Of a stretch of 64,000 nucleotides of DNA, positions 1-64,000 are shown piece after piece. The notes beneath the pieces were generated by a model. That model saw only the letters and a program-made list of their open reading frames with translations. It had not been told where the DNA came from and made no database searches. A program made the translations under genes and the position numbers. Source of the stretch: Oscillospiraceae bacterium. GTDB taxonomy: Bacteria; Bacillota; Clostridia; Oscillospirales; Acutalibacteraceae. Positions within the stretch are counted from its first letter, which is position 1. Each line of letters opens with the position of its first letter. Where the stretch lies: contig SVPL01000007.1 in NCBI GenBank assembly GCA_015065925.1, positions 1 to 64,000 of the forward strand. Direction: 5' to 3'.

Positions 1-109
1 CAAACTTATCCGCGCAGATAATCTCCCTTGTCGTGGTCAATGACTTGGGCTAACGCCGGAAAACCCTTTATTTACGGGCTTTTCCTGTGTTGTTTCTATT
101 ATAACACAC
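1..109. other. Non-homologous flank next to truncated spoIVB (possible element junction)
   Basis: This stretch lies just beyond the stop codon of the SpoIVB-like ORF, where the missing C-terminal part of the peptidase should be encoded. Read on the minus strand after the last codons (GGA ATG) it runs into TGA and then sequence that does not give the expected serine motif in any frame I tried. It holds an AT-rich patch and a hairpin. The abrupt change inside a conserved codon block suggests a rearrangement or the end of an inserted element; the window edge stops me from seeing what lies beyond. The insertion reading is inference. Confidence 0.45.
58..85 (-). terminator. Hairpin beyond spoIVB stop
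   Basis: On the minus strand GGAAAAGCCC and GGGTTTTCC can pair around a 9-nt loop with one bulge. It sits about 25 bases after the spoIVB stop. There is no clear U-run after it, so terminator function is uncertain; it may be a structural part of the foreign flank. Confidence 0.3.
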
Positions 110-1210
110 TCACATTCCCTGCACTATTCCGCCTGTTTTTTGCAACAGCTCATCATCTGTAATCTTAACCACCATATTTTTGGTTACACTATTATTATGG
201 GCGATTTTTTCAATTTTGCATTTATAAAGCTTAGGTGTTGTGCCGTCTATTGTAGTTAAAATTTCTGCATCCCCTACCGAAATTTCCTGTTTAAAGGCTA
301 TTTGGGTTAAACTATTTTTTTCAAACTCCAAATCGCAATTTCCGTAAACGCCCGTATCGTTATTTATTTTAAGATTTGAAAAACATTCTTCCTTAAAGCG
401 TCCAACAAGCTCACCGGGAGCGCCCGCGCTACCTTTATCAACATCCAAAATTTCTGCCTTTACCAGTTCACCCGAATTAATGGTCAACAGCTTGCCTGTA
501 TCTACATCACAAATGCCGTGACCTAGTCCGCAAACCGTTTTAAGGGCGGGACTGTAAAAGGTTAATGTGCCTATTCCCGCGCTACTGTCACGAACCCAAA
601 TTCCCGTTTTATATTTTCCGCTTTGGTAGCATAAAGCGGGTGTAACCTTAACTGTTTTTTCTTTTTCATCGCTTATAATTTTTAAGGTAAGCTCTTTACC
701 CTTTGATGCCTCGATAATACCTGCAACATCTTCGTTGGAATAAACCTTTGTACCGTTTATGGAAATAATTAAATCCCCTTCTTTTAAACCTGCGTCCGCA
801 CCGGGGGAAACCTTACCGTTTTCGGTAGTGACCGAATCTAATCCAACAATCATAACTCCGTCGGTATAAATTTTAATTCCAAAGGGATTACCCAAAACAT
901 AAACATCTGTTTTTGAAACCACATTTACCGATGCCTGTTTTATTGGGAAAATCCCAAAGGCTTTTAATTTTACCGAATAATTTTCGTTTTTATTATTTGA
1001 AATTTTGCTTTCAATTTGACTTTCACCTGAATAAACCGCCTTTATTGGTATTTTGGAATCAAGGGTTAAATTTTCACCGCTTATAACATTAAATTCTTTA
1101 GGTAAAACGGTATTCATATAAGAAATACCGCCGATTACCATAATGCTAAATACGGTTAAAATTGTCATAAAAGCCTTAAAAACACATCCTTTATTTTTGC
1201 TTTTCCACAT
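110..1210 (-). CDS. spoIVB: SpoIVB-type S55 peptidase, truncated before the catalytic serine
   Basis: SpoIVB is the forespore-secreted serine peptidase that triggers pro-SigmaK processing by SpoIVFB. Visible here are an N-terminal membrane segment (about residues 13-32), a PDZ domain (about 105-190, with GLKEGDLIISINGTKV), and the first part of the S55 peptidase domain including the catalytic histidine in GLGHGI (His231). The ORF ends ...TGGIVQGM-stop. In the Bacillus protein this same stretch continues GMSGSP, which carries the catalytic serine, plus some 40 further residues. The product therefore lacks the nucleophile and should be inactive as encoded. It is either a pseudogene or a gene split by a mobile element. 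The RBS is weak-to-fair upstream of ATG. The family call is secure; the reason for the truncation is not. Confidence 0.85.
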   Translation of the reverse strand: MWKSKNKGCVFKAFMTILTVFSIMVIGGISYMNTVLPKEFNVISGENLTLDSKIPIKAVYSGESQIESKISNNKNENYSVKLKAFGIFPIKQASVNVVSKTDVYVLGNPFGIKIYTDGVMIVGLDSVTTENGKVSPGADAGLKEGDLIISINGTKVYSNEDVAGIIEASKGKELTLKIISDEKEKTVKVTPALCYQSGKYKTGIWVRDSSAGIGTLTFYSPALKTVCGLGHGICDVDTGKLLTINSGELVKAEILDVDKGSAGAPGELVGRFKEECFSNLKINNDTGVYGNCDLEFEKNSLTQIAFKQEISVGDAEILTTIDGTTPKLYKCKIEKIAHNNSVTKNMVVKITDDELLQKTGGIVQGM

Positions 1211-1358
1211 TTATTTCTCCTTTTGCTTGCCATAATAATATATGTACTAAAAAAGCAAATAGCAAAAGTGAAAAATACCATTTAATAAAATTTTAAGCAT
1301 TTTAAATTTAGTATTAGCTTTTGAGAATTTTTTATACAATTTTTTAAATTTCAAACCA

Positions 1359-1655
1359 TTATTCACCATAAAAGAGTCCGTTAATAACACCCTTTTTTCT
1401 GCGTTGTTTTGGCAAATAACCTTCAACCGAAATTAAAATAGAATCGTTGCCTATAACCTCTATTTTATCCCAGGGAATAATTATATCCTCTCCTCTGCCT
1501 AAAAAGCTTATCCCCTTATTTTTACCGCTTATAACAACAGAAGTTAAGGCTCCTGTTTCGGTATCAAACTCAATATCGCTGACAAAACCTACCACAGACG
1601 CATCCTTAATTGATACCACCTGTTTATCTCTAAGCTCTGCAATTCGTGCTATCAT
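1359..1655 (-). CDS. ymxH: YlmC/YmxH family PRC-barrel protein
   Basis: The 98-residue protein has the short beta-rich PRC-barrel fold pattern of the YlmC/YmxH family, which is common and often sporulation-associated in Firmicutes. Recognisable parts are the start MIARIAELRDKQVVSI, the turn GFVSDIEFD, and IIIPWDKIEVIG. It is somewhat longer than the usual 80-85 residues, with a basic KQRRKKG stretch near the C-terminus. Biochemical function is unknown. Its ribosome site GAGGTGA lies in the 3' arm of a hairpin directly upstream (separate entry), which could couple termination or folding to translation. It lies next to spoIVB on the same strand, with about 150 bases between them. Confidence 0.8.
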   Translation of the reverse strand: MIARIAELRDKQVVSIKDASVVGFVSDIEFDTETGALTSVVISGKNKGISFLGRGEDIIIPWDKIEVIGNDSILISVEGYLPKQRRKKGVINGLFYGE

Positions 1656-1660
1656 AAAAA

Positions 1661-1690
1661 ATCACCTCGCACAATTATATGCAAGGTGAT
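1661..1690 (-). promoter_or_regulatory. Hairpin containing the ymxH ribosome site
   Basis: On the minus strand ATCACCTTGC and GCGAGGTGAT form a 10-bp stem with one G-U pair around ATATAATTGT, followed by TTTTT and the ymxH ATG. The 3' arm is the Shine-Dalgarno sequence of ymxH, and the shape plus U-run also fits an intrinsic terminator for the upstream membrane-protein gene. The loop contains TATAAT. It may therefore act as terminator, RBS lock, or both. Confidence 0.55.
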
Positions 1691-1696
1691 AAAAAT

Positions 1697-2164
1697 TTAT
1701 TTGCTGATTCTATTTTGCGCTTTTGTTTTTATTATATTAATTATCCAACAAATAAAACAACAAATTATGCCTATTTGTATTGCCGTAGCAATGCTAAATA
1801 AATTAATATTAATCGGCTCCCCGAAAAATATAGTATGAGAAAAAAGTGCGACCAAGGTTGAAAAAACAAATGCCGTAACATACATAAAAACAGGGCTAAA
1901 TTTAAAAATAAGTTTGCTAATATAAGTTATTGCAGAAACCAAAACAGCAGGAATAAATGAAATAAACAAAGTGTTTAAAAGTGCCTTTGGGAACACCGAA
2001 TTATTTAAAAATAACCTTAAATAGTTTGCATAACCTGAAAAACTCGGGCTATTTGAGTTTGAAAACTCATTACAAAAAAGCAAATACAAAATCACAAAAA
2101 TCCAAACCAAAACAGTAGGAACAATAAACCAAAGCAATTGTTTTAAAACCTTCACATTAAACAC
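1697..2164 (-). CDS. Small four-helix membrane protein of unknown function
   Basis: The 155-residue protein is very hydrophobic, with about four membrane helices (near residues 8-31, 60-85, 88-112 and 124-146) and a basic C-terminal tail. I do not recognise the family. The N-terminal half, with YANYLRLFLNN and PKALLNTLFIS, resembles the beginning of MalF/UgpA-type sugar ABC permeases, but the protein is far too short and lacks the EAA loop, so I do not call it a permease. It stands alone between ftsH (terminator in between) and ymxH. The start ATG has the upstream site AGAAGGTGTTTA. Confidence 0.6.
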   Translation of the reverse strand: MFNVKVLKQLLWFIVPTVLVWIFVILYLLFCNEFSNSNSPSFSGYANYLRLFLNNSVFPKALLNTLFISFIPAVLVSAITYISKLIFKFSPVFMYVTAFVFSTLVALFSHTIFFGEPININLFSIATAIQIGIICCFICWIINIIKTKAQNRISK

Positions 2165-2226
2165 CTTCTAATAACCATATTAACAGTTAAATTATACCAT
2201 AAAGCAAAATTTTTGTCAAACAAAAT

Positions 2227-2249
2227 AAGCCTCCCTATAAGAGAGGCTT
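2227..2249 (-). terminator. Terminator after ftsH
   Basis: AAGCCTC and GAGGCTT form a 7-bp stem extended by partial pairs just after the ftsH stop; on the minus strand it is followed by a T-rich stretch (ATTTTGTTTG). It probably ends the rnj-to-ftsH operon. Confidence 0.7.
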
Positions 2250-2264
2250 AAATTAAAAGATATA

Positions 2265-4142
2265 TTAATTTTCTTCGGTAGAGCCGATTGCAAGATTATC
2301 CTCGCTTTGCTCCATGAGCTTAGCAAACTCTTCACCGCTGATTTTCTCTTTGTTATAAAGCTCTTTAGCAATAAGATGGAGCTTAGAAATATCATTCTCT
2401 AAAATTTCTACTGCCTTTGCGTACTGAGTAGAAATAATTGAATTAATTTCGGCATCAATCTCGGCGGCAATTTTCTCTGAATAGTTGGGAGTGGATGAGA
2501 AATCTCTGCCAAGGAATACTTCATTGTTATCGGTACCATAGGTAACGGGGCCGAGTTTTTCACTCATACCATACTTAGTAACCATTTTTCTGGCAATATC
2601 GGTAGCACGCTGCATATCGTTAGATGCACCAGTGCAAATATCCGACTGAGTAATCTGTTCTGCGGCACGACCACCAAGCATAGAACAAATTTCTTCCAAA
2701 AGATAACGCTTGGAAATGTGGCCCTTTTCCTCGGTAGGAATATACATTGTATAACCCGCCGCCATACCTCTTGGAATGATTGAGATTTGATGAACGGGGT
2801 CCTGAGTTTCAAGATGATATGAAACAATTGCGTGACCTGCTTCGTGGTAGGAAGTGATAAGCTTATCTCTATCCTTAATAACGTGAGATTTTTTCTCGGT
2901 ACCCATTACAACCTTAATGGTGGCTTCTTCAACATTCTCCTGAGTAATAGCCTTAAGATTTTGACGGGCGGCAAGCAAAGCAGCCTCATTAAGAAGGTTT
3001 TCAAGGTCTGCGCCCGTAAAGCCTGCAGTAGACTGAGCGATGGTTTTAAGGCTAACATCGGGGCCTAACGGCTTTCCTCTTGCGTGAACCTTAAGAATTT
3101 CCTCACGTCCCTTAACATCGGGATAATTTACTGTAATTTGACGGTCGAAACGACCGGGACGAAGCAAGGCTCTATCCAAAATATCGGGGCGGTTGGTTGC
3201 GGCGATAACAATAACACCTTCGTTAGCACCAAAGCCATCCATTTCAACAAGCAACTGGTTAAGGGTTTGCTCACGCTCATCGTGACCGCCGCCAAGACCT
3301 GCGCCACGCTGACGACCAACAGCATCTATTTCATCAATAAACACAATAGAGGGCGCTGATTTTTTTGCTTGGTCAAAAAGGTCGCGAACACGGGATGCGC
3401 CAACACCTACGAACATTTCAACAAAATCGGAACCCGAAATTGAGAAGAACGGAACATTTGCCTCACCTGCTACAGCACGAGCAAGAAGGGTTTTACCCGT
3501 TCCGGGAGGGCCAACAAGCAATACGCCCTTTGGAATTCTGGCGCCAAGCTCGTTGAATTTAGCAGGTTCTTTAAGGAAGTCAACAAGCTCCTGCATTTCC
3601 TCTTTTTCTTCATCGGCACCCGCAACATCAACAAATGTTGTTTTGCGCTTATCATCGGCGCGTTTAAACTTAGCCTTACCGAAGGAAAGAGATTTATCGG
3701 CACCCATTGAAGCGTTCATCTTACGCATTACAATAATCATAAGAACAACGCCTGCGCCAATAACCAAAATTGTAGGCAATAAGTTGCTTAACCAAGCAGT
3801 TTCATTACCACGCTTATAGTCATATTTAATAAGCTTGGTTTCATCCTTAGCATTTTTGGCATTATGCTCTAAAACAAAATCGTTAACATCATTCCAAAAA
3901 ATGCTGGGATCGGCAATGGTGTATTTATAGGTTTTGCTGTCGGCACGCTTTGTATATTTAAGCTCACCGCTATAAAGATTAAGCTCATACTCCGAAATTT
4001 CGTTGTTTCTAACCATTTCAACAATTTCATAATACTTTGTTTTAACGGCAGGCTCAGTCATTTTTATTATAAAAAGTGAACCGACACATAAAACAATAGG
4101 AATTGTGATGTAAATTAGAATATTTTTGAGTTTACTGTTCAA
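2265..4142 (-). CDS. ftsH: ATP-dependent zinc metalloprotease FtsH
   Basis: FtsH is the membrane-anchored AAA+ protease that degrades misfolded membrane proteins and selected regulators. The 625-residue product has two N-terminal membrane helices (about 8-27 and 118-140) bracketing an extracytoplasmic domain. The AAA domain follows, with Walker A GPPGTGKT (211-218), Walker B IVFIDEID and the second region of homology [20 protein letters not shown]. The M41 peptidase domain has the zinc motif HEAGH (435-439). Length and domain order are normal. It is the last gene of the rnj-gdpP-rplI-dnaB-tilS-hpt-ftsH series; hpt-ftsH adjacency with tilS is classic in Firmicutes. Confidence 0.97.
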
Positions 4143-4161
4143 TTGCTAAATTCCTCCTGAA

Positions 4162-4704
4162 TTACATATATATTTCGGGCTTTATAACCCCTACATACGA
4201 TAAATTGCGATATTTTTCCGCATAATCCAAGCCGTAGCCTACAATAAATGCATCGGGGATAACAGCGCCAACATAATCTGCGGTAATATCGGCGGTGCGA
4301 CGCTCGGGCTTATCGAAAAATGTGCAAATTTTAAGAGATTTTGGACTTCTCATTTCAAGCATTGCTTTTAACTGAGAAAGGGTATTTCCGCTATCCAAAA
4401 TATCTTCAATTATTAAAACATCATAATCCTTAATGTCAATTGATAAATCCTTTAAAACTCTTACAACACCACTTGAACGGGTTGAGCTTCCGTAAGAGGA
4501 TAACGCCATAAATTCAATATTGCAGGGTATTGTGAGTTCACGCATAAGATCTGCCATAAAAACAACTGACCCTTTAAGTATGCCCACTAAAAGCAAATTT
4601 TTATCTTTATAATCATTAGAAATTTCCGCACCTAATCTGGTTACAATTTCTTTAATTTGCTCTTTTGAAAATAATACTTTTTCAATATCTTCATGCATTG
4701 ACAT
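4162..4704 (-). CDS. hpt: Hypoxanthine phosphoribosyltransferase
   Basis: This enzyme salvages hypoxanthine (and usually guanine) to IMP/GMP using PRPP in the cytosol. The 180-residue size is typical. The PRPP-binding loop is visible in DVLIIEDILDSGNTL, and the phosphate/metal loop in LLLVGILKGSVVFMADLMR. It starts 3 bases after tilS and is followed 19 bases on by ftsH, the standard tilS-hpt-ftsH arrangement, so it is co-transcribed. Confidence 0.96.
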   Translation of the reverse strand: MSMHEDIEKVLFSKEQIKEIVTRLGAEISNDYKDKNLLLVGILKGSVVFMADLMRELTIPCNIEFMALSSYGSSTRSSGVVRVLKDLSIDIKDYDVLIIEDILDSGNTLSQLKAMLEMRSPKSLKICTFFDKPERRTADITADYVGAVIPDAFIVGYGLDYAEKYRNLSYVGVIKPEIYM

Positions 4705-4707
4705 AAT

Positions 4708-6018
4708 TTACTGTCCCCCATTTACTGTTTTTAAAACCTTAAAAACAAGAACTTTTTTTGTTTGTTCATCAATTTTAACCTTTTGGTCGGCTCCTACTTT
4801 ATAGCACCAGACAATGCCTCTGTCATCCGCTACAACGGGAGACTTATCACGCAGATTTACACTTATATCAGCTTCGGCTTGTAAACGGCGAACGGGTTTT
4901 GAAAGCCCCCGACCTACAGGACTCATTCTATCCTCCGCCATTCTTGTTCTGATTACCAACTTGCCAACTATTTTATCATAATCAATTGCGTTTTTTAATA
5001 ACAATTTGTTAATTTTAAGGTCATTTACAAATTTTTCTTTGGAAATAACCTCAGTTTCAACAGAAAAATCGCAAGCTTCATCCTTTAAAACATAAAAATA
5101 CCCTTTACTTACCTTTGCATAAAAGCCACCAAACAGCTCAACCGAATTTACTTTTTTGTTCAATAAGTCAAGCATTAAATTAATATGCAAATTATCGGGA
5201 TACCTTTTGGTAATTCCATAAACAAAATCAGTTAAAACCCGTGCTGTTAAAGCACTATGAGCCGTTATAAGCGGTTGCACCTTCAAGGAATTTGGTTCTT
5301 TGAAAGACTGAGTTAAAAGCTCATTAGCCTGCTGCTCTAAAAAATCGTTATCATTTTTTAAAAGATTTAAATTTCTAACAGAAACCGAAACCAGCTCGGG
5401 CGAAATTTCTTTTAAAAGAGGAATAACATTATTTCTGATTTTATTGCGTGTATATTCATTTGAAAGATTTGTACTATCGGTCACATATTGTAGATTGTTT
5501 TGTTTAATGTAATCTAAAATATCCTTTTTTGAGCACTCGTTAAGAAGCCTGATAAATTTACCGCGAACATCGGGTATACCTGTTAACCCCTTAAGACCTG
5601 TGCCGCGACAAAAATTTATTAAAAAGGTTTCTAAGGAATCGTCAGCATTATGTGCCGTAGCGATGTACTGAACATCAAGCCCATCAAAAACTTCATATCT
5701 AAGTCTTCGTGCGGCAAGCTCAATGCTTTCGCCCTTGTTTGCCTCGGTTAAAACCGAAACTTCGGCAACCTTTAGCGGTATATTTAGTTCTTGGCAAAGG
5801 TCAACACAAAAATCGGCATCACGCTTTGCCTCCTCACCGCGTATATTATGATTAATATGAACCGCCGAAAGCTCAAACCCAAAGGATTTTTTTAGAGTGC
5901 TTAATATATGTAATAAGCAAACCGAATCTGCGCCGCCTGAAAGAGCAACACAAATGCTTTCAGGCTTATTACAAAGCCTGAAAATGGCATTTTCTACATT
6001 ATTTTTAATGTTCTTCAT
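4708..6018 (-). CDS. tilS: tRNA(Ile)-lysidine synthase
   Basis: TilS uses ATP and lysine to turn the wobble cytidine of the CAU-anticodon tRNA-Ile into lysidine. The PP-loop motif SGGADS sits about residues 27-32, followed by HINHNIRGEEAKRDADFC and the TAHNADDSLET segment; the C-terminal part has the TilS-specific RPVRRLQAEADI-like stretch. The ORF track starts 48 codons upstream inside dnaB, but that extension (MLKTPTLRM...) is only the dnaB sequence in another frame. The start chosen here is the ATG before KNIKNNVENAIF, giving 436 residues and a 14-bp overlap with dnaB, so translation is probably coupled. Confidence 0.93.
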   Translation of the reverse strand: MKNIKNNVENAIFRLCNKPESICVALSGGADSVCLLHILSTLKKSFGFELSAVHINHNIRGEEAKRDADFCVDLCQELNIPLKVAEVSVLTEANKGESIELAARRLRYEVFDGLDVQYIATAHNADDSLETFLINFCRGTGLKGLTGIPDVRGKFIRLLNECSKKDILDYIKQNNLQYVTDSTNLSNEYTRNKIRNNVIPLLKEISPELVSVSVRNLNLLKNDNDFLEQQANELLTQSFKEPNSLKVQPLITAHSALTARVLTDFVYGITKRYPDNLHINLMLDLLNKKVNSVELFGGFYAKVSKGYFYVLKDEACDFSVETEVISKEKFVNDLKINKLLLKNAIDYDKIVGKLVIRTRMAEDRMSPVGRGLSKPVRRLQAEADISVNLRDKSPVVADDRGIVWCYKVGADQKVKIDEQTKKVLVFKVLKTVNGGQ

Positions 6019-7390
6019 ATCCTGTAGCCTGTGAAGTAAAACGAGTAAACTGACCGTCCCAATAAAGAGGAATTGTTTTACATTCGCCGTGACGGTTTTT
6101 AGCAACAATACACTCTGCCTTGTTGGGATCTGCAACATTCTCAGGGTCGGTGTTTTCAGCATCGTAATACTTTTCTCTGTAAAGGAATAAAACTATATCT
6201 GCATCCTGCTCAATAGAACCTGAATCACGAAGGTCAGAAAGCTGAGGCTTATGAGATTTGACATTTTTACCCTCGGTTCCACGGCTAAGCTGAGCGCAGG
6301 CAATAACAGGAACTCTTAACTCTTTTGCCATAATTTTAAGATTACGGGTAATATCTGAAACCTCTTGCACACGGCTTTCTTTTACGGTTGCCGAATGCAT
6401 AAGACCTAAATAGTCGATTATAACAAGGTCAACATCACCCAAGCGTCTGAGCTTCGCCTTCATCTCAGGTACTGTGATAGAAGGTGTTTCGTCTAAATAC
6501 ATTTGAGTTTTTGAAAGCTGTTCTGCAGCCATTGCAAGTCTTGTCCATTCGTCATTTGTCATTAATGATGAATCCCTTAGATGACTGCTTTCAATCGCCG
6601 CCTCATTAGAAAGCAAACGCTGAGCCAACTGGTCACGGGACATTTCAAGAGAGAAAAAGCAAACTCTTTTACCGCCGTTAACCGCAACATTTCGCGCAAT
6701 ATTAAGGGCGAATGAGGTTTTACCCATACCAGGACGGGCGCCTAAAATAATAAGGTCAGATTTATTAAGTCCCGTAAGGGTTTTATCAAGCTCAGAAATA
6801 CCGCAAGGAATACCAACATAGTCATTATGGGTTTCGGGATCGGCAACCTTCATAAGTCTGTCGTAGGTTTCGTTAACTATAACATCCTTAATTAAAACAA
6901 GGTCTCCGCTATTTCTACCCTGTCTGATTTCGTAAATTCTTTGCTCTGCTTTATCAAGCAAATCTCCTGAATTTTCGGTATTTTCATTAATATCCTTAAT
7001 AATATTTTGCGCCGCCTTCATAAGGGCGCGGGTAATGTGCTTATCCTTAACAATTGCTATGTAATTTTCTAAATTAGCCGTTGTAGGAACACATTGTACC
7101 AACTGTGTGAGATATGATTTGCCGCCTGCGTCATCATATACCCCGTCACTTTTAAGGCGTTCCAAAAGGGTAATAAAATCTATTGGAACATTGGTTTCAT
7201 ACATTCTGGTCAGGGTTGAATAAATCTTTTGATGATTTTCTATGTAGAAGTAATCGGGCTTAATCATAGTTTGAACAAGATTCAAACAAGAAGGATCTAT
7301 GATAATAGAGCCAATTACCGATTGTTCGGCTTCCACCGAAAAAGGCATATTCCCCTCGCCAAAAATATCAATGCCGTTATTTGATTCCAT
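6005..7390 (-). CDS. dnaB: Replicative DNA helicase DnaB
   Basis: The hexameric helicase that unwinds DNA at the replication fork. The 461-residue protein has the helical N-terminal primase-interaction domain beginning near MPFSVEAEQSVIGSI, and the RecA-like C-terminal ATPase with Walker A GARPGMGKTS and the Walker B-like VDLVIIDYLGLM. The ending with QDADIVLFLYRE and IVAKNRHGECKTI is family-typical. No intein or extension is seen. It follows rplI by 6 bases and overlaps tilS. In Bacillus the orthologue is called dnaC. Confidence 0.96.
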   Translation of the reverse strand: MESNNGIDIFGEGNMPFSVEAEQSVIGSIIIDPSCLNLVQTMIKPDYFYIENHQKIYSTLTRMYETNVPIDFITLLERLKSDGVYDDAGGKSYLTQLVQCVPTTANLENYIAIVKDKHITRALMKAAQNIIKDINENTENSGDLLDKAEQRIYEIRQGRNSGDLVLIKDVIVNETYDRLMKVADPETHNDYVGIPCGISELDKTLTGLNKSDLIILGARPGMGKTSFALNIARNVAVNGGKRVCFFSLEMSRDQLAQRLLSNEAAIESSHLRDSSLMTNDEWTRLAMAAEQLSKTQMYLDETPSITVPEMKAKLRRLGDVDLVIIDYLGLMHSATVKESRVQEVSDITRNLKIMAKELRVPVIACAQLSRGTEGKNVKSHKPQLSDLRDSGSIEQDADIVLFLYREKYYDAENTDPENVADPNKAECIVAKNRHGECKTIPLYWDGQFTRFTSQATGYEEH

Positions 7391-7396
7391 AATAAA

Positions 7397-7837
7397 TTAT
7401 TCCTTTACAATAACCTGCATTTTTGCAACTATGCCGTTATAAAGCTTAATTTCAGCGGTATATTCGCCAAATTGCTTAATATCTGCAACCTGCATTTTTC
7501 TGCGGTCTACGGTAATACCAAACTGTTTTCCGATTTCCGCTGCGATTTCTTTAGATGTAACTGCGCCGAATAATTTACCCGAAGCTCCTGCTTTGGCAAT
7601 AATTTCTACATTTTTACCGTTTAATTTAGCTGCAATTTCTTCTGCCGCCTTCTTTTCCTCGGCAATGTGATGTGCCTTGGCTTCTTCACGGTTTTTAAGT
7701 TCATTCATAGCAGTAGCATTGGCTTCAACCGCAAGCTTTTTAGGGAACAAAAAGTTTCTTGCATAACCGTCTGAAACATTGCAAAGTTCACCTTTTTTTC
7801 CGTGACCTTTAACATCTGCTAATAATACAACCTTCAT
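7397..7837 (-). CDS. rplI: Large ribosomal subunit protein bL9
   Basis: bL9 binds 23S rRNA near the L1 stalk base. The protein begins [17 protein letters not shown] and continues [16 protein letters not shown], the conserved N-terminal RNA-binding domain, followed by the long connecting helix and C-terminal domain (146 residues in all). The ORF track begins 11 codons earlier; I chose this ATG because GAGGAGG lies 8 bases upstream, and the L9 family starts exactly here. That ribosome site is made from the last codons of gdpP, so the two genes are translationally linked. Confidence 0.95.
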
Positions 7838-7838
7838 T

Positions 7839-9812
7839 TTAATTTTCCTCCTCGTTTTTATCAATAGCATTTAAAAGTAGCTGTTTTGCTGTATTAAAAT
7901 CCTTTTCATCTAATTGACATGCCGCCATAGTTCTATGACCGCCGCCACCTAATTTTTCCATAATAAGTTGAACATTTACTTCGCCATATGATCTGGCTGA
8001 AATATTCACCTTACCATCAATATGGCTCATTACAAAAGAAGCCTTAACTCCCGATATATTCAAAAGCTCATCAGCAGCTTGTGAAGATATAATGCGCGAT
8101 TGATGGACTTGTAGCTCATCATTTTGGTTAATGGCAATAGCGTAATTTTTATACTGCTCTGCCGTTGCAATAATAGAATTTTTATCCTTATGATGCTCTA
8201 TGGTGTCTGCAAACAGTTTTTTAACCGCAATAGGATCAGCACCCTTTCGGCGCAAAAAGGCAGATGCCTCAAAGGTGCGAACACCCGTATTCATACAGTA
8301 GCCTCTGGTATCTAGCATAATACCTGCAAGCATTGCCTCAGCCTGAGTTTTGCCAACTGCCGCTTCGCTTATATACTGTAAAAGCTCACAAACCATTTCT
8401 GAAGCCGACGAAGCAGATGTTTCGTGATAAAAAATAACCGAGTTTGCAATATGGTCAACCGATTTTCGGTGATGGTCTATAACAACTACATTGCTGATGT
8501 TATTAAGTGCGTCGGCGTATTCAAGCATTTGACACCTATGAGTATCCAAAACAATAAGCAAGGTATTTTTGGTTATTAAATGTTCAATGGTGCGATAATC
8601 GGTGATCATTAAATCCCCGCCCAAGGCAGTTATTCTTTCAAACAAAGGGCCAACCAAAGCTGTTTTTTTATCCATTGCTATTACAGCGGGGGTATCGGTA
8701 TGCTTGCGGATTGCCGAGCAAAGAGCGTATGCCGCGCCATAGCAATCCAAATCGGCAAATTTGTGTCCCATTAAAATGACCTGATCGCTGTTGTTAATAA
8801 GCTCTAATAAAGCAGATGCAACTATTCTTGTTCTTACCCTTGTACGCTTTTCATTAGAGTTTGAAATACCGCCAAAGAACTGAAAAGAATTATCCTTTTT
8901 CTTAATTGCAACCTGATCTCCGCCTCTGCCGAGTGCCATATCAAGGGCTTGAGCAGCCTGTTCTTCACATTCTCTAAAGGTGTTTCCGCGACCTATGCCG
9001 ATTGAAATGGTTGCCCTTCCCTTCTCTCCAAAATCAATTGAGCGAACTCTGTTTAATATTTCAAATTTATTTGATGTAAAGGAAATTAAATCCCTTTCTT
9101 CAAAAATAAACAAATATCTTTCGCCCGACAATTTTCGACTTATACCGTTAGATGTTGAAAACCAATCTTCTAAAATATTTTGGATTTTAGAGCTTACATT
9201 ATTACGCTCGCTGTCACGCATATTATGGGTTAAATCATCCAAATTATCTATAACAATAAATGCCGCAACAGGTCTGCTAAGCTTATATTCAGAAGCGGTT
9301 TTTCTAAGATTTGTTAAATCAATAAAACAAAGTATTCGTTGGGTTGTGGAATTTAATGTATATTCGGTTTCATATACATCAAAAATTTTATTTGCATACG
9401 AAACATTGGCATAGTGTGATTTTTTTAGTTCCTCCATACCCTTTGTTCCAACAACATCTATCAAGGTTTCGCCTATAAGAAGATCAGCCTCATTATTTAT
9501 CGTTTCAAAAAAGCAATCATTAAACCAAATAATCTCATCATTTTGCGAAACAATTAATACGGGAAGATTAAAGTCCGAAAGAGTGTTTGAAGCGGTATTA
9601 TCATTTTCATCATTAATAGAACCGATTAAATCGTGTAGCTTTTGCTTTACTGTGAAAATTTTTACAAAAGTGATTATTGCAAGCACCGCAAACAAAGCCA
9701 AAGAGATATAAAAAAATGTTTGTGATAAAAAGAATAGCAAGACGGTCTGCACCGCAGAAAACGCAAGTAAAACTATATATAAAAAATTAAAATTCCAAAG
9801 CTTTTTAAACAC
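7839..9812 (-). CDS. gdpP: Cyclic-di-AMP phosphodiesterase GdpP
   Basis: GdpP hydrolyses c-di-AMP to pApA and controls potassium and cell-wall homeostasis. The 657-residue protein has two N-terminal membrane helices (about 8-52), a PAS-like domain (about 75-170), a degenerate GGDEF domain (about 175-305; the signature position reads [11 protein letters not shown], so no diguanylate cyclase activity is expected), then DHH (DTHR, DHHR) and DHHA1 ([10 protein letters not shown]) domains carrying the metal site. This is the full family architecture. The start is a GTG with GGAGG 8 bases upstream. The gdpP-rplI-dnaB order is conserved in Firmicutes. Confidence 0.95.
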
Positions 9813-9834
9813 AGAGCAGACCTCCTTTAACTAA

Positions 9835-11733
9835 TTATACTTCCATTATAATGGGCAATACCATAGGACTTCTTCTTGTTCTTTCGTGAAGGAATTTAGA
9901 AACATTATCACGAACACGGGATTTAATTGAGCTCCAATCGTGAACACCGTTTAAATAGCAAAATTCAATTGCTTTACAGGCGGCTTCGGTAATCTCCTCC
10001 ATAAGTTCTTCAGATTCTTTAACATATACAAATCCGCGAGAAACAACCTCGGGTCCTGCAATTACCTCACGGGTTGCTGAATCCATAGTCATAACCACAA
10101 CAATAACACCATCCTCGGCAAGATGCTTTCTGTCACGAAGGACAATATTACCAACATCACCCACACCAAGTCCGTCAACCAAAATACGACCTGCAGGAAC
10201 GGTTTCGGTTATTGCCATTTTATTTTCGCTAAGCTCAATTGTACTTCCTATACCTGTTATCATAATATTTTCAGTAGGAATTCCCATAGTAAGTGCTAAG
10301 CCTGCGTGTTTATACAAATGCTTTTGCTCACCATGTACGGGAATGAAATATTTGGGCTTAACAAGATTTAACATTAATTTAAGCTCTTCCTGACAAGCGT
10401 GACCTGAAACATGAACATCATACATTTTTTCGTAAACCACAGTTGCGCCCTGCTTCATAAGCTCATTAACAACCTTGCCAACAAGCTTTTCATTTCCGGG
10501 TATGGGGGTTGCCGAAATAATTATAAGGTCACCCGAAACAATACCAACCTGACGGTGATCGCCAAAAGCCATTCTATGAAGCGCAGATAAGGGCTCACCT
10601 TGGCTACCTGTTGTAACAACAACAATCTGTTCGGGAAGGTATCTGTTTATCATATCAATATCAATCAAAATACCTTCGGGAACATTTAAATATCCAAGCT
10701 CGGAAGCAACAGATACAACATTAATCATACTTCTGCCCGAAACCGCAACCTTTCTGCCGCAACGGTAGGCTTCGTCGATTATTTGTTGAATTCTGTGGAT
10801 ATTTGATGAAAATGTTGCAACAATAATTCTTCCCTTTTCCGCCTTTTTAAAAAGGGTTGAAAAGGATTCGCCAACTATTTTTTCCGAAGATGTATAACCC
10901 GGTCTTTCGGCGTTTGTGGAATCGGAAAGCAGAGCCAAAACACCCTTATTACCAAGCTCGGCAAATCTGCCTAAATCAATTATATTTGAGTCAATCGGTG
11001 TTGTATCAATCTTAAAATCGCCCGTTTGAATAATTACACCTGCAGGTGTTTTTATAGCAACGGCAACCGCATCGGGAATTGAATGGTTAACATGAATAAA
11101 TTCAATTGAGAATTTGCCTAAACTGATGGTATCTCCCGCTTTAACAACATTTAAATCAGCGGTATTCATAAGCTTATGCTCTTTTAACTTACCCTCAATT
11201 AAGCCTAAGGTAAGGCGTGTACCGTAAATGGGCAAATTAAAGTTTTTAAGCAAATACGGAATAGCGCCTATATGGTCCTCGTGACCGTGAGTTACAACCA
11301 AGCCTTTAATTTTATCCTTATTATTTATAACATAGGTGAAATCAGGGATAACTATATCAATACCGGGAGTTTCCTCATCGGGAAAGGTCATACCGCAATC
11401 CACCAAAAACATATCTCCATCATATTCATAAAGGGTAATATTTTTTCCTATTTCACCCAAACCGCCCAAAGGAATTATTTTTATTGGTTTTATCTTCTTT
11501 TGGCTTTTGCCCGTATTTTTTTCAGGCAAAGTTTTATCGGATTTTTTTACTTTATTATAACTTTTTTTATTGTTTGTTGCTGAATTGCTTTTCTTTGTTG
11601 GTTTAGAAGTATTTTTAGACATTTTGGAATTGTTTTTATTTTTAGAAGCAATGCTTTTATCCATATTCTTCTTATTATTCTTTATGGGTTTGCTTTTTTC
11701 TTCATTACTGTTCTTCTTTTGAGTTTTTGGCAT
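9835..11733 (-). CDS. rnj: Ribonuclease J
   Basis: RNase J is a metallo-beta-lactamase/beta-CASP nuclease with endonuclease and 5'-3' exonuclease activity in mRNA decay and rRNA maturation. The core begins near residue 82 (KIIPLGGLGEIGKN); the zinc motif THGHEDH is at 148-154, and the GDFKID and PVHGEQKHLY motifs follow. The first 80 or so residues are an unusual extension almost wholly of Lys, Asn, Ser and Thr, likely disordered and RNA-binding. The start is supported by GGAGGTT 6 bases upstream of ATG. It is the first gene of the operon leading through gdpP to ftsH, with a strong promoter upstream. Confidence 0.95.
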   Translation of the reverse strand: MPKTQKKNSNEEKSKPIKNNKKNMDKSIASKNKNNSKMSKNTSKPTKKSNSATNNKKSYNKVKKSDKTLPEKNTGKSQKKIKPIKIIPLGGLGEIGKNITLYEYDGDMFLVDCGMTFPDEETPGIDIVIPDFTYVINNKDKIKGLVVTHGHEDHIGAIPYLLKNFNLPIYGTRLTLGLIEGKLKEHKLMNTADLNVVKAGDTISLGKFSIEFIHVNHSIPDAVAVAIKTPAGVIIQTGDFKIDTTPIDSNIIDLGRFAELGNKGVLALLSDSTNAERPGYTSSEKIVGESFSTLFKKAEKGRIIVATFSSNIHRIQQIIDEAYRCGRKVAVSGRSMINVVSVASELGYLNVPEGILIDIDMINRYLPEQIVVVTTGSQGEPLSALHRMAFGDHRQVGIVSGDLIIISATPIPGNEKLVGKVVNELMKQGATVVYEKMYDVHVSGHACQEELKLMLNLVKPKYFIPVHGEQKHLYKHAGLALTMGIPTENIMITGIGSTIELSENKMAITETVPAGRILVDGLGVGDVGNIVLRDRKHLAEDGVIVVVMTMDSATREVIAGPEVVSRGFVYVKESEELMEEITEAACKAIEFCYLNGVHDWSSIKSRVRDNVSKFLHERTRRSPMVLPIIMEV

Positions 11734-11845
11734 TAAATAACCTCCGTTTTCAAAAAATAATATATGTAGCCGTATTTAAATATCATAAAATATAATGAGT
11801 TTTGTTTTAAAAAAATCAAAAAATACATAAATATATCCAATATTA

Positions 11846-11874
11846 ATTTTACCCGCAAACAGCCCTATTGTCAA
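11846..11874 (-). promoter_or_regulatory. SigmaA-type promoter for the rnj operon
   Basis: On the minus strand TTGACA and TAAAAT are separated by 17 bases, about 110 bases upstream of the rnj start codon. This leaves a roughly 105-base leader without a fold I recognise. Confidence 0.75.
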
Positions 11875-12036
11875 GTAAAAGATTTGTTCATATTAAAGTA
11901 TTATACAATATTGAAAATTTTAATCAAATTTTAAACTTAAACCGAGTTTTGAAACACAAATTTCTCGCTCTGCTTCGCCCCAATACTCGTAAACCTTATG
12001 TAATACGCACACAAAATATGCGTATATAAAAATATG
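11875..12036. other. AT-rich spacer between rnj promoter and ABC permease gene
   Basis: With the promoter and leader above, the rnj-to-permease gap is about 300 bases. The part nearest the permease stop has a 7-bp inverted repeat (ATACGCA/TGCGTAT, 12003-12025), a weak terminator candidate without a U-run. I see no coding region. Confidence 0.5.
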
Positions 12037-13221
12037 CTATTCGCTTCTGAGAGCATCTATTGGCTTTAGGTTTGAAGCCTTTAAGGCGGGATATACCCCA
12101 AAAACAACCCCGCATAAAACAGATACTGAAAAAGTGATTAAAACGGTTTTAAAATCAACTGCAACCGACATATTAAAAAACATTTTAGCCACAAAAGTAG
12201 CTATTACTGTTAAAATCACCCCAACAAATCCACCTATGGCAGAAATCATTGCCGATTCAAAAATAAATTCAAAAACAATATTGGATTTTTTAGCGCCAAT
12301 GGATTTTTTTATGCCTATTTCCTTTGTTTTTTCATTAACGGTTACAAGCATTATTGTCATAATACCTATTCCCGAAACTATCAGAGAAATTCCGCCTATT
12401 AATTTTAATACAACTGTTATAATGTTTAAAAGATTATTAAGTGTATCCCGTTGCTTATTAAGGTCTTCCACCTTAAGGGATGATGAATATATTTTTTTAT
12501 TTCCAACAACCGATTTTATTTTTTCAATACATATATCGTTAGAAAATTCTTCCGAAAAATTCACTGCAATCTGGCTAATTTTAGAATTTCCCGTAATTTT
12601 TTGCAAAGTGGTGAAGGGTACATAAATAATATTGGGTAACAAATCTCCCACCGATGTTTGCAAAACACTGCTACCAGGTTTTACAATTCCAACAACCTTA
12701 AAGGTTGTAACCTCTCCGCACAAAAATACATCAATGGTTTTACCAATGGGATTTCTGTTATCAAAAAGCTCTTTTGCGGTTTGTTCATCTATTTGACAAA
12801 CCGCATTTTTTAAGGCGATATCCGAATATTTAATTTTTTCACCACTAACAGTTTCAACCGAAATAACACTTTTAGCATTTTCATCAATACCACAAATTAA
12901 GGCGGCAGAATTATCGGCATTTTTTAAGTATCCGGTTTGGGTTATTACAGGAGTTGCACTTTCAACATAGTTTTGACCTTTAATATTCTTTAAATCTTCA
13001 TTTGAAAATAAATCTTCATTTTCGGTTGCCGATTTTGAAATACTTACTCCGCAAATTCCTAAGGAATCAAGCTCGCCGTTTATTAAATTAACACCGTTAT
13101 CACTTATAATACTGATAATAAGCACCGAAAAAACCCCAATGGCAATGCTCAGAGAAATTAATGCCGTTCTTGCCTTTTGTTGTTTTAGCCCGAAAACACA
13201 AAACTTAATTATCCCCAACAT
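12037..13221 (-). CDS. MacB/FtsX-type ABC transporter permease
   Basis: The 394-residue protein has the MacB topology: one N-terminal membrane helix (ARTALISLSIAIGVFSVLI), a large extracytoplasmic domain (about 40-270), then three C-terminal helices of the FtsX domain (about 270-385) ending KASNLKPIDALRSE, the usual permease signature. MacB-type proteins act as mechanotransmitters that export peptides or lipids, or work on the cell wall, driven by a separate or fused ATPase. Here no ATPase domain is fused and none is encoded next door. It overlaps the upstream adaptor gene by 17 bases, with AGGATT ahead of its ATG. The substrate is unknown. Confidence 0.85.
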   Translation of the reverse strand: MLGIIKFCVFGLKQQKARTALISLSIAIGVFSVLIISIISDNGVNLINGELDSLGICGVSISKSATENEDLFSNEDLKNIKGQNYVESATPVITQTGYLKNADNSAALICGIDENAKSVISVETVSGEKIKYSDIALKNAVCQIDEQTAKELFDNRNPIGKTIDVFLCGEVTTFKVVGIVKPGSSVLQTSVGDLLPNIIYVPFTTLQKITGNSKISQIAVNFSEEFSNDICIEKIKSVVGNKKIYSSSLKVEDLNKQRDTLNNLLNIITVVLKLIGGISLIVSGIGIMTIMLVTVNEKTKEIGIKKSIGAKKSNIVFEFIFESAMISAIGGFVGVILTVIATFVAKMFFNMSVAVDFKTVLITFSVSVLCGVVFGVYPALKASNLKPIDALRSE

Positions 13222-13861
13222 TTTTAATCCTCACAAAATCGCCCGAAAGTTTTTGAGGCTCCTCGCATATTGTTTTAAAATTACATTCACCTAAAACAAC
13301 TGCGCCCTTTTCATCCTCAAAAGCAATATCAACATATTCCTTAACCGCCCAATTATCATCAATACGGTAGACATAATACCTTCCGTTTTTTTCCTGAGCT
13401 ACACCCTCAAATGGCAAAATATTTGCGTTTTTAAGCTCGGTATAAATAATTTCTGCCGTAACGCTATAGCCTGATTTTAAGCCCTCATAATCCTCTTCAA
13501 AGTCTATTACAGCATCAATAACCGTAATGTTAACTCCTCCATATACCACCTTATAAGCATAGTTTGAAAGTTCCTTAACCTTACCACGCAGTGTTTTTTT
13601 GCCCAAAGCCTTGCAAGAAACCTCGGTCATTTGACCAACCTTTACCCTATTAATATCTTCCTCGCTTATTTGAACCCTTGCAATAAAGCCATCATATGCT
13701 TCCTCAATAACACCCTTGCACGAAACACTTTCTATTGCTTCGCCATTAACCACCGAAAGAGTATAACATTCCTCTGCAAGCTGATTTGAAATATTTGGTA
13801 TTTGAGAGATACAAACAACCAAAATAAGACAAAAAGAAAATAATAAAAAATATTTTTTCAT
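13205..13861 (-). CDS. Membrane-fusion/adaptor-like protein partnering the MacB-type permease
   Basis: The 218-residue protein has an N-terminal signal or anchor helix (residues 4-20) and a beta-rich remainder resembling a HlyD/RND-type efflux adaptor. Supporting stretches are ARVQISEEDINRVKVGQMTEVSCKAL, the later GLKSGYSVTAEIIY and the barrel-like ILPFEGVAQEKNGRYYVYRI. There is no long coiled-coil hairpin, so it is a minimal adaptor. Its stop overlaps the permease start, implying a joint extracytoplasmic complex. The adaptor reading rests on local pattern and context rather than strong motifs. Confidence 0.7.
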   Translation of the reverse strand: MKKYFLLFSFCLILVVCISQIPNISNQLAEECYTLSVVNGEAIESVSCKGVIEEAYDGFIARVQISEEDINRVKVGQMTEVSCKALGKKTLRGKVKELSNYAYKVVYGGVNITVIDAVIDFEEDYEGLKSGYSVTAEIIYTELKNANILPFEGVAQEKNGRYYVYRIDDNWAVKEYVDIAFEDEKGAVVLGECNFKTICEEPQKLSGDFVRIKNVGDN

Positions 13862-13918
13862 ACAAAAACAACCTCCTAATCAAAACTATTGTTTGAAGAG
13901 AGATTGTTTTTATTATAA

Positions 13919-14836
13919 TTATTTTGTTTTTACTAAGGATTTTTTAGTTCTTTCATTCTCACCCGATTTTCTTTGAGAAGAGCTTCTGGACTTTGATTCA
14001 AAAACTCTCTTTTTAACCTCTACCCTATCATATAATTTTTTAAGGGCAATGGCGGCTTTGAATTTATATTTACAGTTATCACAAAAAAATGAAGCGTGAA
14101 ACCAAGGCATTTTAAGATGCCACGAGGTATTGCGATTTGCTTTGTTTTTACACTTTGGACAGTTAACGATAAGCTGCTCTTTATCGATTGCAGGATCGGA
14201 CATATCCTGAATATACCGCGCCTTATACATCATTCTTTTATAAAAATTCTCATTACTTGTATCAATAATAAAGGCTTCAAAACGCTCTTTTACATAGCAT
14301 TTTCTAAGAATAGCGGCGGCAATGTAGCTATCATCCAAGGCGTGGTGTAGTGTTTCGCTTTCAAAATCAATCCCAAATAAAATTGCAGCATTGGCAAGAG
14401 AAATCTGATTTTTTTGATTTTTACCAATAAGACTTAGCTCATGCTGAAAATACTTTTGCAAATCCACATATTTACCGATTTCTGCTGCTTTGTAATCACC
14501 GATAAAATTAACGCAGTTATGATATAAGGTATGTAAATCAGAATTACTCCAGGTAAGAGTAACGGTGTCCTCACCTGCCCATTTTTTATACTTTTCAAGG
14601 GCTTCGGAAAAGGAAATACCCTCCTGCATTTGCTCATTGGTCATTCCTGTTAACTCTTTAAATCTGGTGCTTAACCTATTGGTAATTGCAGAACGAACTA
14701 TTTGTGAAAAACGGTCAATCTCATTAAAATTCTCATCTAACTTCACAGCGCCAATTTCAACAATCTCATTAACAAACCCGTTAACTTTTTTGCAATAAGC
14801 GTCGTTCCATTCTAAATCCATTAAAATATAATTCAT
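13919..14836 (-). CDS. DEDDh-type 3'-5' exonuclease with C-terminal zinc ribbon
   Basis: The exonuclease fold is shown by the first acidic motif in YILMDLEWN, the second in TWSNSDLHTLY, and the last in HHALDDSYIAA, which gives the DEDDh histidine (about residues 1-180). After the nuclease a treble-clef or ribbon CPKCKNK ... CDNCKYK suggests zinc and nucleic-acid binding, and the tail is Lys/Ser-rich. It resembles KapD/ERI-1-type exonucleases. The substrate (RNA or DNA) cannot be told. It starts 4 bases from the end of typA and is likely co-transcribed with it. Confidence 0.8.
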   Translation of the reverse strand: MNYILMDLEWNDAYCKKVNGFVNEIVEIGAVKLDENFNEIDRFSQIVRSAITNRLSTRFKELTGMTNEQMQEGISFSEALEKYKKWAGEDTVTLTWSNSDLHTLYHNCVNFIGDYKAAEIGKYVDLQKYFQHELSLIGKNQKNQISLANAAILFGIDFESETLHHALDDSYIAAAILRKCYVKERFEAFIIDTSNENFYKRMMYKARYIQDMSDPAIDKEQLIVNCPKCKNKANRNTSWHLKMPWFHASFFCDNCKYKFKAAIALKKLYDRVEVKKRVFESKSRSSSQRKSGENERTKKSLVKTK

Positions 14837-14840
14837 AAAT

Positions 14841-16667
14841 CTAACCTTTATTTTTAGATTCTGCCTTCATTCTAAGCTCTTTACTTAAAATTCGTTTTCT
14901 AAGTCTTATGGATTCGGGAGTTACTTCAACAAGCTCATCATTTTTAATAAATTCCAAGGACTGTTCAAGACTAAGAACACTATGAGGAACCAGCTTTAAA
15001 GCATCATCAGAACCTGCGGCACGCATATTTGTAGCCTGTTTTCTTTTGCAAACATTACAAACAATATCTTCATTCTTAGGATTTTCGCCAACAATCATAC
15101 CTTCGTATACGGGCTCACCGGGACCAATAAACAATCTGCCGCGGCTTTGGGTATTAAAAAGACCGTAGCCTGTTGTTTCACCTGTTTCGTGAACAATAAT
15201 GGAACCTGTATTACGACTTTCAATGTCACCCTTGTAGGGCTCATAGCCGTAGAAAATGTGGTTCATAATGCCGTTTCCGTTAGTATCGGTTAAAAACTGA
15301 GAGCGATAACCTAAAAGTCCGCGTGCGGGGATTAAAAACTCAAGATGAGATGCACCACCTTCACGGGTACCCATATTTCTGATTTCTGCCTTACGAGTAC
15401 CAAGTCGCTCCATAACCGCGCCAACATACTCCTCAGGTACCTCAATCATTAATAGCTCAATAGGCTCTAAAAGATTTCCGTCCTCATCCTTTTTATAAAT
15501 AACATTTGGAGGAGAAACTTGAAACTCATAACCTTCTCTACGCATTGTTTCTATTAAAATGGAAAGGTGCAATTCGCCTCTGCCCGAAACCTTGAAGGTA
15601 TCGGCAGAGTCGGTTTCTTCAACTCTAAGGCTTACATTTGTTTGAACCTCTTTAAAGAGTCGGTCTCTAAGATTTCGGGATGTAACAAACTTGCCCTCCT
15701 TACCTGCAAAGGGTGAATTATTAACCATAAAATTCATTGCAAGCGTAGGCTCATCAATCTTAACAAAGGGCAAGGGGTCAATATGGTCGGTAGCACAGGC
15801 TGTTTCACCAATATTAATATCATTAATGCCTGCAACCGATATAATCTCACCTGCCGCAGCACTTTCAACCTCAAAGCGTTTAAGTCCTTCATAAACAAAA
15901 AGCTTGGATATTTTTACATTTTGATTTTTTCCGTCACGATGACAGAGTGTTACGGTTTGACCTAGCTTAACCTCACCGCGTTCAACACGACCGACACCAA
16001 TTCTACCTAAATAATCATCATAGTCTATGTTAGAGAAAAGAATTTGTAACGGACCTTTTATATCACCCTTAGGTGGGTCAATTTCTTTTACTATAATATC
16101 GAAAAGGGGCTTTAAATTATCGGTTGGATGCTCAGGGGAAAGACTGGCATAACCATCTCTACCCGAAGCAAAAACAACGGGGAATTCTATTTGGTCATCA
16201 TCTGCGCCAAGCTCAATAAATAAATCCAACACCTCATCAACAACCTCTAAAGGTCTAGCCATTGGTCTATCTATTTTATTTACAACAACAATAACCTTTT
16301 TGCCGAGTCCTAAAGCCTTTTTAAGTACAAAACGGGTTTGAGGCATACAGCCCTCAAAGGCATCTACCAAAAGCAAAACGCCGTCTACCATCATAAGTAT
16401 GCGTTCAACCTCGCCGCCAAAATCAGCGTGTCCGGGGGTATCTACAATATTAATTTTATAGTCACCGTATCTAACGCTGGTGGTTTTAGAAAGGATAGTA
16501 ATACCGCGTTCGCGCTCTAAATCGTTAGAGTCCATAACACGGTCCTGAACCTGTTCGTTGGTTCTGAAGGTACCGCTTTGTTTTAAAAGCTCATCAACTA
16601 ATGTGGTTTTTCCGTGGTCAACGTGAGCAATTATAGCAACATTTCTTAACATATCTTGTACTGCCAT
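14841..16667 (-). CDS. typA: Translational GTPase TypA/BipA
   Basis: TypA is a ribosome-binding GTPase involved in 50S assembly and stress adaptation. The 608-residue protein has G1 AHVDHGKT, G3 [12 protein letters not shown] and G4 NKIDRP, then EF-G-like domains and the TypA C-terminal domain ([23 protein letters not shown] in part). Length is normal for the family. It lies between gpsA (34 bases) and the exonuclease gene (4 bases) on the same strand. Confidence 0.96.
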
Positions 16668-16701
16668 TATTAATTCTCATTCCTTTTTATTAACAGACTT
16701 T

Positions 16702-17706
16702 TTAATCGCGTTTGCTAATCCAAAGCGATTCTTGCTCATCACGAATAGGTCTAAGCATAAGATCCTTTATAACATCCTTAACATCTGCATTTTCATACAA
16801 AACATTATAGCATTTTGAAATTATAGGCATTTCTGCCCCAACCTTACTAGCAAGCTTATAGGCAAGTGCGGTTGCATAATAGCCCTCTACCGTACCTACC
16901 TCATCCAAGGCTTCCTTAACACCTACTCCCTGCCCTATAAGTTCGCCAAAGCGATGATTACGACTATGCTTAGAGGTACAAGTAACAATTAAATCACCAA
17001 TACCCGAAAGCCCTGCAAAGGTACGCTCCTTAGCACCTAAAGCCACACCTAAACGGGCAATTTCGGTGAGTCCGCGGGTTATAAGGGCAGCGCGGGTATT
17101 ATCACCAAGACCTAACCCATCGCAAACACCTGCCGCAACGGCTATTATATTTTTAAGGGCGCCCCCAAGCTCAACGCCAACCATATCTTCATTGGTATAA
17201 AGCCTGAAAAACTCATTAGAAAAGGCTTCTATAACAGTCTTTGCTGCTTCACTGTTTTTACTGCAAGCGACTAATGATGTAGGAACCTTTCTGGCAACCT
17301 CCTCAGCGTGAGAAGGTCCCGACATAACAACAACGGGAGCAGAAATTTCATCCGAAATAACCTCAGAAAGTCTTTTTAAGCTCTCTGCCTCAAAGCCCTT
17401 TGCAACATTAACAACAATTCCTGTATTTTTTATGCCTTTGAGTCTTACTGCCGTTTCCCTAACGGCAATAGACGGTGTTGCAATAATTGTTATATCGCTA
17501 TTTTCAACAAGAGAAAGATTTGTTGTAATAGCAATATTCTCGGGTATTTTTACGCCCTTTAAAAGTTTTTTGCTCTCTCTTGAGAATAAAAGCTCATTAA
17601 CCTCCCCTTCAAAGGGTGACCATAAAAGCACCTGATGACCATTACGGTTAGCGGATATAGCCAATGCAATACCCCAACCACCAGAACCTAAAACAGAAAT
17701 TTTCAT
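16702..17706 (-). CDS. gpsA: Glycerol-3-phosphate dehydrogenase [NAD(P)+]
   Basis: GpsA reduces dihydroxyacetone phosphate to sn-glycerol-3-phosphate, the backbone for phospholipids. The Rossmann motif GSGGWGIALA opens the 334-residue protein; VVMSGPSHAEEVAR and the catalytic-lysine region VELGGALKNIIAVAAG are seen, then the helical domain. It lies 3 bases after plsY, the next enzyme of the same pathway, and after der; der-plsY-gpsA is a conserved Firmicutes order. Confidence 0.96.
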   Translation of the reverse strand: MKISVLGSGGWGIALAISANRNGHQVLLWSPFEGEVNELLFSRESKKLLKGVKIPENIAITTNLSLVENSDITIIATPSIAVRETAVRLKGIKNTGIVVNVAKGFEAESLKRLSEVISDEISAPVVVMSGPSHAEEVARKVPTSLVACSKNSEAAKTVIEAFSNEFFRLYTNEDMVGVELGGALKNIIAVAAGVCDGLGLGDNTRAALITRGLTEIARLGVALGAKERTFAGLSGIGDLIVTCTSKHSRNHRFGELIGQGVGVKEALDEVGTVEGYYATALAYKLASKVGAEMPIISKCYNVLYENADVKDVIKDLMLRPIRDEQESLWISKRD

Positions 17707-17709
17707 AAA

Positions 17710-18381
17710 CTATTTTTCCTTTTTATTTTTGCCAAAGATTGGTTTTTCTTCACCCTTTAGCAAGCGTTTAATATTTTCAATGTGTTTTAGATAAATTATA
17801 AGAGCCATAACAAGGGTTAGTAAAACAGAAACCCAAACCTTTTCACCCGTATTACGCTGGAAAAGAGCAATACAAACCGGCATTGATGCAGTAGCAATAA
17901 GTGAACTAATTGAAATTATTCTGCTTATAAGCAAAACTATTACAAATATTCCCAAGGCAACCGAAATGCATCTCCAATCGACTATAGCAAAAATACCTAC
18001 CGAAACTGCAACCGCTTTGCCGCCTTTTAATTGGAAAAACGCAGGAAAAACGTGACCTAACATACAGAAAACACCACAGAATAATGCACCGTATATAGGT
18101 AAATAGAAATCTGCGCGGTCGGGATAATTCTTAACTAAATAATCGAAAATAACATATCTGCCTATAAAACAGGCAACTGCACCCTTTGCGGCATCACAAA
18201 GGAAGGTTAAAATTCCGGGTAGAGGTCCCGCAACACGCAAAACATTAGTCATACCTGCATTACCGCTACCAAAATCACGAACATCCTTTTTGGTAAATAA
18301 ATTTGTAAAAATTACGGCAAAATTAATACTGCCCAAAACATAAGCCTGCAATGCGGCAATAACAACCAGCATTATATCCAT
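17710..18381 (-). CDS. plsY: Glycerol-3-phosphate acyltransferase PlsY
   Basis: PlsY transfers the acyl group from acyl-phosphate to glycerol-3-phosphate at the membrane, the first step of phosphatidate synthesis. The 223-residue protein has several hydrophobic segments and the three PlsY loops: GSINFAVI with FGSGNAGMTNVLR, GHVFPAFFQLKGGKAVAVSVG, and the later LIIYLKHIENIKRLLKGEE. It follows der by 22 bases and precedes gpsA, which supplies its substrate. Confidence 0.95.
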   Translation of the reverse strand: MDIMLVVIAALQAYVLGSINFAVIFTNLFTKKDVRDFGSGNAGMTNVLRVAGPLPGILTFLCDAAKGAVACFIGRYVIFDYLVKNYPDRADFYLPIYGALFCGVFCMLGHVFPAFFQLKGGKAVAVSVGIFAIVDWRCISVALGIFVIVLLISRIISISSLIATASMPVCIALFQRNTGEKVWVSVLLTLVMALIIYLKHIENIKRLLKGEEKPIFGKNKKEK

Positions 18382-18403
18382 TAGTATCCCTCACAAAAAT
18401 AAT

Positions 18404-19735
18404 TTATTCACCCTTAGTATCACCGCGCTCGCGTATAACAAAACGAACAGGGGTGCCTTCGAGACCAAAGGTGGAGCGAATTTGATTTTCCAAATAGCGT
18501 TGATAAGAAAAATGAAACAACTCTTTACGATTGCAAAAACACACAAATGTTGGAGGTCTTGTGGAAGCCTGAGTCATATAATAAATTTTAAGACGCTTAC
18601 CCTTATCACTTGGGGGCTGAACCCTTGCGGTTGCATCTGCCAAAATATCATTGAGCATACCCGTGGAAATTCTCATTGAATTTTGTTGATGAACAAACTT
18701 AACAAGCTCAAAAAGTCTTTCAATTCTCTGACCTGTTTTAGCCGAAATAAAGATTATTGGCGCAAAGGACATAAAGGAAAAATCCTTCATAAGGCGTTTG
18801 CGATATGAGTCCATTGTGGTGCCATCCTTTTCAACCAAATCCCATTTATTAACAGCAATTATACACGCTTTTCCCTGCTCTAAGGCAAGACCTGCAACCT
18901 TTGAATCCTGCTCGGTAAAGCCCTCAGCAGCATCAAGCATAATAACGCAAACATCCGAACGGTCAATAGCCATTTTGGCTCTTAAAACGCTGTATTTTTC
19001 GATTTTATCAATAACCTTACTTTGTCTGCGAAGTCCCGCAGTATCAATAAGATTGTACTTTTGGTCACCGACTACAACCTTGGTATCAATTGCATCACGG
19101 GTGGTACCTGCAATGTTGGATACAATGAGTCTATCCTCACCCAACACCTTATTAACCAAAGAGGATTTTCCCGCGTTTGGCTTACCTATAATAGCAACAT
19201 TAATTGTATCCTGTTCTTCTTCGGTTTCTTCTCCATCGGGAAGATATTCAAAAACAGCATCAAGCAAATCACCCGTACCGTGACCGTGTGCCGCCGAAAC
19301 GGCAATAGGGTCACCCAGTCCCAAATTGTAAAACTCATAAAATTCGGGTGGAGTTCCGCCAACAGTATCACATTTATTAACGCAAAGAACAATGGGCTTT
19401 CCCGAGCGCTGAAGCATAGCCGCAATTTCCATATCTGCCGCTAAAACACCCGATTTAAGGTCGGTTATGAACATAATAACGCTTGCCATATCAATAGCCA
19501 ATGCCGCTTGTTCACGCATTTTTGATAAAATTAAATCATCTGTTTTGGGCTCAATACCACCTGTATCAACAAGGGTAATTTCTCTGCCCAGCCACTCGGC
19601 ATCGCCGAATATACGATCTCTTGTAACACCGGGAGTATCATCAACAATGGACATTCTTTGCCCAATAAGCTTATTAAACAAGGTGGATTTACCAACATTA
19701 GGTCTTCCCACAACCGCAACTATAGGTTTTGACAT
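18404..19735 (-). CDS. der: Ribosome biogenesis GTPase Der (EngA)
   Basis: Der has two tandem GTPase domains and a KH-like C-terminal domain and acts in 50S subunit assembly. Both G1 motifs (GRPNVGKST near the N-terminus, GKPNAGKSS about residue 185) and the NKCD and NKWD motifs are present. The ORF track begins three codons earlier at a GTG; I prefer the ATG of MSKPIVAVVG because AGGTG is 7 bases upstream of it. The result is 443 residues, a usual length. It starts 9 bases after the DUF512 gene. Confidence 0.95.
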   Translation of the reverse strand: MSKPIVAVVGRPNVGKSTLFNKLIGQRMSIVDDTPGVTRDRIFGDAEWLGREITLVDTGGIEPKTDDLILSKMREQAALAIDMASVIMFITDLKSGVLAADMEIAAMLQRSGKPIVLCVNKCDTVGGTPPEFYEFYNLGLGDPIAVSAAHGHGTGDLLDAVFEYLPDGEETEEEQDTINVAIIGKPNAGKSSLVNKVLGEDRLIVSNIAGTTRDAIDTKVVVGDQKYNLIDTAGLRRQSKVIDKIEKYSVLRAKMAIDRSDVCVIMLDAAEGFTEQDSKVAGLALEQGKACIIAVNKWDLVEKDGTTMDSYRKRLMKDFSFMSFAPIIFISAKTGQRIERLFELVKFVHQQNSMRISTGMLNDILADATARVQPPSDKGKRLKIYYMTQASTRPPTFVCFCNRKELFHFSYQRYLENQIRSTFGLEGTPVRFVIRERGDTKGE

Positions 19736-19744
19736 ATTTATCAC

Positions 19745-21052
19745 CTAATTTCCTAAAAGATTTGAAACAAATTCAAATCCATCATTCTCTATAATTAAAA
19801 CTTTAACATTTAAAGCCTTTTCAACCTGCTCAACGGTAACATCATCTAAAAACTTATCTTTTTCATAGCGAAGCATTGAAGCAGAAATTAAAAGGCTTTC
19901 TCCAAGCTCTTCATCCTTTAACTGCTCAATTAAATCGCCGCCCGTAACAAGCCCCGTAACCGTAATATGACCGCCGAAAAACTTGTTTTTAATAGGCTTT
20001 ACACTACAATATAAATTATGCCATTTTTTTGTGCTAATGTCAACAATATTTTTAATTAACGGATACGCCGACTCACCCGTAGCAACCGTAATTTTTCTTG
20101 TCTTTTCCAAAACGGTATCAGCAAAATCATTTTCAATTGCCGATACTGCTTCGCTCATAAAAAGAGACCACATTCCAACGCCGTTTTCCAGTTGTAAAAA
20201 ATCCTCATAATATGACACTTCGGGTATATCCCTTTCGGATAAAATATAAAACTCATCCGAACCGAAAACCTTGCGTTTGCCGTATTTTTCAAGGGTTAAA
20301 TCAGAAAATTCATTCAAAATATCCAAAACGGCGGAGGCGGTTTCTTTATTAAAGGGCTTAAGAGGAGCTAAGCCATCTCTATGCGCCGTAAGTCCAACGG
20401 GGACGGCGGCTATGCTTTGAACGGTAGGCAAGGATATTAAATCGCTTAATGACCTGCGAAGCTCATCACCGTCATTATAGTCAGGACAAAGAACCAATTG
20501 GCAGTTTATTGCAATACCTGCCTCTGCCAACCTATATAAAACGGCTAAAGACTCTCCCGCAAAACGATTATTCATCATTTTGCATCTAAGTTCAGGATTT
20601 GTAGTATGAACCGAAATATTTATAGGACTTATATGGAGCTTGATTATGCGCTCAATTTCGTGCTCTGTAATATTTGTAAGGGTAATATAATTGCCAAAAA
20701 GAAAGGAAAGTCTGGAATCATCATCCTTAAAATAAAGGGTGTCACGCATACCTTTGGGCAATTGGTCAATAAAGCAGAAGACACACTTATTTTTACAGGA
20801 GCGTTGCTCATCCATTAAATAGGTATCAAAAACCAAGCCTATTTCTTCATATTCTTCCTTTTTTATGCGATAGCTTTTAATTTTACCATTGGTTTCTACC
20901 TTTAATTTAAGACGCTTTTCATTTTGATAAAAACGATAATCAAGAACATCGCAAATTTCATTTTTATTTATCGAAATTAGTCTGCTTTCGGGCTGTATAC
21001 CCGCCTTATAAGCAGGCGAACCCTCCTCTACCGAGCGTATTAAAACCGACAT
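19745..21052 (-). CDS. DUF512 family PDZ/radical-SAM-like protein
   Basis: The 435-residue protein begins with a PDZ-like domain (about 1-65, VEEGSPAYKAGIQPES), followed by the cysteine cluster CKNKCVFCF (Cys86, 90 and 93), which resembles a radical-SAM iron-sulfur site, and the DUF512 C-terminal part (YYEDFLQLENGVGMW). The family is widespread in Clostridia, nearly always beside der, but its reaction is unknown. Here too it lies directly upstream of der. A link to ribosome or translation quality is possible from context only. Confidence 0.85.
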   Translation of the reverse strand: MSVLIRSVEEGSPAYKAGIQPESRLISINKNEICDVLDYRFYQNEKRLKLKVETNGKIKSYRIKKEEYEEIGLVFDTYLMDEQRSCKNKCVFCFIDQLPKGMRDTLYFKDDDSRLSFLFGNYITLTNITEHEIERIIKLHISPINISVHTTNPELRCKMMNNRFAGESLAVLYRLAEAGIAINCQLVLCPDYNDGDELRRSLSDLISLPTVQSIAAVPVGLTAHRDGLAPLKPFNKETASAVLDILNEFSDLTLEKYGKRKVFGSDEFYILSERDIPEVSYYEDFLQLENGVGMWSLFMSEAVSAIENDFADTVLEKTRKITVATGESAYPLIKNIVDISTKKWHNLYCSVKPIKNKFFGGHITVTGLVTGGDLIEQLKDEELGESLLISASMLRYEKDKFLDDVTVEQVEKALNVKVLIIENDGFEFVSNLLGN

Positions 21053-21082
21053 TTCTTCCCCTCCTATCCTTCATTCAAAAAC

Positions 21083-21117
21083 AAAAAAATAGAGAAGGAC
21101 AATAAGACCTTCTCTAT
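21083..21117 (-). terminator. Terminator after rpmF
   Basis: On the minus strand ATAGAGAAGG and CCTTCTCTAT form a perfect 10-bp stem around a 9-nt loop, followed by seven T residues. It ends the yceD-rpmF unit and separates it from the DUF512-der operon. Confidence 0.9.
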
Positions 21118-21136
21118 ACTTTGGACTGTCTAAAGA

Positions 21137-21316
21137 TTAAGCTTCAACCTTAACAACTTCACGACCGTCATAACGTCCGCAAGCGGGGCAAAGTCTGTGA
21201 GGTCTCTTATACTCACCGCAAGAACACTTTACAAGTGCGGGAGCAGAAATCTTCCAAACATTTGAACGTCTCTTATCGCGTCTAGCCTTTGATGTTTTTC
21301 TCTTCGGTACTGCCAT
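21137..21316 (-). CDS. rpmF: Large ribosomal subunit protein bL32
   Basis: This 59-residue protein is absent from the ORF track because of its length. It reads [19 protein letters not shown], then CSCG and CPACG zinc pairs, and ends GREVVKVEA. It is the zinc-binding (C+) form of bL32. The ATG is preceded by GGAGGCGC about 8 bases upstream, and yceD lies immediately before it, the near-universal bacterial pairing. Confidence 0.96.
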
Positions 21317-21340
21317 TATTCAGCGCCTCCTTATATTAAA

Positions 21341-21850
21341 TCAATCTTCTTGGTCTTGCTCTAGCAGCTTCGCCAAAACTTCCAGTCGGGGGTCAATGCT
21401 TTTGGTAACACATCCGCAGCTGCCATTGTTAAGGTTTTTGCCGCAACTCGGACAAATACCTTTGCAATCCTCACTGCAAAGATGCTTCATAGGTAAGGCT
21501 AATAAGATTTCACCAAAGCACAGTTCAAATAAATCCAGTTTTTCATCGGGAATAAGAAGAATTTCATAATCCTCCTCGCCCTCTAACTGATTTACCGCAA
21601 CACGATTGATATTAACAGTTAATTCCTTTTCGGTTAAACTGCCGCAACGGTCACAAGACTTTTTAACCACTGCCTTGCAAACCAAATCAATATGTGTTAC
21701 ATCTGCCTTATTGGAAACCTTACCAACTACCGAAACAGGTGTAGGAAAAATATACTCTCCACCATATTCCTCTTTGGAAAAATCAAGCTCAGTATCAATT
21801 TTAAGCTCACGATTTCCACCATTAAAAAAGCCTTTTAAATCAAGAACCAT
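21341..21850 (-). CDS. yceD: DUF177 domain protein (YceD family)
   Basis: YceD proteins are linked to 23S rRNA processing or accumulation and sit next to rpmF. The 169-residue product has the cysteine pair CDRCG in the middle and CSEDCKGICPSCGKNLNNGSC near the C-terminus, the DUF177 signature. It is expressed from a consensus promoter 28 bases upstream and precedes rpmF by 24 bases. Confidence 0.9.
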   Translation of the reverse strand: MVLDLKGFFNGGNRELKIDTELDFSKEEYGGEYIFPTPVSVVGKVSNKADVTHIDLVCKAVVKKSCDRCGSLTEKELTVNINRVAVNQLEGEEDYEILLIPDEKLDLFELCFGEILLALPMKHLCSEDCKGICPSCGKNLNNGSCGCVTKSIDPRLEVLAKLLEQDQED

Positions 21851-21877
21851 AGGTTCACCCCAATTGTCACAATGATT

Positions 21878-21906
21878 ATTATATTATTTTTAATCCGCTT
21901 TGTCAA
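21878..21906 (-). promoter_or_regulatory. SigmaA promoter for yceD-rpmF
   Basis: Minus strand TTGACA, 17-base spacer, TATAAT: a perfect match to the vegetative consensus, placed 28 bases upstream of the yceD ATG. Confidence 0.88.
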
Positions 21907-22035
21907 GCAAAAAATACTATTTTTACGCGGTTTTATGCATTTTTTTCATTTTTGGCAAAAAAAGTATGATTTTTAATGCCCGTTTCGTAATATTGCTCAG
22001 TATATTGTGTAAAAACAAGTGATTAAACACAATAA

Positions 22036-22599
22036 TTATGTTGTTTTCCTTGCGATGAATGGTTTAATTCGCTTGGATATCACCGCAGTTAATATGCAAA
22101 ATGCAAAATCGGTTGGTATAAAAACCACAAAGCCCATTAATAAAACAGAGCCTAAATCTAAAACCTCGCCGAAATAAAAAACACTTAACAAAATGTAGTA
22201 AATTAATCCAAAGGTATAAACCGTAACAAAGCCAACAAAATTTGCAAAAATATACCGTGCAAGCGTTGGTTTGCCTTTATGTGAAATAGCGCTTATTATA
22301 ACAGATGCAAAAATAAATCCCACAATATACCCAAAAGTGGGGTTTAAAACATAACTAAATCCCCCACTGCCCGAAAAAACGGGAAGTCCCAAAAGACCCA
22401 TAGCGGTATAAATCAGTAATGTTATTGCTGCATTTTTGGGCAATAATATTTGCCCTGCAAGCAGTACAAACATAAACTGCAAGGTGATTGGTACTGCGCC
22501 GAGTGGGATTTTGATAAATGCTCCCACCGTAATAAGCGCAATAAAAAGGGCACTTAAAATCAAATCATAGGTTGTAAAAAAATGTTTTTTAGTATTCAT
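22036..22599 (-). CDS. bioY: Biotin transporter BioY (ECF S-component)
   Basis: BioY is the substrate-binding membrane subunit that takes up biotin, alone or with the shared ECF ATPases and T-subunit. The 187-residue protein has six hydrophobic segments, with the BioY motifs GAFIKIPLGAVPITLQFMFVLLAG and GLLGLPVFSGSGGFSYVLNPTFGYIVGF. No bio synthesis genes and no EcfAT genes are in the window, so it is probably a salvage transporter using a remote energizing module. I saw no BirA-like operator nearby. Confidence 0.93.
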   Translation of the reverse strand: MNTKKHFFTTYDLILSALFIALITVGAFIKIPLGAVPITLQFMFVLLAGQILLPKNAAITLLIYTAMGLLGLPVFSGSGGFSYVLNPTFGYIVGFIFASVIISAISHKGKPTLARYIFANFVGFVTVYTFGLIYYILLSVFYFGEVLDLGSVLLMGFVVFIPTDFAFCILTAVISKRIKPFIARKTT

Positions 22600-22628
22600 A
22601 AATTATATAATACCATAAAAAGAATAAT

Positions 22629-22661
22629 ACTTCCCTCTGTTATATAAAGGTAGAGGGAAGT
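22629..22661 (-). terminator. Terminator between the coiled-coil gene and bioY
   Basis: ACTTCCCTCT and AGAGGGAAGT form a perfect 10-bp stem; on the minus strand it is followed by a T-rich run (ATTATTCTTTTTA). It lies 20 bases after the stop of the gene at 22681. Confidence 0.75.
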
Positions 22662-22680
22662 TATGTTTGAAACTTTAGAA

Positions 22681-23148
22681 TTATTTATTTGTAGGCTGTG
22701 CGGCGGGGATTTGCTGTTTTAAAGATGCACGAGTTTTGCGGATTTCTGCAAGATTAGCAGTAAGGCCATCATCACAGCGACGCATAAGGTCATCAACAAA
22801 ATCCTGAGCTGCTTTACGCATTTCTCTGCTCTTGGTTTGTGCTGCAGAGATAATCTCACCTGCTTTTTCCTGTGCAAGACGGGTGATTTCCTCTTGAGCA
22901 ATCAAGGCTTTTGCGCGCTCCTCAGCATTGCGGATAATTGCATCTGCTTCCTTTTTAGCGTTTGTGATAATATCGGCACGGTCAGCTACAATACCTCTTG
23001 CCTGCTTGATTTCGCTGGGCATATTAAGGCGAAGCTCATCAATAAGCGCGCGAATTTTTTCAACATCTACAACTGTTTTTCTACCAAAAAGCTTAGTACC
23101 GTCATCCAACGCTTCATCAATCTGTTCAAGTAATTCTTCCATGTTCAT
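22681..23148 (-). CDS. Coiled-coil, V-type ATPase subunit H-like protein
   Basis: The 155-residue soluble protein is mostly charged helix: a long Ala/Glu/Lys-rich coiled coil (about 55-125, with ITNAKKEADAIIRNAEERAKAL). It resembles the peripheral-stalk/DivIVA-like proteins that pipelines often label ATPase or V-ATPase subunit H, but no ATP synthase genes are near and the role is unknown. The position after rsmD-coaD recurs in Clostridia, as I recall. The ORF track starts nine codons earlier; I chose the ATG of MNMEELLEQ because AAAGGAAG lies upstream of it. Confidence 0.7.
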   Translation of the reverse strand: MNMEELLEQIDEALDDGTKLFGRKTVVDVEKIRALIDELRLNMPSEIKQARGIVADRADIITNAKKEADAIIRNAEERAKALIAQEEITRLAQEKAGEIISAAQTKSREMRKAAQDFVDDLMRRCDDGLTANLAEIRKTRASLKQQIPAAQPTNK

Positions 23149-23178
23149 AAATAAATACTTCCTTTCATAATACAAAAA

Positions 23179-23667
23179 TTATTGATTTTTTAATCTCTCT
23201 ACGATTTTTTCTGCAAGCTCCTTCGGAACAAAATCCGAAATATCCCCACCCATACTGCCGATTTGCTTAACCATACTGGAGCTTAAGTACATATTTTCTG
23301 CTCTTGTAGTTAAAAAGACAGTTTCGGTATTGGGATTAAGTTTTTTATTGGTAAGCGCCATCTGAAACTCATATTCAAAGTCAGACATTGCGCGTAAACC
23401 CTTAACAATTGCGCCCGCGCCGATTTTTTTTGTATAGTCGGCAAGCAGTCCTTCAAAGGAATCAACGCGAACATTTTTAAGCTCTGCCGTTGCCTGCCTT
23501 AGCATTTCTTTGCGTTCCTCAACCGTAAAACAGGGTGATTTGGCACAGTTTTGCATTACAACAACCACAACCTCTGAAAACATTTGGGCGGCTCTGCTTA
23601 TAATATCAATATGTCCTACCGTTACAGGGTCAAAGCTGCCGGGACAAACGGCTATTATATCATTCAT
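23179..23667 (-). CDS. coaD: Phosphopantetheine adenylyltransferase
   Basis: CoaD adenylates 4'-phosphopantetheine to dephospho-CoA, the penultimate step of CoA synthesis. The nucleotidyltransferase motif is seen in CPGSFDPVTVGHIDII, with YLSSSMVKQIGSMGGDISDFVP near the C-terminus. The start chosen is MNDIIAVCPG, not the ORF-track start 11 codons earlier: this ATG overlaps the rsmD stop (ATGAATGA) and has AAAGGGTG upstream. The product is 162 residues, the normal size. Confidence 0.96.
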   Translation of the reverse strand: MNDIIAVCPGSFDPVTVGHIDIISRAAQMFSEVVVVVMQNCAKSPCFTVEERKEMLRQATAELKNVRVDSFEGLLADYTKKIGAGAIVKGLRAMSDFEYEFQMALTNKKLNPNTETVFLTTRAENMYLSSSMVKQIGSMGGDISDFVPKELAEKIVERLKNQ

Positions 23668-24211
23668 CCAAAGCACCCTTTCTTGCATAGAAGGTAACAA
23701 AAACCTTTCCGTAACGATATTGTTTTTTTATTTTGAACTCGTCAACCTCGTCGGGTAAAGCCTGCTCTTTAGGATGCTCACAGATTATAATACCAAAATC
23801 CTTAACATTTTTTTGAACAAGCTTTAATGCTTTTTCTAAAGCTCCCGAAGCATATGGCGGATCTAAAAATACATAGTCAAATTTTTCGGTCATACCAAGC
23901 AAAACTGCGGTATAATCTCCCCTGATAACCTTTGCTTTATCAGCAAGCTCGGTGGTTTTTAGATTTTTGTTGATATGGTCAATGGAAATGGGGCTTTGGT
24001 CTACAAAAACAGCCTTTTCGGCGCCTCGACTAAGGGCTTCAATTCCAAGCTGTCCCGAACCTGCAAACAGGTCTAAAACGGCTCTGCCTTCAATATCAAA
24101 CTGAATGGCACTAAACAAAGCCTCTTTAACCCTTTCAGGGGTTGGGCGAACATCCATACCCTCGGCGGTGATTAATTTTTTTCCACGCGCTGTGCCGGTA
24201 ATAACTCGCAT
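23660..24211 (-). CDS. rsmD: 16S rRNA m2G966 methyltransferase RsmD
   Basis: RsmD methylates G966 of 16S rRNA using SAM. The 183-residue protein shows MRVITGTARGKKL at the start, the SAM loop DLFAGSGQLGIEALSRGA and the catalytic DPPYAS. It overlaps coaD by 8 bases, the conserved rsmD-coaD pair. Confidence 0.95.
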   Translation of the reverse strand: MRVITGTARGKKLITAEGMDVRPTPERVKEALFSAIQFDIEGRAVLDLFAGSGQLGIEALSRGAEKAVFVDQSPISIDHINKNLKTTELADKAKVIRGDYTAVLLGMTEKFDYVFLDPPYASGALEKALKLVQKNVKDFGIIICEHPKEQALPDEVDEFKIKKQYRYGKVFVTFYARKGALDE

Positions 24212-24262
24212 ATTTCTCTCCTACCTATATTATTACAGATAAACTGCGATTTGTCAACACCT

Positions 24263-24997
24263 CTAATCACGAGGCTTGTAAACATTTGTACGGTTTTTAT
24301 GATTATTTTTACGCTTAGCTTTTTCGGTAGCAGAAAGTTTTTTCCTTTTTGGAGGATTTAAATCATCTGTATCGGAATATAACTCCTCTGCTTCTACAAA
24401 TGCCTTTCTGTTAACGAAAACAAGGGCACCAACCGAACCCAAAATCAACAATATGGGTATCCAGATTAAAATCCACAAAAGACTTGTATAGTCTGTGATA
24501 TTTTTATTATCCTTTTTCTCGGTTGTACCTGCGCTAACAAGCTGAGAGGAGTCTTCATCCTCACCGTCGCCCCAGCCTGAGGTATCGGCTTCATCATCAA
24601 CATAGCCACCTATATTTCCATAGCTGGGCTTTTTGGATGAAGTTTTGCTCGAAGAAGTATCTTCAGAATCCGACTCATCTTCATCACCCGATGTAATTTC
24701 AGAGCTGCCCGATAAATCCGATTCGGCTGAGCTTAAATCACCGCTTTCATTTTCATCTTCCAAATCACTTGATAAATCAGAAGAATTTTCGCCATCAACA
24801 TTGGAAGAAGAACCTTCGGTATCGCTTGACTCGGTTTCGGAAGGTGTGCTTGAGCTTGTTGTAACCGTTTCTTGTGACGATGTAGAAGTGGTTGAGCTTG
24901 TATTATCTACCCCTGTAGCCAATGCGCTTAAAGAAAAGCAAAGCACAAGCAAACAAACAGAAATAACCAAATAAAGTTTTTTATTAAGACTTTTCAT
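24263..24997 (-). CDS. Secreted acidic Ser/Thr-rich protein with C-terminal membrane anchor
   Basis: I do not recognise a family. The 244-residue protein has a signal peptide (residues 1-28, ending ALATG), then a low-complexity Ser/Thr/Glu/Asp stalk (about 30-160), one membrane helix (about 172-194, SLLWILIWIPILLILGSVGALV) and a basic cytoplasmic tail rich in Lys, Arg and Asn. The layout suggests a surface stalk anchored in the membrane with a nucleic-acid- or lipid-contacting tail. It lies between proS and rsmD on the same strand; no functional link is evident. Confidence 0.75.
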   Translation of the reverse strand: MKSLNKKLYLVISVCLLVLCFSLSALATGVDNTSSTTSTSSQETVTTSSSTPSETESSDTEGSSSNVDGENSSDLSSDLEDENESGDLSSAESDLSGSSEITSGDEDESDSEDTSSSKTSSKKPSYGNIGGYVDDEADTSGWGDGEDEDSSQLVSAGTTEKKDNKNITDYTSLLWILIWIPILLILGSVGALVFVNRKAFVEAEELYSDTDDLNPPKRKKLSATEKAKRKNNHKNRTNVYKPRD

Positions 24998-25013
24998 TTA
25001 AAAATCACCTTGT

Positions 25014-26453
25014 TTAATATGCTTTGCCCCAGTAAACCAATTTTTTGGCAGGTTTACCGCAACAAACACATTTATCAGAAATAACCTCTTGTTCTAAAGG
25101 CATACAGCGAGAACCTGCGCCTGTTTCTTCCTTAACCTTGTCCTCACACGCCTCATCCTCGCACCACATAGCCTTAATAAAGCCATCGCCCTTTTCAGCC
25201 AAAACATTTTTGATTTCTTCAATAGAGGTACAGGCATAGGTGCGGTTTTCTCTGTTTTTAAGAGCTTTTTCATAAAGCCCCTTATGAACCTCTGCCAACA
25301 GCTCGGGGATTTTTGTTTCAAGCTCGTCCAAGCTTACGAAATATTTTTCTCTGTTGTCTCTGCGAACGATAACGCACTGATTATTTTCAATATCCTTAGG
25401 GCCGATTTCCAAACGGAGAGGAACGCCCTTCATTTCATATTCGGCAAATTTCCATCCCGGAGATTGGTCGCTCTTATCGGTTTTAACGCGGCAGATGTTT
25501 TTAATTCTTGCCTCTAACTCCTCTGCCTTTTCTATAACGCCCGGTTTATGAGCAGCGATAGGAATAATAACAAGCTGAGTGGGGGCAACTGCGGGAGGTA
25601 AAACAAGACCGTTATCATCACCGTGAGTCATAATAATTGCGCCGATAAGACGGGTTGTAACACCCCAGGAGGTTTGATGGGGATGCTCTAATTTATTTTC
25701 CTTATTAGCATACTGAATACCAAAAGCCTTAGCAAAGCCATCACCGAAATAGTGAGATGTACCTGCCTGAAGGGCTTTACCGTCATGCATTAAAGCCTCA
25801 ATAGCGTAGGTTGAAACGGCACCTGCGAATTTATCACTTTCGGTCTTCTTGCCCTTAACAACAGGCATTGCAAGATAGTTTTCGCAAAAATCGGCATAAA
25901 CATTAAGCATACGCTCGGTTTCTTCAATAGCCTCATTAGCGGTTGCGTGGATTGTATGTCCCTCCTGCCATAAAAACTCTCTTGAACGAAGGAAGGGACG
26001 GGTGGTTTTCTCCCAACGAACAACACTTACCCACTGATTGTAAAGCTTGGGAAGGTCGCGGTGAGAATGGATTATATTTGCATAATGCTCACAGAAAAGT
26101 GTTTCGGAGGTGGGACGAACACAAAGACGCTCCTCCAGCTTCTCGCTACCGCCGTGGGTAACCCAGGCAACCTCGGGAGCGAAGCCTTCAACATGGTCTT
26201 TTTCCTTTTGGAGCAAGCTTTCGGGAATAAACATAGGCATACAAACATTTTCGTGACCTGTTGCCTTAAACATTCCGTCTAAAATTCTTTGCATATTCTC
26301 CCATATAGCATAACCATAAGGTCTTATAACCATACAGCCCTTAACGCTGGTATATTCAATAAGCTCTGCTTTTTTAACAATATCGGTATACCATTTGGCA
26401 AAGTCTTCATCCATTGCCGTAATATCTTTTACCATTTTTTCATTGCTTGCCAT
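25014..26453 (-). CDS. proS: Prolyl-tRNA synthetase (ProS type 3, archaeal-like)
   Basis: Charges tRNA-Pro with proline. The 479-residue protein is the short form without the editing insertion: class II motif 2 is in [26 protein letters not shown] (part), followed by the anticodon domain and a C-terminal zinc domain ([18 protein letters not shown]). This archaeal/eukaryal-like type is common in Clostridia. The ORF track starts 18 codons upstream; I chose [12 protein letters not shown] because AGAGG precedes it and the promoter is about 70 bases upstream. The leader is too short for a T-box. Confidence 0.95.
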
Positions 26454-26522
26454 AACTTTTAAACCTCTGTTTATATTATTTTCCCCATATAGACATAAGG
26501 GACACAAGTATACTATTTTACT

Positions 26523-26551
26523 ATTATATTAGATTTTGTCGCATTTTGCAA
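26523..26551 (-). promoter_or_regulatory. SigmaA promoter for proS
   Basis: Minus strand TTGCAA, 17 bases, TATAAT, ending 70 bases upstream of the chosen proS start. Confidence 0.75.
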
Positions 26552-26589
26552 TAGTTTTATTGTAAAAATGTAAAAAATATAAATTACAC

Positions 26590-26618
26590 TTTAAAAAATT
26601 GAAATTTTATGATAAAAT
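26590..26618 (+). promoter_or_regulatory. Possible promoter for the RluA-family gene
   Basis: TTTAAA, 17 bases, TAAAAT, about 29 bases before the ATG; the -35 element is weak. The region is divergent from proS. Confidence 0.4.
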
Positions 26619-26646
26619 ATAGTAAATTGTTTTTTGGAGAGATAAA

Positions 26647-27615
26647 ATGTTACGCTATGAAATAGGTAAAAATGATGCGGGAATGAGAATGGATAAGTTA
26701 ATTCAAAAGCTTATGCCAACTCTACCTAAATCACTTATGTACAAATACATTAGAATGAAAAAAATCAAGCTTAACGGCAAACGCACCGATATTGCCTTTA
26801 AGCCACAGATCGGCGATGTTATTGAAGCCTACATACCCGATGAATTCGGCGCTAAAGTTGAGCCAAAATACGACTTTTTATCGGCATCCGACAAAATTGA
26901 TGTGGTTTATGAGGATGAAAACATACTTTTGGTTGATAAAAAGCAGGGGCTTTTGGTTCACCCCGACAAAAACGAATATCGTGACACTCTTATCTCAAGA
27001 ATTTGCCACTATCTGTATAAAAAGGGTGAATATAATCCCGCTGAGGAAAACAGCTTCTCCCCCGCCCTTGCCAACAGAATAGACCGCAACACAGGCGGAA
27101 TTGTTATTGCGGCAAAAAATGCGGCGGCACTTAAAATTCTTTGCGATAAAATAAAAACCCGTGAACTTGACAAGCGTTACCTTGCCATAGTTCACGGAAG
27201 ATTAAAACAAAAAGAAGGGTTACTTGAAGGATTTTTGTTCAAAGATGAAGAAAAAAATCAAGTATTTTTAGAAAAGAAAAAGACCGACAGCAACAAAACG
27301 GTAAAAACCAAATATAAGGTTTTGGCAGAAAAGGATAATTTATCACTGGTTGAGGTTGAGCTTATAACGGGACGAACCCACCAGATAAGAGCCCATTTTG
27401 CATCAATCGGTCATCCCCTGCTTGGTGATGGTAAATACGGCAAGCTTAAAGAAGATAAAAAGTTAGGTTTTTCAAAACAAACCCTCTATTCTTATAAGCT
27501 GACCTTTAAATTCACCGAAGATGCCGATATTTTAAACTACCTAAATAATAAAACCTTTAGCGTAAATTCGGTTTGGTTTGCAGAGAAGCTTTTTGGGTTT
27601 AATAAGGATAAATAA
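26647..27615 (+). CDS. RluA-family rRNA/tRNA pseudouridine synthase
   Basis: The 322-residue protein has an N-terminal S4-like RNA-binding domain (about 12-75), then the RluA catalytic domain with the aspartate motif in NRIDRNTGGIVIAAK and the GRTHQIRAHFASIGHPLLGD motif. It isomerises uridine in rRNA or tRNA; RluC/RluD-type is most likely but the exact site cannot be told. TTGGAGAG precedes the ATG by 7 bases. Its stop lies 6 bases from the convergent dsdA stop. Confidence 0.9.
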   Translation: MLRYEIGKNDAGMRMDKLIQKLMPTLPKSLMYKYIRMKKIKLNGKRTDIAFKPQIGDVIEAYIPDEFGAKVEPKYDFLSASDKIDVVYEDENILLVDKKQGLLVHPDKNEYRDTLISRICHYLYKKGEYNPAEENSFSPALANRIDRNTGGIVIAAKNAAALKILCDKIKTRELDKRYLAIVHGRLKQKEGLLEGFLFKDEEKNQVFLEKKKTDSNKTVKTKYKVLAEKDNLSLVEVELITGRTHQIRAHFASIGHPLLGDGKYGKLKEDKKLGFSKQTLYSYKLTFKFTEDADILNYLNNKTFSVNSVWFAEKLFGFNKDK

Positions 27616-27621
27616 CATAAT

Positions 27622-28941
27622 CTAAACCGATGTATTTAAAAACTCATTAAAATTTTCTTCGGGCACCATTTTACCGCCCGTTGCCCACACTATATGTGTG
27701 GAATTTTGAAGAACATCATCCGTAATGTTGTTATTTTTTAAATACTCTTTTGTATTATCATATTCCAAAAGCTTAATTGCCCCCTCAAAGCCTGCACAGG
27801 CAGAGGGTTCAATTTTAATATTTTCACTGCTATAAAGGAGCCTCAAATAATTAAAGAGGCTCTTATCTTTTACCGTAAAATCGCCCGAAAGATGATTTTG
27901 CATAATTCTTGTAACAAATCCTGACGGTGCAGGACAAGCAAGTCCGTCCGCATTGGATTTACCAACAACACCGTAATCTTTAACATTTGCTTTTTCATAT
28001 AGTCCTGTTGAAATTCCAAGCATTACCGACGGAAAAGCAGTAGGCTCTGCAAAAAAGCAGTGAACATTATCACCAAACAAGAATTTAAGTCCATAACTTA
28101 TTCCGCCCGGTGCACCGCCTACCCCTGCGGGAATATAAACAAATAAGGGGTGTTTTTCATCTACGGTTATTTTTAATTCTTCAAGCTGATTTTTAAGACG
28201 ATTAGCCGCTACAGAATAACCTAAAAACAAATCCTTTGACCATTCATCATCAACAAAATAACTTTTGGGATTTTCTGCAGAAGCCTTTCTGCCCTGCTCA
28301 ACCGCATAGGTATAATCATCGGCATACTCTATAACCTCAACACCCTTACTACGAAGCAAATCCTTTTTCCACTTTTTGGCATCAGCCGACATATGTATTT
28401 TTACACTAAAGCCAATAGCGGCGCTTATGATACCTATAGACATACCAAGATTTCCCGTAGAGCCTACCTGAACAGTATAATCCTTAAAAAACTCTTTAAA
28501 TTCAGAAAGCTTTTCGTAGTTTTCGCTCTCTTTTATAAGTCCGTTAGAAACGGCAAGGCTTTCGGCGTGCTTTAACACCTCGTAAATGCCGCCTCGCGCC
28601 TTAACCGAACCCGCAATAGGCAAATGACTATCCAATTTCAAAAATAATCTACCGCAAATTTTATGCCCATTATTATTAAGAGCCGCCTTCATTTGGTTGA
28701 TTTCCAAAAGCGGTGATTCAATTATACCGCTATTTTGAGCCGTTTCGGGAAATTCCTTTTTAATAAAGGGGGCAAATCTTAAAAGTCTTTGCTCTGCATC
28801 AAAAATTTCCTCTTTGGAAACCGCCAATTCAGATAACCCTTTTACGCTTTCAAAAGGCATTTTAAAGGGGTTTATCCAACATTGCTCCAATTCCTTGGAA
28901 ACATTTTCAATTGCAATTTTGTTTTCAAGCATACTGTTCAC
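27622..28941 (-). CDS. dsdA: D-serine ammonia-lyase
   Basis: DsdA is a PLP enzyme that converts D-serine to pyruvate and ammonia. The 439-residue protein matches the family in length, with PLP lysine Lys114 in GSVKARGGIYEVLKHAE, VGSTGNLGMSIG, and the glycine-rich YIPAGVGGAPGGISYG. It is the last gene of the tightly spaced minus-strand run from glgB. No dsdX permease or dsdC regulator is nearby, so it probably detoxifies or uses D-serine from peptidoglycan or host sources. Confidence 0.92.
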   Translation of the reverse strand: MNSMLENKIAIENVSKELEQCWINPFKMPFESVKGLSELAVSKEEIFDAEQRLLRFAPFIKKEFPETAQNSGIIESPLLEINQMKAALNNNGHKICGRLFLKLDSHLPIAGSVKARGGIYEVLKHAESLAVSNGLIKESENYEKLSEFKEFFKDYTVQVGSTGNLGMSIGIISAAIGFSVKIHMSADAKKWKKDLLRSKGVEVIEYADDYTYAVEQGRKASAENPKSYFVDDEWSKDLFLGYSVAANRLKNQLEELKITVDEKHPLFVYIPAGVGGAPGGISYGLKFLFGDNVHCFFAEPTAFPSVMLGISTGLYEKANVKDYGVVGKSNADGLACPAPSGFVTRIMQNHLSGDFTVKDKSLFNYLRLLYSSENIKIEPSACAGFEGAIKLLEYDNTKEYLKNNNITDDVLQNSTHIVWATGGKMVPEENFNEFLNTSV

Positions 28942-28957
28942 CTTTCAGATATTTAAA

Positions 28958-29797
28958 TTATATTTTTCCTAAAAGCTTAAGAGCATTTTCACCAATAATT
29001 TTATTCCTTTCATCATCCTCAAGAGGTAGATTTTTTATAAGCTCCAGACTTTGCTTTTGGTCGGTCCAAGGACTGTCTGTTCCAAATAAAATTCTGTCTA
29101 CACCAAAAGCCTTAACAAGCTTTAAAAATTCTTTTTCATTAAGCAAATTCAAAAAATCATCCGAAAAAGAATTATCCAAAGGTGTTATTTTACCCAAAGC
29201 AAAGGCGGTATCCAGCATTGCAGAGGTATTAGCTAAATTTTCTGCAACCTCCTGCCAATTTTTCCAACCACCCATATGGGCGAGGATTATTTTCATATCC
29301 CCAACCTGCTTTAAGGCGTTTGCCGTCATTTTAGGTGAGCAACGAACGGCACCGGGAAAACCTATATCGTCACCCGAATGCATTAAAACAACAAGCCCAA
29401 GCTCGGCGGCTCGGCTTAAAATTCTAATATACCTAATATCGTCAATATCAACATCCTGATAAACGGGATGTATTTTTATGCCCTTTATTCCGTTTTGTGA
29501 GAGTCGCTCCAGCTCCTCTTTCCAATCAGGTGAATCGGGATGCATAGCGCCAAAATAAACAAGATTATCCTTACCGTTATTCTCAATTGAAAAGGTGTTC
29601 ATTGATTCGAGCTTTAAAGGATTGGTGGCAACGGGCAAAACAACCGAATAATCAATACCGGCATTTTCCATAGATGCTTTAAGCCCCGAAGCTGTACCGT
29701 TAGAAAAATAAGGAATATGACCTGTAGCCGAGAGCTTTGAAACTGCTAACTCTGCTATTTTATCGGGAAATGTGTGGGTGTGAATGTCTATAATCAT
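28958..29797 (-). CDS. Amidohydrolase-family TIM-barrel metal hydrolase
   Basis: The 279-residue protein has the Amidohydro_2-type metal ligands: DIHTHTFPDKIAE at the N-terminus, KIHPVYQDVD, LMHSGDD, ILAHMGG, and GTDSPWTDQK near the C-terminus. Relatives include decarboxylases and lactonases of the amidohydrolase superfamily; the substrate here is unknown. It overlaps the EFR1 gene by 4 bases (ATGA) and is 16 bases from dsdA, so all are probably co-translated. Confidence 0.85.
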   Translation of the reverse strand: MIIDIHTHTFPDKIAELAVSKLSATGHIPYFSNGTASGLKASMENAGIDYSVVLPVATNPLKLESMNTFSIENNGKDNLVYFGAMHPDSPDWKEELERLSQNGIKGIKIHPVYQDVDIDDIRYIRILSRAAELGLVVLMHSGDDIGFPGAVRCSPKMTANALKQVGDMKIILAHMGGWKNWQEVAENLANTSAMLDTAFALGKITPLDNSFSDDFLNLLNEKEFLKLVKAFGVDRILFGTDSPWTDQKQSLELIKNLPLEDDERNKIIGENALKLLGKI

Positions 29798-30522
29798 TTA
29801 TAACCTCTGTTTTTTTTATCATTATTATTTCCGTTACAATAAAGTTTAAACTTTTTATTATTTATGTTTTTTAAATACGTTTTTAAAAAACAATTATACT
29901 TTACATTTAATGCATTATTCGGACAAATATCAACACATCTAAGACAACGAATACAGTTACTGTTAATTTCACCTTTAGAAATTGCCATCATAACACATTT
30001 TTCGGTGCACAAACCACATCCGTTACAAGCATTTGTGCTTTTGATTTTCACACCAATTTGACTTCTGATTTTAGGAAAAAAGTCTGCTAACGGATTTTTA
30101 AAATATTTAGGTATTTCAATAGCTTTTGTGTTTGAAATACAATCCAAAATTGGTTCCAATAAAGAAAAATCAAAATCGACTTCTTGGTTTAAATAAGTAT
30201 GTCCGATTGGCACGTAAGCGGCAGCAATCACTTTACCGCTAATTAACTTTGAAGCATTATAAATAACATTACCGAAAGATTTTTTGCCATAAGTTGCTAT
30301 TATAATAAATTTTTCTGCTTTAATAAGGGGAAGTACTGATTTAACCGGTGTTGGAATATTCTGGCAATATACAGGGAAAACAATTATAGCTAAATCGGAG
30401 ATTAATTTTTCGGTAGATTTTTTAGGCTCAATATCAATTACATCAACATTTAACCTTTCGGCAAAAAAATCTGCAACTTTCCGCGTTCTCCCCGTGGCAG
30501 AAAAACAATAAAGATTTATCAT
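29794..30522 (-). CDS. EFR1-type flavodoxin-ferredoxin fusion protein
   Basis: An N-terminal flavodoxin-like domain (about 1-150, starting MINLYCFSATGRTRKVADFF) is fused to a two-cluster ferredoxin domain: CNGCGLCTEKCVMM and CIRCLRCVDICPNNA, that is, two CxxCxxCxxxC/P sites for [4Fe-4S] clusters. Such EFR1-family proteins are thought to shuttle electrons in anaerobes. The start chosen is eight codons after the ORF-track one, because AAAGGAG is 6 bases upstream. It overlaps the PP-loop gene by ATGA, suggesting it supplies electrons to that enzyme. The tail is rich in Lys and Asn. Confidence 0.85.
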   Translation of the reverse strand: MINLYCFSATGRTRKVADFFAERLNVDVIDIEPKKSTEKLISDLAIIVFPVYCQNIPTPVKSVLPLIKAEKFIIIATYGKKSFGNVIYNASKLISGKVIAAAYVPIGHTYLNQEVDFDFSLLEPILDCISNTKAIEIPKYFKNPLADFFPKIRSQIGVKIKSTNACNGCGLCTEKCVMMAISKGEINSNCIRCLRCVDICPNNALNVKYNCFLKTYLKNINNKKFKLYCNGNNNDKKNRGYK

Positions 30523-31913
30523 ATCTTCTCCTTTAAAAATTCGCACATCACTTCACATTCAGGTATTTTCTCAAGGGAAAAACCCAGAAAATTTTCAATT
30601 TCTTCTATCGCTTCATCCCGTGTTATGTTTTTATCACGACTTGCTAATGAAATTTCAATAGCACTAAAGGGTATCATCTGACTGCGACAATAATAAAATC
30701 TATTAAACTGCGAAAATTCCTTACATTTTTCGATTTTACAGCTTGTGTGAAGCCCTTTTGCCGTATCGTCAGGCATCACCCAACCACATTCTTTCACTAT
30801 TGTTTCCTTAATATTGTTCCAATTGTAAATTCCACCGCTTATTTCATTAAAATCCACCTGCACAAATGCGGGAATGTTTCCACTCCATGAGGAGTTTCGT
30901 ATACTACGGCGAAGCGGAAATACAATTTGCGGAATTTGATGTATCGCCGCAACTGCATTTGAAACAAGTTCGTTTTTGTAACCTGAAATTTTTTTGAAAA
31001 TACTATCCCCAAATGCAAGCTGTTTCATAGTGGCAAGGGTATGAAACTGCCCTCTTTTAAGAGGTGGATGTAAGGTTAAAACCCTGCCAACATTAAAAAA
31101 AATCTGCAAAAATTTATTATCTGAGAAACTGTATGCTATTTTAGGTGCCATATTGTTATAATAAAGCCCCAACATCTGGGCAGGTTCATTTCCCGCCATA
31201 AAATAAGGCACCCTATTACTTACAAGCTCAGGATAAAAAAGAATATATGCAAGTGATGGACAAGCACAGGTATTTTCGCTTAGTTCATACAACTTTTTAT
31301 AAATTTTTTGCATATCCGTTTTACTTACTGTTCGCGTAATAAACTCAACAGTAGAAAAATGTTTTTTGGCATTTTCTATACTTTGCTTTGCCGAGTCTGA
31401 CATATACGGTATTTCCCAAGTAAGGGCAAGAACCCTAAGTCCCTTCACCTTTGAAAGATAATATAAAAGATATGTAGAATCCTTACCACCTGTATAAAAT
31501 AGAGCAACATCAAACCGTGATTTTTTAGAGCGTGATATTTCTTTTATAATAGGTACGATACTGCGTAAATTTTTAGTTTCCACCATAGTTTGACACATTG
31601 GACAAATTCCATTTTCATCAAACTCTAAACCCGGAATAATAAAATTATTGGCGCTGCATTTTTTGCAAAACCTTGCTTCCTTAATAGTTTTTGGCGTGAT
31701 ATTAAGATTTTCTTTAGTAACTATCTGCTCTCCAACAAGGCTACCCAAAACAGATATTTCCCTATCACTTAAAGCTTTTGGCAACAATGAAATTAATTCA
31801 GCCTGTCTTGTTTTTAGGCGAACTGTATTTTTAAACATATTTTCTTTGTTTCTAAGACCATAATAAATAAGCTTATTATCACTTAGCTTCCAACGATTTT
31901 GCAAATAGTACAT
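30519..31913 (-). CDS. PP-loop ATP pyrophosphatase, N-acetyl sugar amidotransferase-like
   Basis: The 464-residue protein contains a zinc-ribbon-like CKKCSAN...ENGICPMC (about 83-107) followed by the PP-loop YTGGKDSTYLLYYL (about 139-152), the order found in WbpG/PseA/WbuX amidotransferases. The partners of those enzymes (HisH/HisF-like) are absent; instead an EFR1 redox protein is translationally coupled. Further cysteines occur (TCACPS, SCKIEKC, CEVMC). Adenylation of a substrate, with sulfur or redox chemistry, is plausible, but the product is unknown. The N-terminal 80 residues are extra. RBS AGGTGG is 14 bases upstream of ATG, rather far, so the start is uncertain. Confidence 0.75.
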   Translation of the reverse strand: MYYLQNRWKLSDNKLIYYGLRNKENMFKNTVRLKTRQAELISLLPKALSDREISVLGSLVGEQIVTKENLNITPKTIKEARFCKKCSANNFIIPGLEFDENGICPMCQTMVETKNLRSIVPIIKEISRSKKSRFDVALFYTGGKDSTYLLYYLSKVKGLRVLALTWEIPYMSDSAKQSIENAKKHFSTVEFITRTVSKTDMQKIYKKLYELSENTCACPSLAYILFYPELVSNRVPYFMAGNEPAQMLGLYYNNMAPKIAYSFSDNKFLQIFFNVGRVLTLHPPLKRGQFHTLATMKQLAFGDSIFKKISGYKNELVSNAVAAIHQIPQIVFPLRRSIRNSSWSGNIPAFVQVDFNEISGGIYNWNNIKETIVKECGWVMPDDTAKGLHTSCKIEKCKEFSQFNRFYYCRSQMIPFSAIEISLASRDKNITRDEAIEEIENFLGFSLEKIPECEVMCEFLKEKI

Positions 31914-31922
31914 ATTATATAA

Positions 31923-32378
31923 TTAATCCACCTTTACCTTAACAACTACCTTTAAAACCTCTTGGGGATCATTTACTGCCTTGCCGGGTAGATGCAAATC
32001 ACTTGGATAAAGCACCATAAAATCGCCACTTTTCAGTACCATAGTCTGAGTTTCACACTCATAAAACCAAACATCCTTTTCCTCTTTTGCTTCTATTAGC
32101 TTTTTATCATTTTGAATGGGTGCAACGGCAATTACCTCCTCACCTTTTACAATATACTGAATATCAATATATTTTTTGTGAGCCTCGGCTACCGTTTTGT
32201 CGGGATTGGTATCATACTTTTGTACCATATAGTAAATGTTATCGCCGTCCAACTCATATTTACCAATATTAACCTTGGTAAAATCGGTTTTGGCGATAAA
32301 CTCAAGAGCAGTATATACCCTGCCCAAGCCCTTATAATTATTTATATTTTCAATTCTGTCAAAAATCATTTTTGTCAC
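31923..32378 (-). CDS. YhcH/YjgK/YiaL (DUF386) family cupin protein
   Basis: The 151-residue protein has the DUF386 pattern: GKYELDGDNIYYMVQKYDT, EAHKKYIDIQYIVKGEE and FMVLYPSDLHLPG with the cupin histidines. One member, YhcH, is an anomerase of N-acetylneuraminate; others sit in sugar operons. A sugar anomerase or isomerase-helper role is reasonable, the substrate unknown. It lies 4 bases after glgB and 9 before the PP-loop gene. Confidence 0.88.
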   Translation of the reverse strand: MTKMIFDRIENINNYKGLGRVYTALEFIAKTDFTKVNIGKYELDGDNIYYMVQKYDTNPDKTVAEAHKKYIDIQYIVKGEEVIAVAPIQNDKKLIEAKEEKDVWFYECETQTMVLKSGDFMVLYPSDLHLPGKAVNDPQEVLKVVVKVKVD

Positions 32379-32382
32379 CTTT

Positions 32383-34380
32383 TTATTTTATTTTTTTAAG
32401 TACAAATGCAGAACGGCTTGGCAAATAACAATTAAATCCAAACCAATCGTGCGGTGTTCTTTCGGCTTTATATTTATGCTTTGTATCCACCCTTGAAAAA
32501 CCGCCGAATTTTCCGTCGTCGGAGGATAACACAACCTTATATAATCCTTCTTCTCCTACTGGAACAAAATATCCTTCAAAGGATTTTTGGGGATTAAAAT
32601 TGAAGACAAAAACAAAGTCATTTTTGGTGTAGATTAAAATCTTATCGTCGTTATGCATCCAACGGTTTACAGGGCTGATTTCAAGAAGATTTTGCTCCTT
32701 TAAAAGTTTTATCATCGCCTTGTCAAAATCCCCAAGCTCTCTGTAACGGAGATTGGGATTATCCACAAGACTCCACTGTCTGCGACAATAGTGATAACTC
32801 CAACCGTTGCCCTCGCGGGGAAAATCAATCCATTCGGGATGCCCAAATTCATTACCCATAAAATTAAGGTAGCCCTCACCCGAAAGGGACGCCGTTAAAA
32901 GTCTAATCATTTTATGTAAAGCAATGCCTCTGTCCACCACGGGATTTGCACCAAATTTCTGCATACCAACATACATTTCGGCATCGCAAAGGCGGAACAT
33001 TATGGTTTTGTCACCAACCAAGGCTTGGTCGTGAGATTCGGCATATCCAATGTTTTTTTCTTTTGGACGCCTGCCTGTAAGCTCATACCAAAACTTTATA
33101 ATATCCCAACTTTCATCCTCGCACTCTTTTATGGTTTTTATCCACAAATCGGGAACACCCATAGAAAGTCTGTAATCAAAGCCGATGCCCCCCTCAGAAA
33201 TGGGAATACACATTCCCGGCATACCCGACATATCCTCAGCAATGGTAATGGCATTGGGATTTATTTTATGTATAAGCTCATTGGCAAGCTGTAAATATGT
33301 AACGGCTTCGGTATCGGTGTTTAAAGAAAAATACATATCGTAGCCCGTAAAAGCACTACCCAATCCGTGGTCGTGATAAAGCATAGAGGTTACACCGTCA
33401 AAGCGGAAACCGTCAAAGTGAAAAGCCTTCATCCAGTATTTTAAATTGGATAGTAAAAAATGTAGAACTTCATTTTTACCGTAGTTGAAAAGCTTTGTAC
33501 CCCAAGCCGAATGGTCACCCCTTGCACCCTCGTGGAAAAACTGATAAACAGTACCGTCAAACTCATTAAGACCTTCATTTGTATTTTTTACCGCGTGGGA
33601 ATGAACAACATCCAAAAGCACCGTAATTCCGTTTTTGTGGGCGGTGTTAATTAATTTTTTAAGCTCTTTGGCGGTGCCGTACCTTGAGGAGGGCGCAAAA
33701 AAGTTTGAAACCTGATAACCAAAAGAGCCGTAATAGGGATGCTCCATTATCGCCATAATTTGTATTGTGTTGTAACCCGCTTTTTTAATTCTTGGCAGTA
33801 TGTTTTTTGTAAACTCTTTGTATGTGGAAACCCTGCCTTCCTCTCCCGACATACCAATGTGGCACTCATAAATGAAGGGAGTTTTCTCAGGCACAAAGCC
33901 CTCATCCGTCCAAGGGAAGGCATCAAAGGTGTTTTCAATTTCGGCACACCACATATATGTAACGGGGTCCTGCACCACTCTGGTTGCATAGGTTGGAACT
34001 CTGCGGAGCATTTCGCCGTTATGCATTACTATCGCCTGAATTTTCTGCCCAACCCTCAGGGCATTTTTACCCTTAATAAAAATCTCAAAAACTCCGTTTT
34101 CAAGACGGTTCATAGGGTGACTTTCGGTGTTCCAGCCGTTAAAATCACCCGTAAAATACATTTCATCGGCAGCGGGAGCCCATTCACGATAAACCCATCC
34201 GTCTTCGGTTTTGTGAATACCGAAATATTCGTATCCCGATGCAAAATCAACAATATCTTTGTCCTTAGCCAAAAGCTCCTTGCGCTTTGACTCTAAAAGT
34301 TCTGCTCTTAGTTCAATATCGCCCTTAAAAGGCACCAAATAAGGATCGGTTTTTAAAATTTCACTTATTTTTGCAGGCAC
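32383..34380 (-). CDS. glgB: 1,4-alpha-glucan branching enzyme
   Basis: The GH13/CBM48 enzyme introduces alpha-1,6 branches into glycogen. The 665-residue product has the N-terminal CBM48 (WAPAADEMYFTGDFNGW), the TIM barrel with the nucleophile region FHFDGFRFDGVTSM, the acid/base region AEDMSGMP and AESHDQ, and a C-terminal beta domain. It is the eukaryote/Bacteroides-like form (short N-terminus), as in many Clostridia. The ORF-track TTG start lies at or upstream of the expected transcription start of the promoter at 34412-34441, so I chose the GTG with AGGGTGG upstream. No other glg genes are in the window. Confidence 0.88.
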   Translation of the reverse strand: MPAKISEILKTDPYLVPFKGDIELRAELLESKRKELLAKDKDIVDFASGYEYFGIHKTEDGWVYREWAPAADEMYFTGDFNGWNTESHPMNRLENGVFEIFIKGKNALRVGQKIQAIVMHNGEMLRRVPTYATRVVQDPVTYMWCAEIENTFDAFPWTDEGFVPEKTPFIYECHIGMSGEEGRVSTYKEFTKNILPRIKKAGYNTIQIMAIMEHPYYGSFGYQVSNFFAPSSRYGTAKELKKLINTAHKNGITVLLDVVHSHAVKNTNEGLNEFDGTVYQFFHEGARGDHSAWGTKLFNYGKNEVLHFLLSNLKYWMKAFHFDGFRFDGVTSMLYHDHGLGSAFTGYDMYFSLNTDTEAVTYLQLANELIHKINPNAITIAEDMSGMPGMCIPISEGGIGFDYRLSMGVPDLWIKTIKECEDESWDIIKFWYELTGRRPKEKNIGYAESHDQALVGDKTIMFRLCDAEMYVGMQKFGANPVVDRGIALHKMIRLLTASLSGEGYLNFMGNEFGHPEWIDFPREGNGWSYHYCRRQWSLVDNPNLRYRELGDFDKAMIKLLKEQNLLEISPVNRWMHNDDKILIYTKNDFVFVFNFNPQKSFEGYFVPVGEEGLYKVVLSSDDGKFGGFSRVDTKHKYKAERTPHDWFGFNCYLPSRSAFVLKKIK

Positions 34381-34411
34381 AAAATCCACCACCCTGAAAA
34401 TTATCAACTAT

Positions 34412-34441
34412 ATTATACCAAATAACACCAATAAAAATCAA
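34412..34441 (-). promoter_or_regulatory. SigmaA promoter for glgB operon
   Basis: Minus strand TTGATT, 18 bases, TATAAT. Transcription would start around 34405, which rules out the TTG start and supports the GTG start of glgB about 25 bases downstream. Confidence 0.7.
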
Positions 34442-34496
34442 CAAAAAAAGCAAAGTTTATTAAATAAATTAATGCAAATATTCGACCTTTTTCCGC

Positions 34497-34525
34497 TTGA
34501 CTAAATCACCTAAATATGTTATACT
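34497..34525 (+). promoter_or_regulatory. SigmaA promoter for smpB-ssrA
   Basis: TTGACT, 17-base spacer, TATACT, 21 bases upstream of the smpB ATG. ssrA, 25 bases after smpB, may also be read from here. Confidence 0.85.
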
Positions 34526-34546
34526 ATTCATCCACGAAAGGAGTGA

Positions 34547-35011
34547 ATGTCGGTGGAACAAACAAAAACAATAGCAACAAATAAAAAGGCTTTTCACGAT
34601 TATTTTGTTATAGAAAGCTTTGAAGCCGGCATTGAGCTTTGTGGCACAGAGGTAAAATCCCTTCGCAAGGGCGGGGTGAATTTAAAGGATTCCTGGTGCA
34701 GTATTGATAATGCCGAGCTTTGGATAAAGGGTATGCATATTTCCCCCTATGAGCAGGGAAATATATTTAACAGGGACCCACTCAGAGTTCGTAAACTCTT
34801 AATGCACAAGCGTGAAATAATGCGCCTTTTCGGTCAACTTAAGCAACAAGGCTTAACCCTTATCCCCCTTTCAATTTACTTTAAGGGCTCTTTAGTTAAG
34901 GTTCAGGTTGGTCTTTGCAAGGGTAAAAAGCTTTATGATAAGCGCGAGGATATGGCAAAAAGGGATGCCAAGCGTGATATTGAGCGCAACCTAAAGGAGC
35001 AAAACAGATAA
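34547..35011 (+). CDS. smpB: SsrA-binding protein SmpB
   Basis: SmpB binds tmRNA and brings it to stalled ribosomes. The 154-residue protein shows [37 protein letters not shown] and the C-terminal tail [20 protein letters not shown], which folds in the decoding centre. GAAAGGAGTGA precedes the ATG. It is directly upstream of its RNA partner ssrA on the same strand. Confidence 0.96.
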
Positions 35012-35035
35012 ATTATTACCTATTACTTCAAATAT

Positions 35036-35383
35036 GGGGGCGTAAAGGCTTCGACAGGGATTATGAAGTACGGTAAGCGGGTAGTGGCGCGGACACACTT
35101 TAAAATCCGCAAACTTTAAATTAAACGACAACTCTAAAGTTGCCTACGCAGCCTAATTAGGCTGCCGTCCGACCTCAGAGCACCGCGGCTGAGCTAGGGC
35201 GTCGAATTAGCGGTGAACGTGAATAAGGGTGCTCCCTAACCCTTATCATGACTTTTAGGGATACCAAGGCTTTGGGTTTGACGATTAACCTGACGCCGAG
35301 GGAAACTAAATAATCGTCTGCACCCGGAGAAAGCTGTATGAATTGATTTTTGGACGCGGGTTCGATTCCCGCCGCCTCCACCA
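35036..35383 (+). ncRNA. ssrA: tmRNA (ssrA)
   Basis: The 348-nt RNA starts GGGGGCGTAAAGGCTTCGACA and ends in the tRNA-like TTCGATTCCCGCCGCCTCCACCA. The 5' GGGGGCG pairs with 3' CGCCTCC, including the G3-U pair that specifies alanine charging. The tag reading frame at 35109-35156 is GCA AAC ... GCA GCC TAA, giving ANFKLNDNSKVAYAA. The mature 3' CCA is encoded. Pseudoknot segments are GC-rich between 35155 and 35340. A terminator follows 80 bases downstream. Confidence 0.97.
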
Positions 35384-35460
35384 AATGGACATTGCACGAA
35401 CACCTACTACTTCAAAGGCGGTTTTGCCATAGAAGAGTTTCTGTAATGTCAACACAAAAA

Positions 35461-35497
35461 ACGAGAGTCAAGGTTTTAACGCCTTGGCTCTCGTTTT
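35461..35497 (+). terminator. Terminator after ssrA
   Basis: ACGAGAGTCAAGG and CCTTGGCTCTCGT pair over 13 bp with one T-G wobble around an 8-nt loop, followed by TTTT. An A-run on the other side could let it act for minus-strand transcription too. Confidence 0.85.
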
Positions 35498-35498
35498 G

Positions 35499-35651
35499 CT
35501 ATTCTTCTTTGTTTTCGGTTTGTGTGTCTTTGTTCTTTTCTTGCTGTTCGGCATAATACTTCTTCATTTCAGGCACAAGAAATCTTGCAAACGATTCTAT
35601 GATTGATTGCGGTAATTCAATATCATACTTATCTCGTTTTTCCTCTGACAT
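35499..35651 (-). CDS. Small hypothetical protein beside the integrase
   Basis: This 50-residue ORF (too short for the track) begins MSEEKRDKYDIELPQSIIE and ends KDTQTENKEE. It is highly charged and helical. It lies about 110 bases downstream of the integrase on the same strand. There is no good ribosome site, but composition and codon pattern look coding. Similar small acidic/basic ORFs often accompany integrases of Firmicutes elements. The function is unknown. Confidence 0.5.
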   Translation of the reverse strand: MSEEKRDKYDIELPQSIIESFARFLVPEMKKYYAEQQEKNKDTQTENKEE

Positions 35652-35739
35652 TTTCTACACAAGGCTTTGTTGGTCAGTAATGCTTGTCAGTGCCGTCTCC
35701 TTTCTGCTATATTCGCAAATCGATGTTCAAATCTATGTA

Positions 35740-35759
35740 CAAGGGGCAAACGCCCCTTG
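35740..35759 (-). terminator. Hairpin just after integrase stop
   Basis: CAAGGGGC and GCCCCTTG form a perfect 8-bp stem with loop AAAC 6 bases beyond the integrase stop codon. There is no U-run, so it may be an end-protecting fold or weak terminator. Confidence 0.45.
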
Positions 35760-35764
35760 CGGAA

Positions 35765-36814
35765 CTATTCTTCGTAGACCTTGGTGATGTCAGGGCGATG
35801 ATGTCCAAGTCTTTCGGATACTTCTTTTCTTGCCGCCTTGTCGCTATAGCCGCGAGCACGAAGCAAAGCATAAGTTCTCTGTGCATAGGTGTGACGAAGC
35901 GCGTGCCAACCGTAGCCTTTATCTGCACGTTCCTTTTTACCCTTTTTGATCATCTGCTTTCTGTTGGGATCAAGCAGAGCATAAAGATGATTACTCATCC
36001 AGTTTGTAAATGAATCCTTCTGTCTTTTAACACTGTGGGTATGGTCGTCACAGAACAGATAATCCGCAGAACGCTTTCCCTTGCTCTTTGCGTATTCAAG
36101 AATCTTTTCAAGGATTTCCGTCTGTTCTTTGGTGTCGAATGGAATATCTCGTTCCTGACCGCCCTTACCGTTGTATACGTGAAGCTGCTTAGTCTTAATT
36201 GCATCTTCAAGAACGTGAATGCGAAGATAAGTTAATTCATCCTTGCGAAGTCCGAAGTTCTTAACGATGGTTGCACCCATAGCCACATCATAACGCTTCA
36301 TCCCGATTGCTCTTGTCATGATTGCGGCAATTTCGCTTTCAAGCAATCCACGGTTGTACTTTGTGGGTTCACGTTTTTGAAGCTTGAGATCCTTGTTTTC
36401 GGGCAACATGTTTTTACTTCCGGAATGATTGTGAACAAAACGGATACACGACAGTTCTGTGTCAATATATGAAGGCTGTAATCCTCTTGACTGCAAATAC
36501 TCTACGTAGGCTCTAAGGTGTCTCGCTTCAACATTTTTGAAGTTTTTAAGATGATAGCGAGCGGCAAGGAAATCGCAAAAGCGTTTACAGGCAGCAGCGC
36601 ATCTTTTCTTGGATGCTATGCTATTCTCGTTACAACGAAGAATCTTCTTTACCTGCACCTGAAGATTCCAACTCATTTTCTTTGCAATCTCTTCGGGCGG
36701 TAGTTCTTTTACCGCCTTTTCAACTTGCCTTTCAAGCTCTTCCGTAGAAAACACCGCCCAAGGCTGTTTGTCAAGCTGTTCCAATACCGATTCGGTCTTT
36801 TCGTTACCTATCAT
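35765..36814 (-). CDS. Tyrosine-family site-specific integrase
   Basis: Lambda-integrase-type recombinase. All catalytic positions can be seen: Arg in NFGLRKDELTYL, Lys in NGKGGQERDIP, His-x-x-Arg in WHALRHTYAQRTY, His in LGHHRPDITKVY and the nucleophilic Tyr at the extreme C-terminus (KVYEE). The N-terminal half contains a SAM-like core-binding domain (FCDFLAARYHLKNFKN). The ORF-track start is 26 codons upstream; I chose MIGNEKTESV because AGGAGG is 6 bases upstream of it. The 349-residue protein seems intact. Its place next to ssrA, a classic integration target, suggests it came with an integrated element now mostly lost. Confidence 0.88.
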   Translation of the reverse strand: MIGNEKTESVLEQLDKQPWAVFSTEELERQVEKAVKELPPEEIAKKMSWNLQVQVKKILRCNENSIASKKRCAAACKRFCDFLAARYHLKNFKNVEARHLRAYVEYLQSRGLQPSYIDTELSCIRFVHNHSGSKNMLPENKDLKLQKREPTKYNRGLLESEIAAIMTRAIGMKRYDVAMGATIVKNFGLRKDELTYLRIHVLEDAIKTKQLHVYNGKGGQERDIPFDTKEQTEILEKILEYAKSKGKRSADYLFCDDHTHSVKRQKDSFTNWMSNHLYALLDPNRKQMIKKGKKERADKGYGWHALRHTYAQRTYALLRARGYSDKAARKEVSERLGHHRPDITKVYEE

Positions 36815-36883
36815 TTGGGTTCCTCCTTTCTCTGAAATTTGCCGTTTGATTTTCGGCACAAAGAAACTAAAACACGGCATTTG

Positions 36884-36967
36884 ATTTGGCAAGTAAATTG
36901 CAGTTCGGCTTCTCTGACCTTAACGGCAAAGGAAATATGAAAAAGGAGTTTTCATTTGGCAAGTAAA
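36884..36967. repeat. Pair of 14-bp direct repeats upstream of integrase
   Basis: ATTTGGCAAGTAAA occurs at 36884-36897 and 36954-36967, exactly 70 bases apart, just upstream of the integrase start. Spacing close to seven helical turns and location fit arm-type integrase binding sites; this is inference. Confidence 0.5.
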
Positions 36968-37001
36968 AAACAGCACTGATTTTCCACAAGGCAAAAAAAT
37001 C

Positions 37002-37034
37002 GGTGGCGCAGGAGCTTCAATCTCCTGCGCCACC
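37002..37034. terminator. 13-bp perfect hairpin between integrase and amino-sugar operon
   Basis: GGTGGCGCAGGAG and CTCCTGCGCCACC pair perfectly around CTTCAAT. On the minus strand it is followed by GATTTTTTT, as in a strong intrinsic terminator; on the plus strand only TTT follows. No minus-strand gene ends here now, so it may be a relic of lost element DNA. Confidence 0.6.
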
Positions 37035-37047
37035 TTTAAAAAGGATG

Positions 37048-37228
37048 GTCATTTTTGCGGTCATTCCGATAGGTGTATTATTTTGCTCTAATAGGGAATG
37101 TCATTTTTGAGCGCCGTCATTCCGAAACGAATGTCATTATCATATCGAAATAACAGTCATTAAATCTATTATAAATCTTTATTGAATCCACTTGTTTGCC
37201 GACTGTTTGATGTTTAATGACTGTCATA
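37048..37228. repeat. Array of GTCATT repeats and a 12-bp inverted repeat upstream of the Gfo/Idh gene
   Basis: GTCATT occurs at 37048, 37060, 37100, 37116, 37133 and 37156 on the plus strand, and AATGAC at 37216 on the other strand. Two of them belong to a longer inverted repeat, ACAGTCATTAAA (37153-37164) and TTTAATGACTGT (37213-37224). The region precedes the operon at 37323 by about 100 bases. It could be an operator array for the XRE-kinase regulator of that operon or a residual recombination region. Confidence 0.5.
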
Positions 37229-37322
37229 GGCAGAGAAGACAGAAAAAAAGATATTTTAGATACAAAAATCCATCTTGAAAAGCTTATTGCTGAAATATTC
37301 TAAAATTAAAGGAGCTATGGTT

Positions 37323-38396
37323 ATGAAAGAAGTAAAAATTGGTCTTGTTGGTGCGGGAAGTATCGCAAGGGAAATGCATTTGCCCGCTTACGAGAAGTTA
37401 AAGGGCAAGGGCGTAAAGCTTAACGCAATTTGTGATATTGATTTGCAAAAAGCCAAAGCCGCCGCAGAAAAATACGGTGTAGAAAAATACTATGCATCGG
37501 TGGATGAAATGCTTGCCAATGCCGATATAGATGCAGTTGATGTTTGCACCTGGAATGCGGCTCACGTTCCCGTTTGTATTGCCGCCGCTAAGGCAGGCAA
37601 GCACGTAATGTGCGAAAAGCCCGCCGCCATGACGGTAGAGGAGCTTTACGAGCTTAAAAAGATTTTGGATGAAAAAAATCTTGTTTATGTTCATGCCGTT
37701 CCCGGTAGATTTTCGTCTGAATCCCAAAATCTTAAAAAACGCATAGATGCAGGCGAGTTTGGTGATATTTATTTCGCTAAAACATCCTATCTTCGCCGTC
37801 GCGGTGAGCCAAACGGTTGGTTTACCGATAAAGAGATTTCGGGCGGTGGCCCAATTCTGGATATTGGTGTTCACGCTATTGATGCCGCTTGGTATCTTAT
37901 GGGTCAACCCCGTCCCGTTCGTGTTTCGGCGGCGGTGTATAGCGAAAAGGTTAATTCCAAGTGTGATAAAACCTTCGCTTGGACGGGCGCACCCTCTCCC
38001 AACGGAGAGATTCACACTACCGAGGATTCGGGCGCGGGTACTATTGTGTTTGAAAACGGCGCACAGCTTATGTTTGATGCAAGCTGGTCTTTAAATCTTC
38101 CCGATTACCGAGAAACCTTTATTTCGGGAACAAAATCGGGTGCGGTGCGCACAAGTCAACCCGTAATTTACTCCGAAAGGGACGGCATTGTTACCGATGA
38201 AAAGCTTTATGTTCCCGCCTCAAACAGCGGAGTTGCCGAAATCGAGCATTTTGCCGAGTGCGTCAGAAACGGCAATCGCGAAACCCGTTATAACGTTGCT
38301 CAGGCAATCGTAATGCAGGCTATGCTTAACGCAATTTACAAATCCGCCGAATTGGGCAGAGAGGTTATTATCGACGAGGAGTGTAACGTAAAATGA
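37323..38396 (+). CDS. Gfo/Idh/MocA-family oxidoreductase
   Basis: NAD(P)-dependent sugar dehydrogenase family, 357 residues. The N-terminal Rossmann motif is GLVGAGSIAREMHLPAY; the conserved EKPAAMTVEEL with the catalytic-site lysine follows, then ISGGGPILDIGVHAIDAAWYLMG. The ORF-track start is 16 codons upstream, but AAAGGAG lies 8 bases before the ATG of MKEVKIG. It leads a four-gene operon with three successive ATGA overlaps. Base composition is visibly richer in G and C than the housekeeping region. The substrate, probably an amino sugar or its derivative, is inferred from nagA downstream. Confidence 0.9.
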   Translation: MKEVKIGLVGAGSIAREMHLPAYEKLKGKGVKLNAICDIDLQKAKAAAEKYGVEKYYASVDEMLANADIDAVDVCTWNAAHVPVCIAAAKAGKHVMCEKPAAMTVEELYELKKILDEKNLVYVHAVPGRFSSESQNLKKRIDAGEFGDIYFAKTSYLRRRGEPNGWFTDKEISGGGPILDIGVHAIDAAWYLMGQPRPVRVSAAVYSEKVNSKCDKTFAWTGAPSPNGEIHTTEDSGAGTIVFENGAQLMFDASWSLNLPDYRETFISGTKSGAVRTSQPVIYSERDGIVTDEKLYVPASNSGVAEIEHFAECVRNGNRETRYNVAQAIVMQAMLNAIYKSAELGREVIIDEECNVK

Positions 38397-39262
38397 AAAC
38401 CTGTATAAGCACCTACAGCTATTCAAAGGCTATAAAAAAGGGCGAAATGACCCAGTACGACTGTATTGATTACAATAAAAAGCTGGGTGTGGACGGCTTG
38501 GAAATCGTTATTCTGGACGGTGACGTACCCGAAGGCCACACCTTTGCAAGCTACGTAAAATTGCTTTGCGACCACGCAAGGGAGGTAGGTCTTGAGGTGC
38601 CTATCCTCACAATGGCATCCGACCTTTATTTAAGACCCGAAGCCGATTTCGAAATGCTTAAGGGCTATATCGATGTTGCGGCAGAAAATAATATTCCTAT
38701 GATGCGCCACGATATCACCTTCCGTTTCCGCGGTGATGAGGATGTAAAATCTCCCTACGTAATTACGGAAAAAATTGCCCCCATAGTAAGGGAGCTTGCC
38801 GAGTATGCCGAATCCAAGGGTGTTAAAACCTGTAGCGAAAACCACGGCAGAGTTATGCAGGATTCCGACCGTATTGAGCAATTTATTGCCGCGGTTGGTC
38901 ATAAAAACTACGGTTTTCTTTGTGATATGTCCAACTTTGGCGGAGCGGATGAAAAAAGCGAGGTGGCGGTATCCCGCTTGATTCAGCACGTCTGCTTCGT
39001 TCACGGTAAGGATTGCTTTTTAAAAAGCGGAATGCAGTATAATCCGGGGCGTCTTTGGGGTCGCACACGCGGCGGAAACTACCACAGACCTACCATTTTC
39101 GGTCACGGTGACGTACCCTGCTTCCAGATTCTTTCCGCACTTAAGGAATACGGCTACGACGGTTGGATTTCCTTAGAGTATGAAGGCTGGGAGGATAACC
39201 TTATGGCGCTTGAAATCGGCGCGGAAAATCTTAAACGAATGATAAAGGATTTAGAAGAATGA
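38393..39262 (+). CDS. Sugar phosphate isomerase/epimerase (xylose isomerase-like TIM barrel)
   Basis: The 289-residue protein matches the AP-endonuclease-2 fold used by IolE/IolI and hydroxypyruvate-isomerase-like enzymes: LGVDGLEIVILDG, ENHGRVMQDSDRIEQF, GFLCDMSNFG, HVCFVHGKD and WISLEYEGWEDN supply the metal ligands. It overlaps both neighbours by ATGA. The substrate may be the 3-keto or related product of the upstream oxidoreductase, a pairing seen in other sugar operons. Exact reaction unknown. Confidence 0.85.
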   Translation: MKTCISTYSYSKAIKKGEMTQYDCIDYNKKLGVDGLEIVILDGDVPEGHTFASYVKLLCDHAREVGLEVPILTMASDLYLRPEADFEMLKGYIDVAAENNIPMMRHDITFRFRGDEDVKSPYVITEKIAPIVRELAEYAESKGVKTCSENHGRVMQDSDRIEQFIAAVGHKNYGFLCDMSNFGGADEKSEVAVSRLIQHVCFVHGKDCFLKSGMQYNPGRLWGRTRGGNYHRPTIFGHGDVPCFQILSALKEYGYDGWISLEYEGWEDNLMALEIGAENLKRMIKDLEE

Positions 39263-40386
39263 AAACTCTTATAAAAAACGCAAGGGTAGTTTTGCCCGAT
39301 TGCTCGGGGTACAAAAATGCCGACGTTTTAATTGAAAACGGTAAAATTTCGGCGCTAGGCGGCGATTTTACCGCCGAAAGGGTTATAAATGCAAGCGGTA
39401 AATATCTGCTTCCCGGACTTATTGATATTCATAATCACGGCTCTGTAGGTGCATTTTTTGGCGGTGACAACCACGAAAAAATCCTTGACTTTTTGGCAAA
39501 AAAGGGCATTACTACCGTATTGCCTACCCTTGGAGTACAGAGCATTGAAATTCTTGAAGAACGAATAGAAAAAATCCTGGAGCTTAAAAATAAAAAAACC
39601 AATGCAACCCGCATAGGCGGAATACATCTGGAAGGGCCCTTTATTTCGGCTGAAAAAAAGGGTGCAATGGTGCTTGACTCGGTTGATTGTACACTTCAAA
39701 ATTTCAATCGTTTAATTGATGCGGGCAAAGGAGAAATAAAGCTTATGGCTATTGCCCCTGAACGGGGAAACGCCCTCGATGTTATTAAAGAGGGTGTGAA
39801 ACGGGGTGTGCGTATGTCACTTGGGCACACTATGGCAACCTATGATGAGGCAATAAAGGCTATAAAGGCGGGGGCAAATCACGCTACACACACCTTTAAT
39901 GCTATGAGAAGCTATAACCATCGGGAGCCCGGTGTTCTGGGTGCAGTATTAACCGAAGCTTCGGTTAGCTGTGAGGTTATATGTGATATGGTGCATTTGC
40001 ATCCAACTACCATTGAGCTTATACGCCGTACAAAGGGCATTGATAAAATGATTTTTATAAGTGATTCTGTTATGATAACGGGTTTGCCTGACGGCGAATA
40101 TGTTTATGACGGTCAGATAAGAATAGTAAAAAACGGTATTTCCCGCACAAAAGACGGAGTAATTGCAGGAAGCTGTTTTACTATGGCAGACTCTGCAAAA
40201 AAACTATTGAACTTTGGTTATTCTATTGCTGATATTGCCCGTATTGGTTCTTTAAATCCCGCACAGGCAGTAGGTCTTGAAAAAGAGGTTGGAACAATTG
40301 AAGCAGGAAAATCGGCAGATATTTTAATCTGTGACAACCGTTTGAATATAGAACAAATTATACTTGGCGGAGAGACTATTTTATGA
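39259..40386 (+). CDS. nagA: N-acetylglucosamine-6-phosphate deacetylase
   Basis: NagA removes acetate from GlcNAc-6-phosphate. The 375-residue protein has LPGLIDIHNHGSVG, the metal motif HLEGPFISAEKKGA, GHTMATYDEA, THTFNAMRSYNHREPG and the catalytic aspartate region FISDSVMITG. Family and length fit well. nagB (deaminase) is not in the window. The gene overlaps the isomerase and the XRE-kinase genes by ATGA each. Confidence 0.92.
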   Translation: MKTLIKNARVVLPDCSGYKNADVLIENGKISALGGDFTAERVINASGKYLLPGLIDIHNHGSVGAFFGGDNHEKILDFLAKKGITTVLPTLGVQSIEILEERIEKILELKNKKTNATRIGGIHLEGPFISAEKKGAMVLDSVDCTLQNFNRLIDAGKGEIKLMAIAPERGNALDVIKEGVKRGVRMSLGHTMATYDEAIKAIKAGANHATHTFNAMRSYNHREPGVLGAVLTEASVSCEVICDMVHLHPTTIELIRRTKGIDKMIFISDSVMITGLPDGEYVYDGQIRIVKNGISRTKDGVIAGSCFTMADSAKKLLNFGYSIADIARIGSLNPAQAVGLEKEVGTIEAGKSADILICDNRLNIEQIILGGETIL

Positions 40387-41510
40387 TAGATGCAAAAATA
40401 TTTGGCGAAAGAATTCGGCTTTACCGTTCTAAAATTGGATTAACACAAACAGAGCTTGCCCAAAAAATACACGTTAGCTTTCAAGCAGTTTCCAATTGGG
40501 AGCGCGGTAATGTATTGCCCGATTTGGAAAACCTTTGTGTTTTAGCCGAAACACTTGGAGTTTCAATAGATGCCCTGGTGCAAAAACAGGTTTCTTCAGA
40601 GGAACGCGTTTTTATTGGCATTGACGGGGGCGGAACCTCAACGGAATTCGCGCTTTTTACAAGCCAAGGACACATACTTAAATGCTTTAAATTATCAGGA
40701 AGTAATGCATCAACCATAGGGCTTTCATCTGCTCTTGCCATATTTTATACGGGAATTGACAGGTGTTTGGCGGTAAATAATTCTGTTCAGGGAATATTTA
40801 TGGGGTGTGCAGGTAGTTTGTTTAAGGAAATCACCGAAAATCTTTCAGAATATTATCCTAACATTCCCATTTATATTGATTCAGATGGCGTTAACGCGCT
40901 TCTCAGCGCCGATGGTGATGCCGCTATGATATGTGGCACGGGAATGGTTTTTCTAAGCCACGATAAGAATGGTGGTTATAGAAAGTTTGCAGGCTGGGGA
41001 CACGATTTTGGCGATTTTGGAAGCGCTTATAACTTTGGCAGAGCCGCAATTTGCGAAGCCCTTGCATTTGAAGACGGACTTGATGCCTCCCCGCTTATCT
41101 ATTCCCTTTTAAAACAAAAAACAGGTGCATCAAAAATTCGCGGTGTTTTGAATGTTAATGCAGATGTTGCGAAAATCGCAGAATTTGCATCGGTTATTTT
41201 TGATGCCTATTCTCAAAACGACCACTACGCAAAGGATATAATTCACAATGAAGAACGCGCCTTAGCGCGAATTGTAAAGAGCGTTTGTCCTAATGGTGGT
41301 AAAATTATTGCCTGCGGCGGAATTAACCGACATTTTGGAAATATAACACTACCAATTTTAAAAGAGTATATTCCAAAAAATATTGAGTTTATTCTTCCAA
41401 AATTACCACCAATATATGGTGCCTGCAGAGAAGCTTGTCGTAGATTTTCTGTCCAGGTAGCTTCAAACTTCTTTGAAAACTTTGAAGCAGATTATAATAA
41501 TTTAATTTAA
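40383..41510 (+). CDS. XRE helix-turn-helix fused to BadF/BadG-type (GlcNAc kinase-like) ATPase
   Basis: The 375-residue protein has an N-terminal XRE DNA-binding domain (about 5-60, with TQTELAQKIHVSFQAVSNWERG), then a BadF/BadG/BcrA/BcrD-type ASKHA domain (about 70-360): phosphate 1 FIGIDGGGTSTEFAL, phosphate 2 MICGTGMVFLS, and the adenosine loop IIACGGINRHFG. Single-domain relatives phosphorylate N-acetylglucosamine. This is like the MarR-ROK pattern of NagC/Mlc but with an unrelated kinase fold and HTH. It could be a sugar-sensing repressor of its own operon, a kinase, or both. It is the last gene of the operon. Confidence 0.88.
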   Translation: MIDAKIFGERIRLYRSKIGLTQTELAQKIHVSFQAVSNWERGNVLPDLENLCVLAETLGVSIDALVQKQVSSEERVFIGIDGGGTSTEFALFTSQGHILKCFKLSGSNASTIGLSSALAIFYTGIDRCLAVNNSVQGIFMGCAGSLFKEITENLSEYYPNIPIYIDSDGVNALLSADGDAAMICGTGMVFLSHDKNGGYRKFAGWGHDFGDFGSAYNFGRAAICEALAFEDGLDASPLIYSLLKQKTGASKIRGVLNVNADVAKIAEFASVIFDAYSQNDHYAKDIIHNEERALARIVKSVCPNGGKIIACGGINRHFGNITLPILKEYIPKNIEFILPKLPPIYGACREACRRFSVQVASNFFENFEADYNNLI

Positions 41511-41590
41511 ACTAAAGCTAAATGGGATGTAAAAAAACGAATGCCCTATAAATTGTGGGTTTGAAACGCGAAAATTATGGGTTAAATTTA
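41511..41590. other. Spacer between XRE-kinase gene and repeat
   Basis: Short non-coding stretch with CTATAAATTGTGGGTTT, which resembles the ends of the composite repeat at 55.1-55.6 kb. No gene seen; no clear terminator for the operon. Confidence 0.4.
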
Positions 41591-41751
41591 GCCGTCCCCG
41601 GACGGGGAAGGGGGACCGCCGAACGGCGGTGGAAGGGGAGATTAAATTAGCAAAAATCCTTTAGTAGCACGGTTTGGACGGCTTTTCTCCCCTTCCGACT
41701 TTTGTACGGCTACTCGCCGCACAAAACCCACCTTCCCCGTCCGGGGACGGC
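41591..41751. repeat. GC-rich dispersed repeat with inverted ends (copy 1)
   Basis: The 161-bp element begins GCCGTCCCCGGACGGGGAAG and ends CTTCCCCGTCCGGGGACGGC in inverse. The first 28 bases are identical to those of the copy at 55343-55490, and the internal GGTGGAAGGGGAG is shared. It is non-coding and far richer in G and C than its surroundings, like a miniature mobile element or an RNA-structured repeat. Confidence 0.8.
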
Positions 41752-41926
41752 CTCAAAAAAGCCGCTACTCACTGCTAAACTACAATTTATAATTTAGATT
41801 AAACAATTAAAACTTAAAATGGGGAAGAAATGAAAACATTTTCACTTCTTCCCCATTCGTTTTTAACTAATTTCCCTGATTTTATAAGATTTTGGGGAAC
41901 CTGTATTTTTTTGCATCCCCTTTTTG
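41752..41926. other. Spacer with no gene seen
   Basis: Includes ACAATTTATAATTT on the right, an inverse match to the left-flank motif of the repeat, and a run of GGGGAAGAAATGAAAACATTTTCACTTCTTCCCC (a hairpin, about 41821-41855) that could terminate transcription of the methyltransferase gene. Confidence 0.45.
41821..41855 (-). terminator. Hairpin after the methyltransferase gene
   Basis: GGGGAAGAAATGAAAA and TTTTCACTTCTTCCCC are near-perfect inverted repeats (12 or more pairs) about 75 bases beyond the stop of the methyltransferase gene. No long U-run, so a moderate call. Confidence 0.5.
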
Positions 41927-42232
41927 TTATATACCGTATTTATTTAAATCAACCCTGCCGTCGGGTTCAAATATTATTCCCTCGGCTTCAAGTAACTCAC
42001 GTTGACGGTCACCCCCGCCAAAGGCAAAGGCTTCTGCAGTTTTTCCCTCACGATTTACTACTCTGTGGCAAGGAATTTCACCCGGTCTTGGATTAACGTG
42101 CAGAGCATAACCGACCACCCTTGCCCATCTGGGATTACCGGCTAACATAGCCACCTTACCATAGGTTGCTACCCTGCCTTTTGGAATTGAACAGACTACA
42201 TTATATATTCTTTGGAAAACATCGCCCGACAT
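41927..42232 (-). CDS. MGMT-family DNA alkyltransferase domain protein
   Basis: The 101-residue protein is the catalytic C-terminal domain of O6-alkylguanine-DNA alkyltransferases: GRVATYGKVAMLAG, ARVVGYALHVNP and the active site IPCHRVV with Cys55 intact, so it is unlike the ATL proteins in which this residue is Trp. The N-terminal domain of full-length Ogt/MGMT is absent. It probably repairs or flags alkylated DNA. It starts 4 bases after the stop of the glycosidase-like gene upstream. Confidence 0.88.
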   Translation of the reverse strand: MSGDVFQRIYNVVCSIPKGRVATYGKVAMLAGNPRWARVVGYALHVNPRPGEIPCHRVVNREGKTAEAFAFGGGDRQRELLEAEGIIFEPDGRVDLNKYGI

Positions 42233-42236
42233 AAGC

Positions 42237-45200
42237 TCATTCCTTTATAATTCTTGGTGATGTTATTATGCCACTTTCACGCAGTCGGTATTCATATGAC
42301 CATTCCTTACCTTTTGTACGCCATGCGGTAGGTCCGTACCAAGCAGCAACCCTATCTGTCCAATGAAATGCGCCAAAGGTGTTTACTCTACTTGCATAAA
42401 CATTAAAATCTAAGGTATGTTCACCTTTTTCAAGCTGACCTAAATCGGCGGTATGAGGAGCCAATGAAATGTTGCTAACCACCTTACCGTCAAGGGAAAC
42501 TGTGATACACGGTGCCGAAATAATGTCTAGTGACACCTTAGTTTTTGCTCCACCTTCAATTTTGGTGCGATAGGTTAATGCACCACCATAGAAGGGAATA
42601 CCTTGATTTACCCAGTCACCAAAATTGATTACTTTAGGCTTTTCGATTATTTTAACCTTACTACCCTTAACCTCAACACCGAAATCGCCTAATAGGAAGT
42701 AGTTTTCAATATTTGAAACAACATTAAAGGGAAGCTTTACAGTTAAGATGTTAGCGCCCTTTAAGAGTTTGCCGATATTGATTTTAGTAATAGAAAAATC
42801 CACATAATAGCCTTGGGGTTTAATATCAATTTGCTTTCCGTTCCACCAAACCGTACTGATATTGGCATCCTCTAAAGCAAGCTGAACATTATCAAGCTCT
42901 ATTTCAGAATCTACAGACATTTCCAAGGTTACTGTATTTACAGGCTCATCTGCCTTGAATACCCAAGGTTGCGCGCCTTGGGATGCGGCAACCGACATTC
43001 CAAGCTCCTTTTTGGCGGCAACTTCAATTTTTAGCATTTCTTCCTTAGCCTTCCACTCACCGTCATCAATCTTCCATCTTGCCATATCAATCACACAAAC
43101 ATTTGGCTCGTGTAAAATAAGCTCGGCTTCGCCTTGCATATATTCCTCACCTAAGGAAAGTGTTTGCGACGCTTTAGAAGCTGTGGATTTACCCAACTCT
43201 AATCTAAGCAAAATGCTGTCCTCTGAATAACATTCCCACTCCAAAACAGTGTGAGTGTCGGTATAGGTTGCAGGATAATCGAAAATTTCACCCGTTAAGG
43301 TATTGTATAGCGTAGGCTTGTAAATTCCCTTGATTTTTATGCGGTATTGCTCCCCCATAGGCGGTCTGATGCGGCAGGGTGCTCCAACATGGCATATAAA
43401 TAGGTTTTTGCCCTCACCGTCATTACGCATTGCGTAGAAAAGATTATCCGATAAATGCCCGTTTGCTTTGCGGATTTCAATATCACGGTTTTCTTCCAAA
43501 GTGCTTAAAAGGGCATTTTTGCTCCAACCGATTTTTTGACATTGTTCGGCAAGCTTCGTAGCTGCATTTGAAGGCACTGCATCAACAAGGGTTGGTGCTT
43601 CACCCATAAATATAACCCTACCGCCCTTTTCGGCAAACTCCTTTAGTGCATTAAGGGTAGTACCGCGAATGGTTTGAAGGGCGGGAACTATAACGACATC
43701 ATAGTTCATTTTGCCCACACCAAAGCCGTTATCCGTACCTGTAAACTGCTCAGGCAACAAGGACTCTGAGATAAAATCAAAATCCAATGTATTAAAAAGA
43801 AGCCAATGTGTTATTTGTTTAAATCTTTCCTCTAGCTCTCCGCAAACCTCACCCGATTGGTCGTTGGGACCGAAGTTTATCCAATAGGACTCAACAGGAT
43901 GAATAACACCTATTTTAATATCGGCAGTACCGCGAGTCATAAGGGTGTTAACCCTTGCAAAATGGTCTTCAATAAAGGAATATTCCTTATACCAGCTTGA
44001 CTGATGCCCTATAGATGCGGGATAATCACGCTTTGCCTCACCCTTCATAGAAACCCAGTAGAGATGTGGTACGCGAACGCTTATACCTAAAGCCGCTTGC
44101 CAATCGCCCTGAGTTTTATGACCTTTGAAATCGAAATCCCAATTTGTAACACCGTAAAGCTCACTCATTGCGCCTTCATAACCAAATTGGTGTGTAGCGC
44201 TAACTGCCTGTTTTGCGGTGGAAAATTCGCGATTATCACAAAGCATATCTATACCCGGCAAATCAAAACCACGATAGGCGCGCATTGCTTCGCCGATTGC
44301 GGCGGTTTGGGAGCTAAGAGTAGGTTCTTCCATCATATGACCTGTAAGCATAATGTTATTTTTTCGGCACCACGCACCTATGTTATCTGAGAAGGCACTA
44401 GTAAAGCGCTCTGTTGCGTGGTCGTGATAGCGGTAACGGGTAACCGAAACAATGCCCCTTTTATTCCAGATAACCTCGGGCAATTTATCTAAAATGCTTT
44501 CGCCGTATTCCGCTTTATAGGTATCATCAAAATCGGTGGTGAAGGGCAAGGTAATATCCTTTTTCTCGTGGCCGAAATTAAGCTTACCCTTATGTGTGAC
44601 CTGAGGTTCATCGGTAAATATTGCAGGAACTGTAGAGCCAAAATGCTCACCCACAACCTGCTTATATCTTTCGTGAGTAACATTTATAAACTCATCAATA
44701 GCCTCTTTTGAAAGGGTATCTACATAGCTTTGGAAATTAAACCAAGGACCATTATTTGCGCTTTCAAGGTAGGCATACCATTCGTTATGTTCGCCCTTTT
44801 GATTTTCCTCAATGCGTTTATAGGATTTTAAATATCCGTCTTCATCCAGTTCAACATCATATTTAGCCAAAAGAACGCCGTTACCTTGTTTTCCGTCGAT
44901 TTTTGCAGATGCATCATCGCTTTCTGCTCCACATACACTAGCTTCAGCATAAGGTTCGGGAGTAAAGATTATAAATTTTTGACGGTGCTTGGGATTTTTT
45001 GTTACATATCCACCTGCAAAGCCCGACGGCCATTTATCTTCATCATAAAGCCAGGCAAGCATATTGTCATTTTTGGCTTTTTCGGTACAAGCACGAATAA
45101 ACTCCATATATTCATCCGAAAGATATGTAGTAGACATACCAACACGGGTGTGCATATGGAAGCCACCCATACCCATTTCCTTCATAAAATCTATTTCCTT

Positions 45201-45323
45201 AAAAAGCTCCTCCTTTTTGAGGTCACAGTTCCACGCCCAAAAGGGTGTGCAACGATACTCTGAGGTTGGATTTTTAAAAAGCTCAGTGCTTATTTTTTCT
45301 GATTTATTTTTTGGATAAAGCAT
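42237..45323 (-). CDS. Large glycosyl hydrolase (GH106/alpha-L-rhamnosidase-like)
   Basis: The 1028-residue protein has an N-terminal catalytic barrel with FWAWNCDLKKEELFKEIDFM, GGFHMHTRVGM, WLYDEDKWPSGFAGG and FTDEPQVTHKG, a pattern I associate with GH106-like alpha-L-rhamnosidases and related unnamed glycosyl hydrolases. The later part contains beta-sandwich (sugar-binding, GH2-like) domains near residues 800-1000. There is no signal peptide, so it acts in the cytoplasm on imported oligosaccharides. It begins after a terminator that ends the rpoD-led operon. The exact GH family and substrate are uncertain. Confidence 0.7.
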   Translation of the reverse strand: MLYPKNKSEKISTELFKNPTSEYRCTPFWAWNCDLKKEELFKEIDFMKEMGMGGFHMHTRVGMSTTYLSDEYMEFIRACTEKAKNDNMLAWLYDEDKWPSGFAGGYVTKNPKHRQKFIIFTPEPYAEASVCGAESDDASAKIDGKQGNGVLLAKYDVELDEDGYLKSYKRIEENQKGEHNEWYAYLESANNGPWFNFQSYVDTLSKEAIDEFINVTHERYKQVVGEHFGSTVPAIFTDEPQVTHKGKLNFGHEKKDITLPFTTDFDDTYKAEYGESILDKLPEVIWNKRGIVSVTRYRYHDHATERFTSAFSDNIGAWCRKNNIMLTGHMMEEPTLSSQTAAIGEAMRAYRGFDLPGIDMLCDNREFSTAKQAVSATHQFGYEGAMSELYGVTNWDFDFKGHKTQGDWQAALGISVRVPHLYWVSMKGEAKRDYPASIGHQSSWYKEYSFIEDHFARVNTLMTRGTADIKIGVIHPVESYWINFGPNDQSGEVCGELEERFKQITHWLLFNTLDFDFISESLLPEQFTGTDNGFGVGKMNYDVVIVPALQTIRGTTLNALKEFAEKGGRVIFMGEAPTLVDAVPSNAATKLAEQCQKIGWSKNALLSTLEENRDIEIRKANGHLSDNLFYAMRNDGEGKNLFICHVGAPCRIRPPMGEQYRIKIKGIYKPTLYNTLTGEIFDYPATYTDTHTVLEWECYSEDSILLRLELGKSTASKASQTLSLGEEYMQGEAELILHEPNVCVIDMARWKIDDGEWKAKEEMLKIEVAAKKELGMSVAASQGAQPWVFKADEPVNTVTLEMSVDSEIELDNVQLALEDANISTVWWNGKQIDIKPQGYYVDFSITKINIGKLLKGANILTVKLPFNVVSNIENYFLLGDFGVEVKGSKVKIIEKPKVINFGDWVNQGIPFYGGALTYRTKIEGGAKTKVSLDIISAPCITVSLDGKVVSNISLAPHTADLGQLEKGEHTLDFNVYASRVNTFGAFHWTDRVAAWYGPTAWRTKGKEWSYEYRLRESGIITSPRIIKE

Positions 45324-45370
45324 AGTCTTTACCTCCCGATATATTTATGGTTTCAGTATATATCAGAGAT

Positions 45371-45420
45371 ATAAAAAAATCAAGAGATTATTTCGAAATA
45401 AGCAAAATAATCTCTTGATT
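45371..45420 (-). terminator. Strong terminator after the GH99-like gene
   Basis: AATCAAGAGATTATTT and AAATAATCTCTTGATT form a 16-bp stem; on the minus strand seven T residues follow. It separates the gene at 45425 from the 1028-residue glycosidase gene. Confidence 0.9.
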
Positions 45421-45424
45421 TATA

Positions 45425-46540
45425 TTATTTATCTAAAAAGGTATTTTTGATTGCTTCAAGGTATCCATAGCCGTACAAATCATCGGGCTGAAGATAACTT
45501 GTTTCGGTCCACTCGTTCCAAGAATTTATTGTTACAAGAGGAACTCTGTCGGGATGAGAATCAATATACTCCTTTGCCATTTGCATTGCTTTTTGTATAT
45601 TTTCGGGAGTGTTGTTTTTTACAACCCCTTCACGAAACCTACGAAAACGAGGGTTATTATCCCAACCACATGAAATATGGGGAAAATAAGGTACAGAATA
45701 CTCTTTATCAATACGCTGCCACTCTTTTTTTACGTCTTCAAGGATTTCTAAATAATCTCTATCAATATTTGTAAAATGAACAAACTGATAATGAGAAACA
45801 CTATCTGCGTGGAGCAAAGAAACTATATTTTTTGTTGTTCCCTGCATATTAGAATCAAAGCCACTTAAATTAACGGCATTTTCGCCCCAAATAGTAATTT
45901 GAAGATGAAGATTTTTAAAGCCTGCTTGTTTTACCTTTTCTCTAAACCACTCAAGTGCCTCTTTGGTATTTTTGATTCCGCCAAGACCTTTTACAAGATT
46001 TTCAACGTCATAAATCATAAATACGGGGCAACCATCTATTTTGTAATAATTTGGCAAGGAGAAATATTTCTCAATAACGCGATTTACAACAGTTTCAAAT
46101 CTATTTCTATCAACCGCACCCTCCCATATTACAGTATCGCCATAATCATCTGAAAGGTTTATATCCCAATAATTGTTCGCATCATGATTTGCCCACATAA
46201 GATAAAATTTCATTTCATCTTTGTTCTCGGCCTTAAGAAAACCATCATTCAAGCAATTTTCTAAAAAAGGTCGGTTATCATACCAATACCAATCATAAAT
46301 AAAAACGTTAACGCCATGCTTTGTTGCACTTTCTATCTGATAACGCATAACCTCAGGGTCGGCCTCATTTTGATATCCCCATAAAGGCTTTCTATTCCAA
46401 TGATAGCCATTTTCTTTGAGGGATGAATTTTTTACAGATTGCCATTCGCCAATACCCTCGTTCCAAAATGTTCGGGTTCTGGGTTCATCGCCCGTATATG
46501 CCGGCCAGATATACGCCGCAACGTCATATTTTTGTTTCAT
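45425..46540 (-). CDS. WbsX/GH99-like glycan-active protein
   Basis: The 371-residue protein belongs to the WbsX (glycosyltransferase/GH99-like) group: it opens YDVAAYIWPAYTGDEPRT, has YQIESATKHGVNVFIYDWYWYD, and ends INSWNEWTETSYLQPD, the group's best signature. Members are found in polysaccharide loci and as GH99-like glycosidases. There is no signal peptide. It follows a small unknown gene by 17 bases at the end of the run of genes downstream of rpoD. Activity is unknown. Confidence 0.8.
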   Translation of the reverse strand: MKQKYDVAAYIWPAYTGDEPRTRTFWNEGIGEWQSVKNSSLKENGYHWNRKPLWGYQNEADPEVMRYQIESATKHGVNVFIYDWYWYDNRPFLENCLNDGFLKAENKDEMKFYLMWANHDANNYWDINLSDDYGDTVIWEGAVDRNRFETVVNRVIEKYFSLPNYYKIDGCPVFMIYDVENLVKGLGGIKNTKEALEWFREKVKQAGFKNLHLQITIWGENAVNLSGFDSNMQGTTKNIVSLLHADSVSHYQFVHFTNIDRDYLEILEDVKKEWQRIDKEYSVPYFPHISCGWDNNPRFRRFREGVVKNNTPENIQKAMQMAKEYIDSHPDRVPLVTINSWNEWTETSYLQPDDLYGYGYLEAIKNTFLDK

Positions 46541-46557
46541 TAGGAATCACCCTTAAA

Positions 46558-47118
46558 TTATTTTACAAATTCAGTTTTTGCAACCTGCTTTTGAACGGTT
46601 GATAAGAACCAACAATAAAGGGCTTCTCCCAATTCTTGGTAAATTGGATCACCGTCGTGAGAGCAAAGCATTGCAAAGGTTTGCCCTACTCTGCGGTCAA
46701 CCTCAGTTCCTCTGCGGAAGGAAAGATAATAGAAGGAAAAAGCACCTGTATCAGAGGACTTTTCAAACAAATCGGTATCTAAAGCGTGAAGCTCATCGAA
46801 AAAGGCGGTTCTTGCAGCATTTGCAATGGTTATATTGGGGCAAAACTCCTCCAAGCCTGCCATTACGGTAAAGGAAAGCAAAAGCACCTTTTGAGTTATA
46901 AGACTTTCGCTATCATTTTCCGAAATGGTAAGCTCATCCTTTTTGCATACCGAAACAAAATCCGCGGCAAGAGCTTTTCCAAGCCCCTTTGCCTTGGCTA
47001 TATTACCATTTGACTTTTCTTTTTCATATTCTGCAAGGTCGCCGTAAAGCTCTTTGTTCTTTTTAACATCATCAGATGGCTTTTCGCCAACAATTTTCAT
47101 ATCATTATCCTGACACAT
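46558..47118 (-). CDS. Uncharacterised soluble protein
   Basis: The 186-residue protein is helical and has no signal or membrane segment. I do not recognise the family for certain. Visible features are a charged N-terminus (MKIVGEKPSDDVKKNKELYGDLAEYEKEKSNG), a hydrophobic centre KVLLLSFTVMAGLEEFCPN and FAMLCSHDGDPIYQELGEALYCWFL. The ORF-track start uses a GTG three codons earlier; GGTGA fits the ATG of MCQDND better. It lies 19 bases after the TSCPD gene. Confidence 0.6.
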   Translation of the reverse strand: MCQDNDMKIVGEKPSDDVKKNKELYGDLAEYEKEKSNGNIAKAKGLGKALAADFVSVCKKDELTISENDSESLITQKVLLLSFTVMAGLEEFCPNITIANAARTAFFDELHALDTDLFEKSSDTGAFSFYYLSFRRGTEVDRRVGQTFAMLCSHDGDPIYQELGEALYCWFLSTVQKQVAKTEFVK

Positions 47119-47137
47119 TGTAATCACCAGCCTAAAA

Positions 47138-47392
47138 TTATAAAATTTCCTCTTTTGCTTGTCTTAACGCTTTAGCAAGCTGGTCGGGGCAAGAGGTACC
47201 TTTAAAACCACAGTTTATTCCCTCTAATCTATTTATAACATCATCAATATTCATACCCTCTACAAGCGAAGATATACCTTTTGTGTTTCCGTTACATCCA
47301 CCCTCAAACCTAGCCGATACAACGATATCACCATCTAGCTCAATATTTATTGAACGGGAACACACTCCCTTAGTTTTATATGTAAAATTCAA
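47138..47392 (-). CDS. TSCPD-domain protein (TIGR03905-like)
   Basis: The 84-residue protein carries the TSCPD domain: CSRSINIELDGDIVVSARFEGGCNGNTKGI and GTSCPDQLAKALRQAK, with four cysteines that probably bind zinc or a cluster. The TSCPD domain is also found at the C-terminus of vitamin B12-dependent ribonucleotide reductases. It overlaps nothing but lies 5 bases after the Rrf2 gene. Confidence 0.85.
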   Translation of the reverse strand: MNFTYKTKGVCSRSINIELDGDIVVSARFEGGCNGNTKGISSLVEGMNIDDVINRLEGINCGFKGTSCPDQLAKALRQAKEEIL

Positions 47393-47397
47393 TGCTT

Positions 47398-47796
47398 TTA
47401 GTCCTTTCTTTTTTTAAAAGTTACTTCAGAAAGTTTTTTGCGCATATATTTTGTTATATCTGAAAAAACATCCTTATATTCACAAAAGCCGTTTGGATGT
47501 GTACATCCGCAGCTGCCATCTGTGTGGCAACGGCTAAGATTTAAGGGCCCGTAAATTTCCTCCACAACCTGAAGCAAGGTAATTTCATCCGCGGGGAGCG
47601 CCAAAATGTAGCCACCCTTATTTCCCTTAAAGGATTTAACAATTCCGCCCTGCACCAATCTATGAAGTATTTTAAGGGTGAACCTTAAAGTAACGCCCGT
47701 TTTTTCGGAAATTCCTGCGGCATCTATTCTCTCAACGCTTTCAGCTAAGCAGGAAATTATTCTAATTGCGTAATCGGTTTCATTATTTAAAAACAT
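47398..47796 (-). CDS. Rrf2-family transcriptional regulator
   Basis: The 132-residue protein has the winged helix YAIRIISCLAES ... RFTLKILHRLVQGGIVKSFKGNKGGYILA and a three-cysteine region CHTDGSCGCTHPNGFC that could ligate an iron-sulfur cluster or other redox centre, as in IscR/NsrR/RirA. It is located 11 bases after rpoD, immediately upstream of the TSCPD gene. Targets unknown; self-regulation of this downstream part is possible. Confidence 0.88.
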   Translation of the reverse strand: MFLNNETDYAIRIISCLAESVERIDAAGISEKTGVTLRFTLKILHRLVQGGIVKSFKGNKGGYILALPADEITLLQVVEEIYGPLNLSRCHTDGSCGCTHPNGFCEYKDVFSDITKYMRKKLSEVTFKKRKD

Positions 47797-47807
47797 AACT
47801 CAAGCCC

Positions 47808-48875
47808 TTATTTATCCTTGAATTTATTGCTTCTTACGGGGTGACGAAGCTTGCGAAGCGCCTTAGCCTCAATCTGACGAATTCTTTCACGGGTAACATT
47901 AAATTCACTACCAACCTCTTCAAGAGTATGGCAACGACCGTCCTGAAGACCAAAGCGAAGTCTGATAACCGCTTCTTCCCTAGGTGTTAAGGTGTGTAAA
48001 ACGGTATCAATATCCTCATTTGTTATGGTTTTAAGGGCGGCATCATCGGGAGCCATAGCATCCTCATCACGGATGAAGTCCATAAGACGGCTATCCTCCT
48101 CAGGGCCGATAGGAGTTTCCATAGAAACGGGCTCCTGAGCAACACGCATTATTTCGCGAACTCTTTCTACCGAAAGCTCCATTCTTTCGGCAATAACCTC
48201 CTCGGTGGGCTCCTGACCGTTTTCGTGGAGAAGCTGACTTTGAACCTTTTTAAGGCGGTTAATGGTTTCAACCATATGAACGGGAATACGAATGGTTCTT
48301 GCTTGGTCGGCAATAGCGCGGGTAATTGCCTGACGAATCCACCAGGTTGCATAGGTAGAGAATTTAAAGCCCTTTGTATGGTCGAATTTTTCAACGGCTT
48401 TTATAAGACCTACATTACCCTCCTGAATTAAATCAAGGAAATGCATACCTCTGCCCACATATTTTTTTGCAATACTTACAACAAGACGAAGATTTGCTTC
48501 TGTAAGACGCTTTTTGGCGGCATCATCACCCTCGCAAATACGAAGTGCCAAATCAATTTCCTCATTACCGCTGAGCAAGGGCACTCGACCTATTTCCTTC
48601 AAATACACCTTAACGGGGTCATCCAAGGAGATTGCATCAATATTGGAAATATCCTCATCAAGATTTTCGGCATCAAGCTCCTCAAGAGCCAGCTCGTCCA
48701 TAGTAGGCTCATCAAAATCAAGCTCCAATACAGGTGGCTCAGCCGAAAGTATATCCACATCATCAGGAATACTGTCTATATCACCAAACTCGTCCTGCTC
48801 TTTTTCAAAGTCATCAACCTCTTTAGCCTTTGCTGTTACTTCATCTGCGGTTTTTGAAATATCCTTATTTTTCAT
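47808..48875 (-). CDS. rpoD: RNA polymerase primary sigma factor RpoD (SigA)
   Basis: The vegetative sigma factor. The 355-residue protein has region 1.2/2 ([54 protein letters not shown]), region 3, and region 4 ending [16 protein letters not shown]. The N-terminal 80 residues are a highly acidic linker ([16 protein letters not shown]), in place of a region 1.1. It starts 2 bases after dnaG. The dgt-dnaG-rpoD order is typical in Firmicutes. Confidence 0.97.
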
Positions 48876-48877
48876 AA

Positions 48878-50647
48878 TTAGTTGCTCCTTTTTTTATTTT
48901 TTATCAATTCTTCCATTTGTTTAGCCCACGCATCATCATCAAGTTTACCTGCCTCAGAGGGTGAACTGTTGATTTTTTCTTTTTGTAATACCGATATAGC
49001 ATCATCAATACTTTTTTGAGGGTCTACAAAGGGCCCTTTGCTGTTTTGCAGTGAAGATATATATCCCATCTCCTCAGGCGAAAACTCATCTCCAAAAAGG
49101 GAAATATCGAATTTACCCAAGGCTCCGCTTATGCTTTGCTCCACTGCTTTGAAAATTCGCTTATTTATATCAGATATCATATTTTCTTCTATAAGAGCTT
49201 GATACTTTGAAAGCGAATCGGGATGAGCCATAATTACCGCAATAATGGTTTCTTCAGCCAATACTGCAAGCTTGTTTGTGCGTTTTAAAGGATTTACCTC
49301 ATTGTTTTTGTAAACAGGCTTAATAATTGCTCCGATTTCCTTTTTATGCCTGATTTTACGGTTATTGTAGCGGATTTTTTCAGCCTCTTTAATAAGAGTC
49401 GCCTTGGTTATGCCATACTGCTCTGCAAGTCTGCCCGCATATAAATCAATAGTTATGGGACTATTAATTGTTGCCAAGGCTTCGGCGGCAAGATTTAAAT
49501 ATTTGGCTTTACCGTCTGCAGTAGAGGTATCTATTCCCTGAGCCGCCATAAAGAGTTTATACTCTATTTCATTAACGGCGCCTTCTAAAACGGCTTTAAA
49601 TCGCTCAGGCCCGTTTTTCTTAATAAATTCATCAGGGTCCTTACCGTCAGGCACAGATAAAACTCTGACTTTAAGTCCCGAATCCCCAAGCACCTCAGAT
49701 GCCCTTGCAACCGCCTTTTGACCTGCGGCATCACTATCAAAACCTAATACAATTTCATTTGTGTAACGGGATATCATTCTGGCTTGCTCACTTGTGAAAG
49801 CAGTACCGAGTGTACCGATTGTATTTTCAAATCCCGCCTTATGAAGGGAAACAACATCCATATTTCCCTCAACAACCAAAAGCTGTTTTGCGCAATGATT
49901 TTTAGCAAAATTAAATCCAAAAAGAGTTTTGCTTTTTTTGTATACGGGTGTATCAGAAGTATTTACATATTTACCGCCCTTATCCTCATTTGGATGACGG
50001 CGACCGCTAAAGCCCACCACCTTGCCGTTAATTTCTATTATGGGAAACATAACGCGGTTACGAAAGCGGTCATAATAACCATTGTTTTTACCTTTGGTTA
50101 TAACATTCGCCTGCTCCATATCGGTAAGATAAAAGCCTTTGGATTTTAAGTGCTTTAAAAGTCCATCCCATTCATTGGGGGCACACCCAAGTCCGAAATG
50201 CTTGATTGTTTTAATATCCAAGCCTCTACCCGTTAAATAATCCAACGCCCATTTACCCTCGGGAGTAAAAAGATGGTTGTGAAAAAACTTTGCCGCTTCT
50301 TTATTAATTTCATAAATCTTATTTTTAAGCTTCAAATAGGAGTCGTCATAATCCCCTTCGGGAATGGTAACCCCTGCCCTATCGGCAAGTTTTTTTACAG
50401 CTTCTATATAATCTAAATTTTCAATTTTCCTAATAAATCCAAAAACATCTCCCCCTGCACCGCAACCAAAGCAATAAAAGGAGCTTGTATCGGTGTATAC
50501 CGTAAAAGAAGGAGTTTTTTCGTTATGAAAAGGGCAAAGACCGTTTAAGTTTCTACCCGCCCTTTTTAAATTAACATAGGACGAAATAACATCATCAATT
50601 GGATTTTTATATTTAATTTCCATAATTACCTCTTCGGGTATTCTCAA
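48878..50647 (-). CDS. dnaG: DNA primase
   Basis: DnaG makes RNA primers for replication. The 589-residue protein has the N-terminal zinc-binding domain ([25 protein letters not shown]), the TOPRIM catalytic core ([29 protein letters not shown]) and a helicase-binding C-terminal domain. The start is a TTG with GAGGTGA upstream and gives the family-like RIPEEVI; an internal ATG before EIKYKN is the alternative. It lies between dgt (89 bases) and rpoD. Confidence 0.95.
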
Positions 50648-50736
50648 ACGCTCACCTCATTTCAAAACCTATTTTAACATACATTATGTACCAAAAAACG
50701 GGGATTTAATTACTAATTCGTGAATTTTTTTACCTT

Positions 50737-51741
50737 TTATACATCCATTGTCCAAGATTTTGGAATAAAAAACTGTTTATAAACCTGAGTGGCATAGTGG
50801 TCGGTCATACCTGCAATATGGTCTAATACTGCACGCTCCAAGCCCTCTGTTTCAACTACGACATTGTATTCCGAAGGTAGTTTATTTGGATTTTTTATTA
50901 TGTGCTCATAAATTCCCGTAAGTATACCCGCAACCTTACTTTCTTCACCTTTGGCTATGGGATTGGTGTAAACACGCTCAAAAAGGAAATTATGTAATTT
51001 ATCAAACTGCTCTAGGATTTCAGAATCCATAACAATATCGTCAATACTGTTAAAAATAACCGATTTTACCATAGTGTTTATGCGTTCGCTTTTGGAGTAG
51101 CCTAAAATATCGCAAATTTCACTGTCAATATCCTCTTCCTTTATTATACCCGCGCGAACTGCATCATCAATATCGTGATTGATATAGGCGATTTTATCTG
51201 AAATTCGAACAACCCTACCTTCAAGACATTCTGAAAAGTCACCCTTGGTGTGATTTAAAATACCATCTAAAACCTCGGCGGTTAAATTAAGACCTTTGAA
51301 GTTTTTCTCAAGTCGCTCACACACCCTGACGCTTTGCTCAAAATGGCGGAAGCCGCTTTCGGAAATAGCATCCAAGGCTCGCTCGCCCGCATGACCAAAG
51401 GGTGTATGACCTAAATCGTGACCTAGAGCAATAGCTTCGGTTAAATCCTCGTTAAGCCTGAGCGCCCTTGAGATTGTACGGGCAATCTGTGCAACCTCCA
51501 AGGTATGAGTGAGTCGGGTACGGTAATGGTCAGATTCGGGAGACAAAAACACCTGTGTTTTGTGTTTAAGTCGGCGGAACGCCTTACAATGAATAATACG
51601 GTCGCGGTCTCGCTGAAAAGCTGTCCTTACATCGCACTCGGGCTCATAAAATTTTCTGCCCTTACTCTCACTGCTTTTAACTGCCTTAATGCTTAATGTA
51701 TTAGCTTCGATTTTTTCAGTAAGAATACGAATATTATCCAT
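50737..51741 (-). CDS. dgt: Deoxyguanosinetriphosphate triphosphohydrolase-like protein
   Basis: HD-superfamily dNTPase that cleaves triphosphate from dGTP or related nucleotides. The 334-residue protein has HRLKHKTQVF, HTLEVAQIARTISRAL, the HD motif in ALGHDLGHTPFGHAGE and the second metal region DKIAYINHDIDDAVRAGI. It leads the dgt-dnaG-rpoD gene set, as in many Firmicutes. Substrate range is unknown. Confidence 0.93.
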   Translation of the reverse strand: MDNIRILTEKIEANTLSIKAVKSSESKGRKFYEPECDVRTAFQRDRDRIIHCKAFRRLKHKTQVFLSPESDHYRTRLTHTLEVAQIARTISRALRLNEDLTEAIALGHDLGHTPFGHAGERALDAISESGFRHFEQSVRVCERLEKNFKGLNLTAEVLDGILNHTKGDFSECLEGRVVRISDKIAYINHDIDDAVRAGIIKEEDIDSEICDILGYSKSERINTMVKSVIFNSIDDIVMDSEILEQFDKLHNFLFERVYTNPIAKGEESKVAGILTGIYEHIIKNPNKLPSEYNVVVETEGLERAVLDHIAGMTDHYATQVYKQFFIPKSWTMDV

Positions 51742-51822
51742 TTTTACACCGCCTTTTTACTTTATAAATATTTTATTAATTATATTATTAGACAAAAAAT
51801 TTAAAAACCCTTTATTTTTTTG

Positions 51823-52446
51823 CTAAAATCCCATAAAAATATCTTCTGCTTCCAAAAAAGGAATTCTAGCGCAGAATTTATCGGTACATTTTAATAATAA
51901 ATCATCATAAAGCTCTGCCTTAACAGCAACCTTTAGTGACACATTATGTGTGAAATCGGTAGAAAGAATTTTAACCTCAAAGCCTTCTAAAAGTTTTAAA
52001 AGAGACTCATAATCCCCATAATCGCACTTTATTTCAAAGCTTTTAGCAGGAAGAATTGTAACAACATCAGCAGTTTGCAGGGCAAGTCGCGCCGCCTCGG
52101 AATAGGCGCGCACCAAACCACCCGTACCAAGAAGTATACCGCCAAAATAACGGGTTACAACAATGGCTATATCGGTTATTCCCGAATGGTTTATAACCTC
52201 CATTACGGGAAGACCTGCGGTGGAATGCGGCTCTCCGTCATCCGAAAAACGCCTGGTGCCGTTTTCACGCAAGGAAAAGGCATAAACATTGTGCTTTGCA
52301 TCCCAATACTTTTTACGCATAGCCGCTATAAACTCGGTTGCTTCGCTCTCTGTTTTACAAGGACAAACCGTTGCAATAAATCTTGAATGCTTGACCTCTG
52401 TTTCAACACTGCAGCTATTTAATATAGTTTTATAACCTTCCACCAT
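51823..52446 (-). CDS. yigZ: YigZ/IMPACT-family protein
   Basis: The 207-residue protein has the IMPACT signature HNVYAFSLRENGTRRFSDDGEPHSTAGLPV (part) and ITDIAIVVTRYFGGILLGTGGLVRAYSEAA. The family is conserved in bacteria and eukaryotes; the eukaryotic member modulates translation-factor kinase GCN2, but the bacterial role is unclear. The ORF-track start is a GTG three codons upstream; I chose the ATG of MVEGYKT with AGGGTGG 7 bases upstream. Confidence 0.9.
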   Translation of the reverse strand: MVEGYKTILNSCSVETEVKHSRFIATVCPCKTESEATEFIAAMRKKYWDAKHNVYAFSLRENGTRRFSDDGEPHSTAGLPVMEVINHSGITDIAIVVTRYFGGILLGTGGLVRAYSEAARLALQTADVVTILPAKSFEIKCDYGDYESLLKLLEGFEVKILSTDFTHNVSLKVAVKAELYDDLLLKCTDKFCARIPFLEAEDIFMGF

Positions 52447-52641
52447 TTTCACCACCCTTGTGATTTTTAGGATATTTGTATAATTATAGCATTTATTATC
52501 CTTTTAAGTCAATAAAAAGCGATTAAAAATCTTTATAATTTTGCTAAAATGTTTTATAATTTTTCGAAAAACGGCAGTTTTGAGCACTCACAACAAAAAT
52601 GCAAACAAAAATCAAAAACTTTTATTGATTTTTATAAAAAC

Positions 52642-52669
52642 TTGTGTTAGAATAAATTTGTATTATTAT
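52642..52669 (+). promoter_or_regulatory. Candidate promoter for the dockerin gene
   Basis: TTGTGT, 16 bases, TATTAT, about 20 bases before the ATG, with AAAGGAG between. The -35 is weak, so this is a moderate call. Confidence 0.5.
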
Positions 52670-52688
52670 ACATAAAGGAGTTTTTTAA

Positions 52689-54887
52689 ATGAAAAGATCT
52701 ATTTTCAGCAAGATTTTAGCCCTTATATTATGCTTAATTCTTGCGCTTAGCAGTTTTACTGTTAATGTATTCGCGCTTGACGAAGATGCAGACATTGATA
52801 TGGGCGATGATGTTATTATTGAAACCCTTAAAGAAGTTTATGTTTCTGCAAGCGGAAGCGATTCAAACGCAGGTACTGAGGCGGCGCCTTTTGCCACCTT
52901 GGCAAAGGCAACAAAACGCGTAGCCAGTGGCGGTACAATCCATATTGTTGGAACATTTACCGTTCCTGCCGATTTAAACTGGGCTGACAGAACAAACATT
53001 TTACCCGTTACCGTTACAGGCGGTACACTTAGCTTAGCTTCAAACGATTTGGTTATTGGTTTTAATGTGATTTTTAAAGATATAACTATAAATGGCGGTA
53101 AAGCCCTTTATGCAAACGGAAATGATGTTACCTTTGCAAGTGGTGCAAATGCCTCTGCAGTAACAGTTTACGGCGGTAGCAAATCGGGTGAGACCTTAGA
53201 GTCCACCAACCTTACCATTGCAGGCGGTACATTAGGTACAGTTTACGGTGGTAGCTCGGTAGCTTGTACAATCAATCAGGTAAATCTTACTATTACAAGC
53301 GGTACTGTTTCAAGCGTATTCGGTGGTAACAACGCATCAAGCCTTACAGGTAATGTTACCGTATTTATCAATGGCGGTACAATTAGCGACAGTATTTTCG
53401 GTGGATGCTATAATAATTATACATATAAAAGTGGTTACTTCGGCAATATCGGTGCATCTATCAGTTGGGACACATCATACTATGTTACCGGTAAAGTAGA
53501 TGTTATTGTAAGTGAAAATGCTACAATCAATACTAACAGCTCTTCAGGAACAGATAAAGCCTTCTTTGCACATAGTCGCCATAAAACTCTTAGTGCAAAC
53601 GAAGATACATCAATTATCTTCACTTCACAAACTGCCTATAATAATAATTCCTCAAAATTAGGTACTAAAACCTCAAAAGGTTCTTATGGTACTTCCAATA
53701 ACCTTGCCGGTGCAGGTATGGGTACCGATGCTGCTTCTTCTGCAGATAACATTCACATCCACGGACTTACTGCTGATGATACAGCCGACACCATTACCGA
53801 AGGCTGTAATGTAACTGTAGGAACCGAAGCTGATCCTTGCGATTCAGCTACCATAACTCTTACTCTTAATAAAAAGGCTTCTTTAGTATACACAGGCGCT
53901 GAAATTGCTCCTATGATTGCTGATGTAACTGGTACATTAACCTATGATGAGCCCATCATCACCTACTCTAACAATGTTAATCCCGGTACAGCAACCGCTA
54001 CTATGAGCTATGCCGGTTTATCGGTTTCAAAAGAATTTACCATTACAAAAGCAAACCAAAATGCTCCTGTTCTTAATGTTATTGACGAAAGCATAAGCGG
54101 TCGTGCCGATGGTGAGATTATAGGTCTTACCACTAAAATGGAAATCAGTACAGACGGTGTTACCTTCAACGCAGTAACCGATACCACCGCTACCTTTGCT
54201 CCCGGTACCTATTATGTTCGCTATGCTGAAACCGATTACGCAAAGGTTTCTGAAAGCACTACAGTAGTTATTGAAGCAGGTAGAATGCTTACCGTTACCT
54301 TTATTGCTGACGGTGCAGAGGTTGCCGTTAAAGAGGTTACCTACGGCGCAACACTTACCGACATCCCCGCAGTTCCTGCAAAGGTTGGTTATGACAAGGT
54401 TGCTCCTTACTGGGATGTTACCGACTTTGCAAACATTACTTCCGATGTAACCGTTAACGCAGTTTACACCATTAACACCTATACAGTAACTTACATTGCT
54501 GATGGCGTTACAATCTCTACACAGACCGTTAACTATGGTGACAATGCAGTTGCTCCCGAAATCCCCGCTAAAGACGGTTATACCGAAACTGCTCCCTATT
54601 GGGATGCTGAGGCAACAAATGTAACTGCAGACCTTACAATCAACGCAGTTTACACTAAAGACCTTCCCAAAATCACTCCTGCCGATACCGACAATGACGG
54701 CAATGTTAACCTTAATGACCTTATCACCCTTGCGCAGTATGTTGCGGGTTGGAACAATGCCGACGCTTATGTTCCCGCGCTTGACATTAACGGTGACAAA
54801 GCAATTGACCTTTTAGATGTTAATTTGTTGGCACAGTACCTTGCAGGTTGGGATGTAGAAATTTCAACTGCTCCTTATGTTGGATAA
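52689..54887 (+). CDS. Secreted dockerin protein with beta-helix and InlB-type repeats
   Basis: The 732-residue protein has a signal peptide (residues 1-29), a right-handed beta-helix or pectate-lyase-like region (about 48-340, beginning VYVSASGSDSNAGTEAAPFATL, with many GG.TN.V.I strands), an Ig/MBG-like middle, two InlB/Flg_new-type repeats (about 530-655, TVTFIADGAEVAVKEVTYGATL and TVTYIADGVTISTQTVNYGDNA), and a C-terminal type I dockerin with two EF-hand-like segments (DTDNDGNVNLND and DINGDKAIDLLD). The dockerin should attach it to a cohesin scaffold on the cell surface. No cohesin gene is in the window. Catalytic activity is not evident. Confidence 0.88.
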   Translation: MKRSIFSKILALILCLILALSSFTVNVFALDEDADIDMGDDVIIETLKEVYVSASGSDSNAGTEAAPFATLAKATKRVASGGTIHIVGTFTVPADLNWADRTNILPVTVTGGTLSLASNDLVIGFNVIFKDITINGGKALYANGNDVTFASGANASAVTVYGGSKSGETLESTNLTIAGGTLGTVYGGSSVACTINQVNLTITSGTVSSVFGGNNASSLTGNVTVFINGGTISDSIFGGCYNNYTYKSGYFGNIGASISWDTSYYVTGKVDVIVSENATINTNSSSGTDKAFFAHSRHKTLSANEDTSIIFTSQTAYNNNSSKLGTKTSKGSYGTSNNLAGAGMGTDAASSADNIHIHGLTADDTADTITEGCNVTVGTEADPCDSATITLTLNKKASLVYTGAEIAPMIADVTGTLTYDEPIITYSNNVNPGTATATMSYAGLSVSKEFTITKANQNAPVLNVIDESISGRADGEIIGLTTKMEISTDGVTFNAVTDTTATFAPGTYYVRYAETDYAKVSESTTVVIEAGRMLTVTFIADGAEVAVKEVTYGATLTDIPAVPAKVGYDKVAPYWDVTDFANITSDVTVNAVYTINTYTVTYIADGVTISTQTVNYGDNAVAPEIPAKDGYTETAPYWDAEATNVTADLTINAVYTKDLPKITPADTDNDGNVNLNDLITLAQYVAGWNNADAYVPALDINGDKAIDLLDVNLLAQYLAGWDVEISTAPYVG

Positions 54888-54909
54888 TTCAAAAGATTAA
54901 TTCCTTATC

Positions 54910-54941
54910 TGCCCGAGGTTTTACGCCTCGGGCATTTTTTT
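54910..54941 (+). terminator. Terminator after the dockerin gene
   Basis: TGCCCGAGG and CCTCGGGCA form a perfect 9-bp stem around TTTTACG, followed by seven T residues. Confidence 0.92.
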
Positions 54942-55069
54942 GCAAAATAAAAACTTTGTTGGGTGCAATTTTAAATAAACGGATAAATTGGATATTGAAC
55001 GCTAGGCGTTTTTATTGCGGGATGGTTTTATATGATTGGCTTAGTCGTGTTCCGTACCCTGAAGGTGAG

Positions 55070-55602
55070 CGATAAATTGGGGTTTATCTCACAAATTATC
55101 CCATTAATTGTAGGGGCAAGCGTCCTCGATTGCCCGAGAGGGTTTGTACAAATTTGCGGTTTTTTGGCCGTCCCCTGACGGGGCAATGTCATTAACTTAA
55201 GAAACATAGCAAACAACAAATGTGGAACGACTTGCGTGTCGTTATGTAAAAAAATATAAACCCAGGTAATTACGCGGAACAACACATTGGTTGTTCCCTA
55301 CGATAAAGCCATCGTTTTCCGTTTAATTTAAGGGTTTAGGAGGCCGTCCCCGGACGGGGAAGGGGGACCGCGCCAGCGGTGGAAGGGGAGAAAAAATTAC
55401 AGCAAAAAGCCCTTGGTTTAAGCCTTTTGGAGCATTTTTCATTCAGCCCTTCCCCCACTTCGTGGGCCCCCTTCCCTGTCTAGGGACGGCCTTAAAGGTT
55501 GCGTTTTTAAAATATAATTCGTGGTGGATTTTTTGGACAGTCGAGGACGCCTGTCCCTACAATTAACGGAATAATTTGCCCGATAAACCCACAATTTATC
55601 GG
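55070..55602. repeat. Composite inverted-repeat element with long ends
   Basis: The left end CGATAAATTGGGGTTTATC...TTAATTGTAGGGGCAAGCGTCCTCGATTGCCC (55070-55135) is the inverse, with some mismatches and a 2-base indel, of the right end at 55535-55602. Inside lie the second copy of the GC-rich repeat (55343-55490), a partial copy of its start (GCCGTCCCCTGACGGGG near 55168), and further palindromic pieces such as GGAACAACAC...GTTGTTCC. No coding region is convincing. It fills almost the whole 54.9-55.6 kb gap. Confidence 0.8.
55343..55490. repeat. GC-rich dispersed repeat (copy 2, nested)
   Basis: The 148-bp copy starts with the same 28 bases as copy 1 (GCCGTCCCCGGACGGGGAAG...) and shares GGTGGAAGGGGAG and the inverse end CCTTCCCTGTCTAGGGACGGC. 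The middle differs. It is nested within the longer inverted-repeat element. Confidence 0.8.
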
Positions 55603-55621
55603 TTTAAAATTTTAAATTTTT

Positions 55622-55670
55622 AAAAAGCCTCGTTCCGTAGCCATTTAGGCATAGGAACAAGGCTTTTTTT
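55622..55670. terminator. Terminator after the MFS gene
   Basis: AAAAAGCCTCGTTCC and GGAACAAGGCTTTTTTT pair over 10 or more bases around a 17-nt loop, with T-runs on both strands, so it may stop transcription from both sides. Confidence 0.8.
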
Positions 55671-55686
55671 GATATAAATCTTATTG

Positions 55687-56868
55687 TTATTTTTTCTTGC
55701 TCGGGAGGAAAAACAGAGATAGAATGGAAAGCGCCACCCAAGAAACAAACATTGCAAAATACCCAAAGTTTGCAATAACCACTCCATAAATCGCGGAGCC
55801 AACACCTGCGGCAAAATAAACGCCAAAATCCATAAGCCCGCTTACGGTTGCTATATTTCCGCTTTTAGCAAAGGACAGCGGATAGATTGAAAGAATGGAT
55901 GTATTTATAATAGAAACCGCAGCATAGATAACACCCAGGCAAACCATAGAAAGGATTGGATGTTTAAAGGGCAGTGACAAAACCGCGGCAGAAATTCCGC
56001 AAACTATAAATCCAAAAAAGGAAACCTTGTTTTCATCCTTACCGCAGAGCTGATAGACAAAGCTGTAGCACATTCTGCCAATAAGTCCTATTGCGGGGAT
56101 AAAAAGTAAAAACCAAGAGGATTTTTTAAGGTCAATACTAAAGCTTGTTACAAAGAAAGCCGCCATCCAAAGGCTGATATTATCCTTCATAACTCCGTGG
56201 CAAAAGGCGGGTACAAGCATTGTACGAATGCTTTTATCCTTTAAAAGATTAATTGGTAAAATACTGCGCTTACCCTTTGCGGGCTCAAAGGGAATCTTTT
56301 TAAGGGCGATAAAGGTTAAGGGGCACATAACAAGATTAATCGCACCCGGGATAATAAAGGCAAGCTCGATTTTTCCTGTAAGACTTATTATCCAGGTATT
56401 AACAAGTATACCAAGCAGATTTCCAACCGCAACGGATGAAACCATAATCGCGGTGCGTTTACTTGCTTTATCGGGAGAATAAACGGAAGACATTGCCCTT
56501 AGCACCGAACCCCAAAGCATTGACTGGGCATAAGCATTTATTCCCCACAGCACCGCCATAACGGCAAAGGACATAAATATACCTGAAACTATATTAGAAA
56601 GGCCAACCGCCGCAAGACCTGTGCAGAGCATTATCCAAGGGGTTAATTTATCGTTAAGGACACCGTTTAAAAGTCTGCCAATGGCAAACACAACCGAAAA
56701 TATACTGCCAAGCAGACCTATTTGGGCTTCATCCATAATTCCTGCCGCCGTAAGCTCAGGAGTGGCAATGGAAAGATTAAGCCTTGAAATATAAATTGAT
56801 GTATAGGCAAGGTAGGTTATTATAAAAATAAATCCTGTACCCATAACCTTGGTTTTTTGGTTTTGCAT
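55687..56868 (-). CDS. Major facilitator superfamily transporter
   Basis: The 393-residue protein has about 12 membrane helices and the OPA/GlpT-like MFS pattern: YISRLNLSIATPEL, GLLGSIFSVVFAIGRLLNGVLNDKLTPW (loop 2-3) and GLMDFGVYFAAGVGSAIYGVVIANFGYF near the end. The substrate may be an organophosphate or sugar phosphate, or a carboxylate, but cannot be told. It stands alone between a repeat region and the TIR element. Confidence 0.88.
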   Translation of the reverse strand: MQNQKTKVMGTGFIFIITYLAYTSIYISRLNLSIATPELTAAGIMDEAQIGLLGSIFSVVFAIGRLLNGVLNDKLTPWIMLCTGLAAVGLSNIVSGIFMSFAVMAVLWGINAYAQSMLWGSVLRAMSSVYSPDKASKRTAIMVSSVAVGNLLGILVNTWIISLTGKIELAFIIPGAINLVMCPLTFIALKKIPFEPAKGKRSILPINLLKDKSIRTMLVPAFCHGVMKDNISLWMAAFFVTSFSIDLKKSSWFLLFIPAIGLIGRMCYSFVYQLCGKDENKVSFFGFIVCGISAAVLSLPFKHPILSMVCLGVIYAAVSIINTSILSIYPLSFAKSGNIATVSGLMDFGVYFAAGVGSAIYGVVIANFGYFAMFVSWVALSILSLFFLPSKKK

Positions 56869-57203
56869 TTTATTCGCCTCTAATTGTTAAAAATTTATCA
56901 TATAATATTATATTACTGCAAAACACAACTGTCAAGACAAAAATAGCGCTAAAAAAACACTCCAATTTTGAACAAGATATTTTTATTATACCTTTTTTAA
57001 AAAGATTATTTTAACAAAAAAATGCAGATTTGGTTTCGTTGGGTTTTATAAATTTAGGCGGCAAGGATTACAATTTAACCCCTACCGCCTATTATTAAAT
57101 AAATTAGTGAATTTTTTGAACCATACGTAAAACAAACTATAGTTGTAAGCCCAAAAAGCTCTTACCTCTCACCTTTTACTTCTTGCCTCGACTCTCGTCA
57201 GCC
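56869..57203. other. AT-rich intergenic region upstream of MFS gene
   Basis: About 330 bases with no ORF. It should hold the MFS promoter; I see no consensus match good enough to list. Some GC-poor runs and CTCTTACCTCTCACCTTTTACTTCTTGCC precede the TIR element. Confidence 0.4.
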
Positions 57204-57478
57204 TAAGCAGAGGAGGAGTATCCGAACACGCCTGAAATAGCATTATTTCGGCGTTTTTCGGATTGCTGATGTCAGCAGGCGACAGCCTCGCCGCCATCAT
57301 CGCACGCGAAAGCCACCAGAAATTCTGCATATTTCAGGTCGCAGAATTTTGAAGGAGTGGATTTTCGCATATGCAAGGCAAAAGCACAGTAAATCCTAAC
57401 GGATTTACGAGCATTTTAACATAGCAGAGGCGGAAATTTGCACGTCAAAATCGTGTTCGTATACTCCCCCTCTGCTTA
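57204..57478. mobile_element. 275-bp miniature element with 27-bp terminal inverted repeats
   Basis: The left end TAAGCAGAGGAGGAGTATCCGAACACG and the inverted right end TAAGCAGAGGGGGAGTATACGAACACG agree at 25 of 27 bases. The first two bases of both ends are TA, as expected for TA-target mariner/IS630-type elements. The interior is non-coding and carries GTAAATCC/GGATTTAC and CAGAATTT repeats. The right end supplies the TAA stop of the adjacent lipoprotein gene. No transposase is encoded, so it would need one in trans. Confidence 0.75.
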
Positions 57479-58096
57479 ACTCAACAGTTTGCTTCTAATC
57501 GATTCGATGCGTTCACATCGTTCAGTATACGTTTTAACATCCTCGATTGTAATTCCCGGGGATTTTTCAATATCGCCACCATAAGCCATATTAAATCTTG
57601 AGGTTTCCGGTTCAAATTCTACATTAAAAAAATCTTCCGCCTTAATAATATAGAGTGAATATATACCCACATTATCCTCATTAGACGTATCAAATAAATA
57701 ATATTTAAATAAAATTTTATATTCTTCTTCAGTGGTCTCTATATCATAAGAAGGTTGTATCCATTTCCACCTTCCGTTTTCATCTTTTTCCCCGGTTCCG
57801 ACTTCTCCCCAAGCGTAATTAGAATTCATTTTTCCTTTATAAAATTCAAATAAGGAATTTATTTCTTCATCTAAATTATCAGAATCAGCAATAGCTTGTT
57901 TAGAAAACAGATTTTTTAATCCCTCTTTGTCCTTTTCTTCTATAGCGAGAATAACCTTTTCAAAAACTTCAAATGCTATGTCATTGCTATCACGAAGCAA
58001 GGGTGAAACAACCTCTGCAGGTGCACATCCTGCAATTACAAAAGCTAATATTACTGATAAAATTGTTATTCCAATTTTTTCCATTAAATTAAGCAT
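57476..58096 (-). CDS. Lipoprotein, DUF5104-like
   Basis: The 206-residue protein begins with a lipobox signal (ILSVILAFVIAGCAP; Cys about residue 24). The mature part is about 180 residues, acidic and without known catalytic motifs; I believe it resembles the DUF5104 lipoproteins of Clostridia. The chosen start (MLNLMEKIG) has GGTGA 5-6 bases upstream and lies within the end of the preceding lipoprotein gene. The stop codon is formed by the terminal repeat of the mobile element, so the native C-terminus may have been slightly different. Confidence 0.7.
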   Translation of the reverse strand: MLNLMEKIGITILSVILAFVIAGCAPAEVVSPLLRDSNDIAFEVFEKVILAIEEKDKEGLKNLFSKQAIADSDNLDEEINSLFEFYKGKMNSNYAWGEVGTGEKDENGRWKWIQPSYDIETTEEEYKILFKYYLFDTSNEDNVGIYSLYIIKAEDFFNVEFEPETSRFNMAYGGDIEKSPGITIEDVKTYTERCERIESIRSKLLS

Positions 58097-58100
58097 AATT

Positions 58101-58874
58101 TCACCATGCATAATCTGCAGAGTTCATATATTCTTCCGCTATTTCTTCAAAAACAGAGTGTAATTCTTCAGGCACAACATATATACTGCCTTCGGTTTCA
58201 TCTTCGGAATAATTATTATAATCAATATAAATATTAGTATCTGTAAAGGTTAAATAGGCTGCATATTCCTTAAAAAGCATATCATCGGAGCAGACATAAA
58301 GCATAATATCATAAACTATATCATCTTCATTAATAAAAAGTGCAGTTTCGCCATACTGAATAGCATCCGATATTGCAAAAATTTGTTCCTCGGTTAATTT
58401 ATAATATTTTGTTATGTAATCATCTGCCTCAAAATCATAGGTATAATATTCGTAACATACACTATTTAAATTTACACCGTTTTTAATTTGTTCTTCAACC
58501 TCGTCATAGCGGTCGGATATGCAATAATTTTTTATTTCACTATCCTCCTTAACTATAAAATCATCATATGATGTATCTACCTTAATAAAATCTTCATCAT
58601 CGCTTATCCAAGCATAATCTCCAAACATATCAGCCAAAAGTAGTGGTACATCACTTTCGGTTACGGAAATAGAGGTATCTCCATCAGGAGATAAGCTGTC
58701 ACAATCAGATAACAATTTATATTCCTTACCGTTTAATTCTATAACTGTTTTTTCTTCATTGCCCCATACTGCGTGGGTTTTTCGCATTTCATCCAGCGCT
58801 GTGCAACCACAAAAGGTAAAGCAAATCATTAAAAAAACAAGAATTAACGAAATAGAACGCAACAATTTTTTCAT
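58101..58874 (-). CDS. Putative lipoprotein of unknown function
   Basis: The 257-residue protein has a signal and lipobox (LVFLMICFTFCGCTA; Cys about residue 24), followed by a very acidic, Tyr-rich soluble part (DDEDFIKVDTSYDDFIVKEDSEI). No motif of known function was seen. It follows the ABC membrane protein gene by 12 bases and is followed by the second lipoprotein gene, so it may be a substrate or accessory of the transporter or an unrelated surface protein. Confidence 0.7.
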   Translation of the reverse strand: MKKLLRSISLILVFLMICFTFCGCTALDEMRKTHAVWGNEEKTVIELNGKEYKLLSDCDSLSPDGDTSISVTESDVPLLLADMFGDYAWISDDEDFIKVDTSYDDFIVKEDSEIKNYCISDRYDEVEEQIKNGVNLNSVCYEYYTYDFEADDYITKYYKLTEEQIFAISDAIQYGETALFINEDDIVYDIMLYVCSDDMLFKEYAAYLTFTDTNIYIDYNNYSEDETEGSIYVVPEELHSVFEEIAEEYMNSADYAW

Positions 58875-58886
58875 TTTAACTACCCC

Positions 58887-59708
58887 CTATTCCAAATTGA
58901 GCTTTTTGGTCATAATTTTTCTTGTTATATGGAAAAACACAAAGGATATAACCACTTCAATAATTATAACGGAACACAAAAGGATATGTATAAATGAAGT
59001 TGTATGCGCTTCGATGAACTCGCCTATTTTTTCCATTACGGGCGAAGTAGCAAATACGGTTAAAAGAACACCCAAAACAGTACCTATGATTTGTGTTATA
59101 AAGTAATAACCAAAATAAACGCCAACTGCGCAAAGCGCTCTGTTTTTTCTTGAAAGCTGACCTATTGCAATGCACACATAATAAAGCAACACACCGCTAC
59201 AAGCACCCAAGAATATACAAACTAAAAATTCCAACAAATATAATGATAGATGTAACCATTCATCAAAAGCAAAGGTTTGAACCGCCTTGCCACATAGGTA
59301 TGTAAATGCTTTTGTGACTTCGTTTAACACATCTCCAACCGTAAATATCATAAAAGAAATCCAAACGGCGATGGTAGAAATGAAATTAAAGAGTATAGAT
59401 GTTAATAGCTTAACCAATAGGTGCTGTGTTGGTGTAACGGGTAAAGTAAAGGTTAAATATCCCTCACCCGTAAAAAGATTTTTGTAAAACCTTACAACCG
59501 AGAAAAATGTTGAAAATCCAAAGCACACCAAAATTGATATTACATAGACAAATATTGAGCTACCGTTTACAAGAGCGTAGATTGTAGTATCGGCTTCAAA
59601 AAGCTGTATAAGTCTACCAAGCAAAGCAACACCGCCTAAGCATATATAGACAGGCAACATTACTCTGAGATAGGCGTTTATTTCGTGCTTAAATAACTTC
59701 TTTACCAT
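58887..59708 (-). CDS. ABC transporter membrane subunit (YtrC-like)
   Basis: The 273-residue protein has about six membrane helices and begins VKKLFKHEINAYLRVMLPVY. It has the general layout of ABC-2-type permeases seen downstream of YtrB-like ATPases. It overlaps the ATPase gene by 7 bases, so they are translated together and should form one exporter or sensor complex. Substrate unknown; YtrABC-type systems often respond to cell-wall antibiotics. Confidence 0.8.
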   Translation of the reverse strand: MVKKLFKHEINAYLRVMLPVYICLGGVALLGRLIQLFEADTTIYALVNGSSIFVYVISILVCFGFSTFFSVVRFYKNLFTGEGYLTFTLPVTPTQHLLVKLLTSILFNFISTIAVWISFMIFTVGDVLNEVTKAFTYLCGKAVQTFAFDEWLHLSLYLLEFLVCIFLGACSGVLLYYVCIAIGQLSRKNRALCAVGVYFGYYFITQIIGTVLGVLLTVFATSPVMEKIGEFIEAHTTSFIHILLCSVIIIEVVISFVFFHITRKIMTKKLNLE

Positions 59709-60400
59709 TTGAATACCTCCCTGAAAAGCTCATCAACGCTCATTTGGTTTTCCTCACGAATTTCTTCCACCGTTTGATGCAAAACAACATTGCCCTGCTT
59801 TAAGAAAATGGCTTCATCTAAAATATTTTCAATATCCGCAATAAGATGGGTGGATATAAGCACCGTTGCATCGGGATTATAGTTATTTATTATGGTTGAA
59901 ATTACATAATCTCTGGCGGCGGGGTCAACACCTGCTATGGGCTCATCCAATACATAGAGCTTAGCATTACGGCTCATAACAAGAATAAGGCAAACCTTTT
60001 CTTTATTGCCCTTTGAGAGGGTTTTTAGCTTTGCCGAAGGGCTTATGCCGAGTCTCCCAAGCATTTCAAAGGCAAGCTCTACCCTGAAATCCTCATAAAA
60101 ATCCGCAAAATATTCAACAATTTGTTCAACCCTCATCCAACTGTTAAGGTAGATGTTATCGGGCAGATAGGCAACTATTTTTTTAGTCTGGACACCTATT
60201 GGAAGTCCGTTTACGCTAATACTGCCATGGGTTGGTGTTAAAAGCCCGTTTATAAGCTTAATTAGTGTGGTTTTGCCCGAACCGTTAGGGCCTAAAAGAC
60301 CTACGATTTTCCCACTTTCCAGCTTCAAATTAACATTGTTAAGGGCACATAGTCCACCGTATGATTTAACAATACCGCTACAATTTAAAATTTCACTCAT
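59702..60400 (-). CDS. ABC transporter ATP-binding protein
   Basis: The 232-residue ATPase has Walker A GPNGSGKTT, a signature region where the usual LSGGQ reads LSKGNKEKV, and Walker B LYVLDEPIAGVDP followed by the switch histidine TVLISTHLI. The divergent LSKG signature is typical of the YtrB/CcmA-like regulatory group. It overlaps gntR by 4 bases (ATGA) and the membrane protein by 7. Confidence 0.92.
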   Translation of the reverse strand: MSEILNCSGIVKSYGGLCALNNVNLKLESGKIVGLLGPNGSGKTTLIKLINGLLTPTHGSISVNGLPIGVQTKKIVAYLPDNIYLNSWMRVEQIVEYFADFYEDFRVELAFEMLGRLGISPSAKLKTLSKGNKEKVCLILVMSRNAKLYVLDEPIAGVDPAARDYVISTIINNYNPDATVLISTHLIADIENILDEAIFLKQGNVVLHQTVEEIREENQMSVDELFREVFKW

Positions 60401-60756
60401 AGCTCCAGCTCCTCTACATATTTTTTAGTTTGCTCTGTGTCAAGTCCCAAAGCCTGCATTTCAGCAAAAAATTCCAATGCCTTTTGACGCAGAATAAGTT
60501 CAACAGTTCCCTTTGCCTTAGCAATATCGGGTGATACGAAGCTACCCGACCCGCGAACAGAATAGATTATTCCCTCCTGCTCCAGCATTTCAAAGGCGCG
60601 CTGAACCGTATTAGGATTTACTCCCGACAAAATTGCCGTTTCACGAATAGAGGGTAATTTGCTCTCGGGAGCAAACTCTCCCGTCGCAATTTTAAGGCAA
60701 ATCTGCTCACAAATCTGCTGTACTAAGGGTTTGTTTTTATTTAGCTTCCAATCCAT
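60397..60756 (-). CDS. GntR-family regulator (YtrA type)
   Basis: The 119-residue protein has the GntR winged helix (about 10-75, with LPSIRETAILSGVNPNTVQRAFEMLEQEGIIYSVRGSGSFV) and only a short C-terminal dimer helix, as in YtrA, which represses its own ABC operon. It starts the three-gene gntR-ATPase-permease unit. AGGAGGG precedes the ATG. Expected operator repeats near the promoter are seen only as GTATTATTGTATTA. Confidence 0.92.
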   Translation of the reverse strand: MDWKLNKNKPLVQQICEQICLKIATGEFAPESKLPSIRETAILSGVNPNTVQRAFEMLEQEGIIYSVRGSGSFVSPDIAKAKGTVELILRQKALEFFAEMQALGLDTEQTKKYVEELEL

Positions 60757-60797
60757 ATGTTCCCTCCTTATGCAAATTGTACTATCTCGCTAATACA

Positions 60798-60826
60798 ATA
60801 ATACACTATAAAAAGAATTTTGTCAA
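60798..60826 (-). promoter_or_regulatory. SigmaA promoter for the gntR operon
   Basis: Minus strand TTGACA, 17 bases, TATTAT, ending about 40 bases upstream of the GntR start. The sequence GTATTATTGTATTAGC overlapping and following the -10 is a short direct repeat that could be the GntR operator. Confidence 0.82.
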
Positions 60827-60828
60827 GA

Positions 60829-60861
60829 AAAAACTGCCCTACAAAAAGTAAGACAGTTTTT
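60829..60861 (-). terminator. Terminator after the aldolase gene
   Basis: On the minus strand AAAAACTG and CAGTTTTT pair around a 17-nt loop followed by a run of T, 23 bases beyond the aldolase stop. Its last bases abut the -35 of the gntR promoter. Confidence 0.75.
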
Positions 60862-60883
60862 AAAACAAAATATTACACTATTT

Positions 60884-61732
60884 TTAGGCTCTGTTTACGC
60901 TGCCGAAAAGCTGCATTTTCTTTTCGGTTTCTTTCTTAATAGCCTCAATCATATTGGGGATTAAATCGGTAATACCGTAACCCTTTTGATAGGTTTCATA
61001 AGCGGCATTAGAAGCAGCGCAGTTAATATCGGTGAAGATGTTAACCTTTGAGATACCGCCTGCAATGGTGTTTTTAAAATCATCATCGCTAAGACCTGAA
61101 CCACCGTGAAGAACCAAAGGAGTGGGAATTGTTGAAGCAATTTCGGCAAGACGCTCTAAATCAAGCTTGGGCTTGCTTTTGTATGCACCGTGAGCAGTAC
61201 CAATGGCAACTGCCAAAGCATCAACACCTGTACCATCAACAAAAAGCTTTGCCTTATCGGGCTCGGTGTAGATGCTGTGATCACCTTCACCGTCACCCTC
61301 TGCGCTACCGTCATTAGCACCAACATGACCGAGCTCACCCTCAACGGTGATGCCCTTTGAGTGAGCCTTTTTAACCATTTCGGCAACCGCCTTTAAATTG
61401 CCGTCAAAATCAAGAGTAGAGCAATCGTACATAATAGAGCTGAAGCCTAAATCCATAGCAAGATTAACCTTTTCTTCGGTAAGGCCGTGGTCAAAATGAA
61501 GAACTACGGGTACGCTTGCGCGCTTTGCCATATCGGTAAGAAGGGGGGCAAGCTCTCTGAGTCCGCCATAGGGAAGCAAAACCTCGGCAGTACCGATAAT
61601 TACAGGAGATTTCATTTCTTCTGCGGCACCCAAAACGCCTCTTGCCATTTCAAGGTTGATGGTGTTAAAAAGACCAACTGCGTATTTATTTTTCTTTGCA
61701 TCAAGCAAAACATCATTTAAATTTACAAGCAT
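60884..61732 (-). CDS. Class II fructose/tagatose-bisphosphate aldolase family protein
   Basis: The zinc aldolase cleaves a ketose bisphosphate into two triose phosphates. The 282-residue protein opens MLVNLNDVLLDAKKNKYAVGLFN and has the zinc/catalytic regions VVLHFDHGLTEE, YDCSTLDFDGN, ELGHVGANDGS, AIGTAHGAYKSKP and LHGGSGLSDDDFK. Size and motifs fit GatY/KbaY or FbaA-like enzymes. It is the last gene of a three-gene unit with a kinase and a sugar isomerase, so it probably handles a phosphorylated ketose made by them. Confidence 0.92.
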   Translation of the reverse strand: MLVNLNDVLLDAKKNKYAVGLFNTINLEMARGVLGAAEEMKSPVIIGTAEVLLPYGGLRELAPLLTDMAKRASVPVVLHFDHGLTEEKVNLAMDLGFSSIMYDCSTLDFDGNLKAVAEMVKKAHSKGITVEGELGHVGANDGSAEGDGEGDHSIYTEPDKAKLFVDGTGVDALAVAIGTAHGAYKSKPKLDLERLAEIASTIPTPLVLHGGSGLSDDDFKNTIAGGISKVNIFTDINCAASNAAYETYQKGYGITDLIPNMIEAIKKETEKKMQLFGSVNRA

Positions 61733-61746
61733 TTTTATTACTCCTA

Positions 61747-62292
61747 TTAATCAAAATCGGCAAGACGATTAATTCTGTCGTCTGTGAAAATATCATACTC
61801 ATCGTGGCTGGTAGTAGAAAATTCGCTTATAACAGCGCCTTCATCACCTGCGGTAAACCAATGAAGGGTGTCGGGCATTATGGTATACTGCTCACCCGGG
61901 TTAAGCTCAATTTCGTGCCAAACGGTGAAATACTGCTCATTTCCCTCGGGAGCCTTTGCCTTGGGATTTTTTGCGGGCTCACCTGCAACATAAAGAAATA
62001 CCTTACCATAGCGGCAACGGAAGGTTTCCTGCTTGCCCATATAACCGATTTCAGGCATAGGCTTGTGAGTATGCTCAGGACAGGTTTGATGTGGGAAAAG
62101 CACCATTTCCTTAGCGCAATAATAATCGGTATTTACATATGTAATAATAGAAAGTCCGATTTTTTCAAACTGGTCGAGACCAAGCTCAACAATTTCAATG
62201 TTTGCAGATTCCTCGGGAGAAATTACAATATTTGCCTTTTTGTACATTTCTCTTGCTTTTTCACGATACTGTTCCGCTACTTCCTTTTTCAT
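61747..62292 (-). CDS. D-lyxose/D-mannose ketol-isomerase-like cupin
   Basis: The 181-residue cupin protein has FPHQTCPEHTHKPMPE with the His-His-Glu metal site and later WHEIELNPGEQYTIMPDTLHWF giving the fourth ligand, the signature of D-lyxose isomerases. It should interconvert an aldose and a ketose. It lies 14 bases upstream of the aldolase and 20 after the kinase. The particular sugar cannot be told. Confidence 0.85.
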   Translation of the reverse strand: MKKEVAEQYREKAREMYKKANIVISPEESANIEIVELGLDQFEKIGLSIITYVNTDYYCAKEMVLFPHQTCPEHTHKPMPEIGYMGKQETFRCRYGKVFLYVAGEPAKNPKAKAPEGNEQYFTVWHEIELNPGEQYTIMPDTLHWFTAGDEGAVISEFSTTSHDEYDIFTDDRINRLADFD

Positions 62293-62312
62293 AACAAAAA
62301 CTCCTTTTAATT

Positions 62313-63254
62313 TTATAAAGTATTTTCTTCCATAAACTTTAAGGTTTCTTCAATTGAAACAATGCCTGTTGATGCGCCAACCGCCATAATGCAATGGGTT
62401 CCAACGGCATTGCCAAACTTTGCAGAGCGCTCAAAATCCCAACCCTGAGCCAAACCGGCTAAGAAGCCTGCGCAGAAGGAATCGCCTGCGCCTGTGGTAT
62501 CAACAGGTTTAACACTCTTGTAGGTGGGGTAAATTTTACCCTTTTCACCGCCGGGCTGAACATAAGCGCCATCGGCACCTACCTTAATTATAACATTCTT
62601 TACTCCCTTTTTAAAGAAGAAATCTGCAATTTTTTCTACCTCGGTTTCACCCGAAAGCTTAGCAGCCTCATCATAACTAGGCATAAAAATATCAATATAC
62701 TCAAAAACGCCCTCAAGCTTGGGAAGCCAAATATCATCAAAATCCCAAGCGGTATCAAAAACGGTAAGCTTACCGCGTTTTTGACATTCCTTTAAAAATT
62801 CGGCACACGGAGCGCCGTCAAAGGCGGTTAAAAGCAATGCGCCTGTGTAAAAAACAATGTCACACTCGTCAACGGTGTTCCAGTTAATATCCTCAAGGCA
62901 GTAATCTGCTCCCGATGCGGGGTTGTAGAGGAAGCTTCTTTCACCTGTGGTCTGAATACAGGCTATTGAAAGGGTTGTGGGGGCGGGGCCTTTTGTAACA
63001 ACTGCAGAGGTATCTACATTATATTTTTTAAGCTCAGCTTTAATAAATTCGCCGTAAAAATCCTCACCCACACGGCAGGAAACGGCAACGGGTACACCAA
63101 GCTTACCTAAATCAATACCGCAGTTGGTAGCGCACCCGCCAACGCAGGTGTTAATGGACTCCACGCTTCTAAGTGTACCGGGAGTTGGTACGCTGTCAAC
63201 CGGTTTTACCAAAATATCGGTTGTAACGCTTCCGCAACATAATATTTTTTTCAT
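62313..63254 (-). CDS. PfkB-family sugar kinase
   Basis: The 313-residue kinase opens KKILCCGSVTTDILVKPVD and carries the glycine-rich CVGGCATNCGIDLGKLG and the catalytic VDTTGAGDSFCAGFLAGL. PfkB kinases phosphorylate ketoses, ribose, 2-keto-3-deoxygluconate or related sugars. With the isomerase and aldolase it suggests aldose to ketose, to ketose phosphate, to triose-type products. It is the first gene of the operon; its divergent neighbour is the ROK regulator. Confidence 0.9.
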   Translation of the reverse strand: MKKILCCGSVTTDILVKPVDSVPTPGTLRSVESINTCVGGCATNCGIDLGKLGVPVAVSCRVGEDFYGEFIKAELKKYNVDTSAVVTKGPAPTTLSIACIQTTGERSFLYNPASGADYCLEDINWNTVDECDIVFYTGALLLTAFDGAPCAEFLKECQKRGKLTVFDTAWDFDDIWLPKLEGVFEYIDIFMPSYDEAAKLSGETEVEKIADFFFKKGVKNVIIKVGADGAYVQPGGEKGKIYPTYKSVKPVDTTGAGDSFCAGFLAGLAQGWDFERSAKFGNAVGTHCIMAVGASTGIVSIEETLKFMEENTL

Positions 63255-63280
63255 TAAACTACACCTCTAAATATAGTAAA

Positions 63281-63323
63281 TTGACTTTATTATTATAATA
63301 GTATATAATGGTAATAATGTCAA
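63281..63323. promoter_or_regulatory. Overlapping face-to-face promoters of the ROK gene and the pfkB operon
   Basis: Plus strand: TTGACT (63281-63286), 17 bases, TATAAT (63304-63309) for the ROK gene. Minus strand: TTGACA (63318-63323 complement), 17 bases, TATTAT (63295-63300 complement) for the pfkB operon. The two cores overlap, with the -35 elements at the outer ends, so RNA polymerase can hold only one at a time. Confidence 0.8.
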
Positions 63324-63350
63324 GTATTTTCTTTAATTCGGAGGATTAAA

Positions 63351-64000
63351 ATGAAGCGTGGAATGAACGGTGGCGATATAAAACGCACTAACCGTGGTTT
63401 ATTTTTAAAGAATATTGCCCTTGGCAAAGCAAACTCGAGAATTGAGCTTGCAAAGCTTACAGGGCTTACAAAAATGACTGCAGGAAACATCACCCAAGAG
63501 CTTATTTCAATGGGAATTATAAAAGAATGCGGTCAAATATATGCAGGTGTTACAGGCCCCGCGCCTCAAAAATTATGTATAGATGAAAATGCACCAAAGA
63601 TTATTGGTGTTTACATTTCTCGTGATGAAATTGTTTTTAGCCTTGGAAATCTCTCGGGAGATATAATCCATAAAAATATTGTTCCACTATCAAACGAAAC
63701 CTCTGAATCTATCACAGAAAAGCTTGTAAGCGGCATAAAAAAAGCAATTACAACACAAACCGATAATATATTGGCGATTGGCGTTGCAATGATAGGCCCC
63801 ATTGACAGTGACGGAGCCATTGTTGACTCACCTAACTTTTTCGGCATAAAAAAATTAGCAGTAAAAGAGATAATTGAAAGTAACTTCCCCTACCCCACAG
63901 TCATTTGCAATGATATAAGCGCCGCGGCGGTTGCCGAGCATTTAAAGGGTGGCGAAAGGCTTTCTAACTTTATTTTTGTAGGTAATTCCAATGGTCTTGG
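63351..64000 (+). CDS. ROK-family regulator/kinase (cut by window edge)
   Basis: The visible 216 residues begin MKRGMNGGDIKRTNRGLFLKNI, with a winged helix (about 25-75, SRIELAKLTGLTKMTAGNITQELISMGII), then the ROK domain start IIGVYISRDEIVFSLGNLSG and the ICNDISAAAVAEHLKGGERL region. The catalytic and zinc sites, about 300 or more residues in, are outside the window. CGGAGG precedes the ATG by 8 bases. As a NagC/XylR-like ROK repressor divergent from a sugar operon it probably controls that operon. The ORF track omits it because it is open at the edge. Confidence 0.9.
   Translation, partial: MKRGMNGGDIKRTNRGLFLKNIALGKANSRIELAKLTGLTKMTAGNITQELISMGIIKECGQIYAGVTGPAPQKLCIDENAPKIIGVYISRDEIVFSLGNLSGDIIHKNIVPLSNETSESITEKLVSGIKKAITTQTDNILAIGVAMIGPIDSDGAIVDSPNFFGIKKLAVKEIIESNFPYPTVICNDISAAAVAEHLKGGERLSNFIFVGNSNGL

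Follow-up and report, generated by a model that had tools for sequence, protein, structure and literature searches.

A putative mobile element inserted at the catalytic codons of the sporulation gene spoIVB in Oscillospiraceae and related Clostridia

The window (the whole 64,000-nucleotide stretch of DNA analyzed here) most probably starts inside an integrated mobile element, in its left end, for which a large-serine-recombinase site in spoIVB served as the point of entry, a reading to which we assign a probability of about 0.92. It corresponds to contig C96 of the source draft genome (G000; 96 contigs, 2.57 Mb, 86% complete), and the DNA to which its spoIVB is joined was recovered behind the same codon in 12 other genome records.

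The split gene and its recurrence

The ORF at the start of the window was identified as SpoIVB peptidase by profile search (TIGR02860, 311.5 bits vs. a cut-off of 305). Its reading frame was open across the N-terminal region, the PDZ domain, and the protease domain and ended in GGIVQGM-TGA, while the match to Pfam S55 (PF05580) covered profile positions 2-175 of 210 and then stopped, in agreement with the original prediction that the gene is cut directly before its catalytic GMSGSP block. The final ~50 codons were missing from the window copy, as was the catalytic Ser (SGSP). Judged by the motif of the family, the next codon after the break would be that of the catalytic Ser. In Bacillus subtilis SpoIVB the catalytic residue is Ser378 (PMC6581720). 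The window copy of spoIVB was closest to that of a congener (G092, 51% identity). Additionally, ORFs resembling the YlmC-type gene were seen by eye upstream of spoIVB in loci L020, L021, L022, and L024, and because this gene thus precedes spoIVB in related genomes too, the window copy appears to occupy the native spoIVB locus.

Table 1. Features at the start of the window (all on the reverse strand).
Feature	Positions	Strand	Remarks
Left end of the putative inserted mobile element	1..112	-	contig end leaves 112 bp; identical over 89-114 bp in six host genomes
Left arm of imperfect inverted repeat (25 bp), TGAGTGTGTTATAATAGAAACAACA	88..112	-	mirrors the right end on contig C79, TTGTTG...TTGACACACTCG
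Putative crossover dinucleotide TG	113..114	-	last two bases of the Met codon in GM/SGSP; between-host identity switches here; centre of the reconstructed attP dyad
5′ part of spoIVB	110..1210	-	ORF of 366 codons plus element-supplied TGA
YlmC/YmxH-like (PRC-barrel-type) gene	1359..1655	-	immediately upstream of spoIVB

A scan of 85,462 species genomes recovered the left-end sequence at 12 loci, and all 12 were spoIVB cut after GGIVQGM. The hosts comprised 11 metagenome-assembled genomes and one strain record (Bacterium D16-76), mostly Oscillospiraceae alongside other Clostridia and one Lachnospiraceae; two of them carry duplicate records (G118 is L049/SIG588, and G217 is L050/D16-76). Only the 5′ part of spoIVB was present in these genomes, with a complete copy in none of the 12 and at least one orphan tail in six. 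All 13 five-prime parts were open, without stops.

The boundary between gene and inserted DNA was sharp. Among G000, G118, SIG580, SIG499, SIG584, and SIG306, the sequence was identical along the left end, and the preceding 105 bp of spoIVB were 44-59% identical; in the boundary test, left ends were 98-100% identical vs. 41-70% for the 105 bp of spoIVB before them. At the opposite side, the right end from the source genome matched those of G118 and G302 without a difference for 91-108 bp and reached 99% identity with that of G305, and the adjoining tails were 62-71% identical. The same spoIVB codon is thus joined to the same DNA in the source genome and in 12 further records, bearing out the earlier claim of an insertion junction, and a point nonsense mutation is ruled out since the DNA past the junction is common to several genera. 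By these comparisons, spoIVB is a recurrent landing site for a putative element family whose members would all cut at the same dinucleotide, in many gut bacteria unrelated to one another.

An assembly break at position 1 had been named as a possible source of artefact. The break is indeed present, window base 1 being the end of contig C96 and lying 112 bp beyond the junction inside the inserted DNA, but it does not create the junction, since 12 further genome records show the identical join. That the window begins at a contig end is also why no continuation of the gene had been met. Most metagenome contigs ended 42-125 bp into the element, as is expected where several species share the same element.

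In one host, G306, chromosomal-looking genes (DUF2628-like, nrdR, ABC-F) lay within about 300 bp of the left end (loci L046/L095, contig C46), and the recombinase triplet and tail were on a different contig from the left end, together with an IS30-like transposase; its element copy seems to have been rearranged or partly deleted, with chromosomal-looking genes following the left end. Separately, spoIVB in locus L121 (MT835781.1, base 13375) read GGIVQGN before SGSP, where GGIVQGM is usual.

Element ends, displaced tails, and recombinases

The remaining spoIVB codons, for which the original prediction had proposed a search, were recovered elsewhere in the source genome as two orphan tails on contig C79 (119-274 and 4011-4166), where Pfam S55 profile positions 175-210 matched at 119-226 and 4011-4118. 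Loss of the missing part from the whole genome is thereby ruled out. Both tails had open reading frames and both were directly preceded by TTGACACACTCGTG, the mirror-image element end, which is a near mirror image of the post-break window sequence TGTGAGTGTGTTATAATAG. The two ends were located on separate contigs (C96 and C79), leaving 112 bp of the element visible on the left and about 108 bp on the right. The spo0A gene, sought in the same connection, was on contig C73, unlinked to any spoIVB piece.

A second, complete spoIVB (415 aa) was present in the source genome on a 3.6-kb contig (C50, 1925-3172; locus L006), where it adjoined the C-terminal part of a probable tyrosine recombinase and was apart from the genes that usually flank spoIVB. 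It was 59% identical to the gene of SIG584, from another rumen lineage, vs. 47% to the window copy. Given its affinity to another lineage and the lack of a YlmC-type gene nearby, this gene is either foreign, perhaps as a mobile copy of spoIVB, or a contaminant from binning, and a second complete copy, which would have argued for a simple pseudogene in the window, does not carry that meaning here.

In a consensus of 33 right ends and five distinct left ends, 21 of 25 arm positions matched around a central TG, a value reached in none of 100,000 shuffles. When joined, the two consensus ends would form a reconstructed site of about 50 bp with the form typical of a serine-integrase attP. The junctions showed no target duplication beyond the shared TG, joining both flanks would restore the spoIVB reading frame, and the restriction to a single fixed spoIVB codon marked the insertion as site-specific with a short core. 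No intact attP or circular form was found, the left-end and attP patterns had no match in IMG/VR, and none of the records found held both element ends. The right-end pattern had only one other match among 250 family genomes, in G030, which was rejected as chance since it fell inside a ribosomal protein gene.

Recombinase genes were located in better-assembled relatives. Specifically, in G217 (D16-76) the right end and the spoIVB tail were immediately preceded by genes for three large serine recombinases (547, 564, and 536 aa), each containing the resolvase, recombinase, and zinc-ribbon domains (PF00239, PF07508, and PF13408). The triplet held this position in six records: G217, G306, MT836038.1 (a human-gut record), L068 and L069 (both IMG/VR contigs), and L127/L070. 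The corresponding region of the source genome was unassembled, as was the rest of the element interior, and no recombinase of the triplet family was found in its assembled contigs. Together with the attP-like dyad around TG, the triplet beside the right end in relatives corroborated the earlier suggestion of a serine or tyrosine recombinase, and pointed to a site of the serine-recombinase type. For most triplet recombinases the best NCBIfam model was that of the fdxN element recombinase XisF, at 83-117 bits vs. a cut-off of 375; scores against Ccr models were far below cut-off, and within the best matches the closest plasmid recombinase was 32% identical and the closest phage recombinase 48%. 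A SpoIVB tail was present in ten phage records; in nine of them it belonged to a complete chromosomal spoIVB in a contig labelled as phage, and MT836038.1 was the only genuine right end.

Contigs L068 and L069 did not differ in the 6586 bp leading to the TG, beyond which their tails were only 68% identical; this points to one element in two hosts. Upstream of the triplet in G217 were sigma-like, ParM-like actin, primase-like, YqaJ, ParB-like, and ParA genes, and L127 repeated much of this order (primase-like, ParM-like, sigma-like, triplet). These plasmid-type maintenance genes suggest that the element is plasmid- or ICE-like; no conjugation module (relaxase, coupling protein, VirB4) was seen in about 20 kb of G217. 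In L069, another serine recombinase gene started just behind the spoIVB tail, 271-1302 bp past the right-end core, which suggests a second element inserted beside the first.

Displaced spoIVB tails cut at the same place were found in about 20 of 300 family genomes. Many of these tails followed in tandem 1-13 kb behind a complete spoIVB (G186, G198, G075, G126, G254, G290, and G049), in array units whose cargo included regulators, lipoproteins, and sugar genes. The array cassettes had no left end, and ORF inspection revealed no recombinase gene in the units. In G109, the outermost displaced tail lay directly before spo0A, the gene that follows spoIVB in several unrearranged related contigs. Tails within a genome differed mainly at synonymous sites (synonymous to nonsynonymous 15:3 in G000, and 22:2 and 20:2 in others), indicating that they stem from working spoIVB genes, and their divergence probably arose in different lineages. 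Decayed displaced tails, with stops or truncations, were present in G109, G191, and G131. In a further locus (L037, G139:C10:56000-66719), serine recombinase fragments were observed at 8981-10522, near displaced spoIVB tails.

Proposed mechanism and effect on the host

We propose that crossover takes place at the TG of the Met codon preceding the catalytic Ser, whereby the 5′ part fused to the element in the window would be attL, and the 3′ tail behind the right end on contig C79 would be attR. The element of the source genome would belong to the family in which three large serine recombinases lie side by side next to attR, and of which better-assembled members also carry plasmid-type maintenance genes (ParA, ParM-like, primase-like), and it presumably carries such a triplet in its own interior. 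Integration and excision would be the work of one or more of these recombinases, spoIVB would be whole and in frame again after precise excision, and the element may move by conjugation or mobilisation. The arrays behind intact spoIVB would take an extra step, as the residue of successive integrations and excisions or of exchange between attR-type sites. Given two right ends, an element could leave with a tail and cargo and enter a new host, in which excision from the first right end only would yield intact spoIVB with a new tail, followed by cargo, a right end, and the old tail. Alternatively, arrays could arise if attR-type sites recombined with one another, an activity that work cited in PMC5595907 reports for the Ccr recombinases of SCC.

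Two accounts of what the split means for the host, sporulation loss and programmed excision, are both compatible with the insertion being a mobile element. The former, in which the element landed in spoIVB of rarely sporulating lineages and the gene is dead, we regard as a serious contender at somewhat under even odds. It accords with the 12 host records that have a split copy only, with the 50 of 300 family genomes in which spoIVB was not detectable (it was detected in the other 250), and with the spore protease GPR, which went undetected in seven of the 13 split genomes. Against it, the five-prime parts are undecayed, and functionless displaced tails do decay (G109, G191, and G131), yet both tails of the source genome are open.

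In the latter account, the insertion is a skin-like intervening element that is excised during sporulation, so that spoIVB is rebuilt in a host that still sporulates and for which a split gene is the normal state. The single fixed site with parts that join in frame, the 13 open five-prime parts, and the lack of a second full spoIVB in the 12 split scan genomes would all suit such an element, and skin, SP-beta, and gin likewise use serine recombinases, of which gin in gerE has three (PMC5595907). However, SpoIVB is produced in the forespore in B. subtilis (PMC12251134), and excision there would drop the element from the spores and so remove it from the surviving lineage unless it was re-integrated, whereas excision in the known cases is confined to the mother cell; earlier published intervening elements are described as residing in mother-cell genes, such that the spore genome keeps the element (PMC4191935). 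Moreover, left ends identical across genera indicate recent insertions, such that the intact 5′ reading frames need no explanation, and sporulation ability is itself uncertain, with GPR found in six of the 13 hosts. We therefore consider the skin-like account unlikely. The wider pattern of many genera, three recombinases, plasmid-type genes, and tail arrays fits an ordinary mobile element with an insertion site in spoIVB at least as well.

A more elaborate variant appears improbable to us. It would combine a reversible forespore-gene switch, in which the element is excised in some cells, spoIVB is rebuilt, and the element is re-integrated, with cassettes run by the same recombinases that bring cargo and a replacement catalytic tail, and the gene would stay usable as cargo accumulates.

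A chimeric join from assembly or binning could draw on the position of the junction near the contig end, on the many metagenome contigs that stop just inside the element, and on the fragmented state of the draft, but the same join recurs in 12 further records (among them that of strain D16-76) contributed by several projects, and right-end joins occur in independent human-gut and IMG/VR records; this reading is highly improbable for the window and already refuted for the element family as a whole. Equally remote is a transposon or IS that chose the site by means of its terminal inverted repeats, since the element ends are indeed inverted repeats but the target duplication does not exceed the shared TG, a single fixed codon is used in at least 13 genome records, and serine recombinases lie beside one end.

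Another sporulation gene of the source genome was noted on contig C10 (3-2138; locus L018), where a different large serine recombinase gene ended at base 1505 and was directly followed by cwlD, encoding the spore cortex amidase. Here, cwlD lacked its 5′ codons and a start codon, its first recognisable residues being AHGGFDGGAV, and it seems to be a second gene split by a recombinase element.

Significance and relation to known systems

We found no paper in the open-access literature, searched by title and abstract start, that links spoIVB to a serine recombinase or describes it as a prophage or ICE target, and spoIVB is absent from the intervening-element lists in PMC4191935 and PMC10747680. 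The original expectation that spoIVB would be a new target thus has no earlier report against it. As far as checked, novelty lies in the target gene, in the insertion point at its catalytic codons, in the spread, and in the tail-bearing arrays. In Clostridia of the gut and rumen, the codons around the catalytic Ser would constitute a hot spot at which integration recurs, and the near-identical element ends in distant genera point to recent mobile traffic. For annotation, SpoIVB truncated at GM-stop and orphan SGSP tails would be better read as attachment sites than as random pseudogenes. The question raised is whether hosts with split spoIVB sporulate and, if so, how a forespore gene is rebuilt and the element kept.

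Precedents exist feature by feature, in triplet-integrase ICEs, gin, and SCC. Streptococcal ICEs with a serine-integrase triplet (ICE_mutT, ICE_hsdM, and ICE_traG; PMC4701971) resemble the spoIVB element in having three adjacent serine integrases near one end and in site-specific insertion that disrupts a protein gene, with short direct repeats (2-8 bp). They differ in that the target here is spoIVB in Oscillospiraceae and relatives and that no conjugation module was seen in the stretches covered; for the tail arrays behind an intact gene, no reported counterpart was found in the literature covered.

Like the spoIVB element, gin (in gerE of Bacillus cereus; PMC5595907), skin, SP-beta, vfbin, and yin split a sporulation gene in frame at a serine-recombinase site with inverted-repeat arms. 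The three serine recombinases of gin are arranged as two in an operon and a third apart, whereas all three are adjacent in the spoIVB element. Known targets of the gin/skin type are mother-cell genes, with excision shown for several, while spoIVB is, in B. subtilis, a forespore gene, and excision of its element is putative. The fdxN element of Anabaena (XisF) shares no more than the recombinase superfamily with the triplet.

SCC, which inserts at rlmH through CcrA/CcrB/CcrC, shares with the spoIVB system a conserved target gene, several serine recombinases, and tandem composite arrays. In SCC, the target gene rlmH is kept intact by an imported 3′ end, which is similar to what is seen in the spoIVB arrays. 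The systems differ in their targets and in their recombinases, those of the triplet scoring far below the Ccr model cut-offs, and also in that the imported 3′ piece at spoIVB comprises ~50 codons including the catalytic Ser and the array units encode no recombinase. With their cargo and displaced tails, the spoIVB arrays nevertheless look like an SCC-like gene-capture site outside staphylococci.
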